Below, piece after piece: positions 1-64,000 of a stretch of DNA of 64,000 nt. Origin of the DNA: a virus. The DNA lies in the IMG/VR virus record IMGVR_UViG_3300034375_003182, positions 18,756 to 82,755 of that record. One strand, given 5' to 3'. The notes below the pieces were generated by a model. That model saw only the letters and a program-made list of their open reading frames with translations, was not told where the DNA came from and made no database searches. The position numbers were made by a program, and so were the translations under genes. How positions within the stretch are numbered: position 1 is the stretch's first letter; each line of letters begins with the position of its first letter.

Positions 1-155
1 CGCATCCCGCTGCTGATGCTTATACTGGTGGGTCTGCTGGGTTTCATACTAGTGGTACCTTTCGTGCTATTAATGACTTTCTTAATATTCCTATTAAGTG
101 GAATACACATTGTGGTGAGCCTTTGCCTCTTGAGCGTAGCGAAGTTCCTTTCTAA
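1..155 (+). CDS. 3' end of a truncated unidentified gene
   Basis: An open reading frame enters from the left edge in frame 3 and stops at TAA 153-155, giving about 50 residues ending in PLERSEVPF. The composition is that of an ordinary soluble protein (GGSAGFHTSGTFRAINDF, NIPIKWNTHCGE). Frame 1 is also open to 162 but would encode an implausible run of hydrophobic residues, so frame 3 is preferred. The stop lies 10 nt before the ATG of the next plus-strand gene, so the two are probably co-transcribed. I do not recognise the family from this fragment. Confidence 0.5.
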   Translation, partial: HPAADAYTGGSAGFHTSGTFRAINDFLNIPIKWNTHCGEPLPLERSEVPF

Positions 156-165
156 ATTTTAAATT

Positions 166-723
166 ATGAAACAGTTAGCAAGAATTATTAAAGACTGTGG
201 TCACCGTGGAAAGGTGGGCCACATTTATGAAGTGATAGAAAAGAATCCAGGAGATGGATTTAGATTAGTAATACCAGGTCAAACTCAATTTACATTTTGG
301 TATCCGGAAGATTGTATAGAAGAGGTTGAGCTTGGGGCGTGCACTGTGCCGTCCTTTGATGTAGGTAAGTGGACAGAAAGTATAAAAGCTTTAGAAGAAA
401 CTACTACTGGTCTAGATTTAGAGGATATAAAGAAAAAATCTACTTGGAAAGTCCCTGAGAATGCAGATTTTGCATGGCACTTGGACAAAGTTACTGAATC
501 TATCACGGATTTATTGAAGGAAAAGAACGCTGCGTATGGAAACACGGCGCTCAATCCTCTTGGTATCTTTAGCAAGCTTGGTGCAGCTGAAGCTATCAAG
601 GCTAGGATAGATGACAAGTTAGCCCGCATATCTAACAAGGGTCTTAACGATGATACAGAAGATACAGCTAGAGATCTAGTTGGTTATCTTTTGTTATTGT
701 TAATGGCTATCGATAGGGATTAA
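166..723 (+). CDS. DUF1599-like (nucleotide-modification-associated) protein with N-terminal SH3-like domain
   Basis: This 185-aa protein has two parts. Residues about 1-60 look like a small beta-barrel of the SH3/KOW kind (RGKVGHIYEV, then FWYPEDCIEEVE). Residues about 110-185 carry the helical pattern KNAAYGNTALNP, IFSKLGA, IKARIDDKLARI, DTARDLVGYLLLL, which I recognise as DUF1599, a domain seen in phages and associated with modified-nucleotide pathways. Its exact reaction is unknown. It belongs to the plus-strand (early or replication) gene set. Its stop overlaps the end of the convergent 1663-aa gene by 17 bp, leaving no room for a terminator. Family assignment is from remembered motif pattern only. 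Confidence 0.6.
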   Translation: MKQLARIIKDCGHRGKVGHIYEVIEKNPGDGFRLVIPGQTQFTFWYPEDCIEEVELGACTVPSFDVGKWTESIKALEETTTGLDLEDIKKKSTWKVPENADFAWHLDKVTESITDLLKEKNAAYGNTALNPLGIFSKLGAAEAIKARIDDKLARISNKGLNDDTEDTARDLVGYLLLLLMAIDRD

Positions 724-3700
724 CCTTGTTTTGTTCGTACACTTCTAGTATACGTGACATCTGCTTATAACCAGGGAAGAATGGCAACGAGTAATATCCC
801 CATGGGGTCTTATCTCTGTTGTCTTCTCTTTGGGTTATAGCATCTACTACCTCATCCCATGTATTGTTTGTAGCTTTTAATGCATCTATTACTACACCTG
901 TCATTGGTACAGGAGTTCTGATAAAGCTTACCATTTCATTTGGATTACTTAAGAATCCAAGTTCCATTGCTGTTCTTGATAGCGATGCATACATTTTTCT
1001 TGTAGCCCAAGTTTTAGTATATAGTCTTTCATCGTCGTCTCCTTTCATACCAAGGGCCATCAGTGATAGTGCTAGTAATAATACCATTCGTAGTTCTGCA
1101 GCTGCTGCTCTGATCTGTCCCTGTCGCATTGAGAAGTACTCATTGAAAGACATCTTTTGTATGTTTGGATTATCAGGATTGTCTTGTATGTATTGTTTGA
1201 ATAGTTTTTCTGCTACCTCTTTGTTAGCTTTCATTTTATATCCTAAACCAAAAGTAGTTGCTTCAGCTGATAGTTTTAGTGCTGTAGCCAGAGTTCCTTT
1301 TATTTTACCAAAGAAGTTCTCTTCTATTTGCCACGCTTCACCTGCTACTACACTGTAACGACCTTGTTCGTATACATCTGCTACAGGGTTGTATCTAAAT
1401 GTACCTAGCCTTTCTCTAACTAGACGTGGCATCCAGTTTTTAAACTGCATAACAACATTACCAGTTAGAGTTGTGTTAACTACATTAATATCTTCATCAG
1501 ACATCTGCCCTTTTACAGATCCTCCAACGTATCTTGCTATGCCTCTGAATTTATTCATGCCTTCTTCAGACATTCCTTCTATTTTTAGACCATCTTCATT
1601 TATAGTTGTTAACTCAAAGATAGACTTGCTTCCTTCTGGTAGCAGTTCTAATCTTTTAGGCATGCCGTCTTCGTTTACGCCATAGTTCTGGGACATAGCT
1701 ATCAAGATATTGTTATCAATCATCTCATCCGCCTTACGATATGGGTAGTAAAGTTTATCCATAGTAGCAGTCTTTACTAGTTTACTAGCAGATAAGTTGT
1801 TTGCTACACGCATAGTAAAGTCATCTTGCCAAGGTTGGAAGAAGTTTACTAGTCCTAAGTATTTATCTTTTTGTTTGTAGAATAGACGATGTGTTTCCGC
1901 CATCTGCTTGTTTGTATAGTGTAATCCTTTAGCTCCCTCCATATATGCAGAAGCTTTGGCTGCTAAGTATGCAGCTGAACCCGGTATGAATGCAAGGCCT
2001 AATACTTTAGCAGAGAAGTATTGTTTAGCTCCTAGTATTACTTTGTTCTTACTATAACCTCCCCAGTCTGCATCTTTTGTTTGGATACGCTGTCCGTATA
2101 GATAGAAGTTTACATACAGTTGTTCAAATGTTTCTAGCGTATCTCTAGAATTCATTTTTTCTGCTAGTTTACCTGTCTTGTCTAAGAATGCGTTGCCGGT
2201 TGCATCACGTAGTGCAGCTGGATTATCAATTAAGAAACTTTGTAGTGCTAGTATGTGCGCTTCAATCTCTGACTTGTGTGCATAGTTGTGTACGGATTTA
2301 CCCATCAAATATAATGCGCGTCCTAAATCTTTTGTTTTTAAACTATTATCTACCTCACCATTAGCATTTCTAACTGGAGCCATGTACAGTGCAGGTATAG
2401 TTGCAATAGGTAAACCAGTAATCTCATCTAACATTCCGCCTTTGAAGTTATCATCTTCACGGATCTTCAATCCTTCTAGTAGTGTGTCAGAACTTAAGTC
2501 GTAGTTACCTGCAGCAATAGAATCAATTATATCTTGATGTATGTTTGCTATGAAGTTACCTTTAATACCTAGGCCTGACATCTCTGCAAACTTTCTATTT
2601 GTTTTTTGATAGAAGTCAAAGAATTCTTTTAATGGCTTTCTATCATTTAAGTACTTGTATTTATCAGAATAGTACAGCGCTTCTTTTTCAGGCTTAATCT
2701 CTAAGTGATACCAAGCTTTTGGACTTGTCCATGCTGAATCTCTACTGAGGTCATGTGTGTTTAACCAGGCCTGCTTCATTGCTTCACGCTTCTTTCCACG
2801 AACATTATTTGGATCAGGTACCTTCTCATACTTACCTGTCTTCTCATTATACTCTTCGTAGTCTGCAAACATTTCATCTATTCTTGCAAACTCTCTTTCT
2901 TTCCACTTATCAAACTTCTCTTGGTAACCCTCTTTCTTTTGGAATGTTTCTTTTGCCCATGCCACATCTTTGTTTTTTGCGGCATCACGAACTCTTTCAT
3001 AGTACTCAGGCGTATATTTACCAACCAGGCTGCCAGTGTTCTCATCTATCATTAGTCTGTAAGCATCCATCAGTGACATGCCATTGTCTTTGGCCCACTG
3101 TTCTACGCCGCCCTGATATTTTTTTATTTCTTTTTCTAATTCATTCTGTGCACGACGTGTTCTTTGCTGTGCCTTGTCTATGTATCCCCAAGCTGTTTGG
3201 AATACAGGATGGTCAAACTCTGACGCAGTGGCAAATGTCTTAGTTAAGAAGCTAAACTCTTTTACTAATCTAGTTGGATCTCCTACACCAAACTCTTGTC
3301 CCATACCAACAACTCTATCAGCCAGCTCAGCCTTTAAGTCTTCGTGTGTTCTTTGTATAACACCACTAGCTCTATCAAATCTTTGTACTAATTTATTATA
3401 TGCAGCCTCATCAGACTGTTGTAAATCTTTGAAGAAGTCTCTTGAATATTTAGACATACCTGTATATAAACCAAACTTATCTATCAGGTCTACCAGTTCG
3501 TCCATTTCTATGTAGTCCGCATTTTCTGCGCCGTCTGGCAAGAACTTATCTTTTACTCCTATTCTTTTTTCTAAAGATCTAACCTGTCTTGCAACTTCAG
3601 TAAGAACAGTATCTAATCCTCCATTCAATTGTAGAGCGGTTAGACTTTGTTGTATAGATTCTATCTCTGCAGATAGTTTATCATATTTTTGTGGATTGTT

Positions 3701-5698
3701 TCTTACCTTACTTCTTTTTTGTACCAGTGCGCCTTTTCTAGATGTAAGTCTTTTTATAAGTTTATCTATACCTTTATCACCAAACATCTCATTTGCTAAT
3801 GGTATTTGTTGTAAGAACTCATTGCCTGATAAACCTGCTGCTTTACCACCGGCTTCCATCTTGACTACTTTACCAGTTAGCTGGTATTTACCATTTATCT
3901 TTTTACTTTCATACTGTACATGTATAGGTATAACACGAGATTTTCTTACATGTTTTATACCGTACTGTCTTTGTAGTATATCTTTATATGCACCTATCTG
4001 CATATTGTACTGATCCATCTTGCCTACGTGTGGATTCTCTACAATTCTAGCATTCTTTCCATAACTAACTACCTGTTCTGGTCTCGGTGTAATAAACTTG
4101 TAGTCTAGTATATCTACTGTACCATCAGAGTATACAAACATAAGGTCAACTGTACCTGCAGTTTCTTCTGCCACTAAACCTTTTCTACCTATAGGGTCAT
4201 ACACAATCTGCTCTGTCTTTACTACAAGCTCTCCCTCAGGATCTATCTTTGCTTGCATTTCTTTTGCATTTGCATACTGCTCAGCTGCTAAAGAATACAG
4301 TACATTGAACTGACCTTCAGTTAAACCAGACTCTTTTTGTATTTGTTTTTTATCACCCTTCTTTTCAGATAAAAGAATCATTACACGCTCCATAGTACTA
4401 TGATGTTGTGTACCACCGCTTCTTTTTACCTCGTTATTTTTGTTTGCATTTAATTCTATTGCACGCTCTTTACCCACGTTACGTATAAATGCTGCGCTGG
4501 GCCTATCACTTACCCTGTTAGCAATAATTTTATCTGCTTCTGTATCATAGTAACGTGGAGTTGTTCCTGCGGGATCTAATACTATCTGCTTACCAAGTGC
4601 AGCTAGCTCTTCAACCTTTGCATTCTTTACATCTCTGCTTTCTAGTCTTCTACTAGTTTCGTCTAGTTGATCGAGTATCTTTTCAGTTCGCTGCTTGTCT
4701 GACATTGGATTTGTGTCTTCCGCCTGGAAGAACTGCTCTGTTCCTAAGTCAACGTTCTTTAATTCTTTTATACCGTTAAGCTGGTCATTCATTATAGCAA
4801 ACGACGCCTGCGCAAACGGATCACTCTTAGGCATCTTAAATGTTTTTCTGATAAAGTTCATCACCTTATCAAACCATCTTCTAAATCTTGACACTTTCTG
4901 TGGTGTGTCAGCCCCGGTCTCTTGTGCTACTATTTGTTGTGCAATTACTTTACCTATTGCCTCTTCCCTCATTAGTATAGGATCATTCTCATACTGCTTT
5001 TGATAGACAGGATTGTTCATTACATTCCCAAACGCCTCATACTGTTCTATCTCACGCATCATAGATTTGTACAGCGGGCTACCTTTTGCTCGTAAATATT
5101 TTACAAAGAAGTGAGCTGCTTCTTCTGGTAGAGTATCTAGTCCGGCCTTGCCTTCTATGACTTCAACAACTCTGTTTAACATGTCAGCTTTTGCTACAAC
5201 ATCTATTGGGCTACCATTTGCATCTAGTATCTCATCTACTGCTTTATACTCTACACCTATTGTGTCTAAGAAGCTTCGCATTTTATTGTTTAGCTCTATA
5301 CCGGGATCTCCCTTGGCAGCTACCTGATACTGTGGCGGTAAGAAGTCTCCGACATCATTGAACTCACCAACAGCTGTAGCAAATGGCTCTGCTATATATT
5401 TATCTCTGTTAAAGTTTTCTACTATATCATACGAGTACAAAGTAGATTGGCCTAACTTTTTATAATTAATACGATGCCTAGTATTCATCAAAGCATTGTA
5501 TTCTTTTAATTTTTTGTTTACATTTCTTACCTGCGCGTTAGACAAACCTTTGTTAGGGTCTTTAGGTAATCTTAGATCTACCTGGACGTTAGGAGTCTTA
5601 TTGTTGTTCTTTGTATACATGCTATACGCTCCATACAAACCAACGTTTGATACTAACTTAATCCAGTCTGGGTGTTTTCTATTGGGACATGTAGCCAT
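707..5698 (-). CDS. Giant virion cargo protein with RecB-type PD-(D/E)xK nuclease domain
   Basis: This 1663-aa protein is the last of four consecutive cargo-type genes; its ATG follows the TAA of the 4425-aa gene directly. A zincin-like remnant lies near 190-198 (LPEEAAHFF), where the first metal-binding His of HExxH is replaced. A basic amphipathic helix follows (RRWFDKVMNFIRKTF, about 273-287). Residues about 425-600 show the RecB/AddB nuclease motif set: G-x-x-H-x-x-x-E (GTQHHSTMERV, 429-439), GTVDL (D518), ILDYK (D532, K534) and QIGAY (Q567-Y571). The rest is helical and coiled-coil rich, with a hydrophobic helix near the end (LLLALSLMALGM). By position it should be packaged in the virion. 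The nuclease may act on host or competing DNA on entry, or process phage DNA ends; this is inference. Confidence 0.75.
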   Translation of the reverse strand: MATCPNRKHPDWIKLVSNVGLYGAYSMYTKNNNKTPNVQVDLRLPKDPNKGLSNAQVRNVNKKLKEYNALMNTRHRINYKKLGQSTLYSYDIVENFNRDKYIAEPFATAVGEFNDVGDFLPPQYQVAAKGDPGIELNNKMRSFLDTIGVEYKAVDEILDANGSPIDVVAKADMLNRVVEVIEGKAGLDTLPEEAAHFFVKYLRAKGSPLYKSMMREIEQYEAFGNVMNNPVYQKQYENDPILMREEAIGKVIAQQIVAQETGADTPQKVSRFRRWFDKVMNFIRKTFKMPKSDPFAQASFAIMNDQLNGIKELKNVDLGTEQFFQAEDTNPMSDKQRTEKILDQLDETSRRLESRDVKNAKVEELAALGKQIVLDPAGTTPRYYDTEADKIIANRVSDRPSAAFIRNVGKERAIELNANKNNEVKRSGGTQHHSTMERVMILLSEKKGDKKQIQKESGLTEGQFNVLYSLAAEQYANAKEMQAKIDPEGELVVKTEQIVYDPIGRKGLVAEETAGTVDLMFVYSDGTVDILDYKFITPRPEQVVSYGKNARIVENPHVGKMDQYNMQIGAYKDILQRQYGIKHVRKSRVIPIHVQYESKKINGKYQLTGKVVKMEAGGKAAGLSGNEFLQQIPLANEMFGDKGIDKLIKRLTSRKGALVQKRSKVRNNPQKYDKLSAEIESIQQSLTALQLNGGLDTVLTEVARQVRSLEKRIGVKDKFLPDGAENADYIEMDELVDLIDKFGLYTGMSKYSRDFFKDLQQSDEAAYNKLVQRFDRASGVIQRTHEDLKAELADRVVGMGQEFGVGDPTRLVKEFSFLTKTFATASEFDHPVFQTAWGYIDKAQQRTRRAQNELEKEIKKYQGGVEQWAKDNGMSLMDAYRLMIDENTGSLVGKYTPEYYERVRDAAKNKDVAWAKETFQKKEGYQEKFDKWKEREFARIDEMFADYEEYNEKTGKYEKVPDPNNVRGKKREAMKQAWLNTHDLSRDSAWTSPKAWYHLEIKPEKEALYYSDKYKYLNDRKPLKEFFDFYQKTNRKFAEMSGLGIKGNFIANIHQDIIDSIAAGNYDLSSDTLLEGLKIREDDNFKGGMLDEITGLPIATIPALYMAPVRNANGEVDNSLKTKDLGRALYLMGKSVHNYAHKSEIEAHILALQSFLIDNPAALRDATGNAFLDKTGKLAEKMNSRDTLETFEQLYVNFYLYGQRIQTKDADWGGYSKNKVILGAKQYFSAKVLGLAFIPGSAAYLAAKASAYMEGAKGLHYTNKQMAETHRLFYKQKDKYLGLVNFFQPWQDDFTMRVANNLSASKLVKTATMDKLYYPYRKADEMIDNNILIAMSQNYGVNEDGMPKRLELLPEGSKSIFELTTINEDGLKIEGMSEEGMNKFRGIARYVGGSVKGQMSDEDINVVNTTLTGNVVMQFKNWMPRLVRERLGTFRYNPVADVYEQGRYSVVAGEAWQIEENFFGKIKGTLATALKLSAEATTFGLGYKMKANKEVAEKLFKQYIQDNPDNPNIQKMSFNEYFSMRQGQIRAAAAELRMVLLLALSLMALGMKGDDDERLYTKTWATRKMYASLSRTAMELGFLSNPNEMVSFIRTPVPMTGVVIDALKATNNTWDEVVDAITQREDNRDKTPWGYYSLPFFPGYKQMSRILEVYEQNKVNPYR

Positions 5699-8600
5699 TT
5701 AACATTCAAATATTGTGCGCAACGTATCTAAGTGTGCTGTTAACGCAGGGTTAGTGCTATCAGGTATAACTAGTTTTATGTTTGGATTAGCGTCGAGTAA
5801 ACTTTTTATTATAACTACTCTAGAATCTATTTCTTGTTGAGTAGATTTGTTACCAGGTTCTAATCCTAGTGGTGGTAGCAAGAAGGTCTTACCTGGGTTC
5901 TTCTTTGCTAGCGTATCTATTTTACCTATACTGTCTGCAAATATAGCAAAATCTACCGGTTCTCCATACTGTGCTTTTGTAGGCGCAGATATTACATTAG
6001 CTTTAGCTGTAAATTTTTTTGCTATTGGCAAACCTTTTGCTTTGGCAACTCTAGCTAAACCATTTGCAAATGTTCCTGACTGATCCACTGGCACAATTGG
6101 TATGCCGGCTATATTAAATATGTCGCCTGTAACAGTTTGCTTGCCTCTACGCATCTCTTTTACATTTGGATCTAGAGTTTTATCAGTATGGTCTTTGCCA
6201 TCTAATGTGATATTATTAGAGTTAACCATTGATATTATTCCCTCTGGCCCATACTCTTGTAAATACATTCCATTACCTAGTGTAGTTATTTGCTCCCATA
6301 CCATAGTCCATGCGTTACCTATTTCCTTTCTCTTGCCTTCAGATAGTTTTTTAACTACAGTTTTATAGTTTGCTTTAGAGTCTTCAGTAAGTTTAAATAG
6401 TTTTTTAATTGTAGTTTTTTTGCCTGCTTTTATTAATCTTGCTTTCTGCTCTCTTGACAATGATGTATCAGGAATTTCTACAGATATAAACTCTTGAGGA
6501 GGCCTATTAGGAGAGGCTATTTGTAATGCTCTAGCCCCAACTATTCTAACCTTATTGCTTAATCCAGGGGGTATTTGTGTTTTTCCTGTGTCTGCCTCAA
6601 ATCCATACGTAGCCTCATCAACCTTTTGTTTCATATATTGAGGAACTACGAATGGATTTTTAAAATTGTTTTTATAGAACTGTAATCTAAAGTTATCTAG
6701 ATTAACATTGCTTTGTTCTTTTGTTCCTGCTAAATACTTTTTTAATATAGGATCAACTATGTCTATGTATTGCTGAGCCGGTATCAAATCCATAAAAGAT
6801 ACAGGGGATGTTTGCTGTCCTGATTGTAGTATTATAAACTTAACAATATCTTTTGCAAGCTCTGGATCTTTCTCCATTAGTACTTGCATGTCTTCTATTA
6901 ATGCATTACGCTCAAAAGATGTAAGACGTTTGTTAAACTTCTTTATATTTTCCGTGGCATACTCAGGGTGTGTAGGATCATATGTCTGCAGTATTGGGAA
7001 TAACTCATTTAGTATTAATGACTTCTTAGTATCCTTCTTCAATTGCATTACTCTTCTAGCTAAACTAGGACTGTCTTTAGTACCTTGGAATAATCTAGAA
7101 GCATCCTTAAATAACTCTTGCTGATTTTCTGTTCTAACTGTTTGTAGTATATAGTTTACTAGTGAGTTTTCTACAAGGCCTGCAAATCTTGCCTTATCAT
7201 CATTTCCTATATCTCTACGATTTATAATATCTACTATTAAAGAGTCTAAAATAAATTCAGCATCTGCTTTACGTGTAGTAGCAAACAGACTATCAAACAT
7301 TCTAGATGAGCTTTCTAAAGATTGCTCAAATGATTTTTGAAAACTTTCATCTAGATACTTATCTAAGTTTACAAATTTGTTTTCAGCTTTTAATGTATTT
7401 AACTTCATTACCTGCATTTTAGCTTCCATTCTATTTTTAGGAGCTAAACCAGATCTGTCACCGGTAACTGCTTCAGATAGCTCTTGCATTGGAATAGTTA
7501 AGCCGTCACGGATATCAATATACTTTTTCATTGCCTGCATTTGGAATGTATGATAATCAATTAGGTCTTGCGGCGTAAACTGATCTAACAGTTTTGCTTT
7601 CTGCTCAGGAGCCATGCCATTAGACATCTCTTCAAACTGTCTTGCCTTTTCACCTAGAGCTAACATTCTTTCCATTGCTGGAATAGTATACTCAACTGTT
7701 GCATCAAAATCTGTAGGTAGCCCTGATAGTGCAGCAATGTCTTTAGCTTTATTTTCATGTTCTTTTTGAAGAGTCTTACTTATTTCACCTAAACCAGTAG
7801 CCGGGTTCTCTGTCTTTGTGGCAACCATCTCGAATAGAACAGGCTGTGTCATAAACTTAGATACAAACTCTAAAGGAACACCTGCTCTAAGCATAGATAT
7901 GTACGTACTAGCAGTAGTCAAGTTACCGTTTATATCAAATACAAATGGATCTTTGGATACATCTACAAAGGCATTGATAAACTCCCCTATAATTTCTGAC
8001 ACATAGTTTAATCCTAACGCATCCCTAGTTCCTCCCATTGGAATAGCTAGGCTCCCATCTTCTAGCTCTATCATTTCATATGCAGGCATGCCTATAGAAA
8101 AGTCTGGGTCTACTCTTAACGCTAGTCCGGCACGTTGTGCTTTTATCTGGTGTGTATTAGCTACAGCTGCAACACCTAAGGCCTTCTTACCTGCTAAGAA
8201 TCTGTTACCCATTTCCTGTATAAACTCAAACTTAAGAAGATCGCTAAATCTAGGGGATTGATTAGACTTTCCTTGCAGGCCTCTAATAACATTAGCCATG
8301 TCTTTTAGTCTCTGAGCTCCAACCGGTCTAACTAGTTGTTCATAGTTAGCCTCATTTAAAACAATTTTTCTAGAGTTAGTTAAGATTTGATTCTGAATAG
8401 CTTGTGTAGCATTCTGTCTTTCTAATGGTATGTCTTGTTTGTCGACTGCATTAGCTATTTGTGAATCAATCTTTTCAAACTCTTTAGATATTTTATCTTT
8501 AACACTTTGAATAGATACATCCATGCCAGTGTCCGCATCTTGTATCTTAGCCATCCTGCGCATCTCTAGTAGTCCTATCTCAAAGTCAATGCTATCTCTT

Positions 8601-11600
8601 TGTGATCTAGGGGCTTTCTTTCTCTTCTTATACAGATTATCAATCTGTTTGCTTACTTCTTGTACCTCTGGGTTCTGATAGTTTTGATAATCTAGTTGTT
8701 TTAGTTTAGCAAACTCTTTATTCATTGCTACAACTTTATCTACAACAGATTCGCCCAATCCTACCTGCTGTGCTAGTGTAGCATACTTTCTAGGATTTAA
8801 AGTTCTAAGAGCTTGTACTCTTTGAGTGCTTGTAGAGTTTGCATTAGTTAGGAATGGTACAACATTTAGTTCATTCTTACTACGGTTATATGTATAGTTA
8901 GGTAGGAATATAGATAGTTTATCAATATCGTAGTCACTACCAGCTTTAACTACAATCTCTGAAGGTACCATGATAGCATCACCAGCCTCTTGCGGTAAGA
9001 AGCCTGCTATCTCAATTGCTTCTATAGAGTTCAATGCTGACGTTGGAATACGGAATCCATATACTTCAAGCATCTCTTTGCCTCCTATCTTTTCACCGTC
9101 TCTATATACACCATCTTCTCTTATAGTAACATTCTCTCCAATCAGCTCTTTAAAATAATGTGGTAACATTACCTGCATTGCTTTTACCTTACCATCTTCT
9201 TTTCTATAGAACTGTAGTGCAGCAACGTTCGCCCCATACTTATGTTTATCTTGGTATACAGTACGTTGTTCTACCTCTATACCTGCAGATGATACTTGTA
9301 CCTTAGCGCCTCCAAATGTTTTATAGTTTACAATACGATTAGATACTAAAGAGTATAGAAGGTTTTCTATCTTAGGCTTATTACCTAATACATCTAGCAC
9401 TCTAGTTTCTCCTGATAAGAATTCTTCTAGACCATCTAAGTATGCATCGGACATGTCTCGTCTTTCAGCCTCACCTCTTAATACTTCTGTAAGCTTTTCA
9501 TATCCTTCCTCACTGATAGTAAACTCATTGCCTGCGTCTTCTATTCCAAACTCTCGTTTTAAAGACTCAAACTCCGCATCAACTAGTTCATTTTCTAATA
9601 CCTGTAGTCTTTTATCTATAGCAGCAACTTCTTTATTTACAACCTTACCATTCTCATATGCATTAGAAGCAAGTAGTGCTCTTTGCTGACTACCTTTAGA
9701 TACTTTTGTTTTTACTGGGTTCTGAGTTTCAACTTGTATACCCATAAAGTCGTAGTACAACTCTGATACATTAGCCTGGTCTATTCCCGCATAGTCTCCA
9801 GACTCATCATAGAAGTCATTAGATGCATTATCTGCTCCTACAACTTTACCTACTTTAACACCACTTTCAAATACCGCTAGCCCCACCTGATTATCTATCA
9901 TGTCGTCTAGCATCTTACCTAAATTACTACCCTTACCAATAGACTCTACTAGTTGTGGGTATATAGGTAATACAGATAGCTTGATAAATGCAGGTGAATA
10001 TATACCTGTAGCGTATGTAGGCCCGTAGTACTGTGGTTTTAGTGGAGGGAATACTGCCATCTCTTGTGCAGATAGTGGTTGACCCTCTCTAACTTTTTTA
10101 TATGCAGTTCTTTGATCTGGCGTAACATTACCTACACGCTCTAAGAATTCCATATACTCATCAATAGTCATGTAACCTTGCGCATCTGCCTCATCAAACT
10201 CTAAGTATGGTCTTAGTATTTCGTATACTTCTTCTGTCTTAGGGTCTAGTTGTACATTAGGTGTTTCTAATTTAATTTGTATAGCCGCAGGATCTGCTCC
10301 ATATGCTTCAGCATACTCTAAAAATCTTTCATTAGTTATAGAAGCTTTTACATCTCTATAAGTTATGTGGCGCATCTTGCCGTCTGCAGTCTTACCATCT
10401 AATCTTTCATAGTTTTGGTTTAACCAGTCATTTACTTCTACACTGTTATCTGCAAAGAGCTTAGGCCCGTGTGGTCCTGATGTACGTTTAAAGAATGAGT
10501 CTGGCTTAAAGAATCCTAAGTCTCCTAGTACAGCTATAGTCTGCTCTATGTTACCTGCTTCATGCAGCATCACAAACTTCTTAAGCATGTTCATTACATC
10601 TCCCTCTAGCATAGAGTTGTGAGTACCACTCTTCTCAAAATCTAAATTGTTCTTAGCAAGTATTTGATCTGATACCTCAACGTTATATTTTATATTGTTT
10701 TCAGGATCTAGCTTAATTAATTTATTTTCTATGCCTGCTCTAAACAGTTCTTCAGCTCTAGTTTTTAGATGTGTTCTTAAGTCTGCTTCTATAGCCTCTT
10801 TATTCTCAGCCATATATGCATCTATGTTTCCTACTCCACCTACATCTTGTAAATTTACTGAGGTTACATAGTCAAATACTCTTAATTGTCCCTTGTTTCT
10901 ATTGTAACCATCTATAGAGTTACCATGATTACTAAGAGCTTTGTATATTTCTTGTCTTAAATACTTTGACATTTGACCTACATACTCTGCTTCTGTCTTA
11001 GGCATAAGATCTATAAGTGCAGAGCCTTCTTCATTTCTTGCATTTAAGTCAAATACAAATTGTGATTTCTTTTCTGCTGGTCTTATCTGTGGTATTCTAC
11101 CATCTAGCACAGCATTGAAGTCTGTTCTAAATCTTCTAGAAGGCGAGTTGTTTTCATATACAAACCCTCTACGGTTACCTTCTTTCTTGATACCATTCAA
11201 TGTACCCATACCTATCTTCATGCCTCCCATACTTCCTTCTAGGAATATAGAACCTTTAACAGACTCCATTAGTTCCCCGGTTTCAGGATCTATAAAGAAC
11301 TCAGGTACACGACCATTGTTTAGTCTACCTACTATATTAGTTGTAAAGTTATTTGTTATTACACCGTAAGCAGTTTTACCATCAGCTGTTTGGAATTGTA
11401 GGTCCACAGACTTTTCAGTTCTATCAGCTTGTATATCTATAATCTTTTTAAATCTACTAAACGCTCCGCTTTCTCTGCTGAATATATCCTCTATACTAAC
11501 GCCCTCTTCACCAAGCTCTACTAGTTTAGATAGTATACCTGTACCCTCTGATGGTACAAGCTCTGAAAGAATATTCATTCTTTGTTTAGTACTAAGAGAC

Positions 11601-14600
11601 TCTGGGTTAGTAAACTCTACACCCATGTAGTTTAATATTGCAAGAGCATCAGCCTCATTAATGTTGGCTCCTTTACCTGCAAGCTTAGCAAGAGTCATTT
11701 GACGACCATTAACATTAAATGCTTTATTCGGCTCTATCACTACTCTACCAGTTTCTGGATCTACAGAGAAAGGTCCTTTACCTTCTTGTACTCTTTCTTT
11801 AAAGTTAGCTCTAAACTCTGACATGATAAGAGCAGACTCTCTATCTGCGTTAGCAGGCATAAATGTAACATGTCCATTCTCTGCGTCGTATATAGCTATA
11901 ATATCTTCACTATTAAATTTATGGAACTGCTGTCTAAACTGTCTTTGTAGTTTAAACTCATTAGCAGTTAATGCAGATGCATCTTTAGTTACCTGCAGTC
12001 TGTTTATAAGAGTTGTAATAGGACCAGGTGTACCAGCTATGTCAGCGTACTCTGGGTGTTCTATAGCTAACTCTCTTAGTTTATTTATCTGATCTGCAAA
12101 TGACTCAGTGCCTGCTAGTCTTTTAAGAACTAGATTGAAGAAAGGCTTGTAGTCTACTAGTCCTAAACCATAAGCACTATTTGTATTCTTCATACTTCTA
12201 GATGCAGGCAGTGTAGCAATTAATAGTTTTACAGCAGCTGGGGCAGTGTCCTTTAGATTAATTTCATTATTCTCATTTATATTGTAGCTATCTCTTAGCT
12301 TAGTAGACTCTGCATTTTCTTTTATCTCTAGTTGTACCTTAAACTGCTCTAGAAAGTCAAATACAGATTGTGTAACAGCTGTTGTATTGTGATAAACCAT
12401 CGCAGCTAAGTTGTCTATATCCTGCTGTACTTCTGCGCTTGCGTTTTGTCTTATCTTATTTAGATTTGTAAAGTATGTACGATACGTAACATTCATTAAC
12501 TCCTGCATCTTTTGTTTCTTTGCATCTGAGTTATTCTTAGATGACAAGTCTAACAAGTCAGCCATACTGAATCCAGCCACCTGACCATTAAACAAGTGTC
12601 CAAACATTATACGAGTTAGTGATTCTGTAATAGCCTTGCTTTGATCTACGCTTATCTTAGAACCATCTGCTAGTGTAATACGCTTATCCATGGACATTGC
12701 AAAGTCCGGGTTGTTTACAGGTTGTACAAATCTGTTATCTCTAATACTATCAAAGAACTGTTGTAATCTTTGTCTGTCCGCTGCTGGCCCTCTACCAAGC
12801 ATTGTGTTAAAGAACTCTTTGATTGCATTAAAGAATCGTTTTATAAAATTACTATCCTTATTTGTTTTGTTGCCTATCTTATACTTATCTCCTACTAACA
12901 TGTAAGATCTAAACTCTTCAGCAAGTCCCTCTTCTATATTTTCTGTTTGACCAGTAAGTCTTGTGAATGCATCTTCTATCTCCTGCTTAGTTTCAGGAGT
13001 AGTAAATCTACCTGATACTACGTGGTACGCCTCGTGATATACTGTACCTTCTTGTGCTAGATCTGATAGTAATACTCTAGCAGCATTTAAAGTTCTACCA
13101 TATGACTTACCATCAATAAGTCCGTCTATTACTTTGATTGGTATGTTAGGAAACTTACCTTCAAACCATGCTATCTCTGCAGGTATGTTAGCAGCTTTGT
13201 ATTGTTCTGTAACTTCAGAAGCTAACAAGTCTTGTACTTCAGGTCCCATAGTAGGATCTTCCATCTGCCCACCGAACTTAGCTAATATGTCTACAGTAGA
13301 CGGAGCTTGCTTTGATTCGGAGTCTTGTGCACTGTACGCTTCTAGTATAGCCTGATCCACACTAGTAGGATTAGTCTGTTTAGCAGCATCTACTTTTGGT
13401 GGAACTATAACATTCTTTTCTGAGATTTCAAATCCAGCGGTAAGGCCAGGGCTTACTTCTTTTATTTTAGATACAGCGCCCATAAATGATAAATCTTTCT
13501 GAGCATTATAGAAGTCAATAATCTTTACAACATTAGTGTCAACATCATCACTCTTAACAATTATCTTGTTATCATTACCTTTACTTATCTCATAGGTTCC
13601 TATAAGTGAGCCATCCGCTTTGGTAACAGTAAGATTGTAGTCTTGTCCAACTACCATATCAGGAGTATCAAGACCGGTGTCTTCTTGTGCTCCTTCAGTA
13701 AGGTCTGTAGGTGCATCTGTTTTTGCTACAGGAGTAATAGGAGACTGCTGAGCTACAGATTGACCATAGTCATACTTTAGGTATGTTCTCTTTATCTGTG
13801 TATTGTTTACATCTTTAGACATTGGAACTATACCTGTAGTAAGTGGAGGTGTGGTGCCATCCTCTCTTTGTAGGAACAGATAGTCATTGTAGCTATCATA
13901 TGTAACACCAGGTTGTGTACCTTCAGGTGTTACAACTACAGATGTGTATGGCTTATTAGGCTTGTTTAAAAGGCTCTTATCTATGTTGTGATTCTTTGTA
14001 GCTAAGAACTCTTTTAACAATTGTACGTTTGCTTCGTTATATATATCTACAGTTGTACTGATTGGATTCCCATCAGCGTCAGTGCTGTTAACTACATCAG
14101 CTGGGGCGTTTGGATCTAGACTTCTTATATCTATCTTATTACCGCCAAAGTTTAGGTATGTTACATCGCCTTCTCTTGCTGCATATATCTCAAATGACTT
14201 AGAGTTAGGACTGTCTGTAGCTCTTCTGTTAAATCCAATTAAACTATTAAGGTATGGACGAACTTGAACATCAGTGCCTTCTATAATGTTGGCAGCAGCT
14301 GCAACATCTTTATCAGTTGAATGTAGCTTTGTACCATATGCTGCAAGTATTTGTACAGCAGTTTCTATTTCTGTATCAGTAAGTGTTCTAGTTTCTAGTG
14401 GTACCGGGTAGCCTTTGTGCGCCGCATATGGCATACCTCTAACTACCTTATACTTATTACCACCTTCTTGTATAGTTGTAAACCCATCAGGACCTGTTAC
14501 ACCTGTGGCTATATTAACTTTTATTTTCTTAAGTTTCTTTTCATCATTTGTTATTCTACCTAGAGCAGCACCCTTTACGTAGTTACCATCTGCGTCTTTC

Positions 14601-17600
14601 TGCATAACAGCGGTGCCTCTACCTTTACCTGAAATTCTAAACGACACAGGCCCTCTAGACAATAAAATCTTTTTTCTAGAAACTTTATATGCCTCTGTAA
14701 GAATATCAAACTGAGCTTTGTTGTCTTCGTTTACACCAGAAAACTTACTACCATCTTCATTGGGCAATAGTTGTTTTGTGTATATAAGTCCGCCATCCTC
14801 TGATCTAACATATTTTTTATTTACTTTGTCGTAAACTGCCAGTACTATATCAGCGTTTTCCGGTGTAGCTTCTGAACCTGTAAAGAATTCGTCTTGGTTT
14901 AATGCATCTATGTCTTTCTGCTCTAAACCTGCACTTTCTACATTTCCTCTGTGGAATGCACGAAGTTCATACTTATCATTTCTTATATCAGTAGGTAGTA
15001 TACTGTCAACAAACTTAAAGAATCTTCTTTGGTCTAAAGACATGTTCTCCTCACTGGTATCCTCAAACTTATTCTCTACGTCTATACCACCAGTCTTACC
15101 ATATCCTATATCAAATGCATTAGGTTTAGTATGTGTCTTATCTTCATTAGAAATAAAGTCAGCTGTTCTACTAGGACCATCTATTGTTACAGCCTCATTA
15201 GATTTAGGAGCTGGCGCAATTACACCCCTGCCCATCACCTGGTCGTATACTCTACCTTCTTCTATAACTATAGCTGAGAGCTTCTTCTGTAAGGCGTTAT
15301 AGTTTGTACCAAATATAATACTACGCTGTACTTTCTCCATGCCTTTGTATTTATTATCTAAGGCATCAATCATAGCTGCTTCTCTTTGCTTAGCGGCACG
15401 CAATGTTGTTTCTAGTTTTTCTAGCTTCTCTTCTGTGGCAAAGAACTCGTCCTCCAAGAACCTTTGATCTTCTCTTTTCTTATACAAGTCCTGGAACTCA
15501 GAATACATCTTTGGTCTATTTACCAATAGATCTGCAAACTCAGGATATTGATTAGCTAGATCAGCTTGTTCATTAGAAAACTCTATAAACTTAGCAGCAT
15601 CTAGAGGATTTGCTCCTGGATATGTTTCTTTGAATTTTGTATATGCATTGAAGAACCTGTCTTCCATAAGTATATCCTTCAGCACATCATAATAATTCTT
15701 TGCTTTTTGTGCACTATCTTCAAGAACAGCTATCTGATCCATCAACTCTTCTAAAGCCTGCTCAGTTCTACTTATAGATCCTTGAGCATTTGTATCTAAC
15801 TCAGTTCTAGTTGACAGCTTAACGCTACCATCAGGCTGTAAGGTGGTGCCTGATATTCCTAATTGTTGTAGGCCTTGTTCTTTTAGTTGTTTTTCTAACT
15901 CAAGTCTATCTTCCATAGGAAGCATAAATGCAGACTCAGTCTCTTTCAACATCTGATCTAGGAACTTAGCATTCTCTTTTATAAGCTCCGCGTCTTCTTG
16001 CAGTTTATCTCTCTTTTCACCAAGCTCTTGATACAGGGACTCTGCCAGCATCATATCACTCTCTAGTTGGTTTATACTTACAAACCTACCTTTTTCATCA
16101 CGACGAGTTTCATATCTCTTAAGCTGGGCTCTCATAGCCTCAGCTCCATAGTTCAGTCTTTTATCTAGTTCCTCTATTTCTTTCTGTATCTCTACTAGTC
16201 TTGAGGTATCAGTTTTCTGTATTCTTTCTATAGCCTCTGCTACTTTACGTCTTTCTATTGCATTCTGATTTAGTATAGATACGCCAGGTCTATAATCACC
16301 ATTTGACATAATATCATCCATTGATATTTTGTCATTAGCATCTTTTACATTATATAAGGTAGTCGGATCTAAGAATCTATAGAACTTTTCTTTACCGTCT
16401 TTGCCTAATATTCCAACTTCGTTCTCTCTGTTTTCATTATAGAACCTTACTTTATCATTCTCTCTAACAGCTTGCTGAGTTGCTACTGCCTGGCGCTCAG
16501 CTTCTTCCTTATTATAGTCGTCCATGTAGTACTCAATCTGCTGGAACGCCTCTCTCTGACCTTCAGGGTCAGTCAGATTATTATATAAATCAATAAACTG
16601 CTCACGTCTAGCTCTAAGCATTCTAAGATCTCTAAGTGTGGAAAGCATCTCTTCTTGAGATTCTGTTTTAGCAGCTTCGTTAGGATTATTATTTATAAAC
16701 TGATTCATAATGTCAGCATCCTCACGAGTGTTCTGACCAAAACCATTTAAAGCACTTTGTTGCAGGGCATCTCTTGCAACTTCTAACTCCGCTCTAGCTT
16801 CTGGTGATAGTTTGTCAGGACTACTGTCTTCTAATGTATCATCCTTTCTAAGCACATCCTCTATCTGTTGTAACTCCCTATTGACTGTAGGAGCCTTTTG
16901 ACTATATGCAGCATCAAAATCTATAGTAGTACCAGCTAGCTCGTTTACTCTTTTTTGTAAATCAGCTTCTCTTAAATCTACATTGTCTGCTACAGCTACT
17001 GCATGTGTTAGCATGTCTCTTACCTCTTTTGAATACTGCGCAAACTTTGGGTTATTGTTTATCTGATCATGGGCCTTCTTTATCTTCTTAGCCTTTTCTA
17101 TTGCAGAATCTACTACTTTATTCTTTCTATCAGTAAGTTCTTGATCAGTCATAGTAGAGGTATCGTAGCCCATATCTCTTGCAAACTGTTCATTACTAGA
17201 TTCTCTAACAGCCTCAAAGTCTTCCATTACATGCTCAAACAATCCAGCCTGTATTCTAGAATCTACATAGCTATACATCTGATCATTCTCTGCATTTTTA
17301 TATGCAAACATGTTTTGTTCTGCTAACGCCGCATCCATCTCCTGCTGTAAGTTTGTAGCTTTAGAGAAGTTCTCGAAGTTAGTCTGCATGTTCTTTATAG
17401 TAGCAGCCGCATTAGGGTTTTTATTTAGATAATCTACTAATCTATCTGTACGTCTTCTCTTATCCTTCTGCTCTCTGATGGCACCTACGATACCCCCTTG
17501 TATTTCAAACTGTCTTTTACCAGTAGTTTGAGACTTAGCATATGTAGGTATACCCATGGCACCTAGCAAGAACCCTAAACCTATTTCTTTCTGTGTATCT

Positions 17601-18976
17601 TTAGCTCCGTACGTTTCTATGAATGTATCATCCAAAGATCTTATCAAGTCTAATGCTGCGTTAACACCATGAGGTCTATCCTTTTTAGAATAGTACTCAG
17701 CTGATGCGTGCCTACCTGCATTACTTAACCATGACTGTCCACCTTCTTCTACAAAACCTTCGTAGAATGGATTCTTAAGAGCGTGGTATGCAGCACTAAC
17801 GTACTTACCTTTACCCATAGATCTATATGCTGCTCTATAAGGAGCTGCTACTTGCTTCCCTGCATCTCTTATGATCTTTCCAAAGCTTCCAGACATAGAA
17901 CGTGCTCCAGGTCCAAATATTTTTGGGAACTGTAGCATGTTACCACCACCTACAAGAGCGAGGTTAGTTGTAAATACAGAGTTAGCTGATTGTGTAGCTA
18001 GGTCTTTTATAAAAGCTAGCTCTTCATCTGTAGGCTGTCTTCCATTCTTAGAAACAAAGTCCTCTACACCGTCTTTTACTACACTGTCTAAGTGATGTCT
18101 TGCTTCTACACCTGCCTCATACCCAGCACCTGTAACAAGCTGTCTCATTACCTTGGATGCACTCCTAGCTTTTTGCATAGCTGATAGCCCTCCACGAGTT
18201 AGCCTGGCAGCATCACCCATCTTATCAGTTGTCTTTGCAGTTTTACCTGCAATTTTAAATATCTTTTTTGCTTTTGATAGCAAGCTTGCAGTTGCTACAG
18301 CTTGTGCAGGAGCTGCGCCACCAAAACTTGCAGCGGTAGTAGCTGTCAAAGCCGCCTCTGTTAGGATAGCACCTGCTATAAAAGATAGCCCATTAGTAAA
18401 ATCATTTGCCCAGAAGTTCCCTGTACCTAAGCTTTTAAAAAACCCTAAGTCTCTTTCTTCTTTTGCTATATAGTTAGGTAAGTTGTAGTCTAAGGCTTCG
18501 TTTATATCATCAAGACCACGTGTAAACTCATTATCAAATACAGACTTAAAAGAGTCTGCTGCATCAGCGTCTGTCATTGCATACTTACCCAAACCATGCA
18601 AACTTGTAAATATAGTTCCTATACCACCAACTGTAGCTGTAGCAGTTTTACCAGCTAGTTTACCTACAGCGTTACCCCACTCTGTAGCATTGCTTTGACC
18701 ATACGCAGCTAGATCTGTAAGGTCATCATTCTCAATATTAATTGGGGCTCTTAGAAAGTCTGGAGTTTCATATAGCTTTGCAGCTCCCTCTGAAGCATCT
18801 TCAAATAACTTTTGATCTGCAGATGTTCTACGAGTAAGACCCATAAAGCTTTGACCTTCAACTGGATCTACGTCCAACGAAGTCTCAGCCTCTTTTGCTT
18901 TTGTTAACCCCTCTTCTAAACCTGTATCTTTATCTATCTCAGATTTAAACTCCATTAAATTTTTTAGTATACCCAT
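5699..18976 (-). CDS. Giant 4425-aa virion protein with RNA polymerase core motifs, zincin protease and macro-like domain
   Basis: Residues about 100-400 hold Ala/Gly-rich hydrophobic stretches suited to membrane insertion. About 500-1290 is mostly coiled coil. A gluzincin motif HEAYH lies at 1981-1985, with a downstream EEGLAEEF as possible third zinc ligand. From about 2900 the sequence resembles the double-psi-barrel RNA polymerase of crAss-like phages: candidate beta-like lysines in ESGVKVG (K3041) and SKGSQQR (K3094), and a beta-prime-like run from R3309-I-P-T to AGSDYDIDKLSIFLP. The latter matches cellular RaPT...NADFDGDQMAVH, giving metal-binding D3348, D3350 and D3352. The last 142 residues look macro-domain-like (GDIFNIAG at 4284, FANGLARVAKAKGLP, LLPPLGLEPG at 4366). 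Related phages inject such a polymerase to transcribe early genes. The fusion of polymerase, protease and macro-like modules is read directly; the roles are inferred. Confidence 0.85.
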   Translation of the reverse strand: MGILKNLMEFKSEIDKDTGLEEGLTKAKEAETSLDVDPVEGQSFMGLTRRTSADQKLFEDASEGAAKLYETPDFLRAPINIENDDLTDLAAYGQSNATEWGNAVGKLAGKTATATVGGIGTIFTSLHGLGKYAMTDADAADSFKSVFDNEFTRGLDDINEALDYNLPNYIAKEERDLGFFKSLGTGNFWANDFTNGLSFIAGAILTEAALTATTAASFGGAAPAQAVATASLLSKAKKIFKIAGKTAKTTDKMGDAARLTRGGLSAMQKARSASKVMRQLVTGAGYEAGVEARHHLDSVVKDGVEDFVSKNGRQPTDEELAFIKDLATQSANSVFTTNLALVGGGNMLQFPKIFGPGARSMSGSFGKIIRDAGKQVAAPYRAAYRSMGKGKYVSAAYHALKNPFYEGFVEEGGQSWLSNAGRHASAEYYSKKDRPHGVNAALDLIRSLDDTFIETYGAKDTQKEIGLGFLLGAMGIPTYAKSQTTGKRQFEIQGGIVGAIREQKDKRRRTDRLVDYLNKNPNAAATIKNMQTNFENFSKATNLQQEMDAALAEQNMFAYKNAENDQMYSYVDSRIQAGLFEHVMEDFEAVRESSNEQFARDMGYDTSTMTDQELTDRKNKVVDSAIEKAKKIKKAHDQINNNPKFAQYSKEVRDMLTHAVAVADNVDLREADLQKRVNELAGTTIDFDAAYSQKAPTVNRELQQIEDVLRKDDTLEDSSPDKLSPEARAELEVARDALQQSALNGFGQNTREDADIMNQFINNNPNEAAKTESQEEMLSTLRDLRMLRARREQFIDLYNNLTDPEGQREAFQQIEYYMDDYNKEEAERQAVATQQAVRENDKVRFYNENRENEVGILGKDGKEKFYRFLDPTTLYNVKDANDKISMDDIMSNGDYRPGVSILNQNAIERRKVAEAIERIQKTDTSRLVEIQKEIEELDKRLNYGAEAMRAQLKRYETRRDEKGRFVSINQLESDMMLAESLYQELGEKRDKLQEDAELIKENAKFLDQMLKETESAFMLPMEDRLELEKQLKEQGLQQLGISGTTLQPDGSVKLSTRTELDTNAQGSISRTEQALEELMDQIAVLEDSAQKAKNYYDVLKDILMEDRFFNAYTKFKETYPGANPLDAAKFIEFSNEQADLANQYPEFADLLVNRPKMYSEFQDLYKKREDQRFLEDEFFATEEKLEKLETTLRAAKQREAAMIDALDNKYKGMEKVQRSIIFGTNYNALQKKLSAIVIEEGRVYDQVMGRGVIAPAPKSNEAVTIDGPSRTADFISNEDKTHTKPNAFDIGYGKTGGIDVENKFEDTSEENMSLDQRRFFKFVDSILPTDIRNDKYELRAFHRGNVESAGLEQKDIDALNQDEFFTGSEATPENADIVLAVYDKVNKKYVRSEDGGLIYTKQLLPNEDGSKFSGVNEDNKAQFDILTEAYKVSRKKILLSRGPVSFRISGKGRGTAVMQKDADGNYVKGAALGRITNDEKKLKKIKVNIATGVTGPDGFTTIQEGGNKYKVVRGMPYAAHKGYPVPLETRTLTDTEIETAVQILAAYGTKLHSTDKDVAAAANIIEGTDVQVRPYLNSLIGFNRRATDSPNSKSFEIYAAREGDVTYLNFGGNKIDIRSLDPNAPADVVNSTDADGNPISTTVDIYNEANVQLLKEFLATKNHNIDKSLLNKPNKPYTSVVVTPEGTQPGVTYDSYNDYLFLQREDGTTPPLTTGIVPMSKDVNNTQIKRTYLKYDYGQSVAQQSPITPVAKTDAPTDLTEGAQEDTGLDTPDMVVGQDYNLTVTKADGSLIGTYEISKGNDNKIIVKSDDVDTNVVKIIDFYNAQKDLSFMGAVSKIKEVSPGLTAGFEISEKNVIVPPKVDAAKQTNPTSVDQAILEAYSAQDSESKQAPSTVDILAKFGGQMEDPTMGPEVQDLLASEVTEQYKAANIPAEIAWFEGKFPNIPIKVIDGLIDGKSYGRTLNAARVLLSDLAQEGTVYHEAYHVVSGRFTTPETKQEIEDAFTRLTGQTENIEEGLAEEFRSYMLVGDKYKIGNKTNKDSNFIKRFFNAIKEFFNTMLGRGPAADRQRLQQFFDSIRDNRFVQPVNNPDFAMSMDKRITLADGSKISVDQSKAITESLTRIMFGHLFNGQVAGFSMADLLDLSSKNNSDAKKQKMQELMNVTYRTYFTNLNKIRQNASAEVQQDIDNLAAMVYHNTTAVTQSVFDFLEQFKVQLEIKENAESTKLRDSYNINENNEINLKDTAPAAVKLLIATLPASRSMKNTNSAYGLGLVDYKPFFNLVLKRLAGTESFADQINKLRELAIEHPEYADIAGTPGPITTLINRLQVTKDASALTANEFKLQRQFRQQFHKFNSEDIIAIYDAENGHVTFMPANADRESALIMSEFRANFKERVQEGKGPFSVDPETGRVVIEPNKAFNVNGRQMTLAKLAGKGANINEADALAILNYMGVEFTNPESLSTKQRMNILSELVPSEGTGILSKLVELGEEGVSIEDIFSRESGAFSRFKKIIDIQADRTEKSVDLQFQTADGKTAYGVITNNFTTNIVGRLNNGRVPEFFIDPETGELMESVKGSIFLEGSMGGMKIGMGTLNGIKKEGNRRGFVYENNSPSRRFRTDFNAVLDGRIPQIRPAEKKSQFVFDLNARNEEGSALIDLMPKTEAEYVGQMSKYLRQEIYKALSNHGNSIDGYNRNKGQLRVFDYVTSVNLQDVGGVGNIDAYMAENKEAIEADLRTHLKTRAEELFRAGIENKLIKLDPENNIKYNVEVSDQILAKNNLDFEKSGTHNSMLEGDVMNMLKKFVMLHEAGNIEQTIAVLGDLGFFKPDSFFKRTSGPHGPKLFADNSVEVNDWLNQNYERLDGKTADGKMRHITYRDVKASITNERFLEYAEAYGADPAAIQIKLETPNVQLDPKTEEVYEILRPYLEFDEADAQGYMTIDEYMEFLERVGNVTPDQRTAYKKVREGQPLSAQEMAVFPPLKPQYYGPTYATGIYSPAFIKLSVLPIYPQLVESIGKGSNLGKMLDDMIDNQVGLAVFESGVKVGKVVGADNASNDFYDESGDYAGIDQANVSELYYDFMGIQVETQNPVKTKVSKGSQQRALLASNAYENGKVVNKEVAAIDKRLQVLENELVDAEFESLKREFGIEDAGNEFTISEEGYEKLTEVLRGEAERRDMSDAYLDGLEEFLSGETRVLDVLGNKPKIENLLYSLVSNRIVNYKTFGGAKVQVSSAGIEVEQRTVYQDKHKYGANVAALQFYRKEDGKVKAMQVMLPHYFKELIGENVTIREDGVYRDGEKIGGKEMLEVYGFRIPTSALNSIEAIEIAGFLPQEAGDAIMVPSEIVVKAGSDYDIDKLSIFLPNYTYNRSKNELNVVPFLTNANSTSTQRVQALRTLNPRKYATLAQQVGLGESVVDKVVAMNKEFAKLKQLDYQNYQNPEVQEVSKQIDNLYKKRKKAPRSQRDSIDFEIGLLEMRRMAKIQDADTGMDVSIQSVKDKISKEFEKIDSQIANAVDKQDIPLERQNATQAIQNQILTNSRKIVLNEANYEQLVRPVGAQRLKDMANVIRGLQGKSNQSPRFSDLLKFEFIQEMGNRFLAGKKALGVAAVANTHQIKAQRAGLALRVDPDFSIGMPAYEMIELEDGSLAIPMGGTRDALGLNYVSEIIGEFINAFVDVSKDPFVFDINGNLTTASTYISMLRAGVPLEFVSKFMTQPVLFEMVATKTENPATGLGEISKTLQKEHENKAKDIAALSGLPTDFDATVEYTIPAMERMLALGEKARQFEEMSNGMAPEQKAKLLDQFTPQDLIDYHTFQMQAMKKYIDIRDGLTIPMQELSEAVTGDRSGLAPKNRMEAKMQVMKLNTLKAENKFVNLDKYLDESFQKSFEQSLESSSRMFDSLFATTRKADAEFILDSLIVDIINRRDIGNDDKARFAGLVENSLVNYILQTVRTENQQELFKDASRLFQGTKDSPSLARRVMQLKKDTKKSLILNELFPILQTYDPTHPEYATENIKKFNKRLTSFERNALIEDMQVLMEKDPELAKDIVKFIILQSGQQTSPVSFMDLIPAQQYIDIVDPILKKYLAGTKEQSNVNLDNFRLQFYKNNFKNPFVVPQYMKQKVDEATYGFEADTGKTQIPPGLSNKVRIVGARALQIASPNRPPQEFISVEIPDTSLSREQKARLIKAGKKTTIKKLFKLTEDSKANYKTVVKKLSEGKRKEIGNAWTMVWEQITTLGNGMYLQEYGPEGIISMVNSNNITLDGKDHTDKTLDPNVKEMRRGKQTVTGDIFNIAGIPIVPVDQSGTFANGLARVAKAKGLPIAKKFTAKANVISAPTKAQYGEPVDFAIFADSIGKIDTLAKKNPGKTFLLPPLGLEPGNKSTQQEIDSRVVIIKSLLDANPNIKLVIPDSTNPALTAHLDTLRTIFEC

Positions 18977-18977
18977 G

Positions 18978-21194
18978 TTATAGTCCTAATAGTTTTGGAT
19001 CGTATGTTGTGCTAAAGTAACTTTTTTCTATAGCCTTATACTGATTGTGTTTTGGATGATCTTGATTACTCTCTATTTCTCTAAGCTCACTTAAACTGCT
19101 TATACCCATTTGAGTTCCAATCAAATTTAGTAAATTATTTTCTATGTTAATTAAATTAGTTAACGTGTAGGCAGCTAAAGCTTGTTGTTTTGATGGAAGT
19201 TTTTTATGATCAAACGCCATAGGATCTTGTACCATTTGCATAATAGTGCTCATATCAAATCCTGCTCGAACTAGTGGAGCTAGTTGCTGCTGTTGTTTTT
19301 TATTATTAAAGTCAGCAAACGTCATTTCACCATGAATTAAAGCATCATAGTCCCCTTCATTACTTTCAAACTGCTGTGAAATTCCTAAACTCTCTGCAAT
19401 GCTAGACATAAGATCATGATGTTTTGCACCTTCACTAACATTTTTAGGTTCCACTGTGTAGAATTTACCTTTATAGTTTAATGTTAAAGTTGCCTGCGTG
19501 CCTGTAAACATATCGGGCATAGTAAGTCCTGCAAATGTTGCACCGCCTTCTGTTCCAACGCTTTCTATTATTTCTTCCATATCGTTTGTGCTAGCAAAAG
19601 TACCATCTGCTCTCAAAAAGCTAAAGTCATTCATAGATAGTTGGCCTCTCATCACATTATTTACTTTATTAAGTTCTGAAGAACCTTCAGGTGCAAAAGC
19701 TATTCTATCTGAAGTTTTAATTGAAGCTGTATTAGTATGATGCTCATATAACTCATCCCCGCCTTTATCTTTATGTATAGTATAATATTGTTCAGCAATC
19801 TTTTCAATATTAGCTAAATCATCCTGAGTGTAGTTAGTGCCAAACATGTCATTAATATCATTAATACCTTTTCCTAGTTGAAGCATTAAATTCTTAAGCT
19901 CACCTTTACGCCCTAGCATTGGAGATCTTACATTTCTAAAGCTAGTACGAGTAAATAGAGTGTTATCTGCAGTATAAATAGATCTCTTAACGTCTCCACC
20001 AAAAGCTCTATCAGTGCCAAAGAATGATTGATCTGCAACCAACTCCATAAGCAGTGGTTCTATAACCTGATACTTAGAGTTGTCACCCTTAAATAAACCT
20101 TGCATTAGCTTGTAAGCATTTTTTGCATCTTTACCTGCACTCTTCATAGAGTTAGCGAACATGTTGGTACGCTTATTAGTTATGTTAGCTAGCTGTATCT
20201 GAGCATCTCTTTTCTCTTCATTAGTTTTTGCATCTCGCATTGCATTTAACGCTGCAGCATAATCCTTTTCCACTTGCTCGAATGTGCCCATACCTGCATC
20301 AATAGCACTGTTACCTGGTAGTACCATTACATTACTAAGATCTCCAAACCCTGATGCACCGCTTTGCTCTGGAGCCTGCATATAAGAAGGAACCATACCT
20401 ACCTGCTTCTCAGCTACATCTCTCATGCTTTGTACTATACTGTTGTATGCTTCTTCTTGACTTAGCCCGTCAAGCTGTGTAAGCTTTTTTAGTTCTTGTT
20501 GTCCTTCTGATGTTGATATGTATTCTTCTAGTAAACCTTCAGCTATTCTATCAGCTTTAGCACCACTAACACCCGTCCATCTTTCTAGCAGTCCTAAAAT
20601 ATCACTAGGACCTAGTTCTGATCCAGACTTAGCAATGCCTTGTAGCATCTGTTGCTTCTTAGCATCATAGTCCATCATTAACTCTGTACCACCGTGGTAT
20701 ATATTACGAGTCATAGAACCATCTTCATTTTGATAAAAAGATTTGTGTGCATCAAAAGCATGCCCAATTATTTCTCCAGTCTCTTCATCTCTAACCACGT
20801 TGAAGTCTAGCACTTTTCTACCAGTCTTCATCTCTATCTCACGAGCAGCTTTTATCTCTGCCTGTCTATTTGCATAAGATTGTGACGCTAGCTTAAGTCC
20901 TTCATTCATAGCAAAGTCTTGAGCAATACCATCTACAATAGCACCAGAGTTTTCGTAGTCTCCTACCATAACTGTGTTTGCCATCTTATCATTTATATCA
21001 GCTATAGCATTATCCTTTATATACTGATCGCCACCACCCACTTGAACGCCAGCTAAGCTTCTCTCTACTAAGTCATGCTTCTGCTTGTTATTATCATAAC
21101 GCTGTCTTAGTAATTGATTTACTTGTACACTTTGTGGGTCTACGTATTGAGATACATAAGGTGTAAGACTATATTTACTATACTTGTTTGCCAT
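18978..21194 (-). CDS. Internal virion (cargo) protein
   Basis: This 738-aa soluble protein begins MANKYSKYSLTPYVSQYVD and continues with an N-terminal helical region (NQLLRQRYDNNKQKHDLVE). I recall this start pattern from the cargo protein encoded next to the giant polymerase in crAss-like phages. No enzyme motif is visible. It contains acidic and Met/Gln-rich helices and no obvious membrane segment. The gene sits between the 888-aa and 4425-aa genes; its stop is 1 nt before the ATG of the 4425-aa gene, so the products are probably made together and packaged together. The role in the virion is inferred from position and family resemblance only. Confidence 0.6.
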   Translation of the reverse strand: MANKYSKYSLTPYVSQYVDPQSVQVNQLLRQRYDNNKQKHDLVERSLAGVQVGGGDQYIKDNAIADINDKMANTVMVGDYENSGAIVDGIAQDFAMNEGLKLASQSYANRQAEIKAAREIEMKTGRKVLDFNVVRDEETGEIIGHAFDAHKSFYQNEDGSMTRNIYHGGTELMMDYDAKKQQMLQGIAKSGSELGPSDILGLLERWTGVSGAKADRIAEGLLEEYISTSEGQQELKKLTQLDGLSQEEAYNSIVQSMRDVAEKQVGMVPSYMQAPEQSGASGFGDLSNVMVLPGNSAIDAGMGTFEQVEKDYAAALNAMRDAKTNEEKRDAQIQLANITNKRTNMFANSMKSAGKDAKNAYKLMQGLFKGDNSKYQVIEPLLMELVADQSFFGTDRAFGGDVKRSIYTADNTLFTRTSFRNVRSPMLGRKGELKNLMLQLGKGINDINDMFGTNYTQDDLANIEKIAEQYYTIHKDKGGDELYEHHTNTASIKTSDRIAFAPEGSSELNKVNNVMRGQLSMNDFSFLRADGTFASTNDMEEIIESVGTEGGATFAGLTMPDMFTGTQATLTLNYKGKFYTVEPKNVSEGAKHHDLMSSIAESLGISQQFESNEGDYDALIHGEMTFADFNNKKQQQQLAPLVRAGFDMSTIMQMVQDPMAFDHKKLPSKQQALAAYTLTNLINIENNLLNLIGTQMGISSLSELREIESNQDHPKHNQYKAIEKSYFSTTYDPKLLGL

Positions 21195-21196
21195 AA

Positions 21197-23863
21197 TTAA
21201 ATATATTTTTTAACTCCGCCGTACATAGCGCTTTGTTGCTCTTGCTGATTCTTAAGCATTTGCATGTAGTAATCCTGAACTGCCTTCTTATACTCTGCAC
21301 TGCTCGGATCTAGACCAAGACTATCTTGTACCATCTTTCCAATCTGCTCTCTTGTATATACACCCGTGCCTCCAGAGATAGCTCGTGCTAATCTTTCTTG
21401 AGCATCATACTTAAGCCTATCAGTATTCATAGTAGCCATAGATTTAAACGCATTGTCTAACGCCATCAACTTTCTATCTTCTACTGCAGCATCAGCAGAT
21501 CTGTTAAACTCATCAGTATACATAGCATTCTTTATGTTGTTTAATCTAGCTTGCTGGTTAGCCATCTTAGTTTGCATAGCTATTTGAGCTTCTTGATTAC
21601 CAATCTCAGTGTTTACTCTAGATTCTTGTGCAGCAATCTTTAAATCGCCAGTCTGCTTACGTCCATAAGCTGCCATCTTAGCAATGATACCAGCTGGTCC
21701 AATACCACTAGTCTCAATAAATCTGTTCATAGCCCTAGCGTCAGCTGCATTCTGAGCACGCTCTGTGTTATAACTTACTCTATCTAATCTTTCAGCTCTT
21801 ATGTTATTAACCTTTCCAGGTTCAGACATGTACTTAGGCTTAGTAGCAAATGCTGCGGCTGCAGGTATAAGCTGACCTATCTGTGCTGCACTTGTAAGTA
21901 GATCACTGTTCTTTAAACCTTTCTTAAACTGATCTTTAAGGTACTCACCCCTAGGTAATACTCTCTTCTTTTTCTTTTGATTATCATCATCTTTCAAGTC
22001 ATCAGGCAACACAGCCGGTATTAACTTAATCTCAGACTCTGGAAGATCTATCTTATCAATTGTCTTAGGCTCAATATACTCTATAGTCTCTTCTTTTCTT
22101 TTATTAGTGTTAGTAGTAGTAGACTTCTTTTCCTCTTTCTTTTCCTCTTCAGGTTTTACATACACACCATTTTCAGCATCCCATATATACCCCTGATTTA
22201 TCATATTAAAATGCTCTTCTCTTTGTCTACGAGCTTCATCAGTCATAAAACTTTCTGTTTCATCATCCCAGGACACAGGACTGTCTACAGTATTATATGA
22301 GGTTTGTGTAAAGTCCATAAACTCTCCTCCCTTATTATACATATTGTATCCACCTGCTCCTAGTTTTACAGCATTAGGATCTCTACCTGCTTTATCTTCT
22401 TGTAGCTTGGCTAGAGCATCAACATCTCTTTGACTTCCACCATTCTTTAATATCTCTTTATGTCTCTGTGCAAATGACTTACCTCCCATCTTTAAGTGTT
22501 GTGAGAAGAAGTAATCTCTTTTACCGCCCTTCTTAGCTATAGTAACTTGATCCATAGTCTCTCCACCTTCTACTTCAGTCATAGGATCTACCATGATACC
22601 ACCCTCATCGTGTGATTGTCCTTTAAACTCTACAGCATCAGATCCTGGTATAGGATTCATACTACCACCCGGTAGCTGTACACCACCCATTTGATAGTAA
22701 CCACCATACTTAGCTACATCAGTACCAAAATCAAAGCCTGAATATTCTTTAGACTTCATTTCCTCTATTTTTCTTTTTGATGCTAGTTTTCCTAACTCTC
22801 TCTTCTTTTTATCTTCAGCTTTTCCTTCTTCTCTTCTAGCTTTACCTCTTTGTATAAGTCCTTTACCTAAACCATATATAGCACCACCTACAACACCAGC
22901 TGCTGTACCTACAGGTCCTAATGATGATCCCAGTAATGCTGCAGTTGACATAGCTGCACCAATACCTGTGCCTATACCTGATAGTCCAGATCCAATAGTT
23001 TCACCTGTATTCATTGTAGTAGCATCTTGATCATCAGATGCCATCTTAATACCCTCACCTGCAAGTGATGCAATAGCTCCAACGCCACCCATGCCTATAC
23101 CTGCTCCTGCTCCGGCAGCAGTGCTAGTTGTAGCCTGTGCTAACTGGGCAGTTCCTTCTTGTGCAGCTTTCATACCTGCAGTTTGTACACCTGTAACTAC
23201 TTTAGGTGCTACCTTTTGAAATGCTCCAGGTGCTGCTTGTTCTAAGGCTGCCTGTGTAGTTTTAGTACCAACTACTTTAGCAGCTTCTTTTGCAGCTAAG
23301 TCTTTAGCTTTTTGAGCAGCTTTTTCAATACCCTTTTGTTTAAGCTTATCAAATACTCCAAGCTTGTCTAGTCCTTTTACACCTTGTGATAGCCCTTGTT
23401 CTATACCACTAATAGTAGAAGCTTGCTTTTGAACTTCTGCTTCTGCTTCATCTTGATACTTTGTAGACTCTTGAGCTTCTTTTAGCTCATCTTCCAATGC
23501 TTTTAGTTTAGCAGGGTCTGCTTCCGTGTAAGTAATTGACGCAGTCTCTGGAGCACCAGGCATGGTATTAGCTCCATACATAGGTGCAGCTCCTAAGCCA
23601 CCTGCTTGGTAATAACCCATACGCTTCATAAAATCATTCTTGTCACTCTTAGGGTATCCGCCTTCCTTTTTTTGATCTACTTTAGGAATGCTTGGAGGAA
23701 CTGTATATGTGTACTTCTTGGTAGTTTTATTATAAGTAAGAACTGCGTTCTTTGGTATTCTACCATTAAACCTATTCTGAAGTTTCTTTCTAACAAGTGC
23801 TTGATCGTTTGCGCTTACTCTTATTGTGTCGTTACCACCACCATTATTATTTTTCTTTGCCAT
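21197..23863 (-). CDS. Internal virion protein with Gly/Ala-rich hydrophobic core and PGG/EVEGGE motif
   Basis: This is an 888-aa protein. A basic N-terminus (KKNNNGGGND) is followed by a coiled coil (about 110-200), an Ala/Gly-rich hydrophobic zone (about 230-330, runs such as GAGAGIGMGGVGAIASLAG) and a motif block near 390-440 (QLPGGSMNPIPGSDAVEF, SHDEGGIMVD, EVEGGET). I recall this block from internal proteins of many phages of Bacteroidota. The C-terminal 200 residues are helical and end with YGGVKKYI. The hydrophobic core could insert in the host envelope during ejection; that is inference. It is the first of the cargo genes and starts 2 nt after the stop of the muzzle gene. Confidence 0.6.
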   Translation of the reverse strand: MAKKNNNGGGNDTIRVSANDQALVRKKLQNRFNGRIPKNAVLTYNKTTKKYTYTVPPSIPKVDQKKEGGYPKSDKNDFMKRMGYYQAGGLGAAPMYGANTMPGAPETASITYTEADPAKLKALEDELKEAQESTKYQDEAEAEVQKQASTISGIEQGLSQGVKGLDKLGVFDKLKQKGIEKAAQKAKDLAAKEAAKVVGTKTTQAALEQAAPGAFQKVAPKVVTGVQTAGMKAAQEGTAQLAQATTSTAAGAGAGIGMGGVGAIASLAGEGIKMASDDQDATTMNTGETIGSGLSGIGTGIGAAMSTAALLGSSLGPVGTAAGVVGGAIYGLGKGLIQRGKARREEGKAEDKKKRELGKLASKRKIEEMKSKEYSGFDFGTDVAKYGGYYQMGGVQLPGGSMNPIPGSDAVEFKGQSHDEGGIMVDPMTEVEGGETMDQVTIAKKGGKRDYFFSQHLKMGGKSFAQRHKEILKNGGSQRDVDALAKLQEDKAGRDPNAVKLGAGGYNMYNKGGEFMDFTQTSYNTVDSPVSWDDETESFMTDEARRQREEHFNMINQGYIWDAENGVYVKPEEEKKEEKKSTTTNTNKRKEETIEYIEPKTIDKIDLPESEIKLIPAVLPDDLKDDDNQKKKKRVLPRGEYLKDQFKKGLKNSDLLTSAAQIGQLIPAAAAFATKPKYMSEPGKVNNIRAERLDRVSYNTERAQNAADARAMNRFIETSGIGPAGIIAKMAAYGRKQTGDLKIAAQESRVNTEIGNQEAQIAMQTKMANQQARLNNIKNAMYTDEFNRSADAAVEDRKLMALDNAFKSMATMNTDRLKYDAQERLARAISGGTGVYTREQIGKMVQDSLGLDPSSAEYKKAVQDYYMQMLKNQQEQQSAMYGGVKKYI

Positions 23864-23865
23864 AA

Positions 23866-26800
23866 CTATCTATAGAATTTTTTTGCAGCCACTTCGGTGG
23901 AATACAAATTTATTAATTTTTTTGTAATATTGTCGTATTTTAAGCGAATTCCTATCCATTTATCTGAGAACTTACGTTGATTGTTCCACACTTTTCCTGC
24001 ATCTATAAAAGCATTGTTTACAGTTTCGCTCATGCCGTCTATGTTAAACATGGGTGAAATGGTTCCAGAAGTTAAACTACTTGTTATATTTGTACCCGCA
24101 ACACTTGCACCTGGTACGCCAAAGTTAGATCCTGCTCCTGCGGCTACTGGTGTGTTTACCAAGGCTGCCATATCCCTAAACTTATTTATTTTCCATGCAT
24201 TACCTATGCGTCTAGTGTTTATCATATACTCTATATCTAGTTCTCCAGATATTTGATGAGTATCATAAACATAGAAACTACTAAAGCCTTGATCATGTAT
24301 CAAAACATTATTAGTATTATATACATCTATCATGTACTCAAAGCTATAAAAAGTCTTATCTAAGTTTTTACCTGAGTTATATATAAACTCAAACTCTGAT
24401 GCATAGTCTGTACCATAAAACTTTCCTCTGTTAAGCTCATCATTATGTACCCATATACCTGTAGACCCTTCAGTAAATGAAGCTAACTCGTCTGCAGATC
24501 TAGTATATTTGTAAGGCACATAATCGTGGAATGATACCCACACATTTAGTTCTACATCATATGATACAGTCCAACCTGAGTTCTTAAAGAATGTAAAATT
24601 ATCAAATTTTATTATAAGACCACCTTGTCTAAATCTATGGATACTAGAATCATATATAATATTACCTAAATTATATTGATTTATAAAAGTTTTAGTAGGT
24701 TTTAAATCTCTCTTAGTTAGTATTACCCTGTCATATCTCTCATCATACATTGCATGAAAACCTATACCAATAATAGGATTATCAAAGTAACTAGTATCTA
24801 AACCGTATTGCTCTAATGCAAATGGAATATTATCTTGAAACCATGACTCTAACCCGGTCTTGCCTATGTCATACAGCTGATCTTTAAACATAAACACTCT
24901 ACGATTTCTATAGTCCATAGTAAAGTATCCGTGCTTAGTCACCATACATACCCACTGTGATTGTGTACCTCCATAACCAAACTTTGTTTGTATAACCTCA
25001 TCCGGGTCTTGTGTAAATATATCACCACTACCTACAAAAGACTCTGTACCATCTGACATTTGTAGTGATTGTTTACCCTTAGTTCTAAATAAACTATCTG
25101 TTGTATGTAAGTATAGTAAGTTATTAAGACTTATAAGCTTCCATAAATCACCTCTGTTACGTGGTAAGTCTTTGAATTGTAATGCTAAGTGTACACGATA
25201 GTTATCTATAAGACTTGAGTTGTCAGCTTTTGCAGATCTTTGTACTCTTGTTTTAAATATGCTAGGATCAGACTCTCTTAATGGGTATGGTATAGCAGGC
25301 TTTATATCTGCAATGCCCAAAGAGAATGATTCATCATATTTCATATTATCTTTCTTAGTAAGATCTATTTCAGCTTTTAGTGCTAATATTTTTCTTGCTG
25401 GAGATCCTGGAAAATATGAGCTATCTTTATCTGTTTCGTGTCTAAAGTTTATGTTATCTGTAGATTCACATATTGTATAAAGTATAGATTTATGATCTCT
25501 AGGGTTTGTACCAGCTACTTCAGGCCTGTGTGTTATACGATACCCATGTCTACATATAAAAGTATCTCCTCCAAATATATCTCCTGTATTGTGAGTAGCT
25601 CCCACAGTAGATGTATTATCATCTTCAACAGTGTAGTTAGCTAAATTATCAACGCCAAGTACTTCAAAACCTGTCCACACTAATTCTTGTGTATCATAAG
25701 AAAGATACATATCTGTTTTAAATGCATTAAGATTATGCAATTCCAGTCTAGGCATAGTATGATTCTCATATGAAAATCCTTGACCAGACGCAGGAGTTTG
25801 GTGCCATACGGCTCCTCCACCTGCCGGAGTAAAATTATAAATAGGGGTTCTACTAGGATTATATGCTAACAGTATAGAACTTTCACCTCCTATATTATAT
25901 ATCCTTTTACCAAAACCTATTCCTCTACCATCATATATAGAGTCACCATTTAAGTATGTTTTACATTTTTCTCTCAATGGAAAGTGTTGGAATGGTTGAT
26001 TATTAGCTGTAAAATTAAAATAGTCTGTTCCTATATGCAGAGCAGGATAACTCATCCCTAATAGACATTCATCTCCTATATCATCAGTCACATCTGCATA
26101 TCTATCACCTGGACCTAAAAATGATCTTACATCTACAAAATATTCTTTACTAGTATGAGTTGCTGGAACTAAACTATTTCTTCTGTTTAATAAATAAAAA
26201 TCATGAAAAGTAGCTGTATTAACAGTTCCGTCATATAAAGATCCTGCAGATAATATAAAATCTTCAGTAGATCCATTACCGCTTATAGAAGTATTACCAG
26301 TACCACATCCTGCAATATCCCAACCATCAGCATCATTAGCTCTTTTTATAAGATCCTGACCTAGTACTCTTCTATTCTCATGCTTCCTTTCTGCATAGTA
26401 TATCCTAAATCCTTGTACTTTATCTGCTATAGTTTTTGGTATTTTTATATCCTGAAGTCTTATTCCTAGTGCTTGTACTTCATGTGATATAAAACCGTTT
26501 TGTGTAACAGCTGGGTATGTAACCTGCCAAACAAATATTGCATAGTTTGTTTGTCCTGGTACTTCATCCTCTCCATCACCTCCACTACCATACTCAGTAT
26601 AAGGTTCACTAGGTGGAGTTTGATCTATCCTAACCTGATCTGTTCCAGGCAAGTACTCTGTAACAATTGCGCTGGTTCCACCTGAAGTATTGATACTACC
26701 ATCAGGACCATCTGCAAACATGTAGTATCCTGTTACACCTTCTAAACTTTGGCTAGGAGCTTGATATTGCCAATTACTATAGTTACCAAAAACTCCTGAT

Positions 26801-28764
26801 ATATAATTAAAAGCATTATCATATCCTACAGGCCATCCAGATTCATTGTTTGCGCTATAATCAAAGCTTGTTATACATGTTGTACTATGAGTGCCGTGAT
26901 TCATTAGAAGATTATCATTAGACTGACCTGACCCAGCTCCGTTCTCTACACCCCCTTGTGCACTCCCTCCTGGAGTATTAGGGTTACAATCACCAACTGC
27001 AAAGTAATAAGTCTCAGTATAAGTGTCTGCAGAAGGTATAAAAGTTCCTGTATTACCAGCTATTACTTCTCTACCACTATTAGTATTACAAGGCATATGG
27101 TGGTGCCTAACATTACTACCTTTAAGATCTTCTACTATAACTCCAGGATTATTAGCGTCAATCATTTCATAGTCATCCGTACTAGGATAGAATTCATTTC
27201 TGTTTTCCCAAAAATTTGTGTTTCTATTACCAAATATAGAAAAGTCATAAAAGTGAAATAGCTTACCTTGTCCTTGTGTTAAGTCTGTTAAGTCTGGATC
27301 ATTTACATCATCATCCTCATTTACAGTTAATCCATTCAAAAACGATACGCCCGTGTTTGGGTCTTGATCTACTTTTCTAACTTGAGATCCTGTTTGATTT
27401 GTAAGTCTTGATCTACCTGGTATGTGGTAAGCATATGACATGCTACCATCATTTAATACGAATGATATATAAAATGCATACACTTCATCTCTTGTATATC
27501 CTTTCTTGTTTTGATTTCTAGATGAAAGATTATCTATATCTCTAAAACCCATGTTCTTTACTATTGATGGGTCAGGCTCTGTATCTAAATACCCATAGTC
27601 TAAGTTATCAGCCGTTAACTCATAAGAATCAAAAGGGTCTAGCGGGTCAGAAACTGTTGTCGTAAGCTTAATAAAGTTAGCATATTTCTGATAGCCTATA
27701 TCTTTAGTGCCTGCAAGGTTACCTAAATAGAGTATACTATCTAATTGTGTCAATGTCTTAGCAGTATCATAAGCCACAGTATCTATAATCGCTTCTTCTA
27801 CTGATGAAGACTGGTAGCCTTCTAAACCTGAAAACACTATAGTTCCTGTATTACCGCTTACATCTACATCATTAAGTTTAAAAGCAAACTCAGCGGGAGC
27901 GCCTTCTTTATCTAACGTTCTATGTACTACTATAGGTCTAAGAAATTCATAATCTGTATTTAGATTAGTTACATTCCAAACAATACTTTTTCCTGTTTGT
28001 GTATCTGGCTCGCAGCCATCATACCTTTCTATGGGCCTAACACTCTCATCATCTTCCACAATGGGTACCGTCAATGAATAAGACACAAAGTTTGTTTGTG
28101 TAAAGTTTTTATCTACATACGCTAAAAATAAAGTATATGTTCCTGACTTTAATGCGCCGCCATTAGCTATTCTGGTAAAAGATATGCTAGGCACAGGGCC
28201 TGCATGTGGAAACAAATTAAGCCTATCTATGTAATTTTTGTTAGGAGATGTAAAAGGATTTACACCATATATTCTAGCGGTAGTGCTTTCGTTTATTTGT
28301 CTTGTAATATTTAGTGATCTAGGAGGATTATTATTATCTGTCCAGTATACTATAAGATTGTTATCTGGATCAAACTTATATGTTCCTTCTATAGGGTAAT
28401 CCCAACTAAATTTTAAATCAAAGTCTGCATCACTACCCCCAGCATTTATTGGGTGAGCAGGGTTAATTACAGGCTCAGTTCTTAATACAAGATTTACAGA
28501 ATCTGTACTAGCAGCATAGATATATATGTGATGAACATCACTATTATCTGTAGTAAATAGAACTACAGTATCATCTGTAACTTCAATACTACCTATAACT
28601 TTATGTCCATTTGCTATAGCTGAGTTAACACTTATGTTACCAGGCTCATTAGATAATGCACCAGCAGTTTCATTAGATAGCATATTCTTAGCATATCTGT
28701 ATGATCCTTCTGGCTGATCTACTGGAGCTGTGTCTTTATTTAATCCTTTTATATACTTAGCCAT
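23866..28764 (-). CDS. Tail muzzle (stabilization) protein of crAss-like type
   Basis: This 1632-aa protein opens with KGLNKDTAPVDQPEGSYRYA and NEPGNISVNS. This N-terminal signature (xGxNxDxxPxxQPxGxYRxAxN) is one I recognise from the stabilization/muzzle protein that closes the short tail of crAss-like phages. The long body is beta-rich, with many Asn, Gly and Asp turns, which fits a large beta-barrel or propeller structure at the tail tip. No signal peptide or enzyme motif is seen. It starts with a TAATG overlap to the ring-type 316-aa gene and is followed by the cargo genes, the same order as in that phage group. Length is large but within what I recall for these proteins. Confidence 0.75.
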   Translation of the reverse strand: MAKYIKGLNKDTAPVDQPEGSYRYAKNMLSNETAGALSNEPGNISVNSAIANGHKVIGSIEVTDDTVVLFTTDNSDVHHIYIYAASTDSVNLVLRTEPVINPAHPINAGGSDADFDLKFSWDYPIEGTYKFDPDNNLIVYWTDNNNPPRSLNITRQINESTTARIYGVNPFTSPNKNYIDRLNLFPHAGPVPSISFTRIANGGALKSGTYTLFLAYVDKNFTQTNFVSYSLTVPIVEDDESVRPIERYDGCEPDTQTGKSIVWNVTNLNTDYEFLRPIVVHRTLDKEGAPAEFAFKLNDVDVSGNTGTIVFSGLEGYQSSSVEEAIIDTVAYDTAKTLTQLDSILYLGNLAGTKDIGYQKYANFIKLTTTVSDPLDPFDSYELTADNLDYGYLDTEPDPSIVKNMGFRDIDNLSSRNQNKKGYTRDEVYAFYISFVLNDGSMSYAYHIPGRSRLTNQTGSQVRKVDQDPNTGVSFLNGLTVNEDDDVNDPDLTDLTQGQGKLFHFYDFSIFGNRNTNFWENRNEFYPSTDDYEMIDANNPGVIVEDLKGSNVRHHHMPCNTNSGREVIAGNTGTFIPSADTYTETYYFAVGDCNPNTPGGSAQGGVENGAGSGQSNDNLLMNHGTHSTTCITSFDYSANNESGWPVGYDNAFNYISGVFGNYSNWQYQAPSQSLEGVTGYYMFADGPDGSINTSGGTSAIVTEYLPGTDQVRIDQTPPSEPYTEYGSGGDGEDEVPGQTNYAIFVWQVTYPAVTQNGFISHEVQALGIRLQDIKIPKTIADKVQGFRIYYAERKHENRRVLGQDLIKRANDADGWDIAGCGTGNTSISGNGSTEDFILSAGSLYDGTVNTATFHDFYLLNRRNSLVPATHTSKEYFVDVRSFLGPGDRYADVTDDIGDECLLGMSYPALHIGTDYFNFTANNQPFQHFPLREKCKTYLNGDSIYDGRGIGFGKRIYNIGGESSILLAYNPSRTPIYNFTPAGGGAVWHQTPASGQGFSYENHTMPRLELHNLNAFKTDMYLSYDTQELVWTGFEVLGVDNLANYTVEDDNTSTVGATHNTGDIFGGDTFICRHGYRITHRPEVAGTNPRDHKSILYTICESTDNINFRHETDKDSSYFPGSPARKILALKAEIDLTKKDNMKYDESFSLGIADIKPAIPYPLRESDPSIFKTRVQRSAKADNSSLIDNYRVHLALQFKDLPRNRGDLWKLISLNNLLYLHTTDSLFRTKGKQSLQMSDGTESFVGSGDIFTQDPDEVIQTKFGYGGTQSQWVCMVTKHGYFTMDYRNRRVFMFKDQLYDIGKTGLESWFQDNIPFALEQYGLDTSYFDNPIIGIGFHAMYDERYDRVILTKRDLKPTKTFINQYNLGNIIYDSSIHRFRQGGLIIKFDNFTFFKNSGWTVSYDVELNVWVSFHDYVPYKYTRSADELASFTEGSTGIWVHNDELNRGKFYGTDYASEFEFIYNSGKNLDKTFYSFEYMIDVYNTNNVLIHDQGFSSFYVYDTHQISGELDIEYMINTRRIGNAWKINKFRDMAALVNTPVAAGAGSNFGVPGASVAGTNITSSLTSGTISPMFNIDGMSETVNNAFIDAGKVWNNQRKFSDKWIGIRLKYDNITKKLINLYSTEVAAKKFYR

Positions 28765-29714
28765 TAACCTCTATATAAAGTTTCTCTTTCATTTAATTCT
28801 TCAAAGAAACATGCGTGCCTATTAATATCTGGTACAAGTCTAACCCATTGATTCATATAAGACTCGTATTTTTCTATGTCTGGGTAGTTAGCTGCATTTC
28901 TAGCTTGAGTACAATAGTACTGCCATTTCTGATCTGCAAAGTTATAATCTATCTTATTGTTAGGCTTGTCGTATCCACCTAATAACATTTGTTTGTATAT
29001 ATACCAGAACATAGCTTCTTTATAACTTATGTCATCTGGCACCATTGGAAAACAATCATCATCTATTGGAAATGCTGTATAGCTTATACAAACTTTACCA
29101 GAAGCAAAAGATGTTTTTATATAATCACAATCCACTATATAACTAGATATGTGGTTTGAGTATTCATTTACGCAATCGTCACAGTGCATAGATTTATGGA
29201 AGGTGCTAGCACTATAGCTCAAAGGCTGTAGGCCCACACCTCCATTATCAGTATTAAAAAATATCCCCTCTAAAACGGTTATCCTACTGATTAGTTCTCT
29301 TAGTTCTGCTACGTTAGCTTTATATTGTGTGTCATATACATTCAAGTCTGCATTGGTAATACTGCTACTATTTGCAACATCATCCTCAAGAGTGCTATTA
29401 TATTCTGCTATTTCAGCTCGTAGTTTACGAACCTGCTCTGTCAATACATCTAACTCCTCACTTGCTTCAGGAGTAGAACTTGTACTGATAGCTACTTGAT
29501 TTATAAAATACAAGTCGCCTGGTAAACATGCTTTGTGATCTTCAATAGTAAGAACACACTGCTTCTGACACAGCTGTGAAGCTGCACCTATATGCTCTAA
29601 AGCTTCTCCCATCCACTCTATTGCATCATCTATCCATTCATCCCCAGTAGGCTTCAAATCTCTGAAAACCTTTCTAATAATCATCTTACTTGATATGTTC
29701 TTATATACTGCCAT
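28764..29714 (-). CDS. Tail/neck ring protein, crAss-like type
   Basis: This 316-aa protein has an N-terminal segment (WIDDAIEWMGEALEHIG) and a C-terminal signature (VPDDISYKEAMFWYIYKQML, then KWQYYCTQARN and HACFFEELNERE). I recall these from conserved structural proteins of crAss-like phages that build rings between portal and muzzle. A coiled coil lies near residues 80-130. The gene is coupled to the muzzle gene by a TAATG overlap, which fits joint assembly. The specific ring number cannot be assigned from sequence alone. Confidence 0.65.
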   Translation of the reverse strand: MAVYKNISSKMIIRKVFRDLKPTGDEWIDDAIEWMGEALEHIGAASQLCQKQCVLTIEDHKACLPGDLYFINQVAISTSSTPEASEELDVLTEQVRKLRAEIAEYNSTLEDDVANSSSITNADLNVYDTQYKANVAELRELISRITVLEGIFFNTDNGGVGLQPLSYSASTFHKSMHCDDCVNEYSNHISSYIVDCDYIKTSFASGKVCISYTAFPIDDDCFPMVPDDISYKEAMFWYIYKQMLLGGYDKPNNKIDYNFADQKWQYYCTQARNAANYPDIEKYESYMNQWVRLVPDINRHACFFEELNERETLYRG

Positions 29715-29716
29715 GT

Positions 29717-29989
29717 TTATCTCCAGTTACTACAGCTACCACAGTTCCATGCACGTAGCGATTTATTAATTCTTGAATTAGGATCTCTTTGACCTTTAGC
29801 TCCTGTACGCTTAGATTTCATACCGCACATTCTACTACAGAAGCTAGAACGTCTTTTGTTTCCCTTCTTCTTACTAGGAGCTTTCAAGTTACCTCCTGTT
29901 GATCTATTGTAAGAAGCTCTACCTGCAGCGTTTAATCCGCCGCTAGGGTTCTTGCCTGCTTTTCTTGTCCATGCCGCTGTCTTTGCCAT
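29717..29989 (-). CDS. Small basic DUF6321-like protein
   Basis: This 90-aa, Lys/Arg-rich protein contains AAWTRKAGKNPSGGLNAAGR, ASYNRSTGGNLKAPSKK and RSSFCSRMCGMKS, a pattern I recognise as DUF6321, found in many phages and some giant viruses with unknown function. It ends RAWNCGSCSNWR, with Cys residues that could bind metal. It is the third of three adjacent tiny basic proteins, all expressed next to ring and muzzle genes. A nucleic-acid-binding or virion-internal role is plausible given the charge, but it is inferred. Confidence 0.65.
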   Translation of the reverse strand: MAKTAAWTRKAGKNPSGGLNAAGRASYNRSTGGNLKAPSKKKGNKRRSSFCSRMCGMKSKRTGAKGQRDPNSRINKSLRAWNCGSCSNWR

Positions 29990-29991
29990 AA

Positions 29992-30282
29992 TTATATTCT
30001 TGCTGGTCCAGGTAATATAAATCCACCACCCTTTGCACGTTTAACTTTCTTTTTCTTTTTATATCTACTAACTCTACCTTTAGTATTCTTCTCTTTCTGC
30101 GCTGCTGCTTTCTCAGATTTTGACAATTCAGACCATGTAGATGGTGTATCCTTAGATATACGTCTAGTAGGTCTAAATGTATTTTCACCTTTAGAGTAAT
30201 CCTTCTTACCACTAGGTGTTGTCCACTTCTCTTTAAACCAACGCTTTAATCTAGCGCCTGCAGCAGTCTTTCTTACAGCCAT
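29992..30282 (-). CDS. Small basic DUF5872-like protein
   Basis: This 96-aa, very basic protein has LKRWFKEKWTTPSGKKDY, FRPTRRISKDTPSTWSELSK and a Lys-rich tail (KKKKKVKRAKGGG). The pattern (L+RWFKE+W ... P..R...TP.TW.E...) matches what I recall as DUF5872, common in marine phages and nucleocytoplasmic viruses. Function is unknown. It starts with a TAATG overlap to the 67-aa gene, and the 90-aa gene follows at 2 nt, so the three form one translational unit. Confidence 0.65.
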   Translation of the reverse strand: MAVRKTAAGARLKRWFKEKWTTPSGKKDYSKGENTFRPTRRISKDTPSTWSELSKSEKAAAQKEKNTKGRVSRYKKKKKVKRAKGGGFILPGPARI

Positions 30283-30485
30283 TACTTCTTCTTTTTAAGA
30301 GTACGGCTACTTCCGTAAGTATCAGATAGAATACTATTAGCTATTCCACCATGCTTTTTCTTTTTACTATTTCCCCAGTTAGCAGCTCCAACCTTACGAC
30401 ACTTAGCCATTGCACCACTTCTGTATGCAGACGTCTTAGGACCGTAACGGGCTACAACTTTATGATAACACGCGTCTTTTGGCAT
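30282..30485 (-). CDS. Small basic Cys-containing protein (CYHKV...KCRKVGAANWG type)
   Basis: This 67-aa basic protein has DACYHKVVARYGPKTSAYRS, GAMAKCRKVGAANWGNSKKK and a Lys-rich end. I recall this short motif family from many phages, usually beside DUF6321- and DUF5872-like genes, as here. No function is established to my knowledge. The conserved Cys pair (CYHKV and KCRKVG) and high charge would suit a small nucleic-acid or metal-binding protein. Confidence 0.6.
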   Translation of the reverse strand: MPKDACYHKVVARYGPKTSAYRSGAMAKCRKVGAANWGNSKKKKHGGIANSILSDTYGSSRTLKKKK

Positions 30486-30487
30486 CT

Positions 30488-30952
30488 CTAATTCTTTTTA
30501 AATTTTAAATAATCTAGTTCGTCTAACTCCTTCAGTTTACCTTTGTTACCCTTCACTCCTCGTGTAGCATCAAATCTGTAAACTGTTTTGTTCTTTACTT
30601 TGCACTTACCCTTACGCCAGTAGTATTTAAGATACTCACTGTCCGTGTAGTATATGTGCCATTTGACACCGTCTCCAGTGTCCTTATCAAAAAGCTCATC
30701 ACCATTTGCCAGCAACTCAGCTTTATACTTATTTGATTCACCCCAATCTATGCCAGGGTTTCTTGGATCTCTCTCCATTCTTACGATGGAAAGAGTTGAT
30801 AGGTTATAACCCATATTAAACTCTTTACCATCTAGAATGTAATCTATAATCATCATGTTAAACTCACTGCATATATCAACAAAAGTTTGTTTAGATACAC
30901 TGCTGTCAGTTTCTACATAGTCATTGTATATATGAGAAATCGTGTGCTGCAC
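30488..30952 (-). CDS. Conserved crAss-like late protein of unknown function
   Basis: This 154-aa protein carries FNMGYNLSTLSIVRMERDPR, IDWGESNKYKAELL and WHIYYTDSEYLKYYWRKGK, a pattern I recall from a small conserved gene in the structural region of crAss-like phages (FNMGNNLG..R..R..R.PSIDWG.SNK). The start is GTG: the upstream gene ends TAG and the two overlap as TAGTG, the same coupling style as its neighbours, which supports the GTG. The product is probably a structural or assembly factor; its function is not known to me. Confidence 0.6.
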   Translation of the reverse strand: MQHTISHIYNDYVETDSSVSKQTFVDICSEFNMMIIDYILDGKEFNMGYNLSTLSIVRMERDPRNPGIDWGESNKYKAELLANGDELFDKDTGDGVKWHIYYTDSEYLKYYWRKGKCKVKNKTVYRFDATRGVKGNKGKLKELDELDYLKFKKN

Positions 30953-31533
30953 TAATCTCTGTCTAAATCAAATACAGGCATTTCTAAAAATCCACCAGTC
31001 TTGTACATAGCTGCGGATAGTCTTGCTGCTGCGCCTTGTACACCTTTTTTAGTAGCTTTTCTTTGTTTTCTAGCAGCCTTCTTTAACTTACCTTGAGCAG
31101 TAGCTTGATCACCAGCTAGTCGTTTTCTAGAAGCAGCTTTCATTTTTCTATCTGCTCTTTTATTAAGACCTTTTGCCACACGCTCTCTTTTATTCTGACC
31201 TCTCTGCTCTTTTCTAGCTTCCTTCTGACCTGAACGCATTTCCTTTCTATCTTCCTTTTGCTGCTTCTTAAGGTCCTTCATTAGTCCACCTTTTTTAGCC
31301 AATAACTTAGGCTTATTATCTACTCCAATAGCCGGCTGTTTTACAAATGGTTTCTTCTTACCTTTGGCCTGCTTCTTATCCTTTACAGCATTTTTCATAG
31401 GCTCTTTCTTATTGCCGTCTTTATCCATATCAAGATAATCAGGCTTAGCTCCGCCAGCCTTCATCATTTTCTTTTTACCACCGTACATCATCATCTTTTT
31501 CTTAGATCCTCCGTACATCATTTTCTTTCTCAT
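30952..31533 (-). CDS. Lys-rich protein with YGGKKKMM repeats
   Basis: This 193-aa, highly basic protein starts with repeated MMYGGxKKKMM units (about 5-27). It then has PDYLDMDKDGNKKEPMKNA (about 32-50), a short module I recall from many marine phage proteins, and a long Lys/Arg/Gln/Ala-rich helical region (about 85-175). The C-terminus FLEMPVFDLDRD is unlike the rest. It could be an internal DNA-binding or head-packaged protein, but nothing enzymatic is visible. It precedes the 154-aa gene with a TAGTG overlap. Confidence 0.5.
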   Translation of the reverse strand: MRKKMMYGGSKKKMMMYGGKKKMMKAGGAKPDYLDMDKDGNKKEPMKNAVKDKKQAKGKKKPFVKQPAIGVDNKPKLLAKKGGLMKDLKKQQKEDRKEMRSGQKEARKEQRGQNKRERVAKGLNKRADRKMKAASRKRLAGDQATAQGKLKKAARKQRKATKKGVQGAAARLSAAMYKTGGFLEMPVFDLDRD

Positions 31534-31556
31534 TTTAAAAATATTTATAATTATAG

Positions 31557-32243
31557 TTATTGTTTAGGTGCTGCAGGTCTGCCCTGATCCTGCAACGTGT
31601 CATTAGTTGTGTCATTTACTGACGATGCAAGCATCATAAGCTCACCACTCATAATGCCTTGTGTGATGGTTTGTAACATATCCATAGGAATAGGAAAATC
31701 CATATCGTCATTATAACAATCAGATCCATCACAATCAAATAAAGCAACATCTTCAGGGTCTTCAAAGATGCCTCTAATGTTTATAAACTTCAAACCGTCT
31801 GCATTATAGATGTAGATATAATCTTCAATCATATATGCTTTCATTTTGTTCTTAGTATACTTATCGTAAGGCAACCATTGTACTGCATTTGAATCTACAA
31901 TAGGAATAGTGCCTGTACCACTAACATCTCCAACGTGTGTAATTGCATCACTAAAATTAAATCTAACAGTTCTTGGTACCTTTTTAACAGTTCTATAGAC
32001 AGCACACTCAGTAGGAAGATTGCAACATTTAGAAGCGTCAACTTTTATTAATTCTAAACATCCTAGATCTTGTTCTAGGTGTCTAGTGATTATACCGTTT
32101 CTAGCAAAGTCTCTACGTATAAGCATAGCTCTGTAGTACTTTACATTAAACTTAATCTGACTAGTAGATATATGCTCATTATTGCTAGATCTACCTCCTC
32201 TAACTAAATTTAAAATATTATATGCAATCTCATTTAATGTCAT
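31557..32243 (-). CDS. Ring/neck structural protein candidate, crAss-like type
   Basis: This 228-aa protein has an N-terminal helix (LNEIAYNILNLVRGG), a region RAMLIRRDFARNG and a C-terminal acidic beta region with FPIPMDMLQTITQGIMSGEL. I recall this layout from small head-tail connector or ring proteins of crAss-like phages. It has several Cys residues (DASKCCNLPTEC, FDCDGSDCYNDD). It lies between the phosphoesterase gene and the basic protein cluster, upstream of the other ring and muzzle genes. Assignment is from remembered similarity. Confidence 0.55.
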   Translation of the reverse strand: MTLNEIAYNILNLVRGGRSSNNEHISTSQIKFNVKYYRAMLIRRDFARNGIITRHLEQDLGCLELIKVDASKCCNLPTECAVYRTVKKVPRTVRFNFSDAITHVGDVSGTGTIPIVDSNAVQWLPYDKYTKNKMKAYMIEDYIYIYNADGLKFINIRGIFEDPEDVALFDCDGSDCYNDDMDFPIPMDMLQTITQGIMSGELMMLASSVNDTTNDTLQDQGRPAAPKQ

Positions 32244-32246
32244 CTG

Positions 32247-33377
32247 TTATATGTTCGTTTGTAAATAACCTTCGTATCCGCGTTCTTTACTCCATATATG
32301 TGCTTGGCCTGTTCTCTTGGCTTCATAACCCATCATCTTATGCCAAGCGTCGTTGCCACAGATAGATGGAATAAATCTTACCTTTACTCCTCTATATTCA
32401 TTAACTTGTTCTTTATGTTTATGTCCACAGTGAACCTCTCTAAACTTAGTCTGTGCAAATAGCATAGGCTGTTCAGTTGCCATTATAAGTGGCATCTCAG
32501 CTGGTTTCTCTTTATCTCCGTGTGTAAACATAATTAAGTTAACTCCGTATTTATAATATTTCCTAGAGTCAAAGTTATTATCAACATCAACTCTATCATC
32601 ATTTTTAAAGAATGCTCTCAGGTATTCACCTGCATAAAACATTCTTTCATAGTCATGGTTACCTTGTACAACAACCACATCTACTGGTGCAGACTTGGCT
32701 AGGTAGTGTATTGCTCTTACCATAAGATTACAATACCCTACGAATGTCTCTTGCCATTCTGCTGAATCTTGCTGAGGTGTACCTTTAGTGGTAGCACGGG
32801 AATATCCCTCAGAGTTCATACCATCATTACCTATCGGTAATAGAATTCGTTCTACATCTAAGCCTTGCGCCTTAGACAACAAATCCTTTACAGTATTCAT
32901 ATACTCTTCCTCAGCTTGGTCAAGTGTCTGTCCAGTGTACTTACCATAGTGTATATCTGGTAAGGAAATTTCATATACTACTGGGTCTTGAACGGCGTCG
33001 TAATCCTTTTCAACCTTCGGGCTGTAAGACTCTAGAAGTGCAACCATTTCTTCTTTTGCTTTCTTCATTAGATCGTCTTCTCCTTTGACTACGACAGAGA
33101 ACCTGTGGTCCCCTTGCATATTTTGCCAAAACTTCACAGACTTGACATCTGTTTCTTCTATCTCATTATCTTTTAAGAACTGTTTGAACTCACTTATCTC
33201 TGAAGTACTTACGTTATCCAGATCAAAGTCAGATCCTTTTGCATCTATTCGCGCTTCTGTTAATGCATGTTTGCATGTTTCTACACTGCAATTTAGCTTC
33301 TCTGATAATCTAGCCGCACCTTCTTTTAGGTAGCCAGGCTTCTCTCTTAGAAAAGCTTTAACTTCATCTTTAGTCAT
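32247..33377 (-). CDS. Calcineurin-like metallophosphoesterase
   Basis: This 376-aa protein carries the full metallophosphoesterase motif order: PDIHYGK (D141, H143), GNDG (D185), GNHD (239-242), THGD (H286) and GHKH (318-321). The first about 120 residues form a separate, mostly helical domain, possibly a helix-turn-helix (SEKLNCSVETCKHALTEARI). The enzyme class hydrolyses phosphomono- or diesters using two metal ions; the substrate (nucleic acid, nucleotide or protein) cannot be told. It sits among late structural genes, so it may be packaged or act late on nucleic acid. Confidence 0.85.
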   Translation of the reverse strand: MTKDEVKAFLREKPGYLKEGAARLSEKLNCSVETCKHALTEARIDAKGSDFDLDNVSTSEISEFKQFLKDNEIEETDVKSVKFWQNMQGDHRFSVVVKGEDDLMKKAKEEMVALLESYSPKVEKDYDAVQDPVVYEISLPDIHYGKYTGQTLDQAEEEYMNTVKDLLSKAQGLDVERILLPIGNDGMNSEGYSRATTKGTPQQDSAEWQETFVGYCNLMVRAIHYLAKSAPVDVVVVQGNHDYERMFYAGEYLRAFFKNDDRVDVDNNFDSRKYYKYGVNLIMFTHGDKEKPAEMPLIMATEQPMLFAQTKFREVHCGHKHKEQVNEYRGVKVRFIPSICGNDAWHKMMGYEAKRTGQAHIWSKERGYEGYLQTNI

Positions 33378-33394
33378 AATATTGGTTTTGGTTA

Positions 33395-33811
33395 TTAGTC
33401 TTCTTTACTGTTTTTCTTTGAACTGCCGCCAAAAAAGAAATCAACAATTGTGTTAACTTTTGCCGACATTGCTCCAAAGATAGTAGAAATAAAGCTAATT
33501 TCAAACTCTCCTAGGTTTATATCTCCTAGAACAAAGTGATTAAACATCACAAAACTAATACCAAAGTACGCTACAGTGAACAAAGTTGCTAACACTTTTT
33601 GAATGATAGCATCATCTTTATATAAGTCTCTTGCAGACTTTCTGTCCTCTACTTCTTTAGCAAAAGCTTCACGCTCTGCTTCTAGTAATATCTTTTGCAG
33701 TTCTAATTTAGCCTGATCTCTTTCCTTATCAGTTGTAATTACTTTATCTAATATTCCTTCAGCGTTGTCTAGTACCTTGCCAAACAGGCCGCCCATTACT
33801 TTTTGTATCAT
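33395..33811 (-). CDS. Holin of the 3TM (gene-transfer-agent) type
   Basis: This 138-aa protein has an N-terminal amphipathic segment (MGGLFGKVLDNAEGILDKVI), a charged helix (KERDQAKLELQKILLEAERE, about 30-60), then two hydrophobic segments near 70-92 (ATLFTVAYFGISFVMF) and 104-128 (FISTIFGAMSAKVNTIVDFF) and a charged tail. This is the layout I recognise for the GTA_holin_3TM family. It would permeabilise the inner membrane at lysis. It lies close to the DUF5675 gene and the envelope genes, which fits a lysis block. Confidence 0.7.
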   Translation of the reverse strand: MIQKVMGGLFGKVLDNAEGILDKVITTDKERDQAKLELQKILLEAEREAFAKEVEDRKSARDLYKDDAIIQKVLATLFTVAYFGISFVMFNHFVLGDINLGEFEISFISTIFGAMSAKVNTIVDFFFGGSSKKNSKED

Positions 33812-33812
33812 A

Positions 33813-34247
33813 TTAATATTGATTTATATTTCTACTAACTCCCGCAGATCTTACACTAGATTGCTCATAATCTAGTATAACATCAACGTTTTGAGTTGAT
33901 TCTATAACTAATTGAAACTCACTTCCGTGTCTACAAGCATGATCAGTAAATAAAGATAATGTAGTTCCTGTAGGTATGTTAACATTTTTTATTTGATAAA
34001 AAACTTGCCTATCTATCTTATTTAAGTAATTTCCTTCAGAATCAACATTACCGTTTTCTAATGAACCGTGTATTTCAACAGTTTTATTTAAATTGTATTT
34101 CTCTATATATATATCTACATCTGCTGATGTACTATCTACATTTGCTATTTGACACTTGTGTATAGTAGTTATACCAGATTTACTTTGACTCGAATTTATC
34201 AAAATTACTGGAGCTGTCGTTGTTATATTTTTATATACGTAATTCAT
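33813..34247 (-). CDS. Small beta-rich structural protein, unidentified
   Basis: This 144-aa protein is predicted beta-rich (NYVYKNITTTAPVILINS, then VDIYIEKYNL and VFYQIKNVNIPTGTTLSLF). It has no signal peptide, membrane segment or enzyme motif. It resembles small beta-sandwich proteins in phage fiber or decoration loci. It follows the 51-aa gene with an ATGA overlap and precedes the holin gene by 1 nt. I cannot name the family; a fiber-associated role is inferred from context. Confidence 0.45.
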   Translation of the reverse strand: MNYVYKNITTTAPVILINSSQSKSGITTIHKCQIANVDSTSADVDIYIEKYNLNKTVEIHGSLENGNVDSEGNYLNKIDRQVFYQIKNVNIPTGTTLSLFTDHACRHGSEFQLVIESTQNVDVILDYEQSSVRSAGVSRNINQY

Positions 34248-34399
34248 TCTGCGTTTTGTGCTTCTACTAATTCGTCTAGCTTTTCTACCATCTTTTTTAT
34301 TATAGTTACAACCTCAGTGTAATCTCCACTAAGCATTGCTTCTTCTATATCTGCTGACATTTCCGTCAACTCTTGTGTCATTGTTTTTATATCTGCCAT
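34244..34399 (-). CDS. Short acidic coiled-coil protein (51 aa)
   Basis: A 51-codon gene fills the gap between two larger genes. The product begins MADIKTMTQELTEMSADIEE and ends VEKLDELVEAQNAE, a single acidic amphipathic helix with heptad spacing. It starts at ATG 34399 in a TAATG overlap with the stop of the 646-aa fiber gene and ends with TGA in an ATGA overlap with the 144-aa gene. That double coupling is strong evidence that it is translated. It could be a fiber chaperone or a small structural helix; no family is recognised. Confidence 0.7.
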   Translation of the reverse strand: MADIKTMTQELTEMSADIEEAMLSGDYTEVVTIIKKMVEKLDELVEAQNAE

Positions 34400-36339
34400 T
34401 ACGGTAATAATGTTTTAAGAACTAAAGTACAGTTCCACTGCACGGTTCTTGAGTTACTTGCTACACTACCAATCAAAGGAAATATCACATGCCCTGCTGA
34501 CATAGAGCGGTTAGCTGATAAGTAATCTGCTCTAACAGGTCTTTGACTATAGTTGCTATCAGGTCCAGCGCTAGTATCTGCAGCATTGTAAGCTACCAAT
34601 GTACAATCATATGTAGCAAAATCGTTATACGTTGGCACACCAACAGCTAACCCAACCTTAGATTGATGATTACCAACACTTCTTATCAAACTAGTATAAC
34701 CTACTAGGGTACAATCGTAAGGTACAATAATACCTTGACAAATAGTAGTGGTAGGTATTGTAACTGTTGAACTGCCCACTGTTGTGCCACCAGAACCTAG
34801 ATTTGTATTCCATGTGTGGTTAGATATACCATTAGCAGAAACTGTCATCCAGTCTCCATCTGAAGGTACTGTTGCACTACCTGTAAAGCTTATGTATTGA
34901 TAAGCAAATCTAGCATCAACGTGAGACTTTAAACCTGCAGGTGTTACCGCCCTAGCTGTATCAGTTCCTGTGTCAGCCTCTGCTGTTGTAGCTAATTCAA
35001 CAACACCATCTAATGTAGCCGAGGCAGATCTTACTTTTGTTAAATCTACATCAGCGTCAGGAACCGTTATTGTTCTATCAGCTGTTGGATTTGTAATACT
35101 AAAAGTTGTTTCGTGTGCATCTGGTACTGATCCTTCAAATATAAGATTACCTTGTAGAATAGTATCCCCATCAGTTCTAAAGCTAGCTACTACGTTTGTT
35201 CCTCTAAGAGCAGTTCCACTACTAGCATTAGTTTCTCCAGCTTGTATTATTACCGCTCCACCAGCAGCGTTACCAGTTGCTCTACCACCAAATATCTGTA
35301 AATCTCCACCGGCTTTGTTTGTACCAGTGGCATCGCCACTTCTTATATAAAAGTCCCCACCCTCATCGTCAGTGTGCCTCAATCTTCTTATCTGAGCAGC
35401 GCTATTATCATCAGCTCCAATATCAAGTATTTCACTATCATAAGACAGCGTTGATTCAGCTTGAACCGCAGATGTACCGTTACCTGTTAATATAGAGTTT
35501 GATGTTAAAGTTGTCGCGCCTGTGCCTCCATTTCCCACAGGCAGAGCACCAGTTACTTCGTCTGTTAAATCAACACCGCCCGACTTTATGCTAATAGCAC
35601 CTGACGATGCTGCAAAATTATCAGAGCTAAAACTAGCTACACCTTTATTAGACGTGCTAGCATCCTCGGCTGAGTATGTAACTTGTTTTACAGTTCCACT
35701 AAGAGAGTTTATAGCAACATCTATACCTTCGCCAGTTAAAAACTGTACTGTTGCATCTCCAGATGCTATATCTGTAGTAGAGCTACCATCACTAATTGTA
35801 ATCTTGGTTATGTCACCTGCATTGGTTGTGTAACCTGCTCCATTAGTTATAGCATTATTGTTTAATGAAATATCTCCTGTACCATCAAAAGCTACACCTG
35901 CAATATTTCTTGCTGTTTCTAGTGCTGTTGCTGTACCAGCGTTACCACTTACACTAGTTTGATCGCCAGTATTTGTACCGCTTTGTCCAACTAGATAAGC
36001 CTGGTCTATAGCAGTACCTCTCCACACACCTGTTGTTATACTACCAACAGCTACAATACTTGTAGTGCCTTGATAGCCTGCGTTTAGCCCCGCTGGAGTA
36101 ACAGCTCTCGTCGAGTCTGATCCTGAGGTTACCTCTGCAGTAGTTGCTAACTCTACTATACCTTTAGTTGTAGCATCAGCGTCTGGAGCTGCAGATGCAG
36201 AAGCTTTTACTACTTTATTATTTGAGTCTAGGCCTAAGCTACCGCCACTAGCAATAGTACCGCTGCTTATATTTTCTAAATAAACATCGCTTCTAAATCT
36301 AGCAATAAAGTCTTGTATGTACTGACCTATAAACTTCAT
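34399..36339 (-). CDS. Tail fiber with two phage-collar-type repeats
   Basis: This 646-aa protein, low in Cys and rich in Gly, Ser, Thr and Ala, has an N-terminal segment (MKFIGQYIQDFIARFRSDVY). Two copies of the repeat (T/S)xKGIVELATTAE...RAVTPAGL, typical of trimeric phage tail fibers, occur near 58-90 and 440-475. The middle contains NGGTGATTLTSNSILTGNG and a Gly/Ala-rich block (GGDLQIFGGRATGNAAGG). The C-terminal about 170 residues form a different domain (CTLVGYTSLIRSVGNHQSKV) that could bind the receptor. It is coupled by TAATG overlaps to DUF5675 upstream and the 51-aa gene downstream. Confidence 0.75.
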   Translation of the reverse strand: MKFIGQYIQDFIARFRSDVYLENISSGTIASGGSLGLDSNNKVVKASASAAPDADATTKGIVELATTAEVTSGSDSTRAVTPAGLNAGYQGTTSIVAVGSITTGVWRGTAIDQAYLVGQSGTNTGDQTSVSGNAGTATALETARNIAGVAFDGTGDISLNNNAITNGAGYTTNAGDITKITISDGSSTTDIASGDATVQFLTGEGIDVAINSLSGTVKQVTYSAEDASTSNKGVASFSSDNFAASSGAISIKSGGVDLTDEVTGALPVGNGGTGATTLTSNSILTGNGTSAVQAESTLSYDSEILDIGADDNSAAQIRRLRHTDDEGGDFYIRSGDATGTNKAGGDLQIFGGRATGNAAGGAVIIQAGETNASSGTALRGTNVVASFRTDGDTILQGNLIFEGSVPDAHETTFSITNPTADRTITVPDADVDLTKVRSASATLDGVVELATTAEADTGTDTARAVTPAGLKSHVDARFAYQYISFTGSATVPSDGDWMTVSANGISNHTWNTNLGSGGTTVGSSTVTIPTTTICQGIIVPYDCTLVGYTSLIRSVGNHQSKVGLAVGVPTYNDFATYDCTLVAYNAADTSAGPDSNYSQRPVRADYLSANRSMSAGHVIFPLIGSVASNSRTVQWNCTLVLKTLLP

Positions 36340-36806
36340 TAATCAAAATCAATATATTCTATTGTTACTTCTTCTCCTTGTTCTATGGCCTTAGCAATAG
36401 ACGGATAAATCCTTTTATACGCATTAACGCTTTTACCAACGAACCCATCACGCAGAATAAGATTGTTTTCTTGACTGTCTCCAACGATAAGACAACCAGC
36501 AGTATGCTCGTCAGTGTTTCCAGTATGAATAAGAATATATTCAAAACCAGGGACATCAGTAACATGAAGCATACCACGGTGTATACCAGGATATTTTTTA
36601 TCATATCTTGCATGAAATCCTCCTTCTTTTCTTAGTTCTATTTTATATGTACCAGCAGGTATTCTTGTTTCACCTTTTACTTTTAGAGCTCTTTGCTCGT
36701 CTTCTAAAGTGTAACATAAAAAATGTCTGCCTAAATCATTTATCTCAAATAACAAACCGTGTGTACAATCTACTTGTGAGCTAAATCTTAATACTTCTAA
36801 TTTCAT
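36339..36806 (-). CDS. DUF5675 protein, candidate lysis-associated enzyme
   Basis: This 155-aa protein has the pattern I recognise as DUF5675: LRFSSQVDCTHGLLFEI, LEDEQR..KVKGETRIPAGTY, ILIHTGNTDEHTAGCLIVG. The H-x-G-N ... T-x-G-C-L element resembles the active-site spacing of cell-wall L,D-transpeptidase-like folds, but catalytic activity is not proven. DUF5675 genes often lie in phage lysis regions, and here the holin is about 2.5 kb downstream. The start overlaps the stop of the T9SS-sorted protein gene (ATGA), and its stop overlaps the fiber start (TAATG). No signal peptide is seen, so it would need the holin to reach the wall. Confidence 0.65.
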   Translation of the reverse strand: MKLEVLRFSSQVDCTHGLLFEINDLGRHFLCYTLEDEQRALKVKGETRIPAGTYKIELRKEGGFHARYDKKYPGIHRGMLHVTDVPGFEYILIHTGNTDEHTAGCLIVGDSQENNLILRDGFVGKSVNAYKRIYPSIAKAIEQGEEVTIEYIDFD

Positions 36807-38785
36807 TCTATAATTAGTTTTGTTGTTATATTTAAGTTTTCCTTAGAAATCTTAATTAAGTATATACCCTTGTCAAGTTTTATTGTATTTGTTTTATCTT
36901 GTAATACTAACTTGCCAAGCATATTGTATACTTTTATATTTACCTCAGCTGTAAAGTTTACTATACCTGTTGATGGATTTGGATAAGGTAACATGCCAAG
37001 TCTCTCAAACATTGCTACATCAGTTGGTCCTGACCATCCGTCTACACAATAAGCATATAAATTATCACATCCTCCATCCCACACGGTATTGCAACAATAA
37101 GGATCTATTGCAATGACCCACTCAAAACATTCATTAGGAATATAGTATACATCACCAGAGTTACACCCAGCACTATAATAACACGAACTGTCTGCCACGT
37201 TAACAAGCGGATTGTAATTAACAGCGGACGGATCATTGCAGCCAGGCACAGGATAGATACAGCTACCATTATCAGTATTTGCATTATCATCATAATTAAC
37301 TGCTGTGCTGTCTGTACATCCATAATAAAAAGGTATGCAGCTTCCGTTATCTGTATTTGCATTAGCATCGTAATTAAACATTGTATTATCTGTACACCCA
37401 AAAATTACAGGTAAACAGCTTCCATCATCACTATTTGCTAATGGATTATAGTTAAAGGCTGTACCATCGGTACAACCCCAGACTACCGGTATGCATGTGC
37501 CATCGTCTGTATTCGCTAAACTGTCATAGTTAAATGCTGTCACATCTGTACACCCATACATAAAAGGAATACAGTTTCCATCGTCAACATTTGCATTGAC
37601 ATTATAATTAAACATTGTGCTATCTGTGCACCCTTCTATGATAGCAATACAAGAGTTAGGTAACTCAGTATTAGCCAGTGGGTCGTAATTAAGTGCAGTT
37701 GAGTCCATGCATCCGTATGCAACCAGCGTAGCACACGAACCATCGTTGTAGTCGTAAAGCGCGTCATATTCCAAATAAAGTGGATTAGTACACCCTGGGT
37801 TATAATAACAAGTTCCATCATCTGTATTTACTGTATCGTTATAATTTACTGCTAGACTATCTATGCAGCCATATGTTCTTTCTATACATTCATCACCACA
37901 GTAAGGCATTCCGTTAACTATTACAAAAGGTACCAAAGGACTAGCAAACCCTCCTGGTGCATCTATAGCTACGTGTTCATCAGAATATACACTATAGCCG
38001 CATTGCACTGATGTAAACTGTGATTGTTGTGTTATGTTAAACTTAACACTAATAGGCTCTGATATACTTAAATCAAAAGTAAACGTAGTATCAAAACCAT
38101 CATCAAGAGTAAATATACCTAAAAAGTTGTTACCCTGAAACACTTGTAAATACGCTCCAGCCCAGCCGTTACCAGCTAAATCTGTAAGCTCTAGTGTGTG
38201 AGTACAACTATCTATTAGTATATCTGTATTGGCTGAGTCTATATAATTATAAGCTAAAGAGTCAGTACAGCCAAATACCTTCTCTGTAAAGCACATTCCT
38301 GTATCTACAGTTGCTATTGGTAAAAACTCCAAAAAGCTATCATCCATACAGCCATATATAGGCGGAGGAGGTGCGCAGTCTTCTACTGTAAATCCATGAT
38401 AAGAAACAAAACCAAAGTTAGCTGAATCTATTTCAACTATTGTGTCGTTACATCTTACTAAGTAGTACGAGCCATCCTGTCCACCCCATAAACTACCTTG
38501 AATACCATCTCCATATCCATCACTTATTACAAATTCGTAATCACCATTAGGTACACATAGCTGTGTAACTTGAGGTGAGTAATCAACTATATTATCATAA
38601 GGACCTCCAGTAACTATAGTATCTAAGTTTTCATCTAATACAGCCCAAGATGTTTCTTCTGGATATTGATCTGGGTTAATTATAATATCTAGATACGTTC
38701 CGTTAGGACATTGTCCAAATGCTGTAGATGCAGTAAATACTACAACCATTATAAAAGCGTATAGAAATTTTGTAAAGTTGTTCAT
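36803..38785 (-). CDS. Secreted repeat protein with T9SS C-terminal sorting domain
   Basis: This 660-aa protein starts with a clear signal peptide (FIMVVVFTASTAFGQ, cleavage near 24). About 11 copies of a Cys-containing repeat of the form GCTDxxAxNYNxxANxDDGSC follow: two near 145-194, then from 306 to 535, with a regular spacing of about 26 residues from 385 to 510. Residues 40-110 hold a module seen in Bacteroidota secreted proteins (EETSWAVLDENL, ISDGYGDGIQGSLWGG). The last about 65 residues fit a type A T9SS sorting domain: LPYPNPSTGIVNF (599-611), VYNMLGKLV, LDKGIYLIKI and TKLIIE at the end. Such proteins cross the inner membrane by Sec and the outer membrane by the type IX system and end up on the cell surface or outside. 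It looks host-derived and is embedded in the phage envelope block. Confidence 0.85.
   Translation of the reverse strand: MNNFTKFLYAFIMVVVFTASTAFGQCPNGTYLDIIINPDQYPEETSWAVLDENLDTIVTGGPYDNIVDYSPQVTQLCVPNGDYEFVISDGYGDGIQGSLWGGQDGSYYLVRCNDTIVEIDSANFGFVSYHGFTVEDCAPPPPIYGCMDDSFLEFLPIATVDTGMCFTEKVFGCTDSLAYNYIDSANTDILIDSCTHTLELTDLAGNGWAGAYLQVFQGNNFLGIFTLDDGFDTTFTFDLSISEPISVKFNITQQSQFTSVQCGYSVYSDEHVAIDAPGGFASPLVPFVIVNGMPYCGDECIERTYGCIDSLAVNYNDTVNTDDGTCYYNPGCTNPLYLEYDALYDYNDGSCATLVAYGCMDSTALNYDPLANTELPNSCIAIIEGCTDSTMFNYNVNANVDDGNCIPFMYGCTDVTAFNYDSLANTDDGTCIPVVWGCTDGTAFNYNPLANSDDGSCLPVIFGCTDNTMFNYDANANTDNGSCIPFYYGCTDSTAVNYDDNANTDNGSCIYPVPGCNDPSAVNYNPLVNVADSSCYYSAGCNSGDVYYIPNECFEWVIAIDPYCCNTVWDGGCDNLYAYCVDGWSGPTDVAMFERLGMLPYPNPSTGIVNFTAEVNIKVYNMLGKLVLQDKTNTIKLDKGIYLIKISKENLNITTKLIIE
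37181..37870 (-). repeat. In-gene tandem repeats encoding GCTD...DDGSC units
   Basis: Within the T9SS-sorted gene, residues 306-535 are encoded by a run of imperfect repeats, about 78 nt each in the most regular part (37256-37633). Each unit encodes GC-T-D, NYN or NYD, and a DDGxC or DNGxC end. The Cys pairs in each unit could form disulfides or bind calcium through the Asp/Asn residues. Divergence between units is mostly at synonymous sites and in the linkers. Confidence 0.8.
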
Positions 38786-39138
38786 TAGAATTTGCTTATT
38801 ATAAGTTCTTCAATATATTCTTGTATCTCTTCTCTAGTAGCAACCATTTTAAAACTAATGTCTGCTTGAAAACGTTTTACTTCTTCACCATCATCAAATA
38901 TTACAATAGTAGGTACAATTGCTATTTCATACTTGGTTTGGTTATTATCCTCTTCTATTAAAAGAGTTTTCTTATCGCATTCTTTTAATTTAGAAAACCA
39001 TTCAACATTATTAGCTGAGTTAAAATCAGCGTTAAAATGAATCGCGGTTACTTGACAAAAAGCAGTATGCGAGACCACCAAGAAAAACAATACTAATAAG
39101 TACATGCAAAGTAGTTTCCATTCTGTTCTCTTTTCCAT
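38785..39138 (-). CDS. Periplasmic thioredoxin-fold-like protein lacking CxxC
   Basis: This 117-aa protein has a signal peptide (LLVLFFLVVSHTAFCQ), then a thioredoxin-like core: a beta strand (VTAIHFNADFNSANN), a helix and a VPTIVIFDDGEEVKRF segment with the cis-proline VPT of the fold. The usual CxxC after the first strand is absent (the place reads FNSANN), so classical disulfide exchange is unlikely. It is coupled by TAATG overlaps to its neighbours, including the T9SS-sorted, Cys-rich repeat protein, so a binding or chaperone role for that partner is conceivable. Fold assignment is from pattern only. Confidence 0.55.
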   Translation of the reverse strand: MEKRTEWKLLCMYLLVLFFLVVSHTAFCQVTAIHFNADFNSANNVEWFSKLKECDKKTLLIEEDNNQTKYEIAIVPTIVIFDDGEEVKRFQADISFKMVATREEIQEYIEELIISKF

Positions 39139-39413
39139 TATTTTAATGCGTCAATTTTATCTTCCATGCGGATCATACGTTCTTCTAGCTTTTCCACATT
39201 ACGCTCTGTATTCTTGATAGATTGACGGATGTTAACGTCTTTCATGTCAAATTCCATTTTAGAAATCTCTGGTTTAGGAAGCTCTTTTGCTTCTGCTATG
39301 TCTGCTTGTAGCGTAAACCACATGCCTATCAAGGTTGCCATTGCAAAACCTATACCTATTAATGTCTTTACACTTATGTTGAACCCTGTTTCTTCGTTAA
39401 GTTCTTTTGCCAT
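39138..39413 (-). CDS. Membrane-anchored coiled-coil protein, spanin-like candidate
   Basis: This 91-aa protein has a short cytoplasmic N-terminus, one transmembrane segment near 15-37 (LIGIGFAMATLIGMWFTLQ) and then a charged coiled coil (about 60-91, ERNVEKLEERMIRMEDKID). The single N-terminal anchor with a periplasmic coiled coil is the layout of inner-membrane spanin subunits, but many other small phage membrane proteins look similar. It lies between the outer-membrane barrel gene and the periplasmic thioredoxin-like gene, all tightly coupled. Confidence 0.5.
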   Translation of the reverse strand: MAKELNEETGFNISVKTLIGIGFAMATLIGMWFTLQADIAEAKELPKPEISKMEFDMKDVNIRQSIKNTERNVEKLEERMIRMEDKIDALK

Positions 39414-39415
39414 TT

Positions 39416-40450
39416 TTAAAATATTCTATAATTTACACCAAATTTAAAGTCGTACCATTCTCTATTCCAGTACTTGTTATATTTACCTTCAATGAAACAA
39501 CCTACATTTCTATTTAAGTTGTAACCAAAGATTAATCCTCCTGAGTAGTCATACCATTGTTCTCCATCATTAAAGTTGTGGTACGAATATTCGCCACTAC
39601 CATCATAGTGATATGGCATTAGGTTACCCCAAGAGTGTAACCAAAAATCTTTTTTGTAGTGGTAAAAATCAAACCCTACTACTAACGAATGTTGCCACTG
39701 ATTAGGTAGCTCATTCTTTTTCTTTTCTACATAGTTACTAAGTACTTCAGGAATTACCACCTGATTCCAAACAGTTGCATTTTCTGCTACTAAATTACCA
39801 TCCGGATCTCTATACTCAGATTCGTATACATCTACGCTATATCCTTCTTCAATAGCTAAGCAGGTGTAATGTAGTTGTCCTGAAGCTATTAACCACTCTT
39901 CTAGTGGATCATAACCATAAGGCTCTGCAAGTCTTTGAACTGTACCTAGATTAAATGATAACTTTTTGTTACCAAGTAGTCGTAATCTTTGTGTACTTTC
40001 AAAATACTCAATGTCTGCAAAACCTTCTTTAATATATGCAACTTTTGCCATCCATACTGGCTTTACATATCTTATAAAATGTTGCTGGTCTAAATACTCT
40101 ATACCTTCTTGTCTTCTGTAGTCTACTTCAAATAGATACTCGAATGGAGATAAGCCAATAGTAGCAGCATCACCGTAAGCAGCTTCTGTACCATCTTTAA
40201 ATGTTCTTCTATCTTCATATCCAAACCTCTTGATTTTACGTATGCCCATTGTAAGAGAATAGTCATAAGGGGTTAGAACTGTATCTACCCCTAAGTAACT
40301 ATTATCTACTGAATATATATTTTCATCAGCCAAAGATGTGCCACCATTTACTGCTACATAAAATGTAGAAAACTTAAATGGTTTCTTAAACTGTGCATTT
40401 ACTGCAGTTGTAAGAAATGCTAAAAATAAAAATATAACTACTCTTGTCAT
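39416..40450 (-). CDS. Outer-membrane beta-barrel-like protein with signal peptide
   Basis: The preferred start is ATG 40450, in a TAATG overlap with the upstream stop, giving 344 aa; an upstream in-frame start would put 12 extra residues before the signal peptide. The N-terminus is a signal peptide (VVIFLFLAFLTTAVNA, then QFKKPFKFSTFYVAVNGG). The body alternates aromatic and polar residues (LRLLGNKKLSFNLGTVQRL, SLVVGFDFYHYKKDFW), has a glycine-flanked strand (GGLIFGYNLNRNVGCFIEG) and ends FGVNYRIF, with the terminal aromatic residue typical of outer-membrane barrels. I recall similar genes in marine flavophages with no known function. It could alter the host surface, block superinfection or assist lysis. 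Confidence 0.6.
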   Translation of the reverse strand: MTRVVIFLFLAFLTTAVNAQFKKPFKFSTFYVAVNGGTSLADENIYSVDNSYLGVDTVLTPYDYSLTMGIRKIKRFGYEDRRTFKDGTEAAYGDAATIGLSPFEYLFEVDYRRQEGIEYLDQQHFIRYVKPVWMAKVAYIKEGFADIEYFESTQRLRLLGNKKLSFNLGTVQRLAEPYGYDPLEEWLIASGQLHYTCLAIEEGYSVDVYESEYRDPDGNLVAENATVWNQVVIPEVLSNYVEKKKNELPNQWQHSLVVGFDFYHYKKDFWLHSWGNLMPYHYDGSGEYSYHNFNDGEQWYDYSGGLIFGYNLNRNVGCFIEGKYNKYWNREWYDFKFGVNYRIF

Positions 40451-40812
40451 TATGCTTTTTTCCAGTATGCGTATTCTAAAATACAACTAGCTGTATCAGC
40501 TCTTGCTTCTAAACCAGCCCCGTCATTTATAGGGAAAAATGCAAACTCACCAGGATTCAATCTAGCGTACTGTACACTTGCTGTAGTTTGAAGTATAACA
40601 AAGTTAGTTGAGTCAGTGTTTTTAGCATAGAAGTAAAACACTCCACTAGTTCCTTCGTCCACTAACTCCTGGTCATCAGCTGTTGTTATAGTCTGTCTTG
40701 ATATAGCTACTATAGGCTCTCCGACTACTACTGTTTTTGAAACGCTAAGATTTAATGCATCGCTTGTAGCGTTGTTACTTGTTAATGTTAATTTTGCTGT
40801 TAATGTTGCCAT
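40450..40812 (-). CDS. Small beta-sandwich structural protein
   Basis: This 120-aa beta-rich protein (LTAKLTLTSNNATSDALNLS, FYFYAKNTDSTNFVI, ARLNPGEFAFFPIND) ends CILEYAYWKKA. The LNPGEFxFFPxxDGAGLEARA stretch is a pattern I recall from small phage structural proteins encoded near fiber genes. No signal peptide is visible. It overlaps both neighbours by TAATG. A fiber-base or decoration role is inferred. Confidence 0.45.
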   Translation of the reverse strand: MATLTAKLTLTSNNATSDALNLSVSKTVVVGEPIVAISRQTITTADDQELVDEGTSGVFYFYAKNTDSTNFVILQTTASVQYARLNPGEFAFFPINDGAGLEARADTASCILEYAYWKKA

Positions 40813-41213
40813 TATTCAATAATTTTATCAATGTTAATAATTTGTTCTCCAGTAATATCTGCCGGTAAACAGTCCTCTGGTATAGCATGCAGCTCAATTT
40901 CAGTTTCTTCTAATAGTAGTTTATCTACTTCAGCCAACTGTTCTTTTCTTGCATCCACAAGTTCTTTATTCTCTTCTTCTAACTTAGCTATTGCTTCATC
41001 ATCTTTCTGATTCATAAGAACCTGCATTTTTTGTGATAGTCCTAAAAACTCTTCACTAGGCTTGCTAGCTTCTTCGATGTCCTTAAGTTCTTCTTGTATT
41101 ACTCTAATATTCTTAGATACTAATAATCCAAACTTAACTCCTTTCAAGGAATTCACTGCACTTAGTCCGTTAAATAATTCAACAAACTCACCATTTTTCA
41201 TTTTTACTTTCAT
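40812..41213 (-). CDS. Coiled-coil phage protein, DUF1617-like layout
   Basis: This 133-aa protein has a conserved-looking N-terminus (KMKNGEFVELFNGLSAVNSL, KGVKFGLLVSKN), a long acidic coiled coil (about 50-105) and an end FENIDKI-like beta segment (IINIDKIIE). The layout resembles small phage proteins of the DUF1617 kind, which are of unknown function. It lies between two fiber-type genes. No enzyme motif is visible. Confidence 0.45.
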   Translation of the reverse strand: MKVKMKNGEFVELFNGLSAVNSLKGVKFGLLVSKNIRVIQEELKDIEEASKPSEEFLGLSQKMQVLMNQKDDEAIAKLEEENKELVDARKEQLAEVDKLLLEETEIELHAIPEDCLPADITGEQIINIDKIIE

Positions 41214-41238
41214 TGTCTATATAATTAATTGGTTAATG

Positions 41239-42765
41239 TTATCCGATTCTGTACATAGTTACTGCACTAGCACCGGTTCTTCTTATTCTAAATCTTCCTA
41301 CACCAATAGATACTGCATCATCTGTTGCATCCTGTGCGTGTATTACCATATTACCTACAAGTGTTACACCTGTTCCTCCTGTAAGCGTTACGTTATCTTG
41401 TCCGTCAGTTGTTAAATTAATAAAACTAAAATCAAAACTATCATTATCTGCTGTTAAATCCAAACCTGATACTAAATTAGATGCAGTATCTGTAGCTTTA
41501 GATCTATCAGCTGTAGGTGTACACTGCACAATACCTGTTAGTATATTAGCAGCTGATACTGCTGTAGTACCATCATCTGTAGTAGCTGGCGCACCTTGAT
41601 ATTGTATAAATGCTGCTGTACTAGATGCTCTTGCATAAATAGGTTTAGCAGATACAAATAACTTACCTGCATTTACTGCAACATCTTGTGAACTGTCTAC
41701 AGTTATTGCTGTAGTTGCTGTTCCTCCAGTTGTATAAGTTCTTACTCGTACACTACCAGGCGTTCCTGACGCAGCATCTCCTGCAACTATATCTACATTT
41801 CCTCCAGCTCCACTGCCTGTAGCTGTTCCTGCATATAATCCAAGAAGACCACCAGCCATATTTCCACCACCTGCAGTACCTGCGTAAATGTGTAATTTAG
41901 CTCCTGCAGTTCCTGATGATGATGTTGTAGTTGTAATATCATAATTAGCTTGATATGCACCAGAGTTACCTATCTTAATTGCTGTAGTAGTTGTACCTTG
42001 TATGTTTAACTGCCCTGTAGCATCTCCTGTTGTTAGTGTAGATCCTGAGTCGTTAAGTATTACTTTACCATTAGTATGTACATATAAACCTCTATCAGAT
42101 CCATCATCACTAATATAGTTAGTATTTAAGTCAATGTTATAACTACCTGTATCTAGATTAGCTGCTAGACTTGATAAGTTAGCATCAAGAGTAATTGTAC
42201 CTGCTCCATTAACAATAGTTAGATTACTAGATCCGGCTGCAAGTGTTGCTACTGATGGATAACCATTAGTTGCATTACCTATTAGCAGTTGTCCATCTGT
42301 AGACATTGCCGATGTAGCTGAAATAGCATCATCTGCGCTAGCATATAATATTGCCCCTTTAACTATAGTGGATAATCCTGTGCCTCCATTTGTAACCGCA
42401 CATGTACCAGTAACTGTACCTGAAAAATCTACACCAGTCAAAAAGCCTGATGTTGCATTGTTACATAAGCTAAGGTCTATACCTGCTTCTAATACCGTTA
42501 ATACTATATTGCTTGAAGTAGTTGCTACTGTTAACAAACCTGTATCTCCAGAAGCAATACCCTTAAATACTATCTGGTTTTTATTTGTTAATGTTGCACT
42601 AGTATATAATGTTTCTGAACTTGTACCTGCTGTAGACACTGCCGGAAACAATGTTTGTAGTTGTAACTTTTTAGCAGCTTTTGTGCTAGAGTTGGCTACT
42701 AATAAAAATTCATTAGCATCTACGCTAGTTTTTGCAAGGGTACTTAGTGATGTTATTTCTGCCAT
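41239..42765 (-). CDS. Second fiber-type protein (Gly/Thr/Ala-rich)
   Basis: This 508-aa protein is rich in Thr, Ala, Gly and Ser. An N-terminal segment (LSTLAKTSVDANEFLLVANS) of the kind that anchors fibers to the virion precedes NGGTGLSTIVKGAILYASAD and a Gly/Ala block (AGGGNMAGGLLGLYAGTA). Both elements have counterparts in the 646-aa fiber, suggesting paralogous shafts. The C-terminal region (VTLTGGTGVTLVGNMVIHAQ, FRIRRTGASAVTMYRIG) looks like a beta tip. It probably forms a second fiber or head fiber. Confidence 0.6.
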   Translation of the reverse strand: MAEITSLSTLAKTSVDANEFLLVANSSTKAAKKLQLQTLFPAVSTAGTSSETLYTSATLTNKNQIVFKGIASGDTGLLTVATTSSNIVLTVLEAGIDLSLCNNATSGFLTGVDFSGTVTGTCAVTNGGTGLSTIVKGAILYASADDAISATSAMSTDGQLLIGNATNGYPSVATLAAGSSNLTIVNGAGTITLDANLSSLAANLDTGSYNIDLNTNYISDDGSDRGLYVHTNGKVILNDSGSTLTTGDATGQLNIQGTTTTAIKIGNSGAYQANYDITTTTSSSGTAGAKLHIYAGTAGGGNMAGGLLGLYAGTATGSGAGGNVDIVAGDAASGTPGSVRVRTYTTGGTATTAITVDSSQDVAVNAGKLFVSAKPIYARASSTAAFIQYQGAPATTDDGTTAVSAANILTGIVQCTPTADRSKATDTASNLVSGLDLTADNDSFDFSFINLTTDGQDNVTLTGGTGVTLVGNMVIHAQDATDDAVSIGVGRFRIRRTGASAVTMYRIG

Positions 42766-42790
42766 TTTATTTTATTTTATTATTGTTATG

Positions 42791-45700
42791 TTAGCTTAAA
42801 CCTGCAAAATCGTCTTCACCTGCAATTTCATCGCTATCGTCTGTTGATCCTAAAGGACCAGTTAAATCTGATTGATCTGCTACATCATCAAACGTAGCTC
42901 CATTTACTGTCACACTAGTTCCTCCAACATTAAATCCACTTGTAACATTAGAGCTTTTTGAACTTGTTCGTCTATAAGCTGGTATACCACAATCTTTACA
43001 ATACTCTTTTGCAAAACTAAGAAAATTTTGTAAATAATCTTGCGTCTCATCTAGTATCTGATAAGTTATACACTTTTTCCAACCGCTTTCAGGATCGTTA
43101 GCAAATGGATCTACATCCAAACCTGTATTAGATATTGCTACATAATAAGGAGCTGGTAAATTATTTGGGTTTGGTGTATAAGGTCTTCTTACATATGACC
43201 CTATAGTAAATGCACTTGCATTTGAAGGACTCCAGAACTGACTGCCTGAACTAATCCAGTTATCTTTACAAGATGTTTCTGCAAATTCTAAACTAGGAGT
43301 TGAAGGATCTGTACAGTTGTATATACAAGGCAATCCTTGTCTAGACATTAGGTCTTGTATAATAATCATTTTCCATGTTTCCATGTTAGAACAATCACTG
43401 CCTAGACCAGTTATATGTTTAGTGTAAAATCTATTGCCAGCTCGTGCAATACATTCAGCATTATAATCTAATAATCTCTTAATACCTTTTGGAACGCATC
43501 CTGGCATAGTTGTGGTTACTCCATCGCAATCTTCTATACATCCATTATACTCATATTCACAAGGGCATGTGCCATCTTGATAATTAGCGTTTGGATTATA
43601 ATTCAAAGCATTTGGGTCCATGCAACCGCAGCTTGGATTATCTGGACAGCAGCTAGGATCATAAGTAAGTACTCCTGCTATATCTGAACATAAACATCCA
43701 CTTGGCGGTGGATCATTTACATACTCACAACATCCATCATCTACATTTGCATTTGGAACAGAAACTCCTGCACAATTTACAAGATAGTTTGTAGCAGTTG
43801 GATCTAAACAGCCGTGAATATTAGTAGTACCAGCATTGTCATCACAGTCTTCTAACACTACATTACCTGTACCAGATAATTGTGCGCATTGTCCTAGAAT
43901 ACTATTTGCTGTTGTAACAGGAAGATCTATCTCTCCATTAGAATTTAGAAATGCACTGTCATATAATGAAACAGATATAATATATGCACCACTAGGCACA
44001 TTATTTAAAACTATTTGAGTGTTTGCTGTAAGTATATCATATGGAGCATTTCCTCCATAACTTGGTATAGATGCATTATTAACCTGTCCTGTAAACCAAC
44101 TTCCGTATGCAAATTGACCAGCATTATGCTGTACTAACCATATATATCCTACCCCATTTGGATTTGTAATATTTGATAGTAAAGATGTTGCATCAGGAAG
44201 ATTAAAAGTTAAACTACCTGTAGAATCATCATCACATAATCCTGTATCACTATTATATGTTGAAGTAGATCCTCCACTACTAAATGTTATATTGCCTGTA
44301 CTTTGATACTCTTCTAGCAAACAGCAATCAGATTCATTTGCTGCGGCAAGTAAACACTCAGCCTCTGTAACATATCCATTAGGTTCATCTAGATCAAAAT
44401 CACAAACGTTGCATATTTTAACAACCCAAGAACCTGCATTTCCATACTCGCAAGATCCATCGTCAATTGTAGCTGCTGCATTATAGTTGTTAGCAGTTAC
44501 ATCAGTACATCCTAATATATCATTCGGCTCTGGGTAGTCACAAGTCCCATCGTCTGTTGTTGCAGCTGGGTTATAATTGCTAGCTTGTGGATCTGTACAT
44601 CCTGGAGTTTCAGGCTCTTCTGTAAGACAGCAAGCATCCATTGAAGCTTGTTGGGCTGGAGTAAAAGGAATAAATTCAGTAACATTCTCACTGTAAACAT
44701 TTAATTCTCCGTAGTTGTATGAAACTTGAACTCCTTGAGGAACCCCATAACTAGCTATTGCATCACAAATCCATTGACTATAAATACTAATATTAGGGCT
44801 TATCATAAACTCTCTAAGAGTATCATCTCCTGAACTAATCAGAGTGCCATCTCCCATTACAACAGCATGTTCTATTACAAAACCATGTGTAAAGTTTTGT
44901 CCGTATCCTGGAATAACGCCTCCCATCGGGTCGCCCGATGTATCAAAATCTCCCTGAGCGCCAGAAGGAAGCCCCATATCTCCATTTGTATATGCTCCAT
45001 CATTTTCATTGGGATTAAATATACCATAGCATAGCACATTAAACCAAACAAATTTTGCAGCTACTTGTCGACCGGCTATATCAAGACTAGTAGGTGAAGT
45101 TGACGACCCTCCATTAATAAACTGCCCATTATAATATCCTCCAGCAACATTAAATCCATTAACTCCTGCGTCAAATACAGCAGGATTCGTAGCAAAGAAA
45201 TTTGTAAATTTTATATCTACAATTCCGTATTGTGGATTACAACTCGCTTCAAGTTCAAATCTAAGCTTTGGCTGATCACAGCTTTCTGTCTCTCCCTCAA
45301 CAAAACATGATCCATCCTCAACAGTAGCATCAGGATTAAAGTTTGGAGCATCTTTATCCGTACAACCACTTTGCCCTACACCCATGTAGGAACTAATTGT
45401 ATAACACTGTTCTACCTCATCATCTCCATCTTGTGTTCCATCATTATCATAAACAGCTACAACATAATAATCACCTTCTGTAAGACCTGTAAATGTATGA
45501 GCTCCTCCGGTAGTTGCTACCGTAGTAACTAAGGTAGAGTTATTAGCAATGAAAGTAAGCCCGCTTTGTCCCGCATCTATGGTCGCTTGTACAGTTCCAG
45601 GACTTAGATACATATTTGGTTTATATAACCTATAGTCAATTGGGCTAGCCTGATTACTAGTAGTAAACTCTGATGCAGGGCTAAAATCTAAATTATTTGG

Positions 45701-47161
45701 AGCAGGTAAAACATTATATGATCCAGCAAAATCAAATCCTGCAAATATAAGTGAACCATCACTAAGAGAAGTACCTGAAGGGTCTGAAGTTGCAGGTATA
45801 TTTGGAGATCCACCAGGCAATTGCACAAAAGCTGGTCCTAATGTTTGTAAATATTTGCCACTACCTGCAAATAAAAGTCCTGTTGTAGCATCACAAAATA
45901 CACAAGAACTTTCATAGTGCGTAGTAACACTGCTATCAAAATTAATTGCGTTTGAGTTAGTTTTACATCCATAGCTTCCATCTACATCAGATATATCTTC
46001 TCTAATTGTAAAAGACGATTCAGCTGTACAAGCTGTTCCTGATGTAGAATCTGTTACTGAAATAGAATATGTTCCTGGAAATAAACTACTAATAGTAAAT
46101 GTATCTGTAGATATACTATTAACAGTATTTGTAGTGTATGTTAATGTAGGATTGTCTAAGCTTATAGCTTGTATAGTAGCTGAATAGTTTGTAGTACCAT
46201 TTGTAACTGTAACATCAATAGTACCATTAGCTGTATCTGTATCTGCTGGAGTTTGTGATCCTATAGATACTGCATATCCATCACAGCCAGTAGTATATTC
46301 ACAACATCCTCCATTTGCATTAACATAACTATTAAGTCTTTGTGAAGTAAGAGCAATTCCGTCACAATCATCTGCATGAGTAACACCAGAATCTGTACAA
46401 GGAAGCTGTTCATTAACACATCCTGTTAAATAATAGTTTGAAGCTGTAGGATCTAAACATACTCTATTTGTAATTAAATCTCTAGGCTGCATTGCTACAG
46501 ACACGATACCACCTCTTACTTTTGGCTGGCTTGTGCCTGTTATCTCTGGAGTACAAGTAAATAATAATGCACTATTATCATCAAAACCTCCTCTAATCTT
46601 ACCTAAGTTTCCTGATTCAGATCCTCTGTTTGTATATCTAATACTATTTAAAAACTGATTCTGTAAATCACTAGAAGCTATATAAGCTGTATTCCCTGAA
46701 GATAAATAGTAAAAATCTGTTCTTGAGCTTGTATCTAAATGTGGGTTTCTAGATTCTGGAAATATTACAAGTTGTTTATGTACAGTTTTGTCATAGTATA
46801 AGGCGTCAGAAATATCATATCCAGTATCACTGCCAGATGCAACATCAAATGAAAAAGATCTTTGTAAGCTTCCAAAAGGAACTGATAAAGCTTCTGCAGA
46901 TGATGGCTCTACTATAGATATTTGTGTGGTAGCCTTATTATTAAAAAGAGCTGTTACGTCTCCTGAACCAGTATAAGTTTGTATTATCTCGTTAGTACCA
47001 TCTCTTAAAACTTGTCTAGTTTCTGAACTAATTCTAATACTACCTGAAGGTAATAAACTTATAACAGGGTTTTCTCCAGAAGAATTAACTATAAGATAGT
47101 TTACTCCTGCCGCATCTTGAAAGTATTTAAAAGATAAAAAAGTCTGTAGTACCTTTGCCAT
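42791..47161 (-). CDS. Large Cys-rich adhesin-like tail protein with GCTD repeats
   Basis: This 1456-aa protein has an N-terminal virion-type domain of about 230 residues (TFLSFKYFQDAAGVNYLIV, LRDGTNEIIQTYTGSGDV). The middle holds Ig-like stretches (GTYSISVTDS, EGDYYVVAVYDND) and five clear GCTD-type repeats at 599-619, 854-874, 884-904, 1117-1146 and 1179-1199, plus degenerate ones near 235 and 398. Many Cys residues lie in between. The C-terminal part (about 1225-1400) has a different fold and ends in an acidic tail. There is no signal peptide, so it is a virion protein, probably a receptor-binding tail appendage. The same repeat occurs in the secreted T9SS protein about 5 kb downstream. 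Confidence 0.6.
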   Translation of the reverse strand: MAKVLQTFLSFKYFQDAAGVNYLIVNSSGENPVISLLPSGSIRISSETRQVLRDGTNEIIQTYTGSGDVTALFNNKATTQISIVEPSSAEALSVPFGSLQRSFSFDVASGSDTGYDISDALYYDKTVHKQLVIFPESRNPHLDTSSRTDFYYLSSGNTAYIASSDLQNQFLNSIRYTNRGSESGNLGKIRGGFDDNSALLFTCTPEITGTSQPKVRGGIVSVAMQPRDLITNRVCLDPTASNYYLTGCVNEQLPCTDSGVTHADDCDGIALTSQRLNSYVNANGGCCEYTTGCDGYAVSIGSQTPADTDTANGTIDVTVTNGTTNYSATIQAISLDNPTLTYTTNTVNSISTDTFTISSLFPGTYSISVTDSTSGTACTAESSFTIREDISDVDGSYGCKTNSNAINFDSSVTTHYESSCVFCDATTGLLFAGSGKYLQTLGPAFVQLPGGSPNIPATSDPSGTSLSDGSLIFAGFDFAGSYNVLPAPNNLDFSPASEFTTSNQASPIDYRLYKPNMYLSPGTVQATIDAGQSGLTFIANNSTLVTTVATTGGAHTFTGLTEGDYYVVAVYDNDGTQDGDDEVEQCYTISSYMGVGQSGCTDKDAPNFNPDATVEDGSCFVEGETESCDQPKLRFELEASCNPQYGIVDIKFTNFFATNPAVFDAGVNGFNVAGGYYNGQFINGGSSTSPTSLDIAGRQVAAKFVWFNVLCYGIFNPNENDGAYTNGDMGLPSGAQGDFDTSGDPMGGVIPGYGQNFTHGFVIEHAVVMGDGTLISSGDDTLREFMISPNISIYSQWICDAIASYGVPQGVQVSYNYGELNVYSENVTEFIPFTPAQQASMDACCLTEEPETPGCTDPQASNYNPAATTDDGTCDYPEPNDILGCTDVTANNYNAAATIDDGSCEYGNAGSWVVKICNVCDFDLDEPNGYVTEAECLLAAANESDCCLLEEYQSTGNITFSSGGSTSTYNSDTGLCDDDSTGSLTFNLPDATSLLSNITNPNGVGYIWLVQHNAGQFAYGSWFTGQVNNASIPSYGGNAPYDILTANTQIVLNNVPSGAYIISVSLYDSAFLNSNGEIDLPVTTANSILGQCAQLSGTGNVVLEDCDDNAGTTNIHGCLDPTATNYLVNCAGVSVPNANVDDGCCEYVNDPPPSGCLCSDIAGVLTYDPSCCPDNPSCGCMDPNALNYNPNANYQDGTCPCEYEYNGCIEDCDGVTTTMPGCVPKGIKRLLDYNAECIARAGNRFYTKHITGLGSDCSNMETWKMIIIQDLMSRQGLPCIYNCTDPSTPSLEFAETSCKDNWISSGSQFWSPSNASAFTIGSYVRRPYTPNPNNLPAPYYVAISNTGLDVDPFANDPESGWKKCITYQILDETQDYLQNFLSFAKEYCKDCGIPAYRRTSSKSSNVTSGFNVGGTSVTVNGATFDDVADQSDLTGPLGSTDDSDEIAGEDDFAGLS

Positions 47162-47163
47162 AA

Positions 47164-47682
47164 TTAACAGTTACATCCACAGTGCCCAGCACACATGTCC
47201 TGAGCTGTTAGATATTTTCTTTTTGCATTGTCGATAACAGCTTGTATTTGGTCTATAGTACCTTCTGTATCTACAGTAGCGAGTTCTGACTCTGCTACTT
47301 TTAGTAATAAAAATATTTTTTGTGCTTCAACAAAATGCGGAGAGCATTTGTTACAATCACAGTCGCAGTCTAATAGTTCTTCTATTTTGTGAGCAATACA
47401 GCATAAAACATCGCATGCCATTAGCACTGCTGTTTTTGCATATATTTCTCCATTAACAAAATGGTCAATAACAAATACACCATTACCTCCACCAGCTTCT
47501 TCTATTGTTACAATTCTTATATTGTCTAGTCCTCCTGGAAATGTATAGTTAAACGATCCGTTAGGACCAGTTACAACTACTTCATGATTAACTGGTGCAG
47601 TTTTTCCGCCTACAGATTGTGGATTTGTAACAGTGATTATAACTTTATTACAATCTGCTGTTTGAGATGTATTTATTGCCAT
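47164..47682 (-). CDS. Cys-rich small structural protein
   Basis: This 172-aa protein has an N-terminal Ig-like half (KVIITVTNPQSVGGKTAPVN, VVVTGPNGSFNYTFPGG) and a helical C-terminal half with Cys clusters (CDVLCCIAHK, CDCDCNKCSP and a final CAGHCGCNC). The clustered Cys could bind zinc or form disulfides. It starts just after an intrinsic terminator and 2 nt separate its stop from the 1456-aa gene, so it probably assembles with that protein. The family is not named; I recall similar Cys-rich genes in marine phages. Confidence 0.45.
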   Translation of the reverse strand: MAINTSQTADCNKVIITVTNPQSVGGKTAPVNHEVVVTGPNGSFNYTFPGGLDNIRIVTIEEAGGGNGVFVIDHFVNGEIYAKTAVLMACDVLCCIAHKIEELLDCDCDCNKCSPHFVEAQKIFLLLKVAESELATVDTEGTIDQIQAVIDNAKRKYLTAQDMCAGHCGCNC

Positions 47683-47697
47683 TGTTTTATTTTTTAT

Positions 47698-47736
47698 AAA
47701 AAAAGACCTACAGGGGAAACTAGTCCCCTGTGAGTC
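47698..47736 (-). terminator. Intrinsic terminator after the 169-aa gene
   Basis: On the minus strand a stem ACAGGGG/CCCCTGT (47725-47731 with 47710-47716; loop 8 nt) is extended by GAC/GTC and followed by seven Ts (47704-47698). It lies in the 70-nt gap between the 169-aa and 172-aa genes and should stop or reduce read-through from the capsid genes into the tail appendage genes. Confidence 0.85.
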
Positions 47737-47752
47737 TTATGTTGGTATTAGC

Positions 47753-48262
47753 TTATGCTAATTTTCCTGTAAGTACGTAATCTATGTACAAAGATACTCT
47801 ACCCGCTGTTAAATCGTGAGTAGCACCTGTTACTAAAATTACTTCCTCGTTAGCAGTAGTTACGTGATACGTAGCTGCTTTCAAAATTGCTTCTGCGTCA
47901 TCAGTAACTGCAGCACCTGTAAGTGCTAAAAAGCCAAGTGTAGGAGATTGTTTTGCTCCTAAATTTGCCATACCATCAGAAGTATTATTTAAAGCTACTG
48001 CTGGAAAAAAGATTGCTTTGTTAGAACCCGCTGATCCTGTTGCAACACCTGCAGTACCAAGACCAAAAGATACAGTCTGTGCTGCATTTTCTCCTGATAA
48101 AGCTGTGTGTACAAAAGCTACACAGTTAGTAATCATTGCACCTTCTGGAATTATCACAGGAGTTGCGCATCCTGCGGATACAGCTTCTGCTACCGTCCCC
48201 ATCTCTGCAAGGTCAAATGTAGCAACCGCAGTATATTTGTTATTTAAAGGATTATTTGCCAT
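47753..48262 (-). CDS. Candidate capsid decoration or head-fiber protein
   Basis: This 169-aa, Ala/Thr/Gly-rich protein (KYTAVATFDLAEMGTVAEAV, EGAMITNCVAFVHTALSG, FGLGTAGVATGSAGSNK) has a beta-rich composition like phage head decoration proteins and ends LYIDYVLTGKLA. It is the last gene before a strong intrinsic terminator, a common arrangement for abundantly made capsid proteins. No enzyme motif is visible. The assignment rests on composition and position. Confidence 0.5.
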   Translation of the reverse strand: MANNPLNNKYTAVATFDLAEMGTVAEAVSAGCATPVIIPEGAMITNCVAFVHTALSGENAAQTVSFGLGTAGVATGSAGSNKAIFFPAVALNNTSDGMANLGAKQSPTLGFLALTGAAVTDDAEAILKAATYHVTTANEEVILVTGATHDLTAGRVSLYIDYVLTGKLA

Positions 48263-48287
48263 TTTTTCTAATTTTTAAAAGTTAATA

Positions 48288-49226
48288 TTATAAGTTAACA
48301 GAACTAAATCCTACTGAGTTCAAATACGGGTTAAGCGCTCCCTCAAATGCTTGAGTTGAAGTAGCTGTACCATCATCAAGTGCGATATAGATTTCCATTA
48401 AGTTATCTACGCCATTGATTCCTGAAGTTGTACTTCCGTCTTTTGTAGCTACAATGTGATACATGTCATAAACATTACTTGTAACACTGTGAAGTGTTGG
48501 TTGAATTGGTAACTCAACTCTGTTGTAGTATCCAAATCCAGAACCTTGTAATTCTTCTTCAAATTCTCTGATGTAAAAACCATCACCTACACCTCTAGAA
48601 CCTGGAGTTGAATAAGTAACTGCCATTGTAGTAAGACATAAAGCTTGATCATTTTCATAAGCAAAGTCCATGTGAACTAATTCTTCTTGTATAGAACCGT
48701 CAGCTTTAGCTTCACCTTTTTTCAAACCTGTGATAGATAAAACTCCTGAAGCGTTTGATGCTGGTGTAGTTACTTTCATCCAGTGTGCTGGATCAGCGTT
48801 AATAGCATTTTTAAAAGCAACTGCAACGTCAGTTACAGAACCACTAGCTGCAATTTCTACTTCATAAGATTTAAACTCAAATGGCTCAGCGCCGTTAGTT
48901 AAGTTTATAACTTTAAGTGTATAGTTTGTAACTACTGCTGCGTTATTAGTAGTAAATGTTGCTACAGCAACTTCTGCTGCTTGAGCTACACCTGATTTAC
49001 CGCCATATGCTACAACGTTTTTTCCTTTAATCCAAGGGCTTACAATTTGCGTACCCCCTGTTCCTTGTACAAATCTGATACTATCAGAATCTGCAACTGT
49101 ATCACCAGGAGCTAAACTTACGGGCCCGTCAGATGATAATTTTTGTATATCAATGCTACCGCTTGCAGTTAAACCATTAGTAATAGTTCCTACAGCTGTA
49201 CCATCTCCAATTAATAATTGTCTCAT
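48288..49226 (-). CDS. Virion structural protein, unidentified
   Basis: This 312-aa protein opens with MRQLLIGDGTAVGTITNGL and has beta-rich repeats (NYTLKVINLTNGAEPFEFKS) and a C-terminal motif (YDMYHIVATKDGSTTSGING, VDNLMEIYIALDDG). It has no signal peptide or catalytic motif. It lies between the ring-like 387-aa gene and the decoration candidate, so it is probably an auxiliary capsid or tail protein. I recall the YDMYxIxxxKxGS...INGVDNLMEIYIA pattern from marine phage structural proteins, without an assigned function. Confidence 0.5.
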   Translation of the reverse strand: MRQLLIGDGTAVGTITNGLTASGSIDIQKLSSDGPVSLAPGDTVADSDSIRFVQGTGGTQIVSPWIKGKNVVAYGGKSGVAQAAEVAVATFTTNNAAVVTNYTLKVINLTNGAEPFEFKSYEVEIAASGSVTDVAVAFKNAINADPAHWMKVTTPASNASGVLSITGLKKGEAKADGSIQEELVHMDFAYENDQALCLTTMAVTYSTPGSRGVGDGFYIREFEEELQGSGFGYYNRVELPIQPTLHSVTSNVYDMYHIVATKDGSTTSGINGVDNLMEIYIALDDGTATSTQAFEGALNPYLNSVGFSSVNL

Positions 49227-49255
49227 TTTTTTATATTTTAGTGAGATTAATAATT

Positions 49256-50419
49256 CTATTCATTCTTTGTAACTTCTCCAATCGCTGTTTTATATCTTGG
49301 ATCAGAGATAGCTTCTAAAATGCTACTTACCGTCATAGACACAATTTCTTGATGCGTATGCTCTGGTAATTCGCAATTTACCCCCAAAGGTAAGGATATT
49401 TCTTGTGGCTTTCTGATGTACGTTATTTTTAGCGTATCTATTATAAATATATCACTAGTGTATACGTCTATAGATCTACCTCTCACTGTTGTTAATGGAG
49501 AAGTGTGCTTTGTTGTATTAAACGGGTCATCTAAAAGCTTAAATATGTCGTCTTGTTGAGAGAATCTATTTCCCTCTTGTATTCTTGCAGAAAACTCTAA
49601 TGGCTCTCTTCTTTCAGAATATGTTGTATCCATAACCTGTCCTGCTTGTTGTGCAGGTTGTGTAGCCCCTGCTACAGGATTACCTACTGCATGGCTAACA
49701 TTTCCTGCAGATAAATCATAGTTAAACCAGTCATGCTGATCTGTATCTACAATAACTACAAACTGTCCTGGAAAGTTTAGTGTTTCATATTCTTCCCAGT
49801 ATACATCAAAGCCAGGTCCTGAATTATCTAATATGTCTTGTTTTACCGCCTCTATATTTGACGGGTATGATTGTGGTGTCCAGCCTGTAGCTAGTAATGT
49901 AGCTGATGGACTCCATATTGAAGCAGATGTAGGATCTGTGCCTGTAATGTCTGCTACCATTTCTATACTTTGTACAAATGCTGTAGAATCTCCAAGCTGG
50001 TTATTAAGTACAAAATTGTTTAAATCTAATGTAAAGAACGAAATTGCTGGTGGATTAACTAAGTTGTATGATATTGTTTTACAATTATTAATCCAAAGCT
50101 TTGACATCTGATTTACCAAGTACATATAATCATTTGGTAATTGAAATGTGTCAACAAATATTCTTGTCTTTAGTTGCTCCTTAAATGATACAGGAGCTTC
50201 ATACTCGCGCACAAGCGTACGTAAGTCATCTATTCTTTTTTGGGATTCTTCAAATCCTTTTCTGTATAGGTTATTTCTACCATACTTGGTATTGATAAAC
50301 CTAAACATATTTTTGTTTAATTCAATGTCTATCTCTTCGGATAGCAAACTGTCAGCTTGGAGTGAATTAATCTTATCCACTCCTTGCTGTACAGCTATAT
50401 GCATTTCAGTTACATTCAT
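49256..50419 (-). CDS. Ring/neck structural protein, crAss-like type
   Basis: This 387-aa protein begins with helices (MHIAVQQGVDKINSLQADSL) followed by NKNMFRFINTKYGRNN and GFEESQKRIDDLRTLVREYE. I recall that signature from a conserved structural protein of crAss-like phages. A DTFQLPNDYMYLVNQMSK element follows. The C-terminal part contains beta strands (DIFIIDTLKITYIRKPQEIS), a typical head-tail connector trait. It overlaps the upstream 269-aa gene by TAATG. Confidence 0.6.
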   Translation of the reverse strand: MNVTEMHIAVQQGVDKINSLQADSLLSEEIDIELNKNMFRFINTKYGRNNLYRKGFEESQKRIDDLRTLVREYEAPVSFKEQLKTRIFVDTFQLPNDYMYLVNQMSKLWINNCKTISYNLVNPPAISFFTLDLNNFVLNNQLGDSTAFVQSIEMVADITGTDPTSASIWSPSATLLATGWTPQSYPSNIEAVKQDILDNSGPGFDVYWEEYETLNFPGQFVVIVDTDQHDWFNYDLSAGNVSHAVGNPVAGATQPAQQAGQVMDTTYSERREPLEFSARIQEGNRFSQQDDIFKLLDDPFNTTKHTSPLTTVRGRSIDVYTSDIFIIDTLKITYIRKPQEISLPLGVNCELPEHTHQEIVSMTVSSILEAISDPRYKTAIGEVTKNE

Positions 50420-51228
50420 TAAGATGCTAATGTTTTAAGTTTTGCTCTTAAAGTAGTTAATTTTCCTGAGTTCTTTTTGTCATTCAGGTGTATAACAGTG
50501 TCATCCATTGTTTCTCCTAATACCTCATCAATAAAGATAACTTGGTTACCTATCTTTCTTAGTACTCCTGCAGATACCATTGTCTCGATTTCTGCTTTCA
50601 GTTCTAAGTGCTTATCTTGACATACTTTGATAAACTTCTTAGGTGATTTTTCCTTAATATCATAGAGTAAGTTTTCTACTTGTTCTCTAGTCAAAGTTTT
50701 AGGATCAATACTTCCTAATAGTCTAAACACTCTTCGCATTTGTTTTTCATCAGTAGATACTTTGATAAATGCCTTGTCAGCATCTTTCTTAACCTGAATA
50801 TCATTATTACGCTTCATATCCTTCTTAGCCAGATCTTGAATGTAAAAACGCTTGTTTGAATCTGCGTTCATTTCTTCTTCTGTTAATGCTACGTGAGGAT
50901 GCTTCAATGCAAAATTATATTTGATAAAATCCGTAATGTCAATAGGAGATCCATCTTCTGTCTTTCCTACTTCTAGTTCTACACCTTCAAAGCCTACTGG
51001 TATGGTAAATTCCGACCAGAATTTTTTGGTGTGTTTTGGCCACTCCATGTGACCGCCATCTACATCTAACATACCATCTAAATATTTCTTCTCGTCTTGT
51101 GGACTAAAAGGTTTTAGTGGTTGTCGATTTACATACACGCTACTTAGTCTTCTAATAGCGCTTGCGTTAATTTCCTTTGGCAAATGATTATTAATCGATT
51201 TTGCTCGTAAATAAACTTTTTTACTCAT
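50419..51228 (-). CDS. Conserved late protein downstream of capsid gene, unknown function
   Basis: This 269-aa soluble, charged protein includes FWSEFTIPVGFEGVELEVG, DFIKYNFALKHPHVA and an EEEMNADSNKRFYIQDLAKK segment. These look like conserved blocks I associate with crAss-like phages, without known function. The second half is helical (KQMRRVFRLLGSIDPKTLTR). It starts 150 nt after the capsid gene, past a terminator, and is coupled to the 387-aa gene. A head-completion role is plausible. Confidence 0.5.
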   Translation of the reverse strand: MSKKVYLRAKSINNHLPKEINASAIRRLSSVYVNRQPLKPFSPQDEKKYLDGMLDVDGGHMEWPKHTKKFWSEFTIPVGFEGVELEVGKTEDGSPIDITDFIKYNFALKHPHVALTEEEMNADSNKRFYIQDLAKKDMKRNNDIQVKKDADKAFIKVSTDEKQMRRVFRLLGSIDPKTLTREQVENLLYDIKEKSPKKFIKVCQDKHLELKAEIETMVSAGVLRKIGNQVIFIDEVLGETMDDTVIHLNDKKNSGKLTTLRAKLKTLAS

Positions 51229-51290
51229 AATCTAGTACTTTTAAAGTGTTAATTAGTGGATGTAAAGTATAACTCTCCAATATTTTAATA

Positions 51291-51320
51291 GAAGAAGTGG
51301 GGGCACTAAGCCCCCACGAC
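51291..51320 (-). terminator. Hairpin terminator after the major capsid gene
   Basis: On the minus strand an 8-bp stem GTGGGGGC/GCCCCCAC (51317-51310 with 51304-51297) and a 5-nt loop are followed by a T-rich TTCTTCT stretch. It lies 60 nt past the capsid stop. The T tract is broken, so termination may be partial; it would favour high capsid mRNA relative to genes further downstream. Confidence 0.7.
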
Positions 51321-51377
51321 CTCAACCAAAAACCAATATATAGACTTGCGAATGCTCGCCTCTTTTAACTCCCTAAA

Positions 51378-52820
51378 TTAGGAAGCTACACATTGAATAT
51401 CCAACGAAGTATCAAATCTACGTAAGCAGATACCCGCTGTCTTCAACATGTGTACACTTGCACCATCAACGTCTGATGCTCTTGCGTCTGAGCCAGAGAA
51501 ACCTCTAGGAACTACAGAACCTGCAACACACCAACGCATCATCTCACGACCTTTCTTAGAGATCATTGTAAGATTAGCTTGTCCGTCATAGTTAGACTGG
51601 TCTACAAATACCATACGGTATGACTCTAATGAGTAACCAGTAACTGGGTGCTTTCCACGAGCCTGTGCAACAGGACCATGATCAAATAATGGTAATTTAA
51701 CCACATTGATTACGTGTCCATCCACATGCTCGTAAGTAGTGAAGTAACCAGTCAATCCTAAGTTACGTCCGCTACCTGTTATAAATCTATTCTCACCACC
51801 TACTTTGAAAGTGTTAGACGAGAAGTGAGACTTAAGTGCTTCATCAAATTCACGAGCTCCACCTGTACCTGTGTACAATGTAACTTGCTTTTGATTAGCA
51901 TCTGTCATTTGATAGAATAAGTCACCAATGATGTTTTTCAACTTAGTTTCAGTCATAGTTGAATAAGTATCAGTGTTTACGATCTGCTCGAATAAACCAG
52001 GACCTACAATAACAGGCTGTCCATTCTCATCTTTCATAAACGTGTTACCGTTTGCATCATAAGTTTTTTGTCCGTACCAGTAGTACATCTCACACTCTTC
52101 TTTAAAGTCAAGCATGTGCTGATACTCTTCATAATCCATCCAAAGGTTAGTAGAACCACCACCTTTAGTTGGTAAAGTAAACTCAGCTACATAATCTTTA
52201 GCATGTCCTGACATGTGGTAAGATTTACGTACTGTAGTAATTTTGTTTCTCACTTTACCTGGTGCTTGCCAGTTAGAAGCGTTACCTCTAGAGAAGTCAA
52301 CACCTACTGGAGCATATAGTTGTGCCCAAAGATCACCTGCAGTAAAACCTGAAGTTAATACTGTAGCTGCCGCTGGATTTACTAATTGTAAAGTGTATTC
52401 CCAACCAGAACCACCTACATAAGGCTTAGGTTCTGCCATAATACGTGCTAGTTCACCCGCAGAGTTTACTAATACGTAAGGAAATACAAATCGTTTATCA
52501 GGGAATACCAACGTAAAAGTTGATCCTCCTTGTCCTAAGTTAGTGCCCGCATTTGTCACAGCCAATGGACGAGTTCTCAATTTGTGGGTTGCCACACGAT
52601 ATTCATACTCTAATCTGTCGATTGATTGAACGTTACCAGCTCCTTCAGTTAAGAAAGATAATGGGAAACGCTTATCATCCTTACCAGACAAGTGTGTGAT
52701 AATCGGAGAAAGTTCAGTTGGTTTTGACAAAAGAGCATTTGCCAGACTGTTCATGTCTGTCATTTGTGAATCATTATAAAACGTCTTTTGAACGCTTATA
52801 TTTGTTCCTGTTAAGCTCAT
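51378..52820 (-). CDS. Major capsid protein, crAss-like type
   Basis: This 480-aa protein has the size of an HK97-fold capsid protein without a large extra domain. It includes SLANALLSKPTELSPIITHL, DRLEYEYRVATHKLRTRPLA, VTLYTGTGGAREFDEALKSH, SYRMVFVDQSNYDGQANLTM and a Cys-containing end. The VTLYTGxxGxxxFxEAL element is one I associate with crAss-like capsid proteins. It lies downstream of terminase, portal and an acidic scaffold candidate, and is followed by a hairpin terminator, as expected for the most abundant virion protein. Confidence 0.8.
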   Translation of the reverse strand: MSLTGTNISVQKTFYNDSQMTDMNSLANALLSKPTELSPIITHLSGKDDKRFPLSFLTEGAGNVQSIDRLEYEYRVATHKLRTRPLAVTNAGTNLGQGGSTFTLVFPDKRFVFPYVLVNSAGELARIMAEPKPYVGGSGWEYTLQLVNPAAATVLTSGFTAGDLWAQLYAPVGVDFSRGNASNWQAPGKVRNKITTVRKSYHMSGHAKDYVAEFTLPTKGGGSTNLWMDYEEYQHMLDFKEECEMYYWYGQKTYDANGNTFMKDENGQPVIVGPGLFEQIVNTDTYSTMTETKLKNIIGDLFYQMTDANQKQVTLYTGTGGAREFDEALKSHFSSNTFKVGGENRFITGSGRNLGLTGYFTTYEHVDGHVINVVKLPLFDHGPVAQARGKHPVTGYSLESYRMVFVDQSNYDGQANLTMISKKGREMMRWCVAGSVVPRGFSGSDARASDVDGASVHMLKTAGICLRRFDTSLDIQCVAS

Positions 52821-52872
52821 AATTATCTAATTTTATTTAAGTTAAGTTGCATTTTAAAATTGCCATTTTTAA

Positions 52873-53985
52873 TTAAAAGTTAAGATCTAAATCATCTAAG
52901 TCTACTTGCTTACTCTTGCGCCTTGACGCTTTTCGTGCGCTTTTAACTCGCTCTTCATTTCTAGAAATTCTATCTCTCAACGATTTAGCATTTGATGTCT
53001 TAGCTTTCTTCTCTACCAATTTTGATAAATCAAAACCTTTGTACATTAAATAATCAATCGCGAGTTTAGTTTCTATTTCTGCTCCTGCGTGATCTAAATC
53101 TCGCTGTGTCCTACCATCCTGTGACACTGGTCGAGAGAGGTATTCAAAAAATTTGTTTTTCTCTCTCTTTGGAACCGTAATGCCTGCAAACTCATCTGTT
53201 TCTTCAATAGTTTCATACACACCATTCCAAAATTCTTCTTGCTGCTCTTGTTGCTGTTGTCTTTCTGCTTTTCTCTGCTGTACTAGCTGAGCTCTACTAT
53301 TCTCTTGCATCTTAGACAGTGCGCCTTGTGCAGCTTTTGCTTTATCTAATAACTTGCCGTTATCCTGGTAATCCTCAAGCAGTTCATTTATAAACTCTTG
53401 TTCGTGACCTTTTGTGGCAAAGTAATCAGACAAAATAGCTTTTTGACTTCTTACATCGTCTTCTGCAAGCTCAACCTTACCGTAATCCAAATTAGGATCA
53501 TAAGCTTGCATAAAGTCTTGAGAGTCTCCTCCGTTAAGAACGTATTCAAGATGATCTTTAACTAATGGAAAGTTTTCAAACAGATTATCTAACTGATCTT
53601 CTGCAATTTGTTTTCCTACATCTTGAGTCATAGCTAACAAACCTTCTGTCGTATCATCATACTCTTCGTCAGTTTCATATCCCAACTGGTCTAGTATTTC
53701 AGATACTACTGTATTAGCTACAGGTTCTCTATCATCATCTTCATCCTCATCTTCATCGTAGTCTTCGTCTTCATCTTCATCCTCTTCGTTATCATACTCC
53801 TCTTCTTCCTCTACGTCTTCAGACTCTTCTAATTCTTCTGCATCCGCGTCAAGCTCTTCAGCTTCATCACTTGGGTTGTCTATTGCGAGATCGTCTGCTA
53901 CTTCTGAGCTTTCTGATCCTCCTGTAATAACATCGTCAAATGAAATATCATCCAAACCGATGCCTTCTTCTCCTGGTTCTATCAT
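52873..53985 (-). CDS. Acidic scaffold-type protein upstream of capsid gene
   Basis: This 370-aa protein has an extremely acidic N-terminal third (about 25-95, runs of EDEDEDYDEDEDEDDD) and a helical, Gln-rich coiled coil (about 220-260). A basic C-terminus (KSARKASRRKSKQVDLDDLD) closes it. Directly preceding the capsid gene, low in hydrophobics, and with a coiled coil and charged tail, it has the features of a capsid assembly scaffold. No protease or enzymatic motif is visible. A Bacteroidota-type promoter element lies just before its start. Confidence 0.55.
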   Translation of the reverse strand: MIEPGEEGIGLDDISFDDVITGGSESSEVADDLAIDNPSDEAEELDADAEELEESEDVEEEEEYDNEEDEDEDEDYDEDEDEDDDREPVANTVVSEILDQLGYETDEEYDDTTEGLLAMTQDVGKQIAEDQLDNLFENFPLVKDHLEYVLNGGDSQDFMQAYDPNLDYGKVELAEDDVRSQKAILSDYFATKGHEQEFINELLEDYQDNGKLLDKAKAAQGALSKMQENSRAQLVQQRKAERQQQQEQQEEFWNGVYETIEETDEFAGITVPKREKNKFFEYLSRPVSQDGRTQRDLDHAGAEIETKLAIDYLMYKGFDLSKLVEKKAKTSNAKSLRDRISRNEERVKSARKASRRKSKQVDLDDLDLNF

Positions 53986-54006
53986 AATCTATATATTAAT
54001 TTTTTA

Positions 54007-54037
54007 CAAAAATAGTTAATTATACAAGTAATATCAC
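54007..54037 (-). promoter_or_regulatory. Candidate promoter for scaffold and capsid genes
   Basis: On the minus strand TATTTTTG (54014-54007) matches the Bacteroidota -7 element TAnnTTTG exactly, 21 nt before the scaffold ATG. The -33 TTG is replaced by GTG at a spacing of 20 nt, so it is a weak match. An internal promoter here would boost the capsid genes. Confidence 0.35.
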
Positions 54038-54073
54038 ATACATATAAGTTTTTGGATATGTCTTTATTATATA

Positions 54074-56518
54074 TCACTTGCGTTTCTTTTTTCTAAGTTT
54101 TTTTCTGTATCCTCCATATCTATTTCCAGCAATCAGTTTGCCTTCTGGAGTTAATGCTTGCTTAATTGTGCTGACTCCTTCAATAACTTTGCCTCCGACG
54201 TTCTTTGCTGCTTCTGGCGTAGATTCAACTAAATCAGTGTCTGTAAATTTATTAAGTAGCTTAGTTCCATATTTAACCAAAGGATTTTTATCACCTAATA
54301 AAGATACAGTTCTTAAAGCTGCACTATCATAATCTTTATCATACAAATCTTTACCTATCTTAAATGTATCTTTAATCTTTGCTAGTTGAGGAACAACATC
54401 TGTTGCTTTCTTAAAAGCTTGAAGCCTGTTATCCACAGTTCCTTCACCTTTAATCTCACTTTGCGCTTGATTGGCTATAATACCATATGCTTGCGGAACC
54501 GCCATACCTTTCATTGTATTATATGTTCCTGATAATAAACTCCCTGTTTTTGATTTAGCAGTTTGCATTAAAGTTTGACCAGCAGGAGATTTACTCATAA
54601 TATTAGTAAAATCTGTTGCAGCTTTAGTTCCATACCTTTTTATAGGAGCTATTAACTTTTGGGCAGTTGGTTTTAATATATTTGTATAAGCAGATTGTGA
54701 ACCTGATCTTACTAACTGTTGACCTGCATATCCTAGCCCTAACTCTGCCCCTATAATTCCAGCGGTCGGTAACCCTAAAGTTGCTAAAGCAACCTTTTCT
54801 CTACCGCTTTGTTGAACACCTCGTATTACAGGATTAACTTCTTGTGCATATGCTGCGGATTCTAAGGTAGAAGGACCTGAGCCTCTCTCTGTTACAATCT
54901 CTACCTCTGGAAGCATTTGCATATTAAGAGTTGGTTCTCCCTTTTCATCATAAGTAGTGCTAGCTACCCTGCCCTCTTTATATGCTTTGTTATATTCTTT
55001 ACTTCCATATGTAACATAATCCATGTCATATGGAGTAACTTGGTCATTACCTCCTTCTTGAAACTTCTGTGGATATTTTGGTTTGTACCCTCCGCTCTTT
55101 CTCTTACGAAGTGCTGGTGCTACATCTTTATATTTTTCTGCAAAGTATCTTGCATCTTGCTCACGATCAAACTTAATAGCTTCATCTGTTCTAGGACCTG
55201 TGTATTGTAAACTACCACCTACATCTTGTATGTTTGGTATAGCAGACTTACCATAGCTACCCATATGATGAGTTCCTGTTCTACCATCACCAAAATCATA
55301 TGATTTATCAGTTGGCTTTATCATTCGAGATATGGCTGGGTTATTGCCAAATTCATTTTCCATGGCAATCTTTGCTTTCATCATACCCGTCATACCTTCA
55401 TTACTTGGTATAGCTCTAGGACCGTCTGTTCTACGAGGACCCCCATCTTGAAAAGTTTTAAGTCTTATTACTGCCTTTGCAGATGAGGCAAGAGCTTTGG
55501 TAGCTACACCAGCATTTTTACCAGGCTGCACAAGATCCAAAATGTCCCCTTTAGTAAGACCCATCTTTTTTCTATACTTTTTTATTCCAGAAAGGTCTTG
55601 ACCCATAAGAATTTTAAAAGCATCACCTTGTCCAAAATCTTCATTTTCAGACATTGCTTCTGTATATGGAGAGCTTAAGGTATTTATAAGTCGTGTAAAC
55701 TCTTGGACTTCTGCGTCAGTAAGCTTATCGAGTGCAGGAAGCACCTTATCCATAGCTTTGTAGACTGGAGCATTTGTCATTTCCCTACCACTCTTCCATG
55801 TATAGTCTGAGTACTCAGGAATATCTTTAAAATCTTCATAGTTATTTAGTATATCACTACCTACAAAATTTTCTTGATCAAGCCTTCTTTGATCAAAAAG
55901 ATAACTCAATCTTTTGGCTTGTAGTTGCTCAAATTCTTCTTCACTTAGAGGTTTTACGTACTCTAATTTGGCTGCTTTATCTGAATACTGCTGATAGGTT
56001 TCGTTTTGAATTTCTTCAAGATCAGATTTAAACACTAGTTTGCCATCAAACTCAACATAATTTTGCATCTCATGTGGCTTTATGTTAGGAATAAATTCAT
56101 AAGAATCTTTTACTACATCAAGATTTTTAAAAGCGTCAAAAGTTCTTTCAGATATTACTGGCTTGTCATCATAACCTGTAGGTTGCTTAGGATTAGGATC
56201 TTTAGTACCACCCTTTTCCATCTTCTGTATAAGCATACCTTCTGCTGGTCCTGATGGTAAGTTTCTCAGGCCAGGAGGTGCACTTTGATAAGATTGTACT
56301 AAGTGTCCTTGATTATCTTGCACAGGAGGTCGTGCGCTTGCAGGGTTTATTTGTGGAGGGGATGCTGGGGGTACAGGCATTTCAGGCATCTGCTGCTGCA
56401 TAGCTACACCTTCAGGACCTTGCGGTTGCTGTTGAGGTTGTAGAATTTCAGCAAGACTGCCTTTATAATTTGACTTGATGGCCTCTTTCAAGACCTGCAT
56501 CTGCTCCTCGTTCGTCAT
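54074..56518 (-). CDS. Large internal-type protein between portal and scaffold genes
   Basis: This 814-aa protein has a Pro/Gln-rich disordered N-terminus (about 24-75), a helical charged region, and a module near 425-490 (THHMGSYGKSAIPNIQDVGG, then IKFDREQDARYFAEKYKDVA) of a kind I recall from internal virion proteins of several phages. An Ala/Gly-rich hydrophobic region (LGLPTAGIIGAELGLGYAGQ, about 590-610) and a strongly basic end (RKKLRKKKRK) follow. The hydrophobic and basic parts suggest a packaged, ejected protein rather than a protease. It is coupled to the portal gene by TAATG. Confidence 0.45.
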   Translation of the reverse strand: MTNEEQMQVLKEAIKSNYKGSLAEILQPQQQPQGPEGVAMQQQMPEMPVPPASPPQINPASARPPVQDNQGHLVQSYQSAPPGLRNLPSGPAEGMLIQKMEKGGTKDPNPKQPTGYDDKPVISERTFDAFKNLDVVKDSYEFIPNIKPHEMQNYVEFDGKLVFKSDLEEIQNETYQQYSDKAAKLEYVKPLSEEEFEQLQAKRLSYLFDQRRLDQENFVGSDILNNYEDFKDIPEYSDYTWKSGREMTNAPVYKAMDKVLPALDKLTDAEVQEFTRLINTLSSPYTEAMSENEDFGQGDAFKILMGQDLSGIKKYRKKMGLTKGDILDLVQPGKNAGVATKALASSAKAVIRLKTFQDGGPRRTDGPRAIPSNEGMTGMMKAKIAMENEFGNNPAISRMIKPTDKSYDFGDGRTGTHHMGSYGKSAIPNIQDVGGSLQYTGPRTDEAIKFDREQDARYFAEKYKDVAPALRKRKSGGYKPKYPQKFQEGGNDQVTPYDMDYVTYGSKEYNKAYKEGRVASTTYDEKGEPTLNMQMLPEVEIVTERGSGPSTLESAAYAQEVNPVIRGVQQSGREKVALATLGLPTAGIIGAELGLGYAGQQLVRSGSQSAYTNILKPTAQKLIAPIKRYGTKAATDFTNIMSKSPAGQTLMQTAKSKTGSLLSGTYNTMKGMAVPQAYGIIANQAQSEIKGEGTVDNRLQAFKKATDVVPQLAKIKDTFKIGKDLYDKDYDSAALRTVSLLGDKNPLVKYGTKLLNKFTDTDLVESTPEAAKNVGGKVIEGVSTIKQALTPEGKLIAGNRYGGYRKKLRKKKRK

Positions 56519-58782
56519 TAACTCTTACGCTTCTTGTTTGCTTCCCTTTTTATTTCTTCATTAGCTCTGTTAGATCTAGCGTCCTCATCAGCTTCTTTTG
56601 CCTTAATAGCAACCTCTTGTGACTTAACTTCTTGATCCATCATAGCTTTTTCTAGATTAAACTTGCCAGCATTTTCAGCCATACCAGCTTGTATCATTGC
56701 AATATCAATCTTGTTCTTTCTATCAAGCTCGTTGTTTTGATTTGCATTATCTAGCTCTTGCTGTTTCATTTGAGCTTGTAGTTGTTCTGACTGCTGCTTA
56801 GCTTGCATTTCTGCTTGCTGTTGCTGCTGCTGTAATTCTTGCATAGACTTCTCAGCTTCTTTCAGCTTATGCTTAATCTCAGTAAAGCTTTCTTGTTCTA
56901 GTAGGTCTGCCATAGCAGATGCTGGCATTCCGTTTTGTATCATAGACTGAGCCATTTGTCTGATAGTATCTATCTTTTCTTTCTCCTTACCAGAGTTAGT
57001 TACAAATATACCGTAGTCTGCTTCTAAGTGTGATAACGGATCTACAGTTAAATACTCTACAGTTCCATCAGGCATTACATATGCCCCGCTCTTACCTGTC
57101 AACCAAGCTTCTTTAGAGTAGTCAAGTAATGCTTGTAAGTCTCTTTGCTCTAAGTGCTCAAACTTTCTAAACATATCTTCTGTAATATGTGAAGATTGTA
57201 CAATAGCTTGCTGTGTAGATCCTTTACCTTCGTATTGTCCTACACTACCTTGTCTTTGTCTGTTTACACCAGATAGCTTTTCCCATTCGTTTAGTATAGA
57301 CTCTAGCAAAGTAATGTATTGAGATATAGTCTTGATTGACATATCTAATACAGACTGGTGCTGTGGATTTAGTGCAATACCTTCTTTGTTGTAATCTACC
57401 CACGCTATACCTGTACCTTCTACGTAGTACATAAACTTATCCATGTCCCACTTCTTTGGTATCATGTTAATATCAAACTGTGCTATAATATCTTTTGATC
57501 TTGCAATAGCTAGTTCTAATCTATACTTGTAAATGTTGTAGTTCAACTGGTAGGGTATACCTAGTGACACTAGAGATATGTTCTTTGCATTTATGTCTGA
57601 ATATCGTCTACCATTTATAGGTAACTTACAAACAGATGGGTCATTCATTGTGTTTCTTTGATTAGATACAGGATGTATATCTACATACATTCTACCATCT
57701 ATTCTTGTGCCCTGCCATACTTCATTTACCCAAGTGTACTTTACTTTAGCACCCATAGCTTTCATTTCTGCAGGCATTCTAAAACTTTCATCAACAATCT
57801 CTTCCTCTATTGTACCAGTCATTGGATCTGGGTATGTCAAAAATCCTATACGTTTTCTTGATTTCCAGTATACTGTTACAACTTCTATCAATCTATTTCT
57901 ATATGCATTCTCATCCTTAGATGTTTCAGCTCGTCTAAATAGTAAGTATGAATCAATATCTGATTGTCTAGGCTGTTCTAGCTCTAGTATTTGTTCGGGT
58001 GTTAGTAGGTCATAGAAGTGATCAACTACTGTTGAGACATGTACGTACTTACGAACTAATGCCCAGTCTCCGTCTTCTACAAACTCTAGATCTGGATCTT
58101 TGTCGTAATCTACGTCAAGAGGATTAAGTATATCATAGAAAGGTTCTCCATTACGAACACCTCTCTCTGTGTAAACTTCTCCAGATATTAGATAGTGAAA
58201 CCAGCCTTTCTGTAATTTATCATACACTTCTGCATTTTGCATTATGTAATTCATAGACTTCTGACCTATAATAGCTCTGTTGTCTACGTAACTTCTTTCA
58301 AAAGACTTTAATATATCTTCAGGTAATTGTATCTGCTGCTCTTGCATTTCTTCAGGAGCAATACCCATCTGCATCATCTTATTAGCAAACTGTGCCTGCA
58401 TATTTTGCATAAACACCATCTGCTTTGCTTTTTCTTTTTCAGATACTACATCCTCGTTAAGGACTGCTACGGTATAATTGAGAGGTCGTTTAGACTTCTC
58501 ACCTAATAGAAGATCAATGATAGGCTTGATAATAGGATAGTTACGCATTTTAGAGGGGAAATTATTGCGGGACTTGCCATATGGGGCAAGAACGTAACGA
58601 TAGTCTTCCTCTTCAATTATACCATTGTAGTAGTCATACAGTGTTCTGATGTAGTCTCTTCTCTTAGATACACCTTGATTAGATAAGTCGATAAAAGCTT
58701 CAACACAAGCTTCTTTCCACTTTTTATTTTTCTTTGATAAAGGCAGCTTTTGCTGCGGTATTTTTTCTCCCCCTAGATACAT
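56518..58782 (-). CDS. Portal protein, crAss-like type
   Basis: This 754-aa protein starts at ATG 58782; an in-frame TTG 9 nt upstream is less likely. The block NNFPSKMRNYPIIKPIIDLL, LLGEKSKRPLNYTV is one I recognise from crAss-like portals. Next come portal-type elements (YILNPLDVDYDKDPDLEFVE-like region near 210-230, WKSRKRIGFLTYPD) and a long C-terminal Gln-rich coiled coil (about 640-757, MQELQQQQQQAEMQAKQQ) that would form the barrel or crown. It immediately follows the large terminase gene. It forms the dodecameric ring through which DNA passes. Confidence 0.8.
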   Translation of the reverse strand: MYLGGEKIPQQKLPLSKKNKKWKEACVEAFIDLSNQGVSKRRDYIRTLYDYYNGIIEEEDYRYVLAPYGKSRNNFPSKMRNYPIIKPIIDLLLGEKSKRPLNYTVAVLNEDVVSEKEKAKQMVFMQNMQAQFANKMMQMGIAPEEMQEQQIQLPEDILKSFERSYVDNRAIIGQKSMNYIMQNAEVYDKLQKGWFHYLISGEVYTERGVRNGEPFYDILNPLDVDYDKDPDLEFVEDGDWALVRKYVHVSTVVDHFYDLLTPEQILELEQPRQSDIDSYLLFRRAETSKDENAYRNRLIEVVTVYWKSRKRIGFLTYPDPMTGTIEEEIVDESFRMPAEMKAMGAKVKYTWVNEVWQGTRIDGRMYVDIHPVSNQRNTMNDPSVCKLPINGRRYSDINAKNISLVSLGIPYQLNYNIYKYRLELAIARSKDIIAQFDINMIPKKWDMDKFMYYVEGTGIAWVDYNKEGIALNPQHQSVLDMSIKTISQYITLLESILNEWEKLSGVNRQRQGSVGQYEGKGSTQQAIVQSSHITEDMFRKFEHLEQRDLQALLDYSKEAWLTGKSGAYVMPDGTVEYLTVDPLSHLEADYGIFVTNSGKEKEKIDTIRQMAQSMIQNGMPASAMADLLEQESFTEIKHKLKEAEKSMQELQQQQQQAEMQAKQQSEQLQAQMKQQELDNANQNNELDRKNKIDIAMIQAGMAENAGKFNLEKAMMDQEVKSQEVAIKAKEADEDARSNRANEEIKREANKKRKS

Positions 58783-58804
58783 ATCCTGCAAAATTAATAT
58801 TTTT

Positions 58805-58829
58805 TATACACACATTAACGAGGTGTATA
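58805..58829. repeat. Short inverted repeat in terminase-portal gap
   Basis: TATACAC (58805-58811) and GTGTATA (58823-58829) form a 7-bp stem with an 11-nt loop in the 77-nt gap between the terminase stop and portal start. On the minus strand it is followed by A-rich rather than T-rich sequence, so it is not a typical terminator; it may be a processing or regulatory hairpin. Confidence 0.4.
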
Positions 58830-58859
58830 CATTTTAAACTATTATTTATATATATAACA

Positions 58860-60851
58860 CTAGCGATAATTCTTATCAAACCAATCGTTTGATGCATTAT
58901 CTTCTAGTATCTCTTTAACCTCCGCATTGTATAACTCTCGTGTATGGTACATCCCTACCATCAGTGCCATTACACGGTCAAAGTTACCCTTATGATTAAA
59001 CTTTATTAGCTCCTGTAAAAGACCTAAATCATATATCTTATGTAAGTTAAGTGTTACCTTATCTCCATCATCAGATCTTACAGCGTTCAACCAGTCTCTT
59101 ATATACAACTCACCCTGCCTCTTCCTAGCTTCTGTTGTATGCATACCAAAGTTACGTTTTACATTTCTAGATCTTAGTTCTTTCTTATCTAACATCTCAA
59201 ACTCTTCCTGTAATCTGTGTAACTTTCTGTGCTGCTTTGCGTATTGTATTACAGCACCACGATCGTTCTCAAATCCTATCTTAGCATTGTAATAGTCAGC
59301 TAGCATAAATAAATTTTTGTTATATTCGTCCTGCGTGTGTGGCCTACCTACATAGCTAGCAACAATTAAATCATCAGGCTTTGATATATTATTTATTCTC
59401 TTTATCACATACGCAGCACCAAGAGAACTGGAGTCTGCTGATTGGTTTTGTCCGTACGGGTCATGGCAAACTAGATATAGGTTATGTGGAGTTTGTCCCT
59501 CCTGGTTTCTATAAGGACCTTCGTAGAGAACAATGGCTCCTTCCAGATTATCTTCTTTACGATGTGGAAATCGAAGGATTGGCCTAGCATCTCCATCAGG
59601 CTCAAACTTTATTCTATTTTCTTTACCATAATACAGTTTACCTGCAGTACCTATAGCATGTAGCTTGTTTGCTTTTACCTTATTATATTGCTCTTGTAGT
59701 GATGATATATCAAATAGATTTGAAGATACTTGTAATGTAGCTTCTGCCGGGCACATAGGATGTTCTGCTATATACTGATCATATGCTTTTGGATCATTAG
59801 TACCTTTCTTTTTGTTCCTGTTTCCTTCTTCAAAATCTATAGCCTTATCTACAAAAGAGTTACCATCATCATCTATAAACCCTTCTAAGTTCTCAAATAT
59901 TGGCACAAAGTACCCACATTCTGTGCCCATAGCACCATCATCCCACACATTCTTAAAAGCTAAACAGTCATACGAATCTGGATTGTAGAATAGCTCTTCC
60001 ATACCTTGAAAATCTGATCCTTCTGTACCACCTGTACCAAATGCAATCATTGTACCTAATGTCTTACTACCTTGACGCATTGTTGGCATAGCAACTTCCC
60101 ATGCTTTTAGTAGTCCTGGAAATGACCCAGCCTCTTCAAAAAATATAAGTTCACCTGCCTTACCACGGACTTTGTCTGGATCATCTTTTAGTGACACGCC
60201 TATAATTTGTGATTTCATTCCCATCTCTACAAGTGCACCATTTACATTCTTTTTGTACCCAGATTGTTTGTGCATTTCTCTGTCTCGTAGTCTTGGCTGC
60301 GTCCATGCTGTATTATCATCTACAAATGACATAATATCCCAAGCTTTGGACAGTAGTCCATCCCCAATCAAGTACTCTTTCTGCCCTGCAAAAACATAGT
60401 TTTTACTATTACGCATATGAAAGTAGTTACGTACAAGCATAGCAGCAGCTTTATAAGAAAATCCTTTACGACGTGCTTTTAATACCGTCATATGCTTGTT
60501 TTCTCTCCTACATCTATCTACTGATAAGAAATATTTCCAATCTCCGTCGTAAAATGCTGGGAATGTACGCTCTCTTCGCGCTATAATTGTACCATCTGGT
60601 AGTTCTTCATCAACAGATCTGTCAATGGGGCAGTAGTTTAGATAAAAATAATGATTACCTGTTATAGTTACACCATTGTGAGTGTAGCCATACAGACATC
60701 TACGTCTCTCTTCATCCCAATATTCAAAGTAAGGCTTTGTTCCTGGTAATGCATCTGTATAGTAACCATTTTTTAAGTACTTATTTGCAGCTGGAGCTAG
60801 TCCTCTGGTGCGCTTAAATACTTCTTTTTTAAATTCAATAACTCTTGACAT
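58860..60851 (-). CDS. Large terminase subunit
   Basis: This 663-aa DNA-packaging motor has an ATPase and nuclease layout. A degenerate Walker A lies at 126-134 (ARRKGFSYK) and Walker B with the catalytic Glu at 235-242 (LIFFEEAG). A coupling region follows (GTMIAFGTGGTEGSD). The C-terminal nuclease fold shows LVCHDPYG (D464) and IGFENDRG (E528, D530). Length fits large terminases of crAss-like phages. The start overlaps the preceding 92-aa gene by 55 nt in another frame. It is followed by the portal gene, the canonical order. Confidence 0.85.
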   Translation of the reverse strand: MSRVIEFKKEVFKRTRGLAPAANKYLKNGYYTDALPGTKPYFEYWDEERRRCLYGYTHNGVTITGNHYFYLNYCPIDRSVDEELPDGTIIARRERTFPAFYDGDWKYFLSVDRCRRENKHMTVLKARRKGFSYKAAAMLVRNYFHMRNSKNYVFAGQKEYLIGDGLLSKAWDIMSFVDDNTAWTQPRLRDREMHKQSGYKKNVNGALVEMGMKSQIIGVSLKDDPDKVRGKAGELIFFEEAGSFPGLLKAWEVAMPTMRQGSKTLGTMIAFGTGGTEGSDFQGMEELFYNPDSYDCLAFKNVWDDGAMGTECGYFVPIFENLEGFIDDDGNSFVDKAIDFEEGNRNKKKGTNDPKAYDQYIAEHPMCPAEATLQVSSNLFDISSLQEQYNKVKANKLHAIGTAGKLYYGKENRIKFEPDGDARPILRFPHRKEDNLEGAIVLYEGPYRNQEGQTPHNLYLVCHDPYGQNQSADSSSLGAAYVIKRINNISKPDDLIVASYVGRPHTQDEYNKNLFMLADYYNAKIGFENDRGAVIQYAKQHRKLHRLQEEFEMLDKKELRSRNVKRNFGMHTTEARKRQGELYIRDWLNAVRSDDGDKVTLNLHKIYDLGLLQELIKFNHKGNFDRVMALMVGMYHTRELYNAEVKEILEDNASNDWFDKNYR

Positions 60852-61075
60852 TTCTCGTACTCTTCTGTTTCTATAAAATGTTCTATTAACAGATCTAGCG
60901 TAGCTTCATCTCTGCCATCACTGCTTATAGGGTCAAACGGTAGGTAAAACTCCTCCATTCTACCAGATTGCTCTGCTTTTTCAAATATATCGTCAAGTGT
61001 TATTCTTCTAGTTACAAAATCATATGCATTATTCATTGAATCGTAGTAATCTTGCATGTCATCTAAAAAATCCAT
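60797..61075 (-). CDS. Small acidic protein overlapping the terminase start
   Basis: This 92-aa acidic helical protein (MDFLDDMQDYYDSMNNAYDF, ATLDLLIEHFIETEEYEKCQ) overlaps the large terminase gene by 55 nt. The close overlap suggests a helper of packaging. No family is recognised. A terminase-associated role is inferred from position only. Confidence 0.5.
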   Translation of the reverse strand: MDFLDDMQDYYDSMNNAYDFVTRRITLDDIFEKAEQSGRMEEFYLPFDPISSDGRDEATLDLLIEHFIETEEYEKCQELLNLKKKYLSAPED

Positions 61076-61084
61076 AACCCAAAT

Positions 61085-61588
61085 CTACGAACTATATTTG
61101 TTAACTACAACTCCTCCGCGTGTATTTGTATTAACTTGCTCTTGTTTAGCAACCTGCTCCTCTAATTTAGATAATCCATTTACTACATCCCCCATCTTAG
61201 ATAAGTTGGCAACCAAATCCTTTGCATGAAATATAGGTCTACCATTATCATCCATTAATGTAAGATCTACAGTTTCAAAATACTTTTGTAGTTTTATTAC
61301 AGATGACCTAGCAGCATTTAGTAATTTTACTGCAGATGTTTCTTTTAATTTTTTATATACATCACAAGCCGCTTGCACTTTTGTAGATGCTTTAGATTCT
61401 TTACCATATACACCTAACATTACTTCATTATGTCTAGAGTCTAAATCATATACTGCATACGGTGACTTATGATCACACATAAAGTAAACATATGCAAGTT
61501 CTTTTGCATTCAGATTCTTGAACTCCAAAATACTTTTAGCATATGGAGAAGGCACTGCTACATTATCGACTATCTCTAGTAATTCCAT
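61085..61588 (-). CDS. Conserved protein upstream of terminase, small terminase candidate
   Basis: This 167-aa protein includes NAKELAYVYFMCDHKSPYAV, a helical core (KVQAACDVYKKLKETSAVKL) and a C-terminal coiled coil (LSKLEEQVAKQEQVNTN). It resembles proteins I recall upstream of the large terminase in crAss-like phages. Size and a central oligomerisation-type coiled coil suit a small terminase, but I see no clear DNA-binding helix-turn-helix, so the call is tentative. Confidence 0.4.
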   Translation of the reverse strand: MELLEIVDNVAVPSPYAKSILEFKNLNAKELAYVYFMCDHKSPYAVYDLDSRHNEVMLGVYGKESKASTKVQAACDVYKKLKETSAVKLLNAARSSVIKLQKYFETVDLTLMDDNGRPIFHAKDLVANLSKMGDVVNGLSKLEEQVAKQEQVNTNTRGGVVVNKYSS

Positions 61589-61781
61589 TTATTATATCTC
61601 TTCTTTCTTTTTTAGAGTGAAACTTTCCAAAATATGGTAGCCTAATAGAGTCAAATTCACCTCCTGACATAACTTTAGCCACATACTTAAACTGACTGTT
61701 TACAATTCTTTCTATCTTCTCTAACGGTAAGTTATACTTTGTCGCTAGTGTTTGTATTATCTCCTTTTTTGACTTCGCCAT
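61563..61781 (-). CDS. HU/IHF-like DNA-binding protein
   Basis: This 72-aa protein has an N-terminal helical pair (KEIIQTLATKYNLPLEKIER, IVNSQFKYVAKVM) followed by the beta hairpin region SIRLPYFGKFHSKKERR, matching the IHF/HU fold in shortened form. I recall a comparable IHF-like gene as conserved in crAss-like phages near the terminase genes. It would bend DNA, perhaps for packaging or transcription. It overlaps its upstream neighbour by 50 nt and the next by 26 nt. Confidence 0.65.
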   Translation of the reverse strand: MAKSKKEIIQTLATKYNLPLEKIERIVNSQFKYVAKVMSGGEFDSIRLPYFGKFHSKKERRDIINGITRDSR

Positions 61782-62031
61782 TATCTTGTGCTTTCCATTT
61801 GTTTATAGGACATGTAGTTGTTTTCCATTTTGCTTTATGCTCTATCAAACATCCGCACTTACCACACCTCATTTTATCTCTTACCAAGTATTCACAACTG
61901 TTACAGTCAGATAACCTTTGTGTGTAATCTGTTTCAGACACATTAGGTGACCCGTTTGCTACATACTTAGTAAGATCTCTACTAAAACTTTTTGCCATTT
62001 GCCATAAACTTGGCATTTCATCTTTACTCAT
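61732..62031 (-). CDS. Small zinc-ribbon protein
   Basis: This 99-aa protein has the pattern CNSCEYL, RCGKCGCLIEHKAKW, TTTCPINKW, i.e. two C-x2-C knuckles plus a further Cys, a zinc-binding layout common in small phage proteins. It ends in a charged tail (GEVKKGDNTNTSDKV). Function is unknown; it could be a transcription-associated factor. It overlaps the IHF-like gene by 50 nt. Confidence 0.6.
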   Translation of the reverse strand: MSKDEMPSLWQMAKSFSRDLTKYVANGSPNVSETDYTQRLSDCNSCEYLVRDKMRCGKCGCLIEHKAKWKTTTCPINKWKAQDNGEVKKGDNTNTSDKV

Positions 62032-62356
62032 TCCAATTTATATTTACTTCTACCTTTACAGTTTCTAAATCTAGTAATCTATTAAGTATATAGTTCTTAT
62101 TCTCTTTACGTATAGCTTTTTTGTCTTTCATCTTCTTTACGTAGTTATTCAAAGTGTTAAAGTCAGACAAGCCTAGTACTTTTGCAGCTTCCTTCTTAAC
62201 TTTTGCAGAGCATATACTAGGATCTTCTAATACCTTAGCAGTATCAACAAGTGCTGACAAAACTCTAAGCTCTGTGGATGTCAGATTAAACACACCATTC
62301 CAGAACTGTAAATACTTAAGTGTAGAGTTTACGTTAATCGTTATCTTCTGTTCCAT
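62024..62356 (-). CDS. Winged-helix-like DNA-binding protein
   Basis: This 110-aa protein starts at ATG 62356; an in-frame TTG 33 nt upstream is less likely. A helix-turn-helix-type region (LTSTELRVLSALVDTAKVL, EAAKVLGLSDFNTLNNYVKK) is followed by a KAIRKENKNYILN wing. It could be a regulator of late genes or the DNA-binding part of the packaging initiator. It belongs to the first small-gene block after the late promoters. Confidence 0.5.
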   Translation of the reverse strand: MEQKITINVNSTLKYLQFWNGVFNLTSTELRVLSALVDTAKVLEDPSICSAKVKKEAAKVLGLSDFNTLNNYVKKMKDKKAIRKENKNYILNRLLDLETVKVEVNINWNE

Positions 62357-62516
62357 TCGCTTCTTCTTTTTCTTGTAGATAGGCAGCAAGTATAGCTTCG
62401 TACTGCTCTATCTTTAGTTTTTGGTTTTCTAATAATTCATACACAGCATATTCTACCTTCATAGGTTGACCATCTATATATATTCTACGTTTATTCTTTT
62501 TCTTCGCTGCTTTCAT
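62334..62516 (-). CDS. Small helical protein (60 aa), unidentified
   Basis: This 60-aa protein has a basic start (MKAAKKKNKRRIYIDGQPMK) and a helical acidic end (EAILAAYLQEKEEANGTEDND). It overlaps both neighbours, as is normal in this block. No family is recognised. Confidence 0.5.
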   Translation of the reverse strand: MKAAKKKNKRRIYIDGQPMKVEYAVYELLENQKLKIEQYEAILAAYLQEKEEANGTEDND

Positions 62517-62682
62517 CTATTACTGTTACTATTAGTGTATACTCATGGTCACCTATTAGGACTTGTATGTCCCATGTACAGTTTATATTTTTTTCTGACC
62601 ACATCTCTAACTTTGTTTCAAATTCATCATACAATCTAAAAAGCTCTTCCCAACTACTCGTCTGAAATTTTGTTTTTATCAT
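62491..62682 (-). CDS. Small protein (63 aa), unidentified
   Basis: This 63-aa protein starts MIKTKFQTSSWEELFRLYDE and contains a beta-rich middle (WDIQVLIGDHEYTLIVTVID). It overlaps its neighbours by about 26-29 nt. No family is recognised and nothing points to a specific job. Confidence 0.5.
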   Translation of the reverse strand: MIKTKFQTSSWEELFRLYDEFETKLEMWSEKNINCTWDIQVLIGDHEYTLIVTVIDESSEEKE

Positions 62683-62920
62683 CTTTAAATTCTATTGTAG
62701 CTCGACCATCTTCCACAACTATCTGTGCTGTTTTAGATTGTCTGTTAAATTCTTCTATATAACCAACCACATCATCTCTGGTACACAGGAATGATAGGAA
62801 TACAGACATCTCTTTAGCTGCTCTAGCTGTAGAATCACGCAATTCATTTGTTTTTTGCGTATGCTCTATCAACTCTAAGTAGTCGTCTAGATTTATTGTA
62901 ACTGTGCCAGGGAGCTTCAT
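62654..62920 (-). CDS. Small helical protein (88 aa), unidentified
   Basis: This 88-aa protein has an acidic helical start (TINLDDYLELIEHTQKTNEL) and a beta end (TAQIVVEDGRATIEFKD). It starts in a TAATG overlap with the GroES-like gene, so it is translated with it. No family is recognised. Confidence 0.5.
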   Translation of the reverse strand: MKLPGTVTINLDDYLELIEHTQKTNELRDSTARAAKEMSVFLSFLCTRDDVVGYIEEFNRQSKTAQIVVEDGRATIEFKDDKNKISDE

Positions 62921-63195
62921 TAGAATTTACCTAATACTTGAAACTCACTAACAAACAAATACTGTACTTCATCAATATGAATCAGCATTGCCTCTGTATT
63001 TGGGTCTACCATAATCTTGTCACCCTTTTTACATTGCGTAACTTGCGGGCCTACCGCCAATACTTCTACTATGTTTGTTTGTAATGCTTTTGCAGTTGCA
63101 TCGTCTAAGATAATTCCTGACTCTGTAGTTTTTGAGTCTGGACGTGGTACAACTATCCACGCTCCGAAGGGTTGAAATGTAAATTCCTTTGCCAT
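62920..63195 (-). CDS. GroES-like co-chaperonin
   Basis: The preferred start is ATG 63195 (91 aa); a longer frame reaching 63234 would add 13 residues and run back through the promoter -7 box. The sequence follows the Cpn10 fold: FGAWIVVPRPDSKTTESGII, the mobile-loop region LDDATAKALQ, then VEVLAVGPQVTQCKKGDKIM and VQYLFVSEFQVLGKF. It is about the normal Cpn10 length. Phages with their own GroES homologues (gp31 of T4) use it to refold capsid protein with host GroEL. It is the first gene of the long late series. Confidence 0.8.
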   Translation of the reverse strand: MAKEFTFQPFGAWIVVPRPDSKTTESGIILDDATAKALQTNIVEVLAVGPQVTQCKKGDKIMVDPNTEAMLIHIDEVQYLFVSEFQVLGKF

Positions 63196-63220
63196 TATTT
63201 CTATAATTTGGTTAATACTG

Positions 63221-63253
63221 CAAAGGTATAACAAAATACTTTATAAATCCAAA
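63221..63253 (-). promoter_or_regulatory. Bacteroidota-type promoter before the GroES-like gene
   Basis: On the minus strand TTTG (63253-63250), 21 nt, then TACCTTTG (63228-63221) match the Bacteroidota form TTG-N17-23-TAnnTTTG. The start site would be near 63216, about 20 nt before the ATG at 63195. An inverted repeat lies just upstream at 63260-63273. Confidence 0.7.
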
Positions 63254-63259
63254 TGTTTT

Positions 63260-63273
63260 GTGAAGAACTTCAC
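63260..63273. promoter_or_regulatory. Operator-like inverted repeat
   Basis: GTGAAG (63260-63265) and CTTCAC (63268-63273) are perfect 6-bp half-sites separated by AA. The repeat sits 6 nt upstream of the -33 element of the promoter at 63221-63253, with its centre about 50 bp before the predicted start site. That position fits an activator site; a repressor is also possible. Confidence 0.5.
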
Positions 63274-63309
63274 TAATAGATACACCACACCCCTAGGCGT
63301 TTGACTATT

Positions 63310-63543
63310 TCAGTTGGAATTTTACCGCTGGCAGTGCTGTCTTTTGGACTACCTAAGGACACTAAAACTGATGTTAATTCATCACACCTACCTCTGTGTA
63401 ATGTGCCCTAACCGTTGGCTATATCCGCCTTTTTAGAAGCTATTGGAGAAAACTCTAACCTTTATTTAAGGTCTACAATCCAACGTCTGACCCCATAACT
63501 ACCTCTCGGCCCTCTGGGGTGATACACGTATTGTGTGCTTCTG
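63310..63543 (-). ncRNA. Candidate structured non-coding RNA or long leader
   Basis: This stretch has no convincing gene on either strand yet is richer in G and C than other gaps. Several stems can be drawn: 63330-63335 with 63348-63353, 63381-63387 with 63396-63402, 63443-63447 with 63479-63483 enclosing 63458-63462 with 63468-63472, and 63490-63495 with 63515-63520. The first two contain a position that is a G-U pair only if the minus strand is the RNA (a C-A mismatch on the plus strand). An exact promoter match starts a minus-strand transcript at about 63543. It may be a free RNA or a long untranslated leader for the GroES-like operon. Confidence 0.4.
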
Positions 63544-63547
63544 AATG

Positions 63548-63578
63548 CAAAACTACTAAAAAATTTTTAACTACCAAA
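63548..63578 (-). promoter_or_regulatory. Bacteroidota-type promoter upstream of the structured region
   Basis: On the minus strand TTTG (63578-63575), 19 nt, then TAGTTTTG (63555-63548) fit the Bacteroidota consensus in both elements. Transcription would begin near 63543 and run through the structured region towards the GroES-like gene. Together with the promoter at 63221-63253 it gives the late series tandem promoters. Confidence 0.65.
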
Positions 63579-63636
63579 ATCTTTGAGAGCGTAGGGGTAT
63601 TATGAAACACACCCCACCTTAAGTAGAGTATTAACA

Positions 63637-63650
63637 GTACCCCCGGGTAC
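63637..63650. promoter_or_regulatory. GC-rich palindrome before the right-hand gene
   Basis: GTACC (63637-63641) and GGTAC (63646-63650) form an inverted repeat around CCCG, 17 nt before the ATG at 63668. In an AT-rich gap this is notable; it could be an operator or a leader hairpin controlling the plus-strand gene. No clear plus-strand TAnnTTTG element was found nearby. Confidence 0.35.
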
Positions 63651-63667
63651 ACAAAACTAAATTGATT

Positions 63668-63964
63668 ATGGAAAATATTCCAGGTGTAGTAGTAGGTTCA
63701 GTAGCTCGTTCCTATGAAGGTAACACATACTACAGAGCTACAGCAAAGACAGCAGAAGGACTGATTTCCTTTAAAATAGCAGAGCGTCCTGCTTCAGGAC
63801 AAAATGTATTGCTAGACATTTACAAGAAAGGCACCAAGCTACCATTTGGAGATGGTTCTATTCTTGAGAAAGATTTGGCAGTATGTAAGTTAGATAGCTT
63901 CGATATTGAGGTTGTTAAGACAGCAGACGCGTTGCTAAAAGAGCTAGAGGGTATTACTTTGTAA
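63668..63964 (+). CDS. Small beta-rich protein of the opposite transcription unit
   Basis: This 98-aa protein starts at ATG 63668; a TTG 6 nt earlier is less likely. It is beta-rich (VVVGSVARSYEGNTYYRATA, GLISFKIAERPASGQNVLLD), with KLPFGDGSILEKDLA and a helical end (TADALLKELEGITL). No family is recognised. It runs divergently from the late series and so probably begins the early or middle gene set beyond the window edge. Confidence 0.6.
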   Translation: MENIPGVVVGSVARSYEGNTYYRATAKTAEGLISFKIAERPASGQNVLLDIYKKGTKLPFGDGSILEKDLAVCKLDSFDIEVVKTADALLKELEGITL

Positions 63965-64000
63965 TACTCTTTATCTATCTACACAACATTAGTGTGTGAG

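Follow-up and report, generated by a model that had tools for sequence, protein, structure and literature searches.

A short intergenic interval of a marine crAss-like phage encodes a structured RNA that is very likely real and important, judging by its conservation among related viral sequences. The predicted transcript comes from the minus strand of the window (a 64-kb stretch of a viral record of 82,755 bases). Comparison at the level of sequence establishes a conserved two-domain fold, the strand, the placement of the promoter, the presence of one copy per genome and the spread of the RNA. It forms a new family outside Rfam; structured phage RNAs as such are already a known kind. In our judgement, held with moderate confidence, the best explanation for these features is an autonomous RNA gene of a new phage structured-RNA family, the product of which would act in trans.

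The source phage is crAss-like, because its terminase matches Crassvirales terminases in tblastn searches (identity up to ∼41%) and is assigned to phrog_6681. Its relatives are marine and other environmental contigs. The RNA sits between a plus-strand gene for a 98-residue protein and the minus-strand late series, which opens with a GroES-like gene and further on encodes an HU/IHF-like protein, the terminase and the portal (Table 1). The record's two ends share a 440-bp overlap, 96% identical (G000:C1:1-440 versus 82316-82755), so that the genome closes as a circle of ∼82.3 kb, with this region present as two alleles. A physical genome end at the RNA region was considered and dropped because of this overlap and because other contigs break elsewhere.

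Table 1. Features of the RNA locus (window coordinates; paired strands of a helix are separated by a slash).
Feature	Position	Strand	Description
Opening gene of the opposite, divergent arm	63668..63964	+	98 aa; no family
RNA promoter, Bacteroidota-type	63548..63578	-	TTTG (63578-63575), N19, TAGTTTTG (63555-63548); exact match
Structured RNA	63277..63543	-	∼265 nt, two domains; 5' and 3' ends both predicted
5' domain	63436..63541	-	P1 closes the junction of P2, P3 and P4; carries conserved GGATTGTAG...GAGTTTTCTCC
Helix P1	63541-63537/63440-63436	-	
Helix P3	63522-63516/63494-63486	-	
Helix P4	63484-63479/63447-63442	-	with inner hairpin
3' domain	63279..63424	-	closed by P5, 63424-63420/63284-63280, of GUAUA...UAUAU type
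Promoter of the groES-like gene	63221..63253	-	TTTG-N21-TACCTTTG; downstream of the RNA
GroES-like gene (Cpn10), first late gene	62920..63195	-	Pfam PF00166, E 1.7e-7

The first-pass annotation of this interval had described a minus-strand promoter that is exact in both elements, and so it proved. The pattern TTTG-N19-TAnnTTTG has two exact sites in the window, against 0.34 expected from shuffles. The flavobacterial sigma-A box TAnnTTTG spans positions -12 to -5 (PMC9723704), and this spacing places the predicted start of the RNA near 63543, two bases ahead of helix P1. The annotation had also placed the promoter and the RNA together between 63310 and 63578. There is indeed an RNA here, but its predicted start lies near 63543 and it runs on past 63310 to about 63277. 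Most relatives have a -7 box (TAnnTTT[G/A]) 12-16 nt before P1, most often exactly 12-13 nt, and the predicted start therefore falls on or adjoins the first base of P1.

No known family accounts for the RNA. Rfam 15 (4,227 families) gave no match at gathering score across the whole window and none between 63150 and 63700 with E-values allowed up to 5. The GOLLD covariance model (RF02032) did not match the RNA, and ARAGORN detected no transfer RNA or tmRNA in the window. In the loci of 12 relatives, Rfam 15 matched GOLLD, Pistol, tmRNA, permuted tmRNA and tRNA, all outside the RNA. GOLLD, Pistol ribozymes, tmRNA and permuted tmRNA occur in RNA-carrying contigs at L060:2695-3086, L059:3860-3926, L080:6884-6947, L071:1480-1852 and L168:366-548. 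Our literature searches found no report of the RNA, and library searches together with Rfam found no structured non-coding RNA for the order Crassvirales. Nor is there a gene in the interval, as had been proposed: a coding test on 94 RNAs found practically all frames of all members interrupted by stops, with no forward frame ever stop-free, and their lengths are spread evenly over the three remainders modulo 3. The earlier description of a phage non-coding RNA with its own promoter and no known family is thus strongly supported by Rfam, the covariance model, covariation and promoter placement.

From the window alone the evidence for a fold is slight. The single-sequence fold scores z -2.0 against shuffles and the plus strand z -1.6, which is only a modest gain. 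Comparison decided the matter, and where at least five stems had been drawn the actual fold has about 12 helices in two domains. We built a covariance model, R1, of 253 positions and 62 pairs from 38 sequences. The window matches it at 63279-63541 on the minus strand with 223.8 bits and E 3.5e-64, a rough E-value given the shortened calibration of the model and one obtained with the window itself among the 38 seed sequences. Besides this match, the window has the other marks of the R1 family: the core, the P1-P4 junction and a TAnnTTTG box upstream. Across 94 distinct sequences, in an alignment biased toward the structure to which it was fitted, 96.3% of the cells of the 62 pairs in 12 counted helices are paired, against 35-50% in slid controls. 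Double changes affect 39 of the 62 pairs in the same alignment, amounting to 728 cells against a shuffled mean of 219 and no more than 109 in slid controls. A MAFFT alignment made without the structure is free of that bias and already contains significant canonical pairs under the covariation test described next.

The annotation had staked the RNA on covariation among homologues, and covariation is present. Of the structure pairs in a model-guided alignment of 85 sequences, 11 reached E≤0.05, essentially all of them canonical; the test was our own script after the idea of R-scape rather than R-scape itself (G-test, APC correction, tree-based null). Seven of the significant pairs fall in P1, P3 and P4 and four in the 3' domain, and the P2 pair 8-16 has E 0.18. 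One further pair, 58-99, covaries without canonical pairing and was set aside as a two-clade effect beside P4.

The 5' domain is the most conserved part of the RNA. Helices 1-4 are paired in 96-100% of cells and double changes are found in all five P1 pairs: P1 reads GAAGC/GCUUC here and GAGAC/GUCUC, GCAAC/GUUGC, GUAAU/AUUAC or GAGGC/GCCUC, among others, elsewhere. The junction of P2-P4 carries the invariant GGAUUGUAG and GAGUUUUCUCC. When the 5' domain was taken by itself, MAFFT misaligned P1 across subtypes. The 3' domain holds P6, P7, P9, P10, P11 and a weak 3' hairpin, P12, and helices 5-12 are paired in 87-100% of cells. Long stretches of the RNA are both invariant and unpaired. Inspection by eye lent no support to pairing between the 3' AAGGGGG and either the CCCC of P3 or the 16S anti-Shine-Dalgarno sequence.

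The strand can be read from the same 94-sequence alignment. The minus strand has 835 G-U cells against 43 A-C cells, making 96.3% of cells pairable on the minus strand and 82.4% on the plus strand. This excess identifies the minus-strand RNA as the selected strand, and it confirms in aggregate the earlier remark that stems keep pairing on the minus strand alone through G-U. It also bears on the idea that the conserved object is DNA, be it a replication origin, a packaging site or a protein-binding region, with inverted repeats that mimic an RNA. The divergent intergenic location and the AT-rich flanks are what such an element might have. Pairing on one strand is something that a DNA cruciform cannot explain, however; the spacing between the promoter and P1 is constant, and neither the overlapping contig ends nor the break points of other contigs imply a physical end. 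The DNA reading is largely refuted, and we regard it as very improbable.

Relatives were collected in several ways. A search with the GroES-like protein yielded 44 close viral loci (L003-L046), in which the DNA upstream of groES is ∼69-99% conserved. The core, GGATTGTAG-N4-30-GAGTTTTCTCC, was found in more than 119 viral stretches among the matches listed. Because loci were mostly collected through this motif, conservation of the core is partly selected for, and the loci selected by terminase serve as the control. In 100 loci, most of them collected by the motif, R1 finds a single copy apiece. Among loci fetched by terminase similarity alone, 39 of 44 have the RNA, always on the terminase strand, and the carriers include four that lack the exact search motif (L213, L214, L220 and L230). 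Most of the five without it have too little upstream DNA; L227 has no match in 5.9 kb upstream. Twelve marine or environmental records, scanned whole with R1, gave one strong match each; a second, weak match in one record (G007, 15.6 bits) was judged to be chance. By these sequence criteria the RNA's hosts are mostly marine Crassvirales, and the family is near-universal in one marine branch.

The family reaches beyond that branch. The human-gut crAss phage cr118_1 has one R1 match (NC_055872:66598-66826, 26 bits, E 3e-6 per genome), in a divergent intergenic region just before late genes that include a putative chaperonin. It was the sole phage with a match among 12 phage records, the 11 others having none under a model trained on marine sequences, which distant members may escape. 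An unfiltered R1 search of parts of cr114_1, ProJPt-Bp1, Fpv2 and crAss001 returned only noise, blastn of two RNA variants against cultured phages returned nothing real, and one viral and one cr118-like pattern had zero matches. Across 84,980 bacterial and archaeal species, each represented by one genome, the core motif was not found as an RNA. Core-motif matches in three loci from genome contigs (L176-L178) and in the viral locus L117 lie within or beside ordinary genes and were rejected as chance; L178 gave the sole R1 match among them (11.3 bits, E 0.5). The RNA is thus found only in viral collections.

The RNA also occurs in podoviruses that have an unrelated terminase. These (L070 and L149, 58.6 bits; L293, 37.9 bits, E ∼1e-9) have a terminase of phrog_38, which is not crAss-like, and the portal of L149 and L293 is not crAss-like either. 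The 5' core is nearly unchanged in these phages. This finding weighs on the proposal that the RNA is part of the terminase-portal motor, as the pRNA of phi29 is. Both are structured phage RNAs encoded near packaging genes; in two unrelated phage groups the RNA lies near genes for the terminase, small terminase or portal (in L149 the small-terminase gene is just behind it), and it would be expected late. A motor component is not expected to survive exchange between unrelated large terminases (phrog_6681 versus phrog_38) with the same 5' core, however, and R1 found nothing in most of the cultured Crassvirales whose terminases are related. Unlike the phi29 RNA, moreover, ours has no Rfam match, and in one candidate described below it is unlinked from the terminase. 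A packaging role appears quite unlikely to us.

The terminase genes themselves showed some irregularities. Two records have TAA codons, one and two respectively, inside the aligned frame (G009:C1:59004-60989 and G010:C1:21533-23518), for which recoding, insertion and alignment overrun are all possible. In two others the match is split within a single open frame of more than 1,000 residues (G003:C1:19393-22503 and G013:C1:16628-19768), which suggests an intein or a large insertion.

Nearly everywhere, the late or packaging arm begins with the RNA, which has the same orientation; the exception is G013. It had been suggested that the RNA is a regulatory leader for the whole late series. We do not find this established, because groES nearly always has a second promoter (TTTG-N17-22-TAnnTTTG) behind the RNA. 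Where groES comes next, the gap between the two is mostly 56-92 nt and that promoter nearly always lies inside it. The late operon thus need not start at the RNA promoter. Read-through into genes inserted right behind the RNA does occur in other genomes, which makes a leader role conceivable. The second promoter is kept even in relatives that have other genes inserted between the RNA and groES.

The first gene downstream is groES in many genomes and an unrelated gene in many others, and the constant downstream identity that marks a riboswitch or a gene-specific leader is absent. Genes inserted behind the RNA include a histidine kinase with response regulator (L096), a lectin-like gene (L136) and a DUF5872-like gene (L067), and they leave the RNA undisturbed. 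Where a different gene follows directly there is no promoter behind the RNA, and in many genomes that next gene begins only 3-50 nt away. Read-through must therefore occur, and the RNA is not associated with any one gene. We found no terminator behind it. The insertion in L096 (L096:4427-6090) comprises genes for a PAS/histidine kinase and a response regulator, and the same 409-residue gene follows the RNA in L216.

No -7 box precedes the RNA in six loci (L011, L013, L017, L115, L139 and L175), where it begins at an upstream gene or shortly after it, so the RNA need not be the 5' end of its transcript. Several of these upstream genes encode cysteine-rich products that end in ...NCGS. In L041, L035, L010, L013 and L019 the gene immediately before the RNA encodes a small cysteine-rich protein ending in ...ENCGS, and in several loci its stop codon marks the start of the RNA or lies directly in front of it.

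These arrangements can be set against a cis-acting leader, which would alter the polymerase or the following mRNA and so switch on the late series, either by processive antitermination, as the put RNA of HK022 and the EAR element of Bacillus do, or by attenuation. It would fit the way the RNA directly follows a promoter and heads the late arm almost wherever it occurs, L149, L293 and cr118_1 included, as well as the read-through that the closely following genes require and the lack of a detected terminator. The put RNA and the EAR element are cis-acting antitermination RNAs of ∼70-120 nt and, like our RNA, fold directly behind a promoter and let downstream genes be read through. By contrast, the downstream operon here has its own conserved promoter at the start of the late series, the RNA can follow another gene, as it does in the six loci, and with 265 nt and twelve helices it exceeds the put and EAR elements in size. 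The G013 candidate, moreover, is not linked in cis to packaging genes. A leader of this kind is possible, though we lean against it.

That candidate comes from a 108-kb record, G013 (loci L287 and L295), whose crAss-like terminase matches at 34%. It has an exact promoter, TTTG-N19-TATCTTTG, the 16-nt core and a minimum free energy fold with P1 (GGCC/GGCC), P2, P3 and P4. Against the full R1 model it scores only 12.8 bits (E 0.006 in 16 kb), and it came from a scan whose new matches were mostly chance. On these sequence features the element is a probable distant relative of the RNA. It lies at ∼50.5 kb on the minus strand, 31 kb from the terminase (16.6-19.8 kb, plus strand), and is antisense to a neighbouring portal gene. 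The gene after it has its own promoter, TTTG-N19-TAAATTTG.

Large phage RNAs have been described before: GOLLD and ROOL exceed 600-800 nt and their function is unknown (PMC12286853). Our RNA resembles them in being an elaborately folded, virus-associated non-coding RNA of phages and metagenomic viruses. It differs in having no Rfam match, in its smaller size (∼265 nt) and in heading the late arm rather than lying in a tRNA island. The two kinds coexist in L060, where GOLLD occupies 2695-3086 on the minus strand and the RNA 5938-6188 on the plus strand. Another conceivable function is that of a self-cleaving or otherwise catalytic RNA, or of a decoy against a host defence system. The long invariant unpaired stretches and the restriction to viral collections would suit it, whereas the RNA bears no resemblance to the ribozymes of Rfam; we think this unlikely.

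We favour an autonomous RNA over an obligatory leader on the strength of groES's own promoter, the unrelated genes behind the RNA and the location in G013. Its place at the head of the late arm outside G013, which fits a cis-acting leader too, the lack of a detected terminator and the promoterless next genes count against this choice. As an autonomous gene, read on the minus strand, the RNA would have a host-type promoter of its own where the early and late arms part, and its product, either an RNA or an RNA-protein particle, would act in trans during infection. Read-through into the next gene would be tolerated and not required. The partner may be a conserved host component such as the ribosome or RNA polymerase, the choice of target being our guess; a host partner is more plausible than a phage packaging protein since the 5' core stays nearly unchanged beside unrelated terminases. 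Tentatively, we propose a new class of RNA, common to Crassvirales and unrelated podoviruses, that might act in trans, when early expression gives way to late, on a conserved host machine (ribosome or RNA polymerase), with the 5' domain as a portable module for host takeover.

Viruses of the crAss-like group are among the most abundant known. The family described here places a defined RNA at the point where their early and late genes diverge, near-universally in one marine branch, in a gut member and in unrelated phages. It may represent a new means by which phages control Bacteroidota cells.
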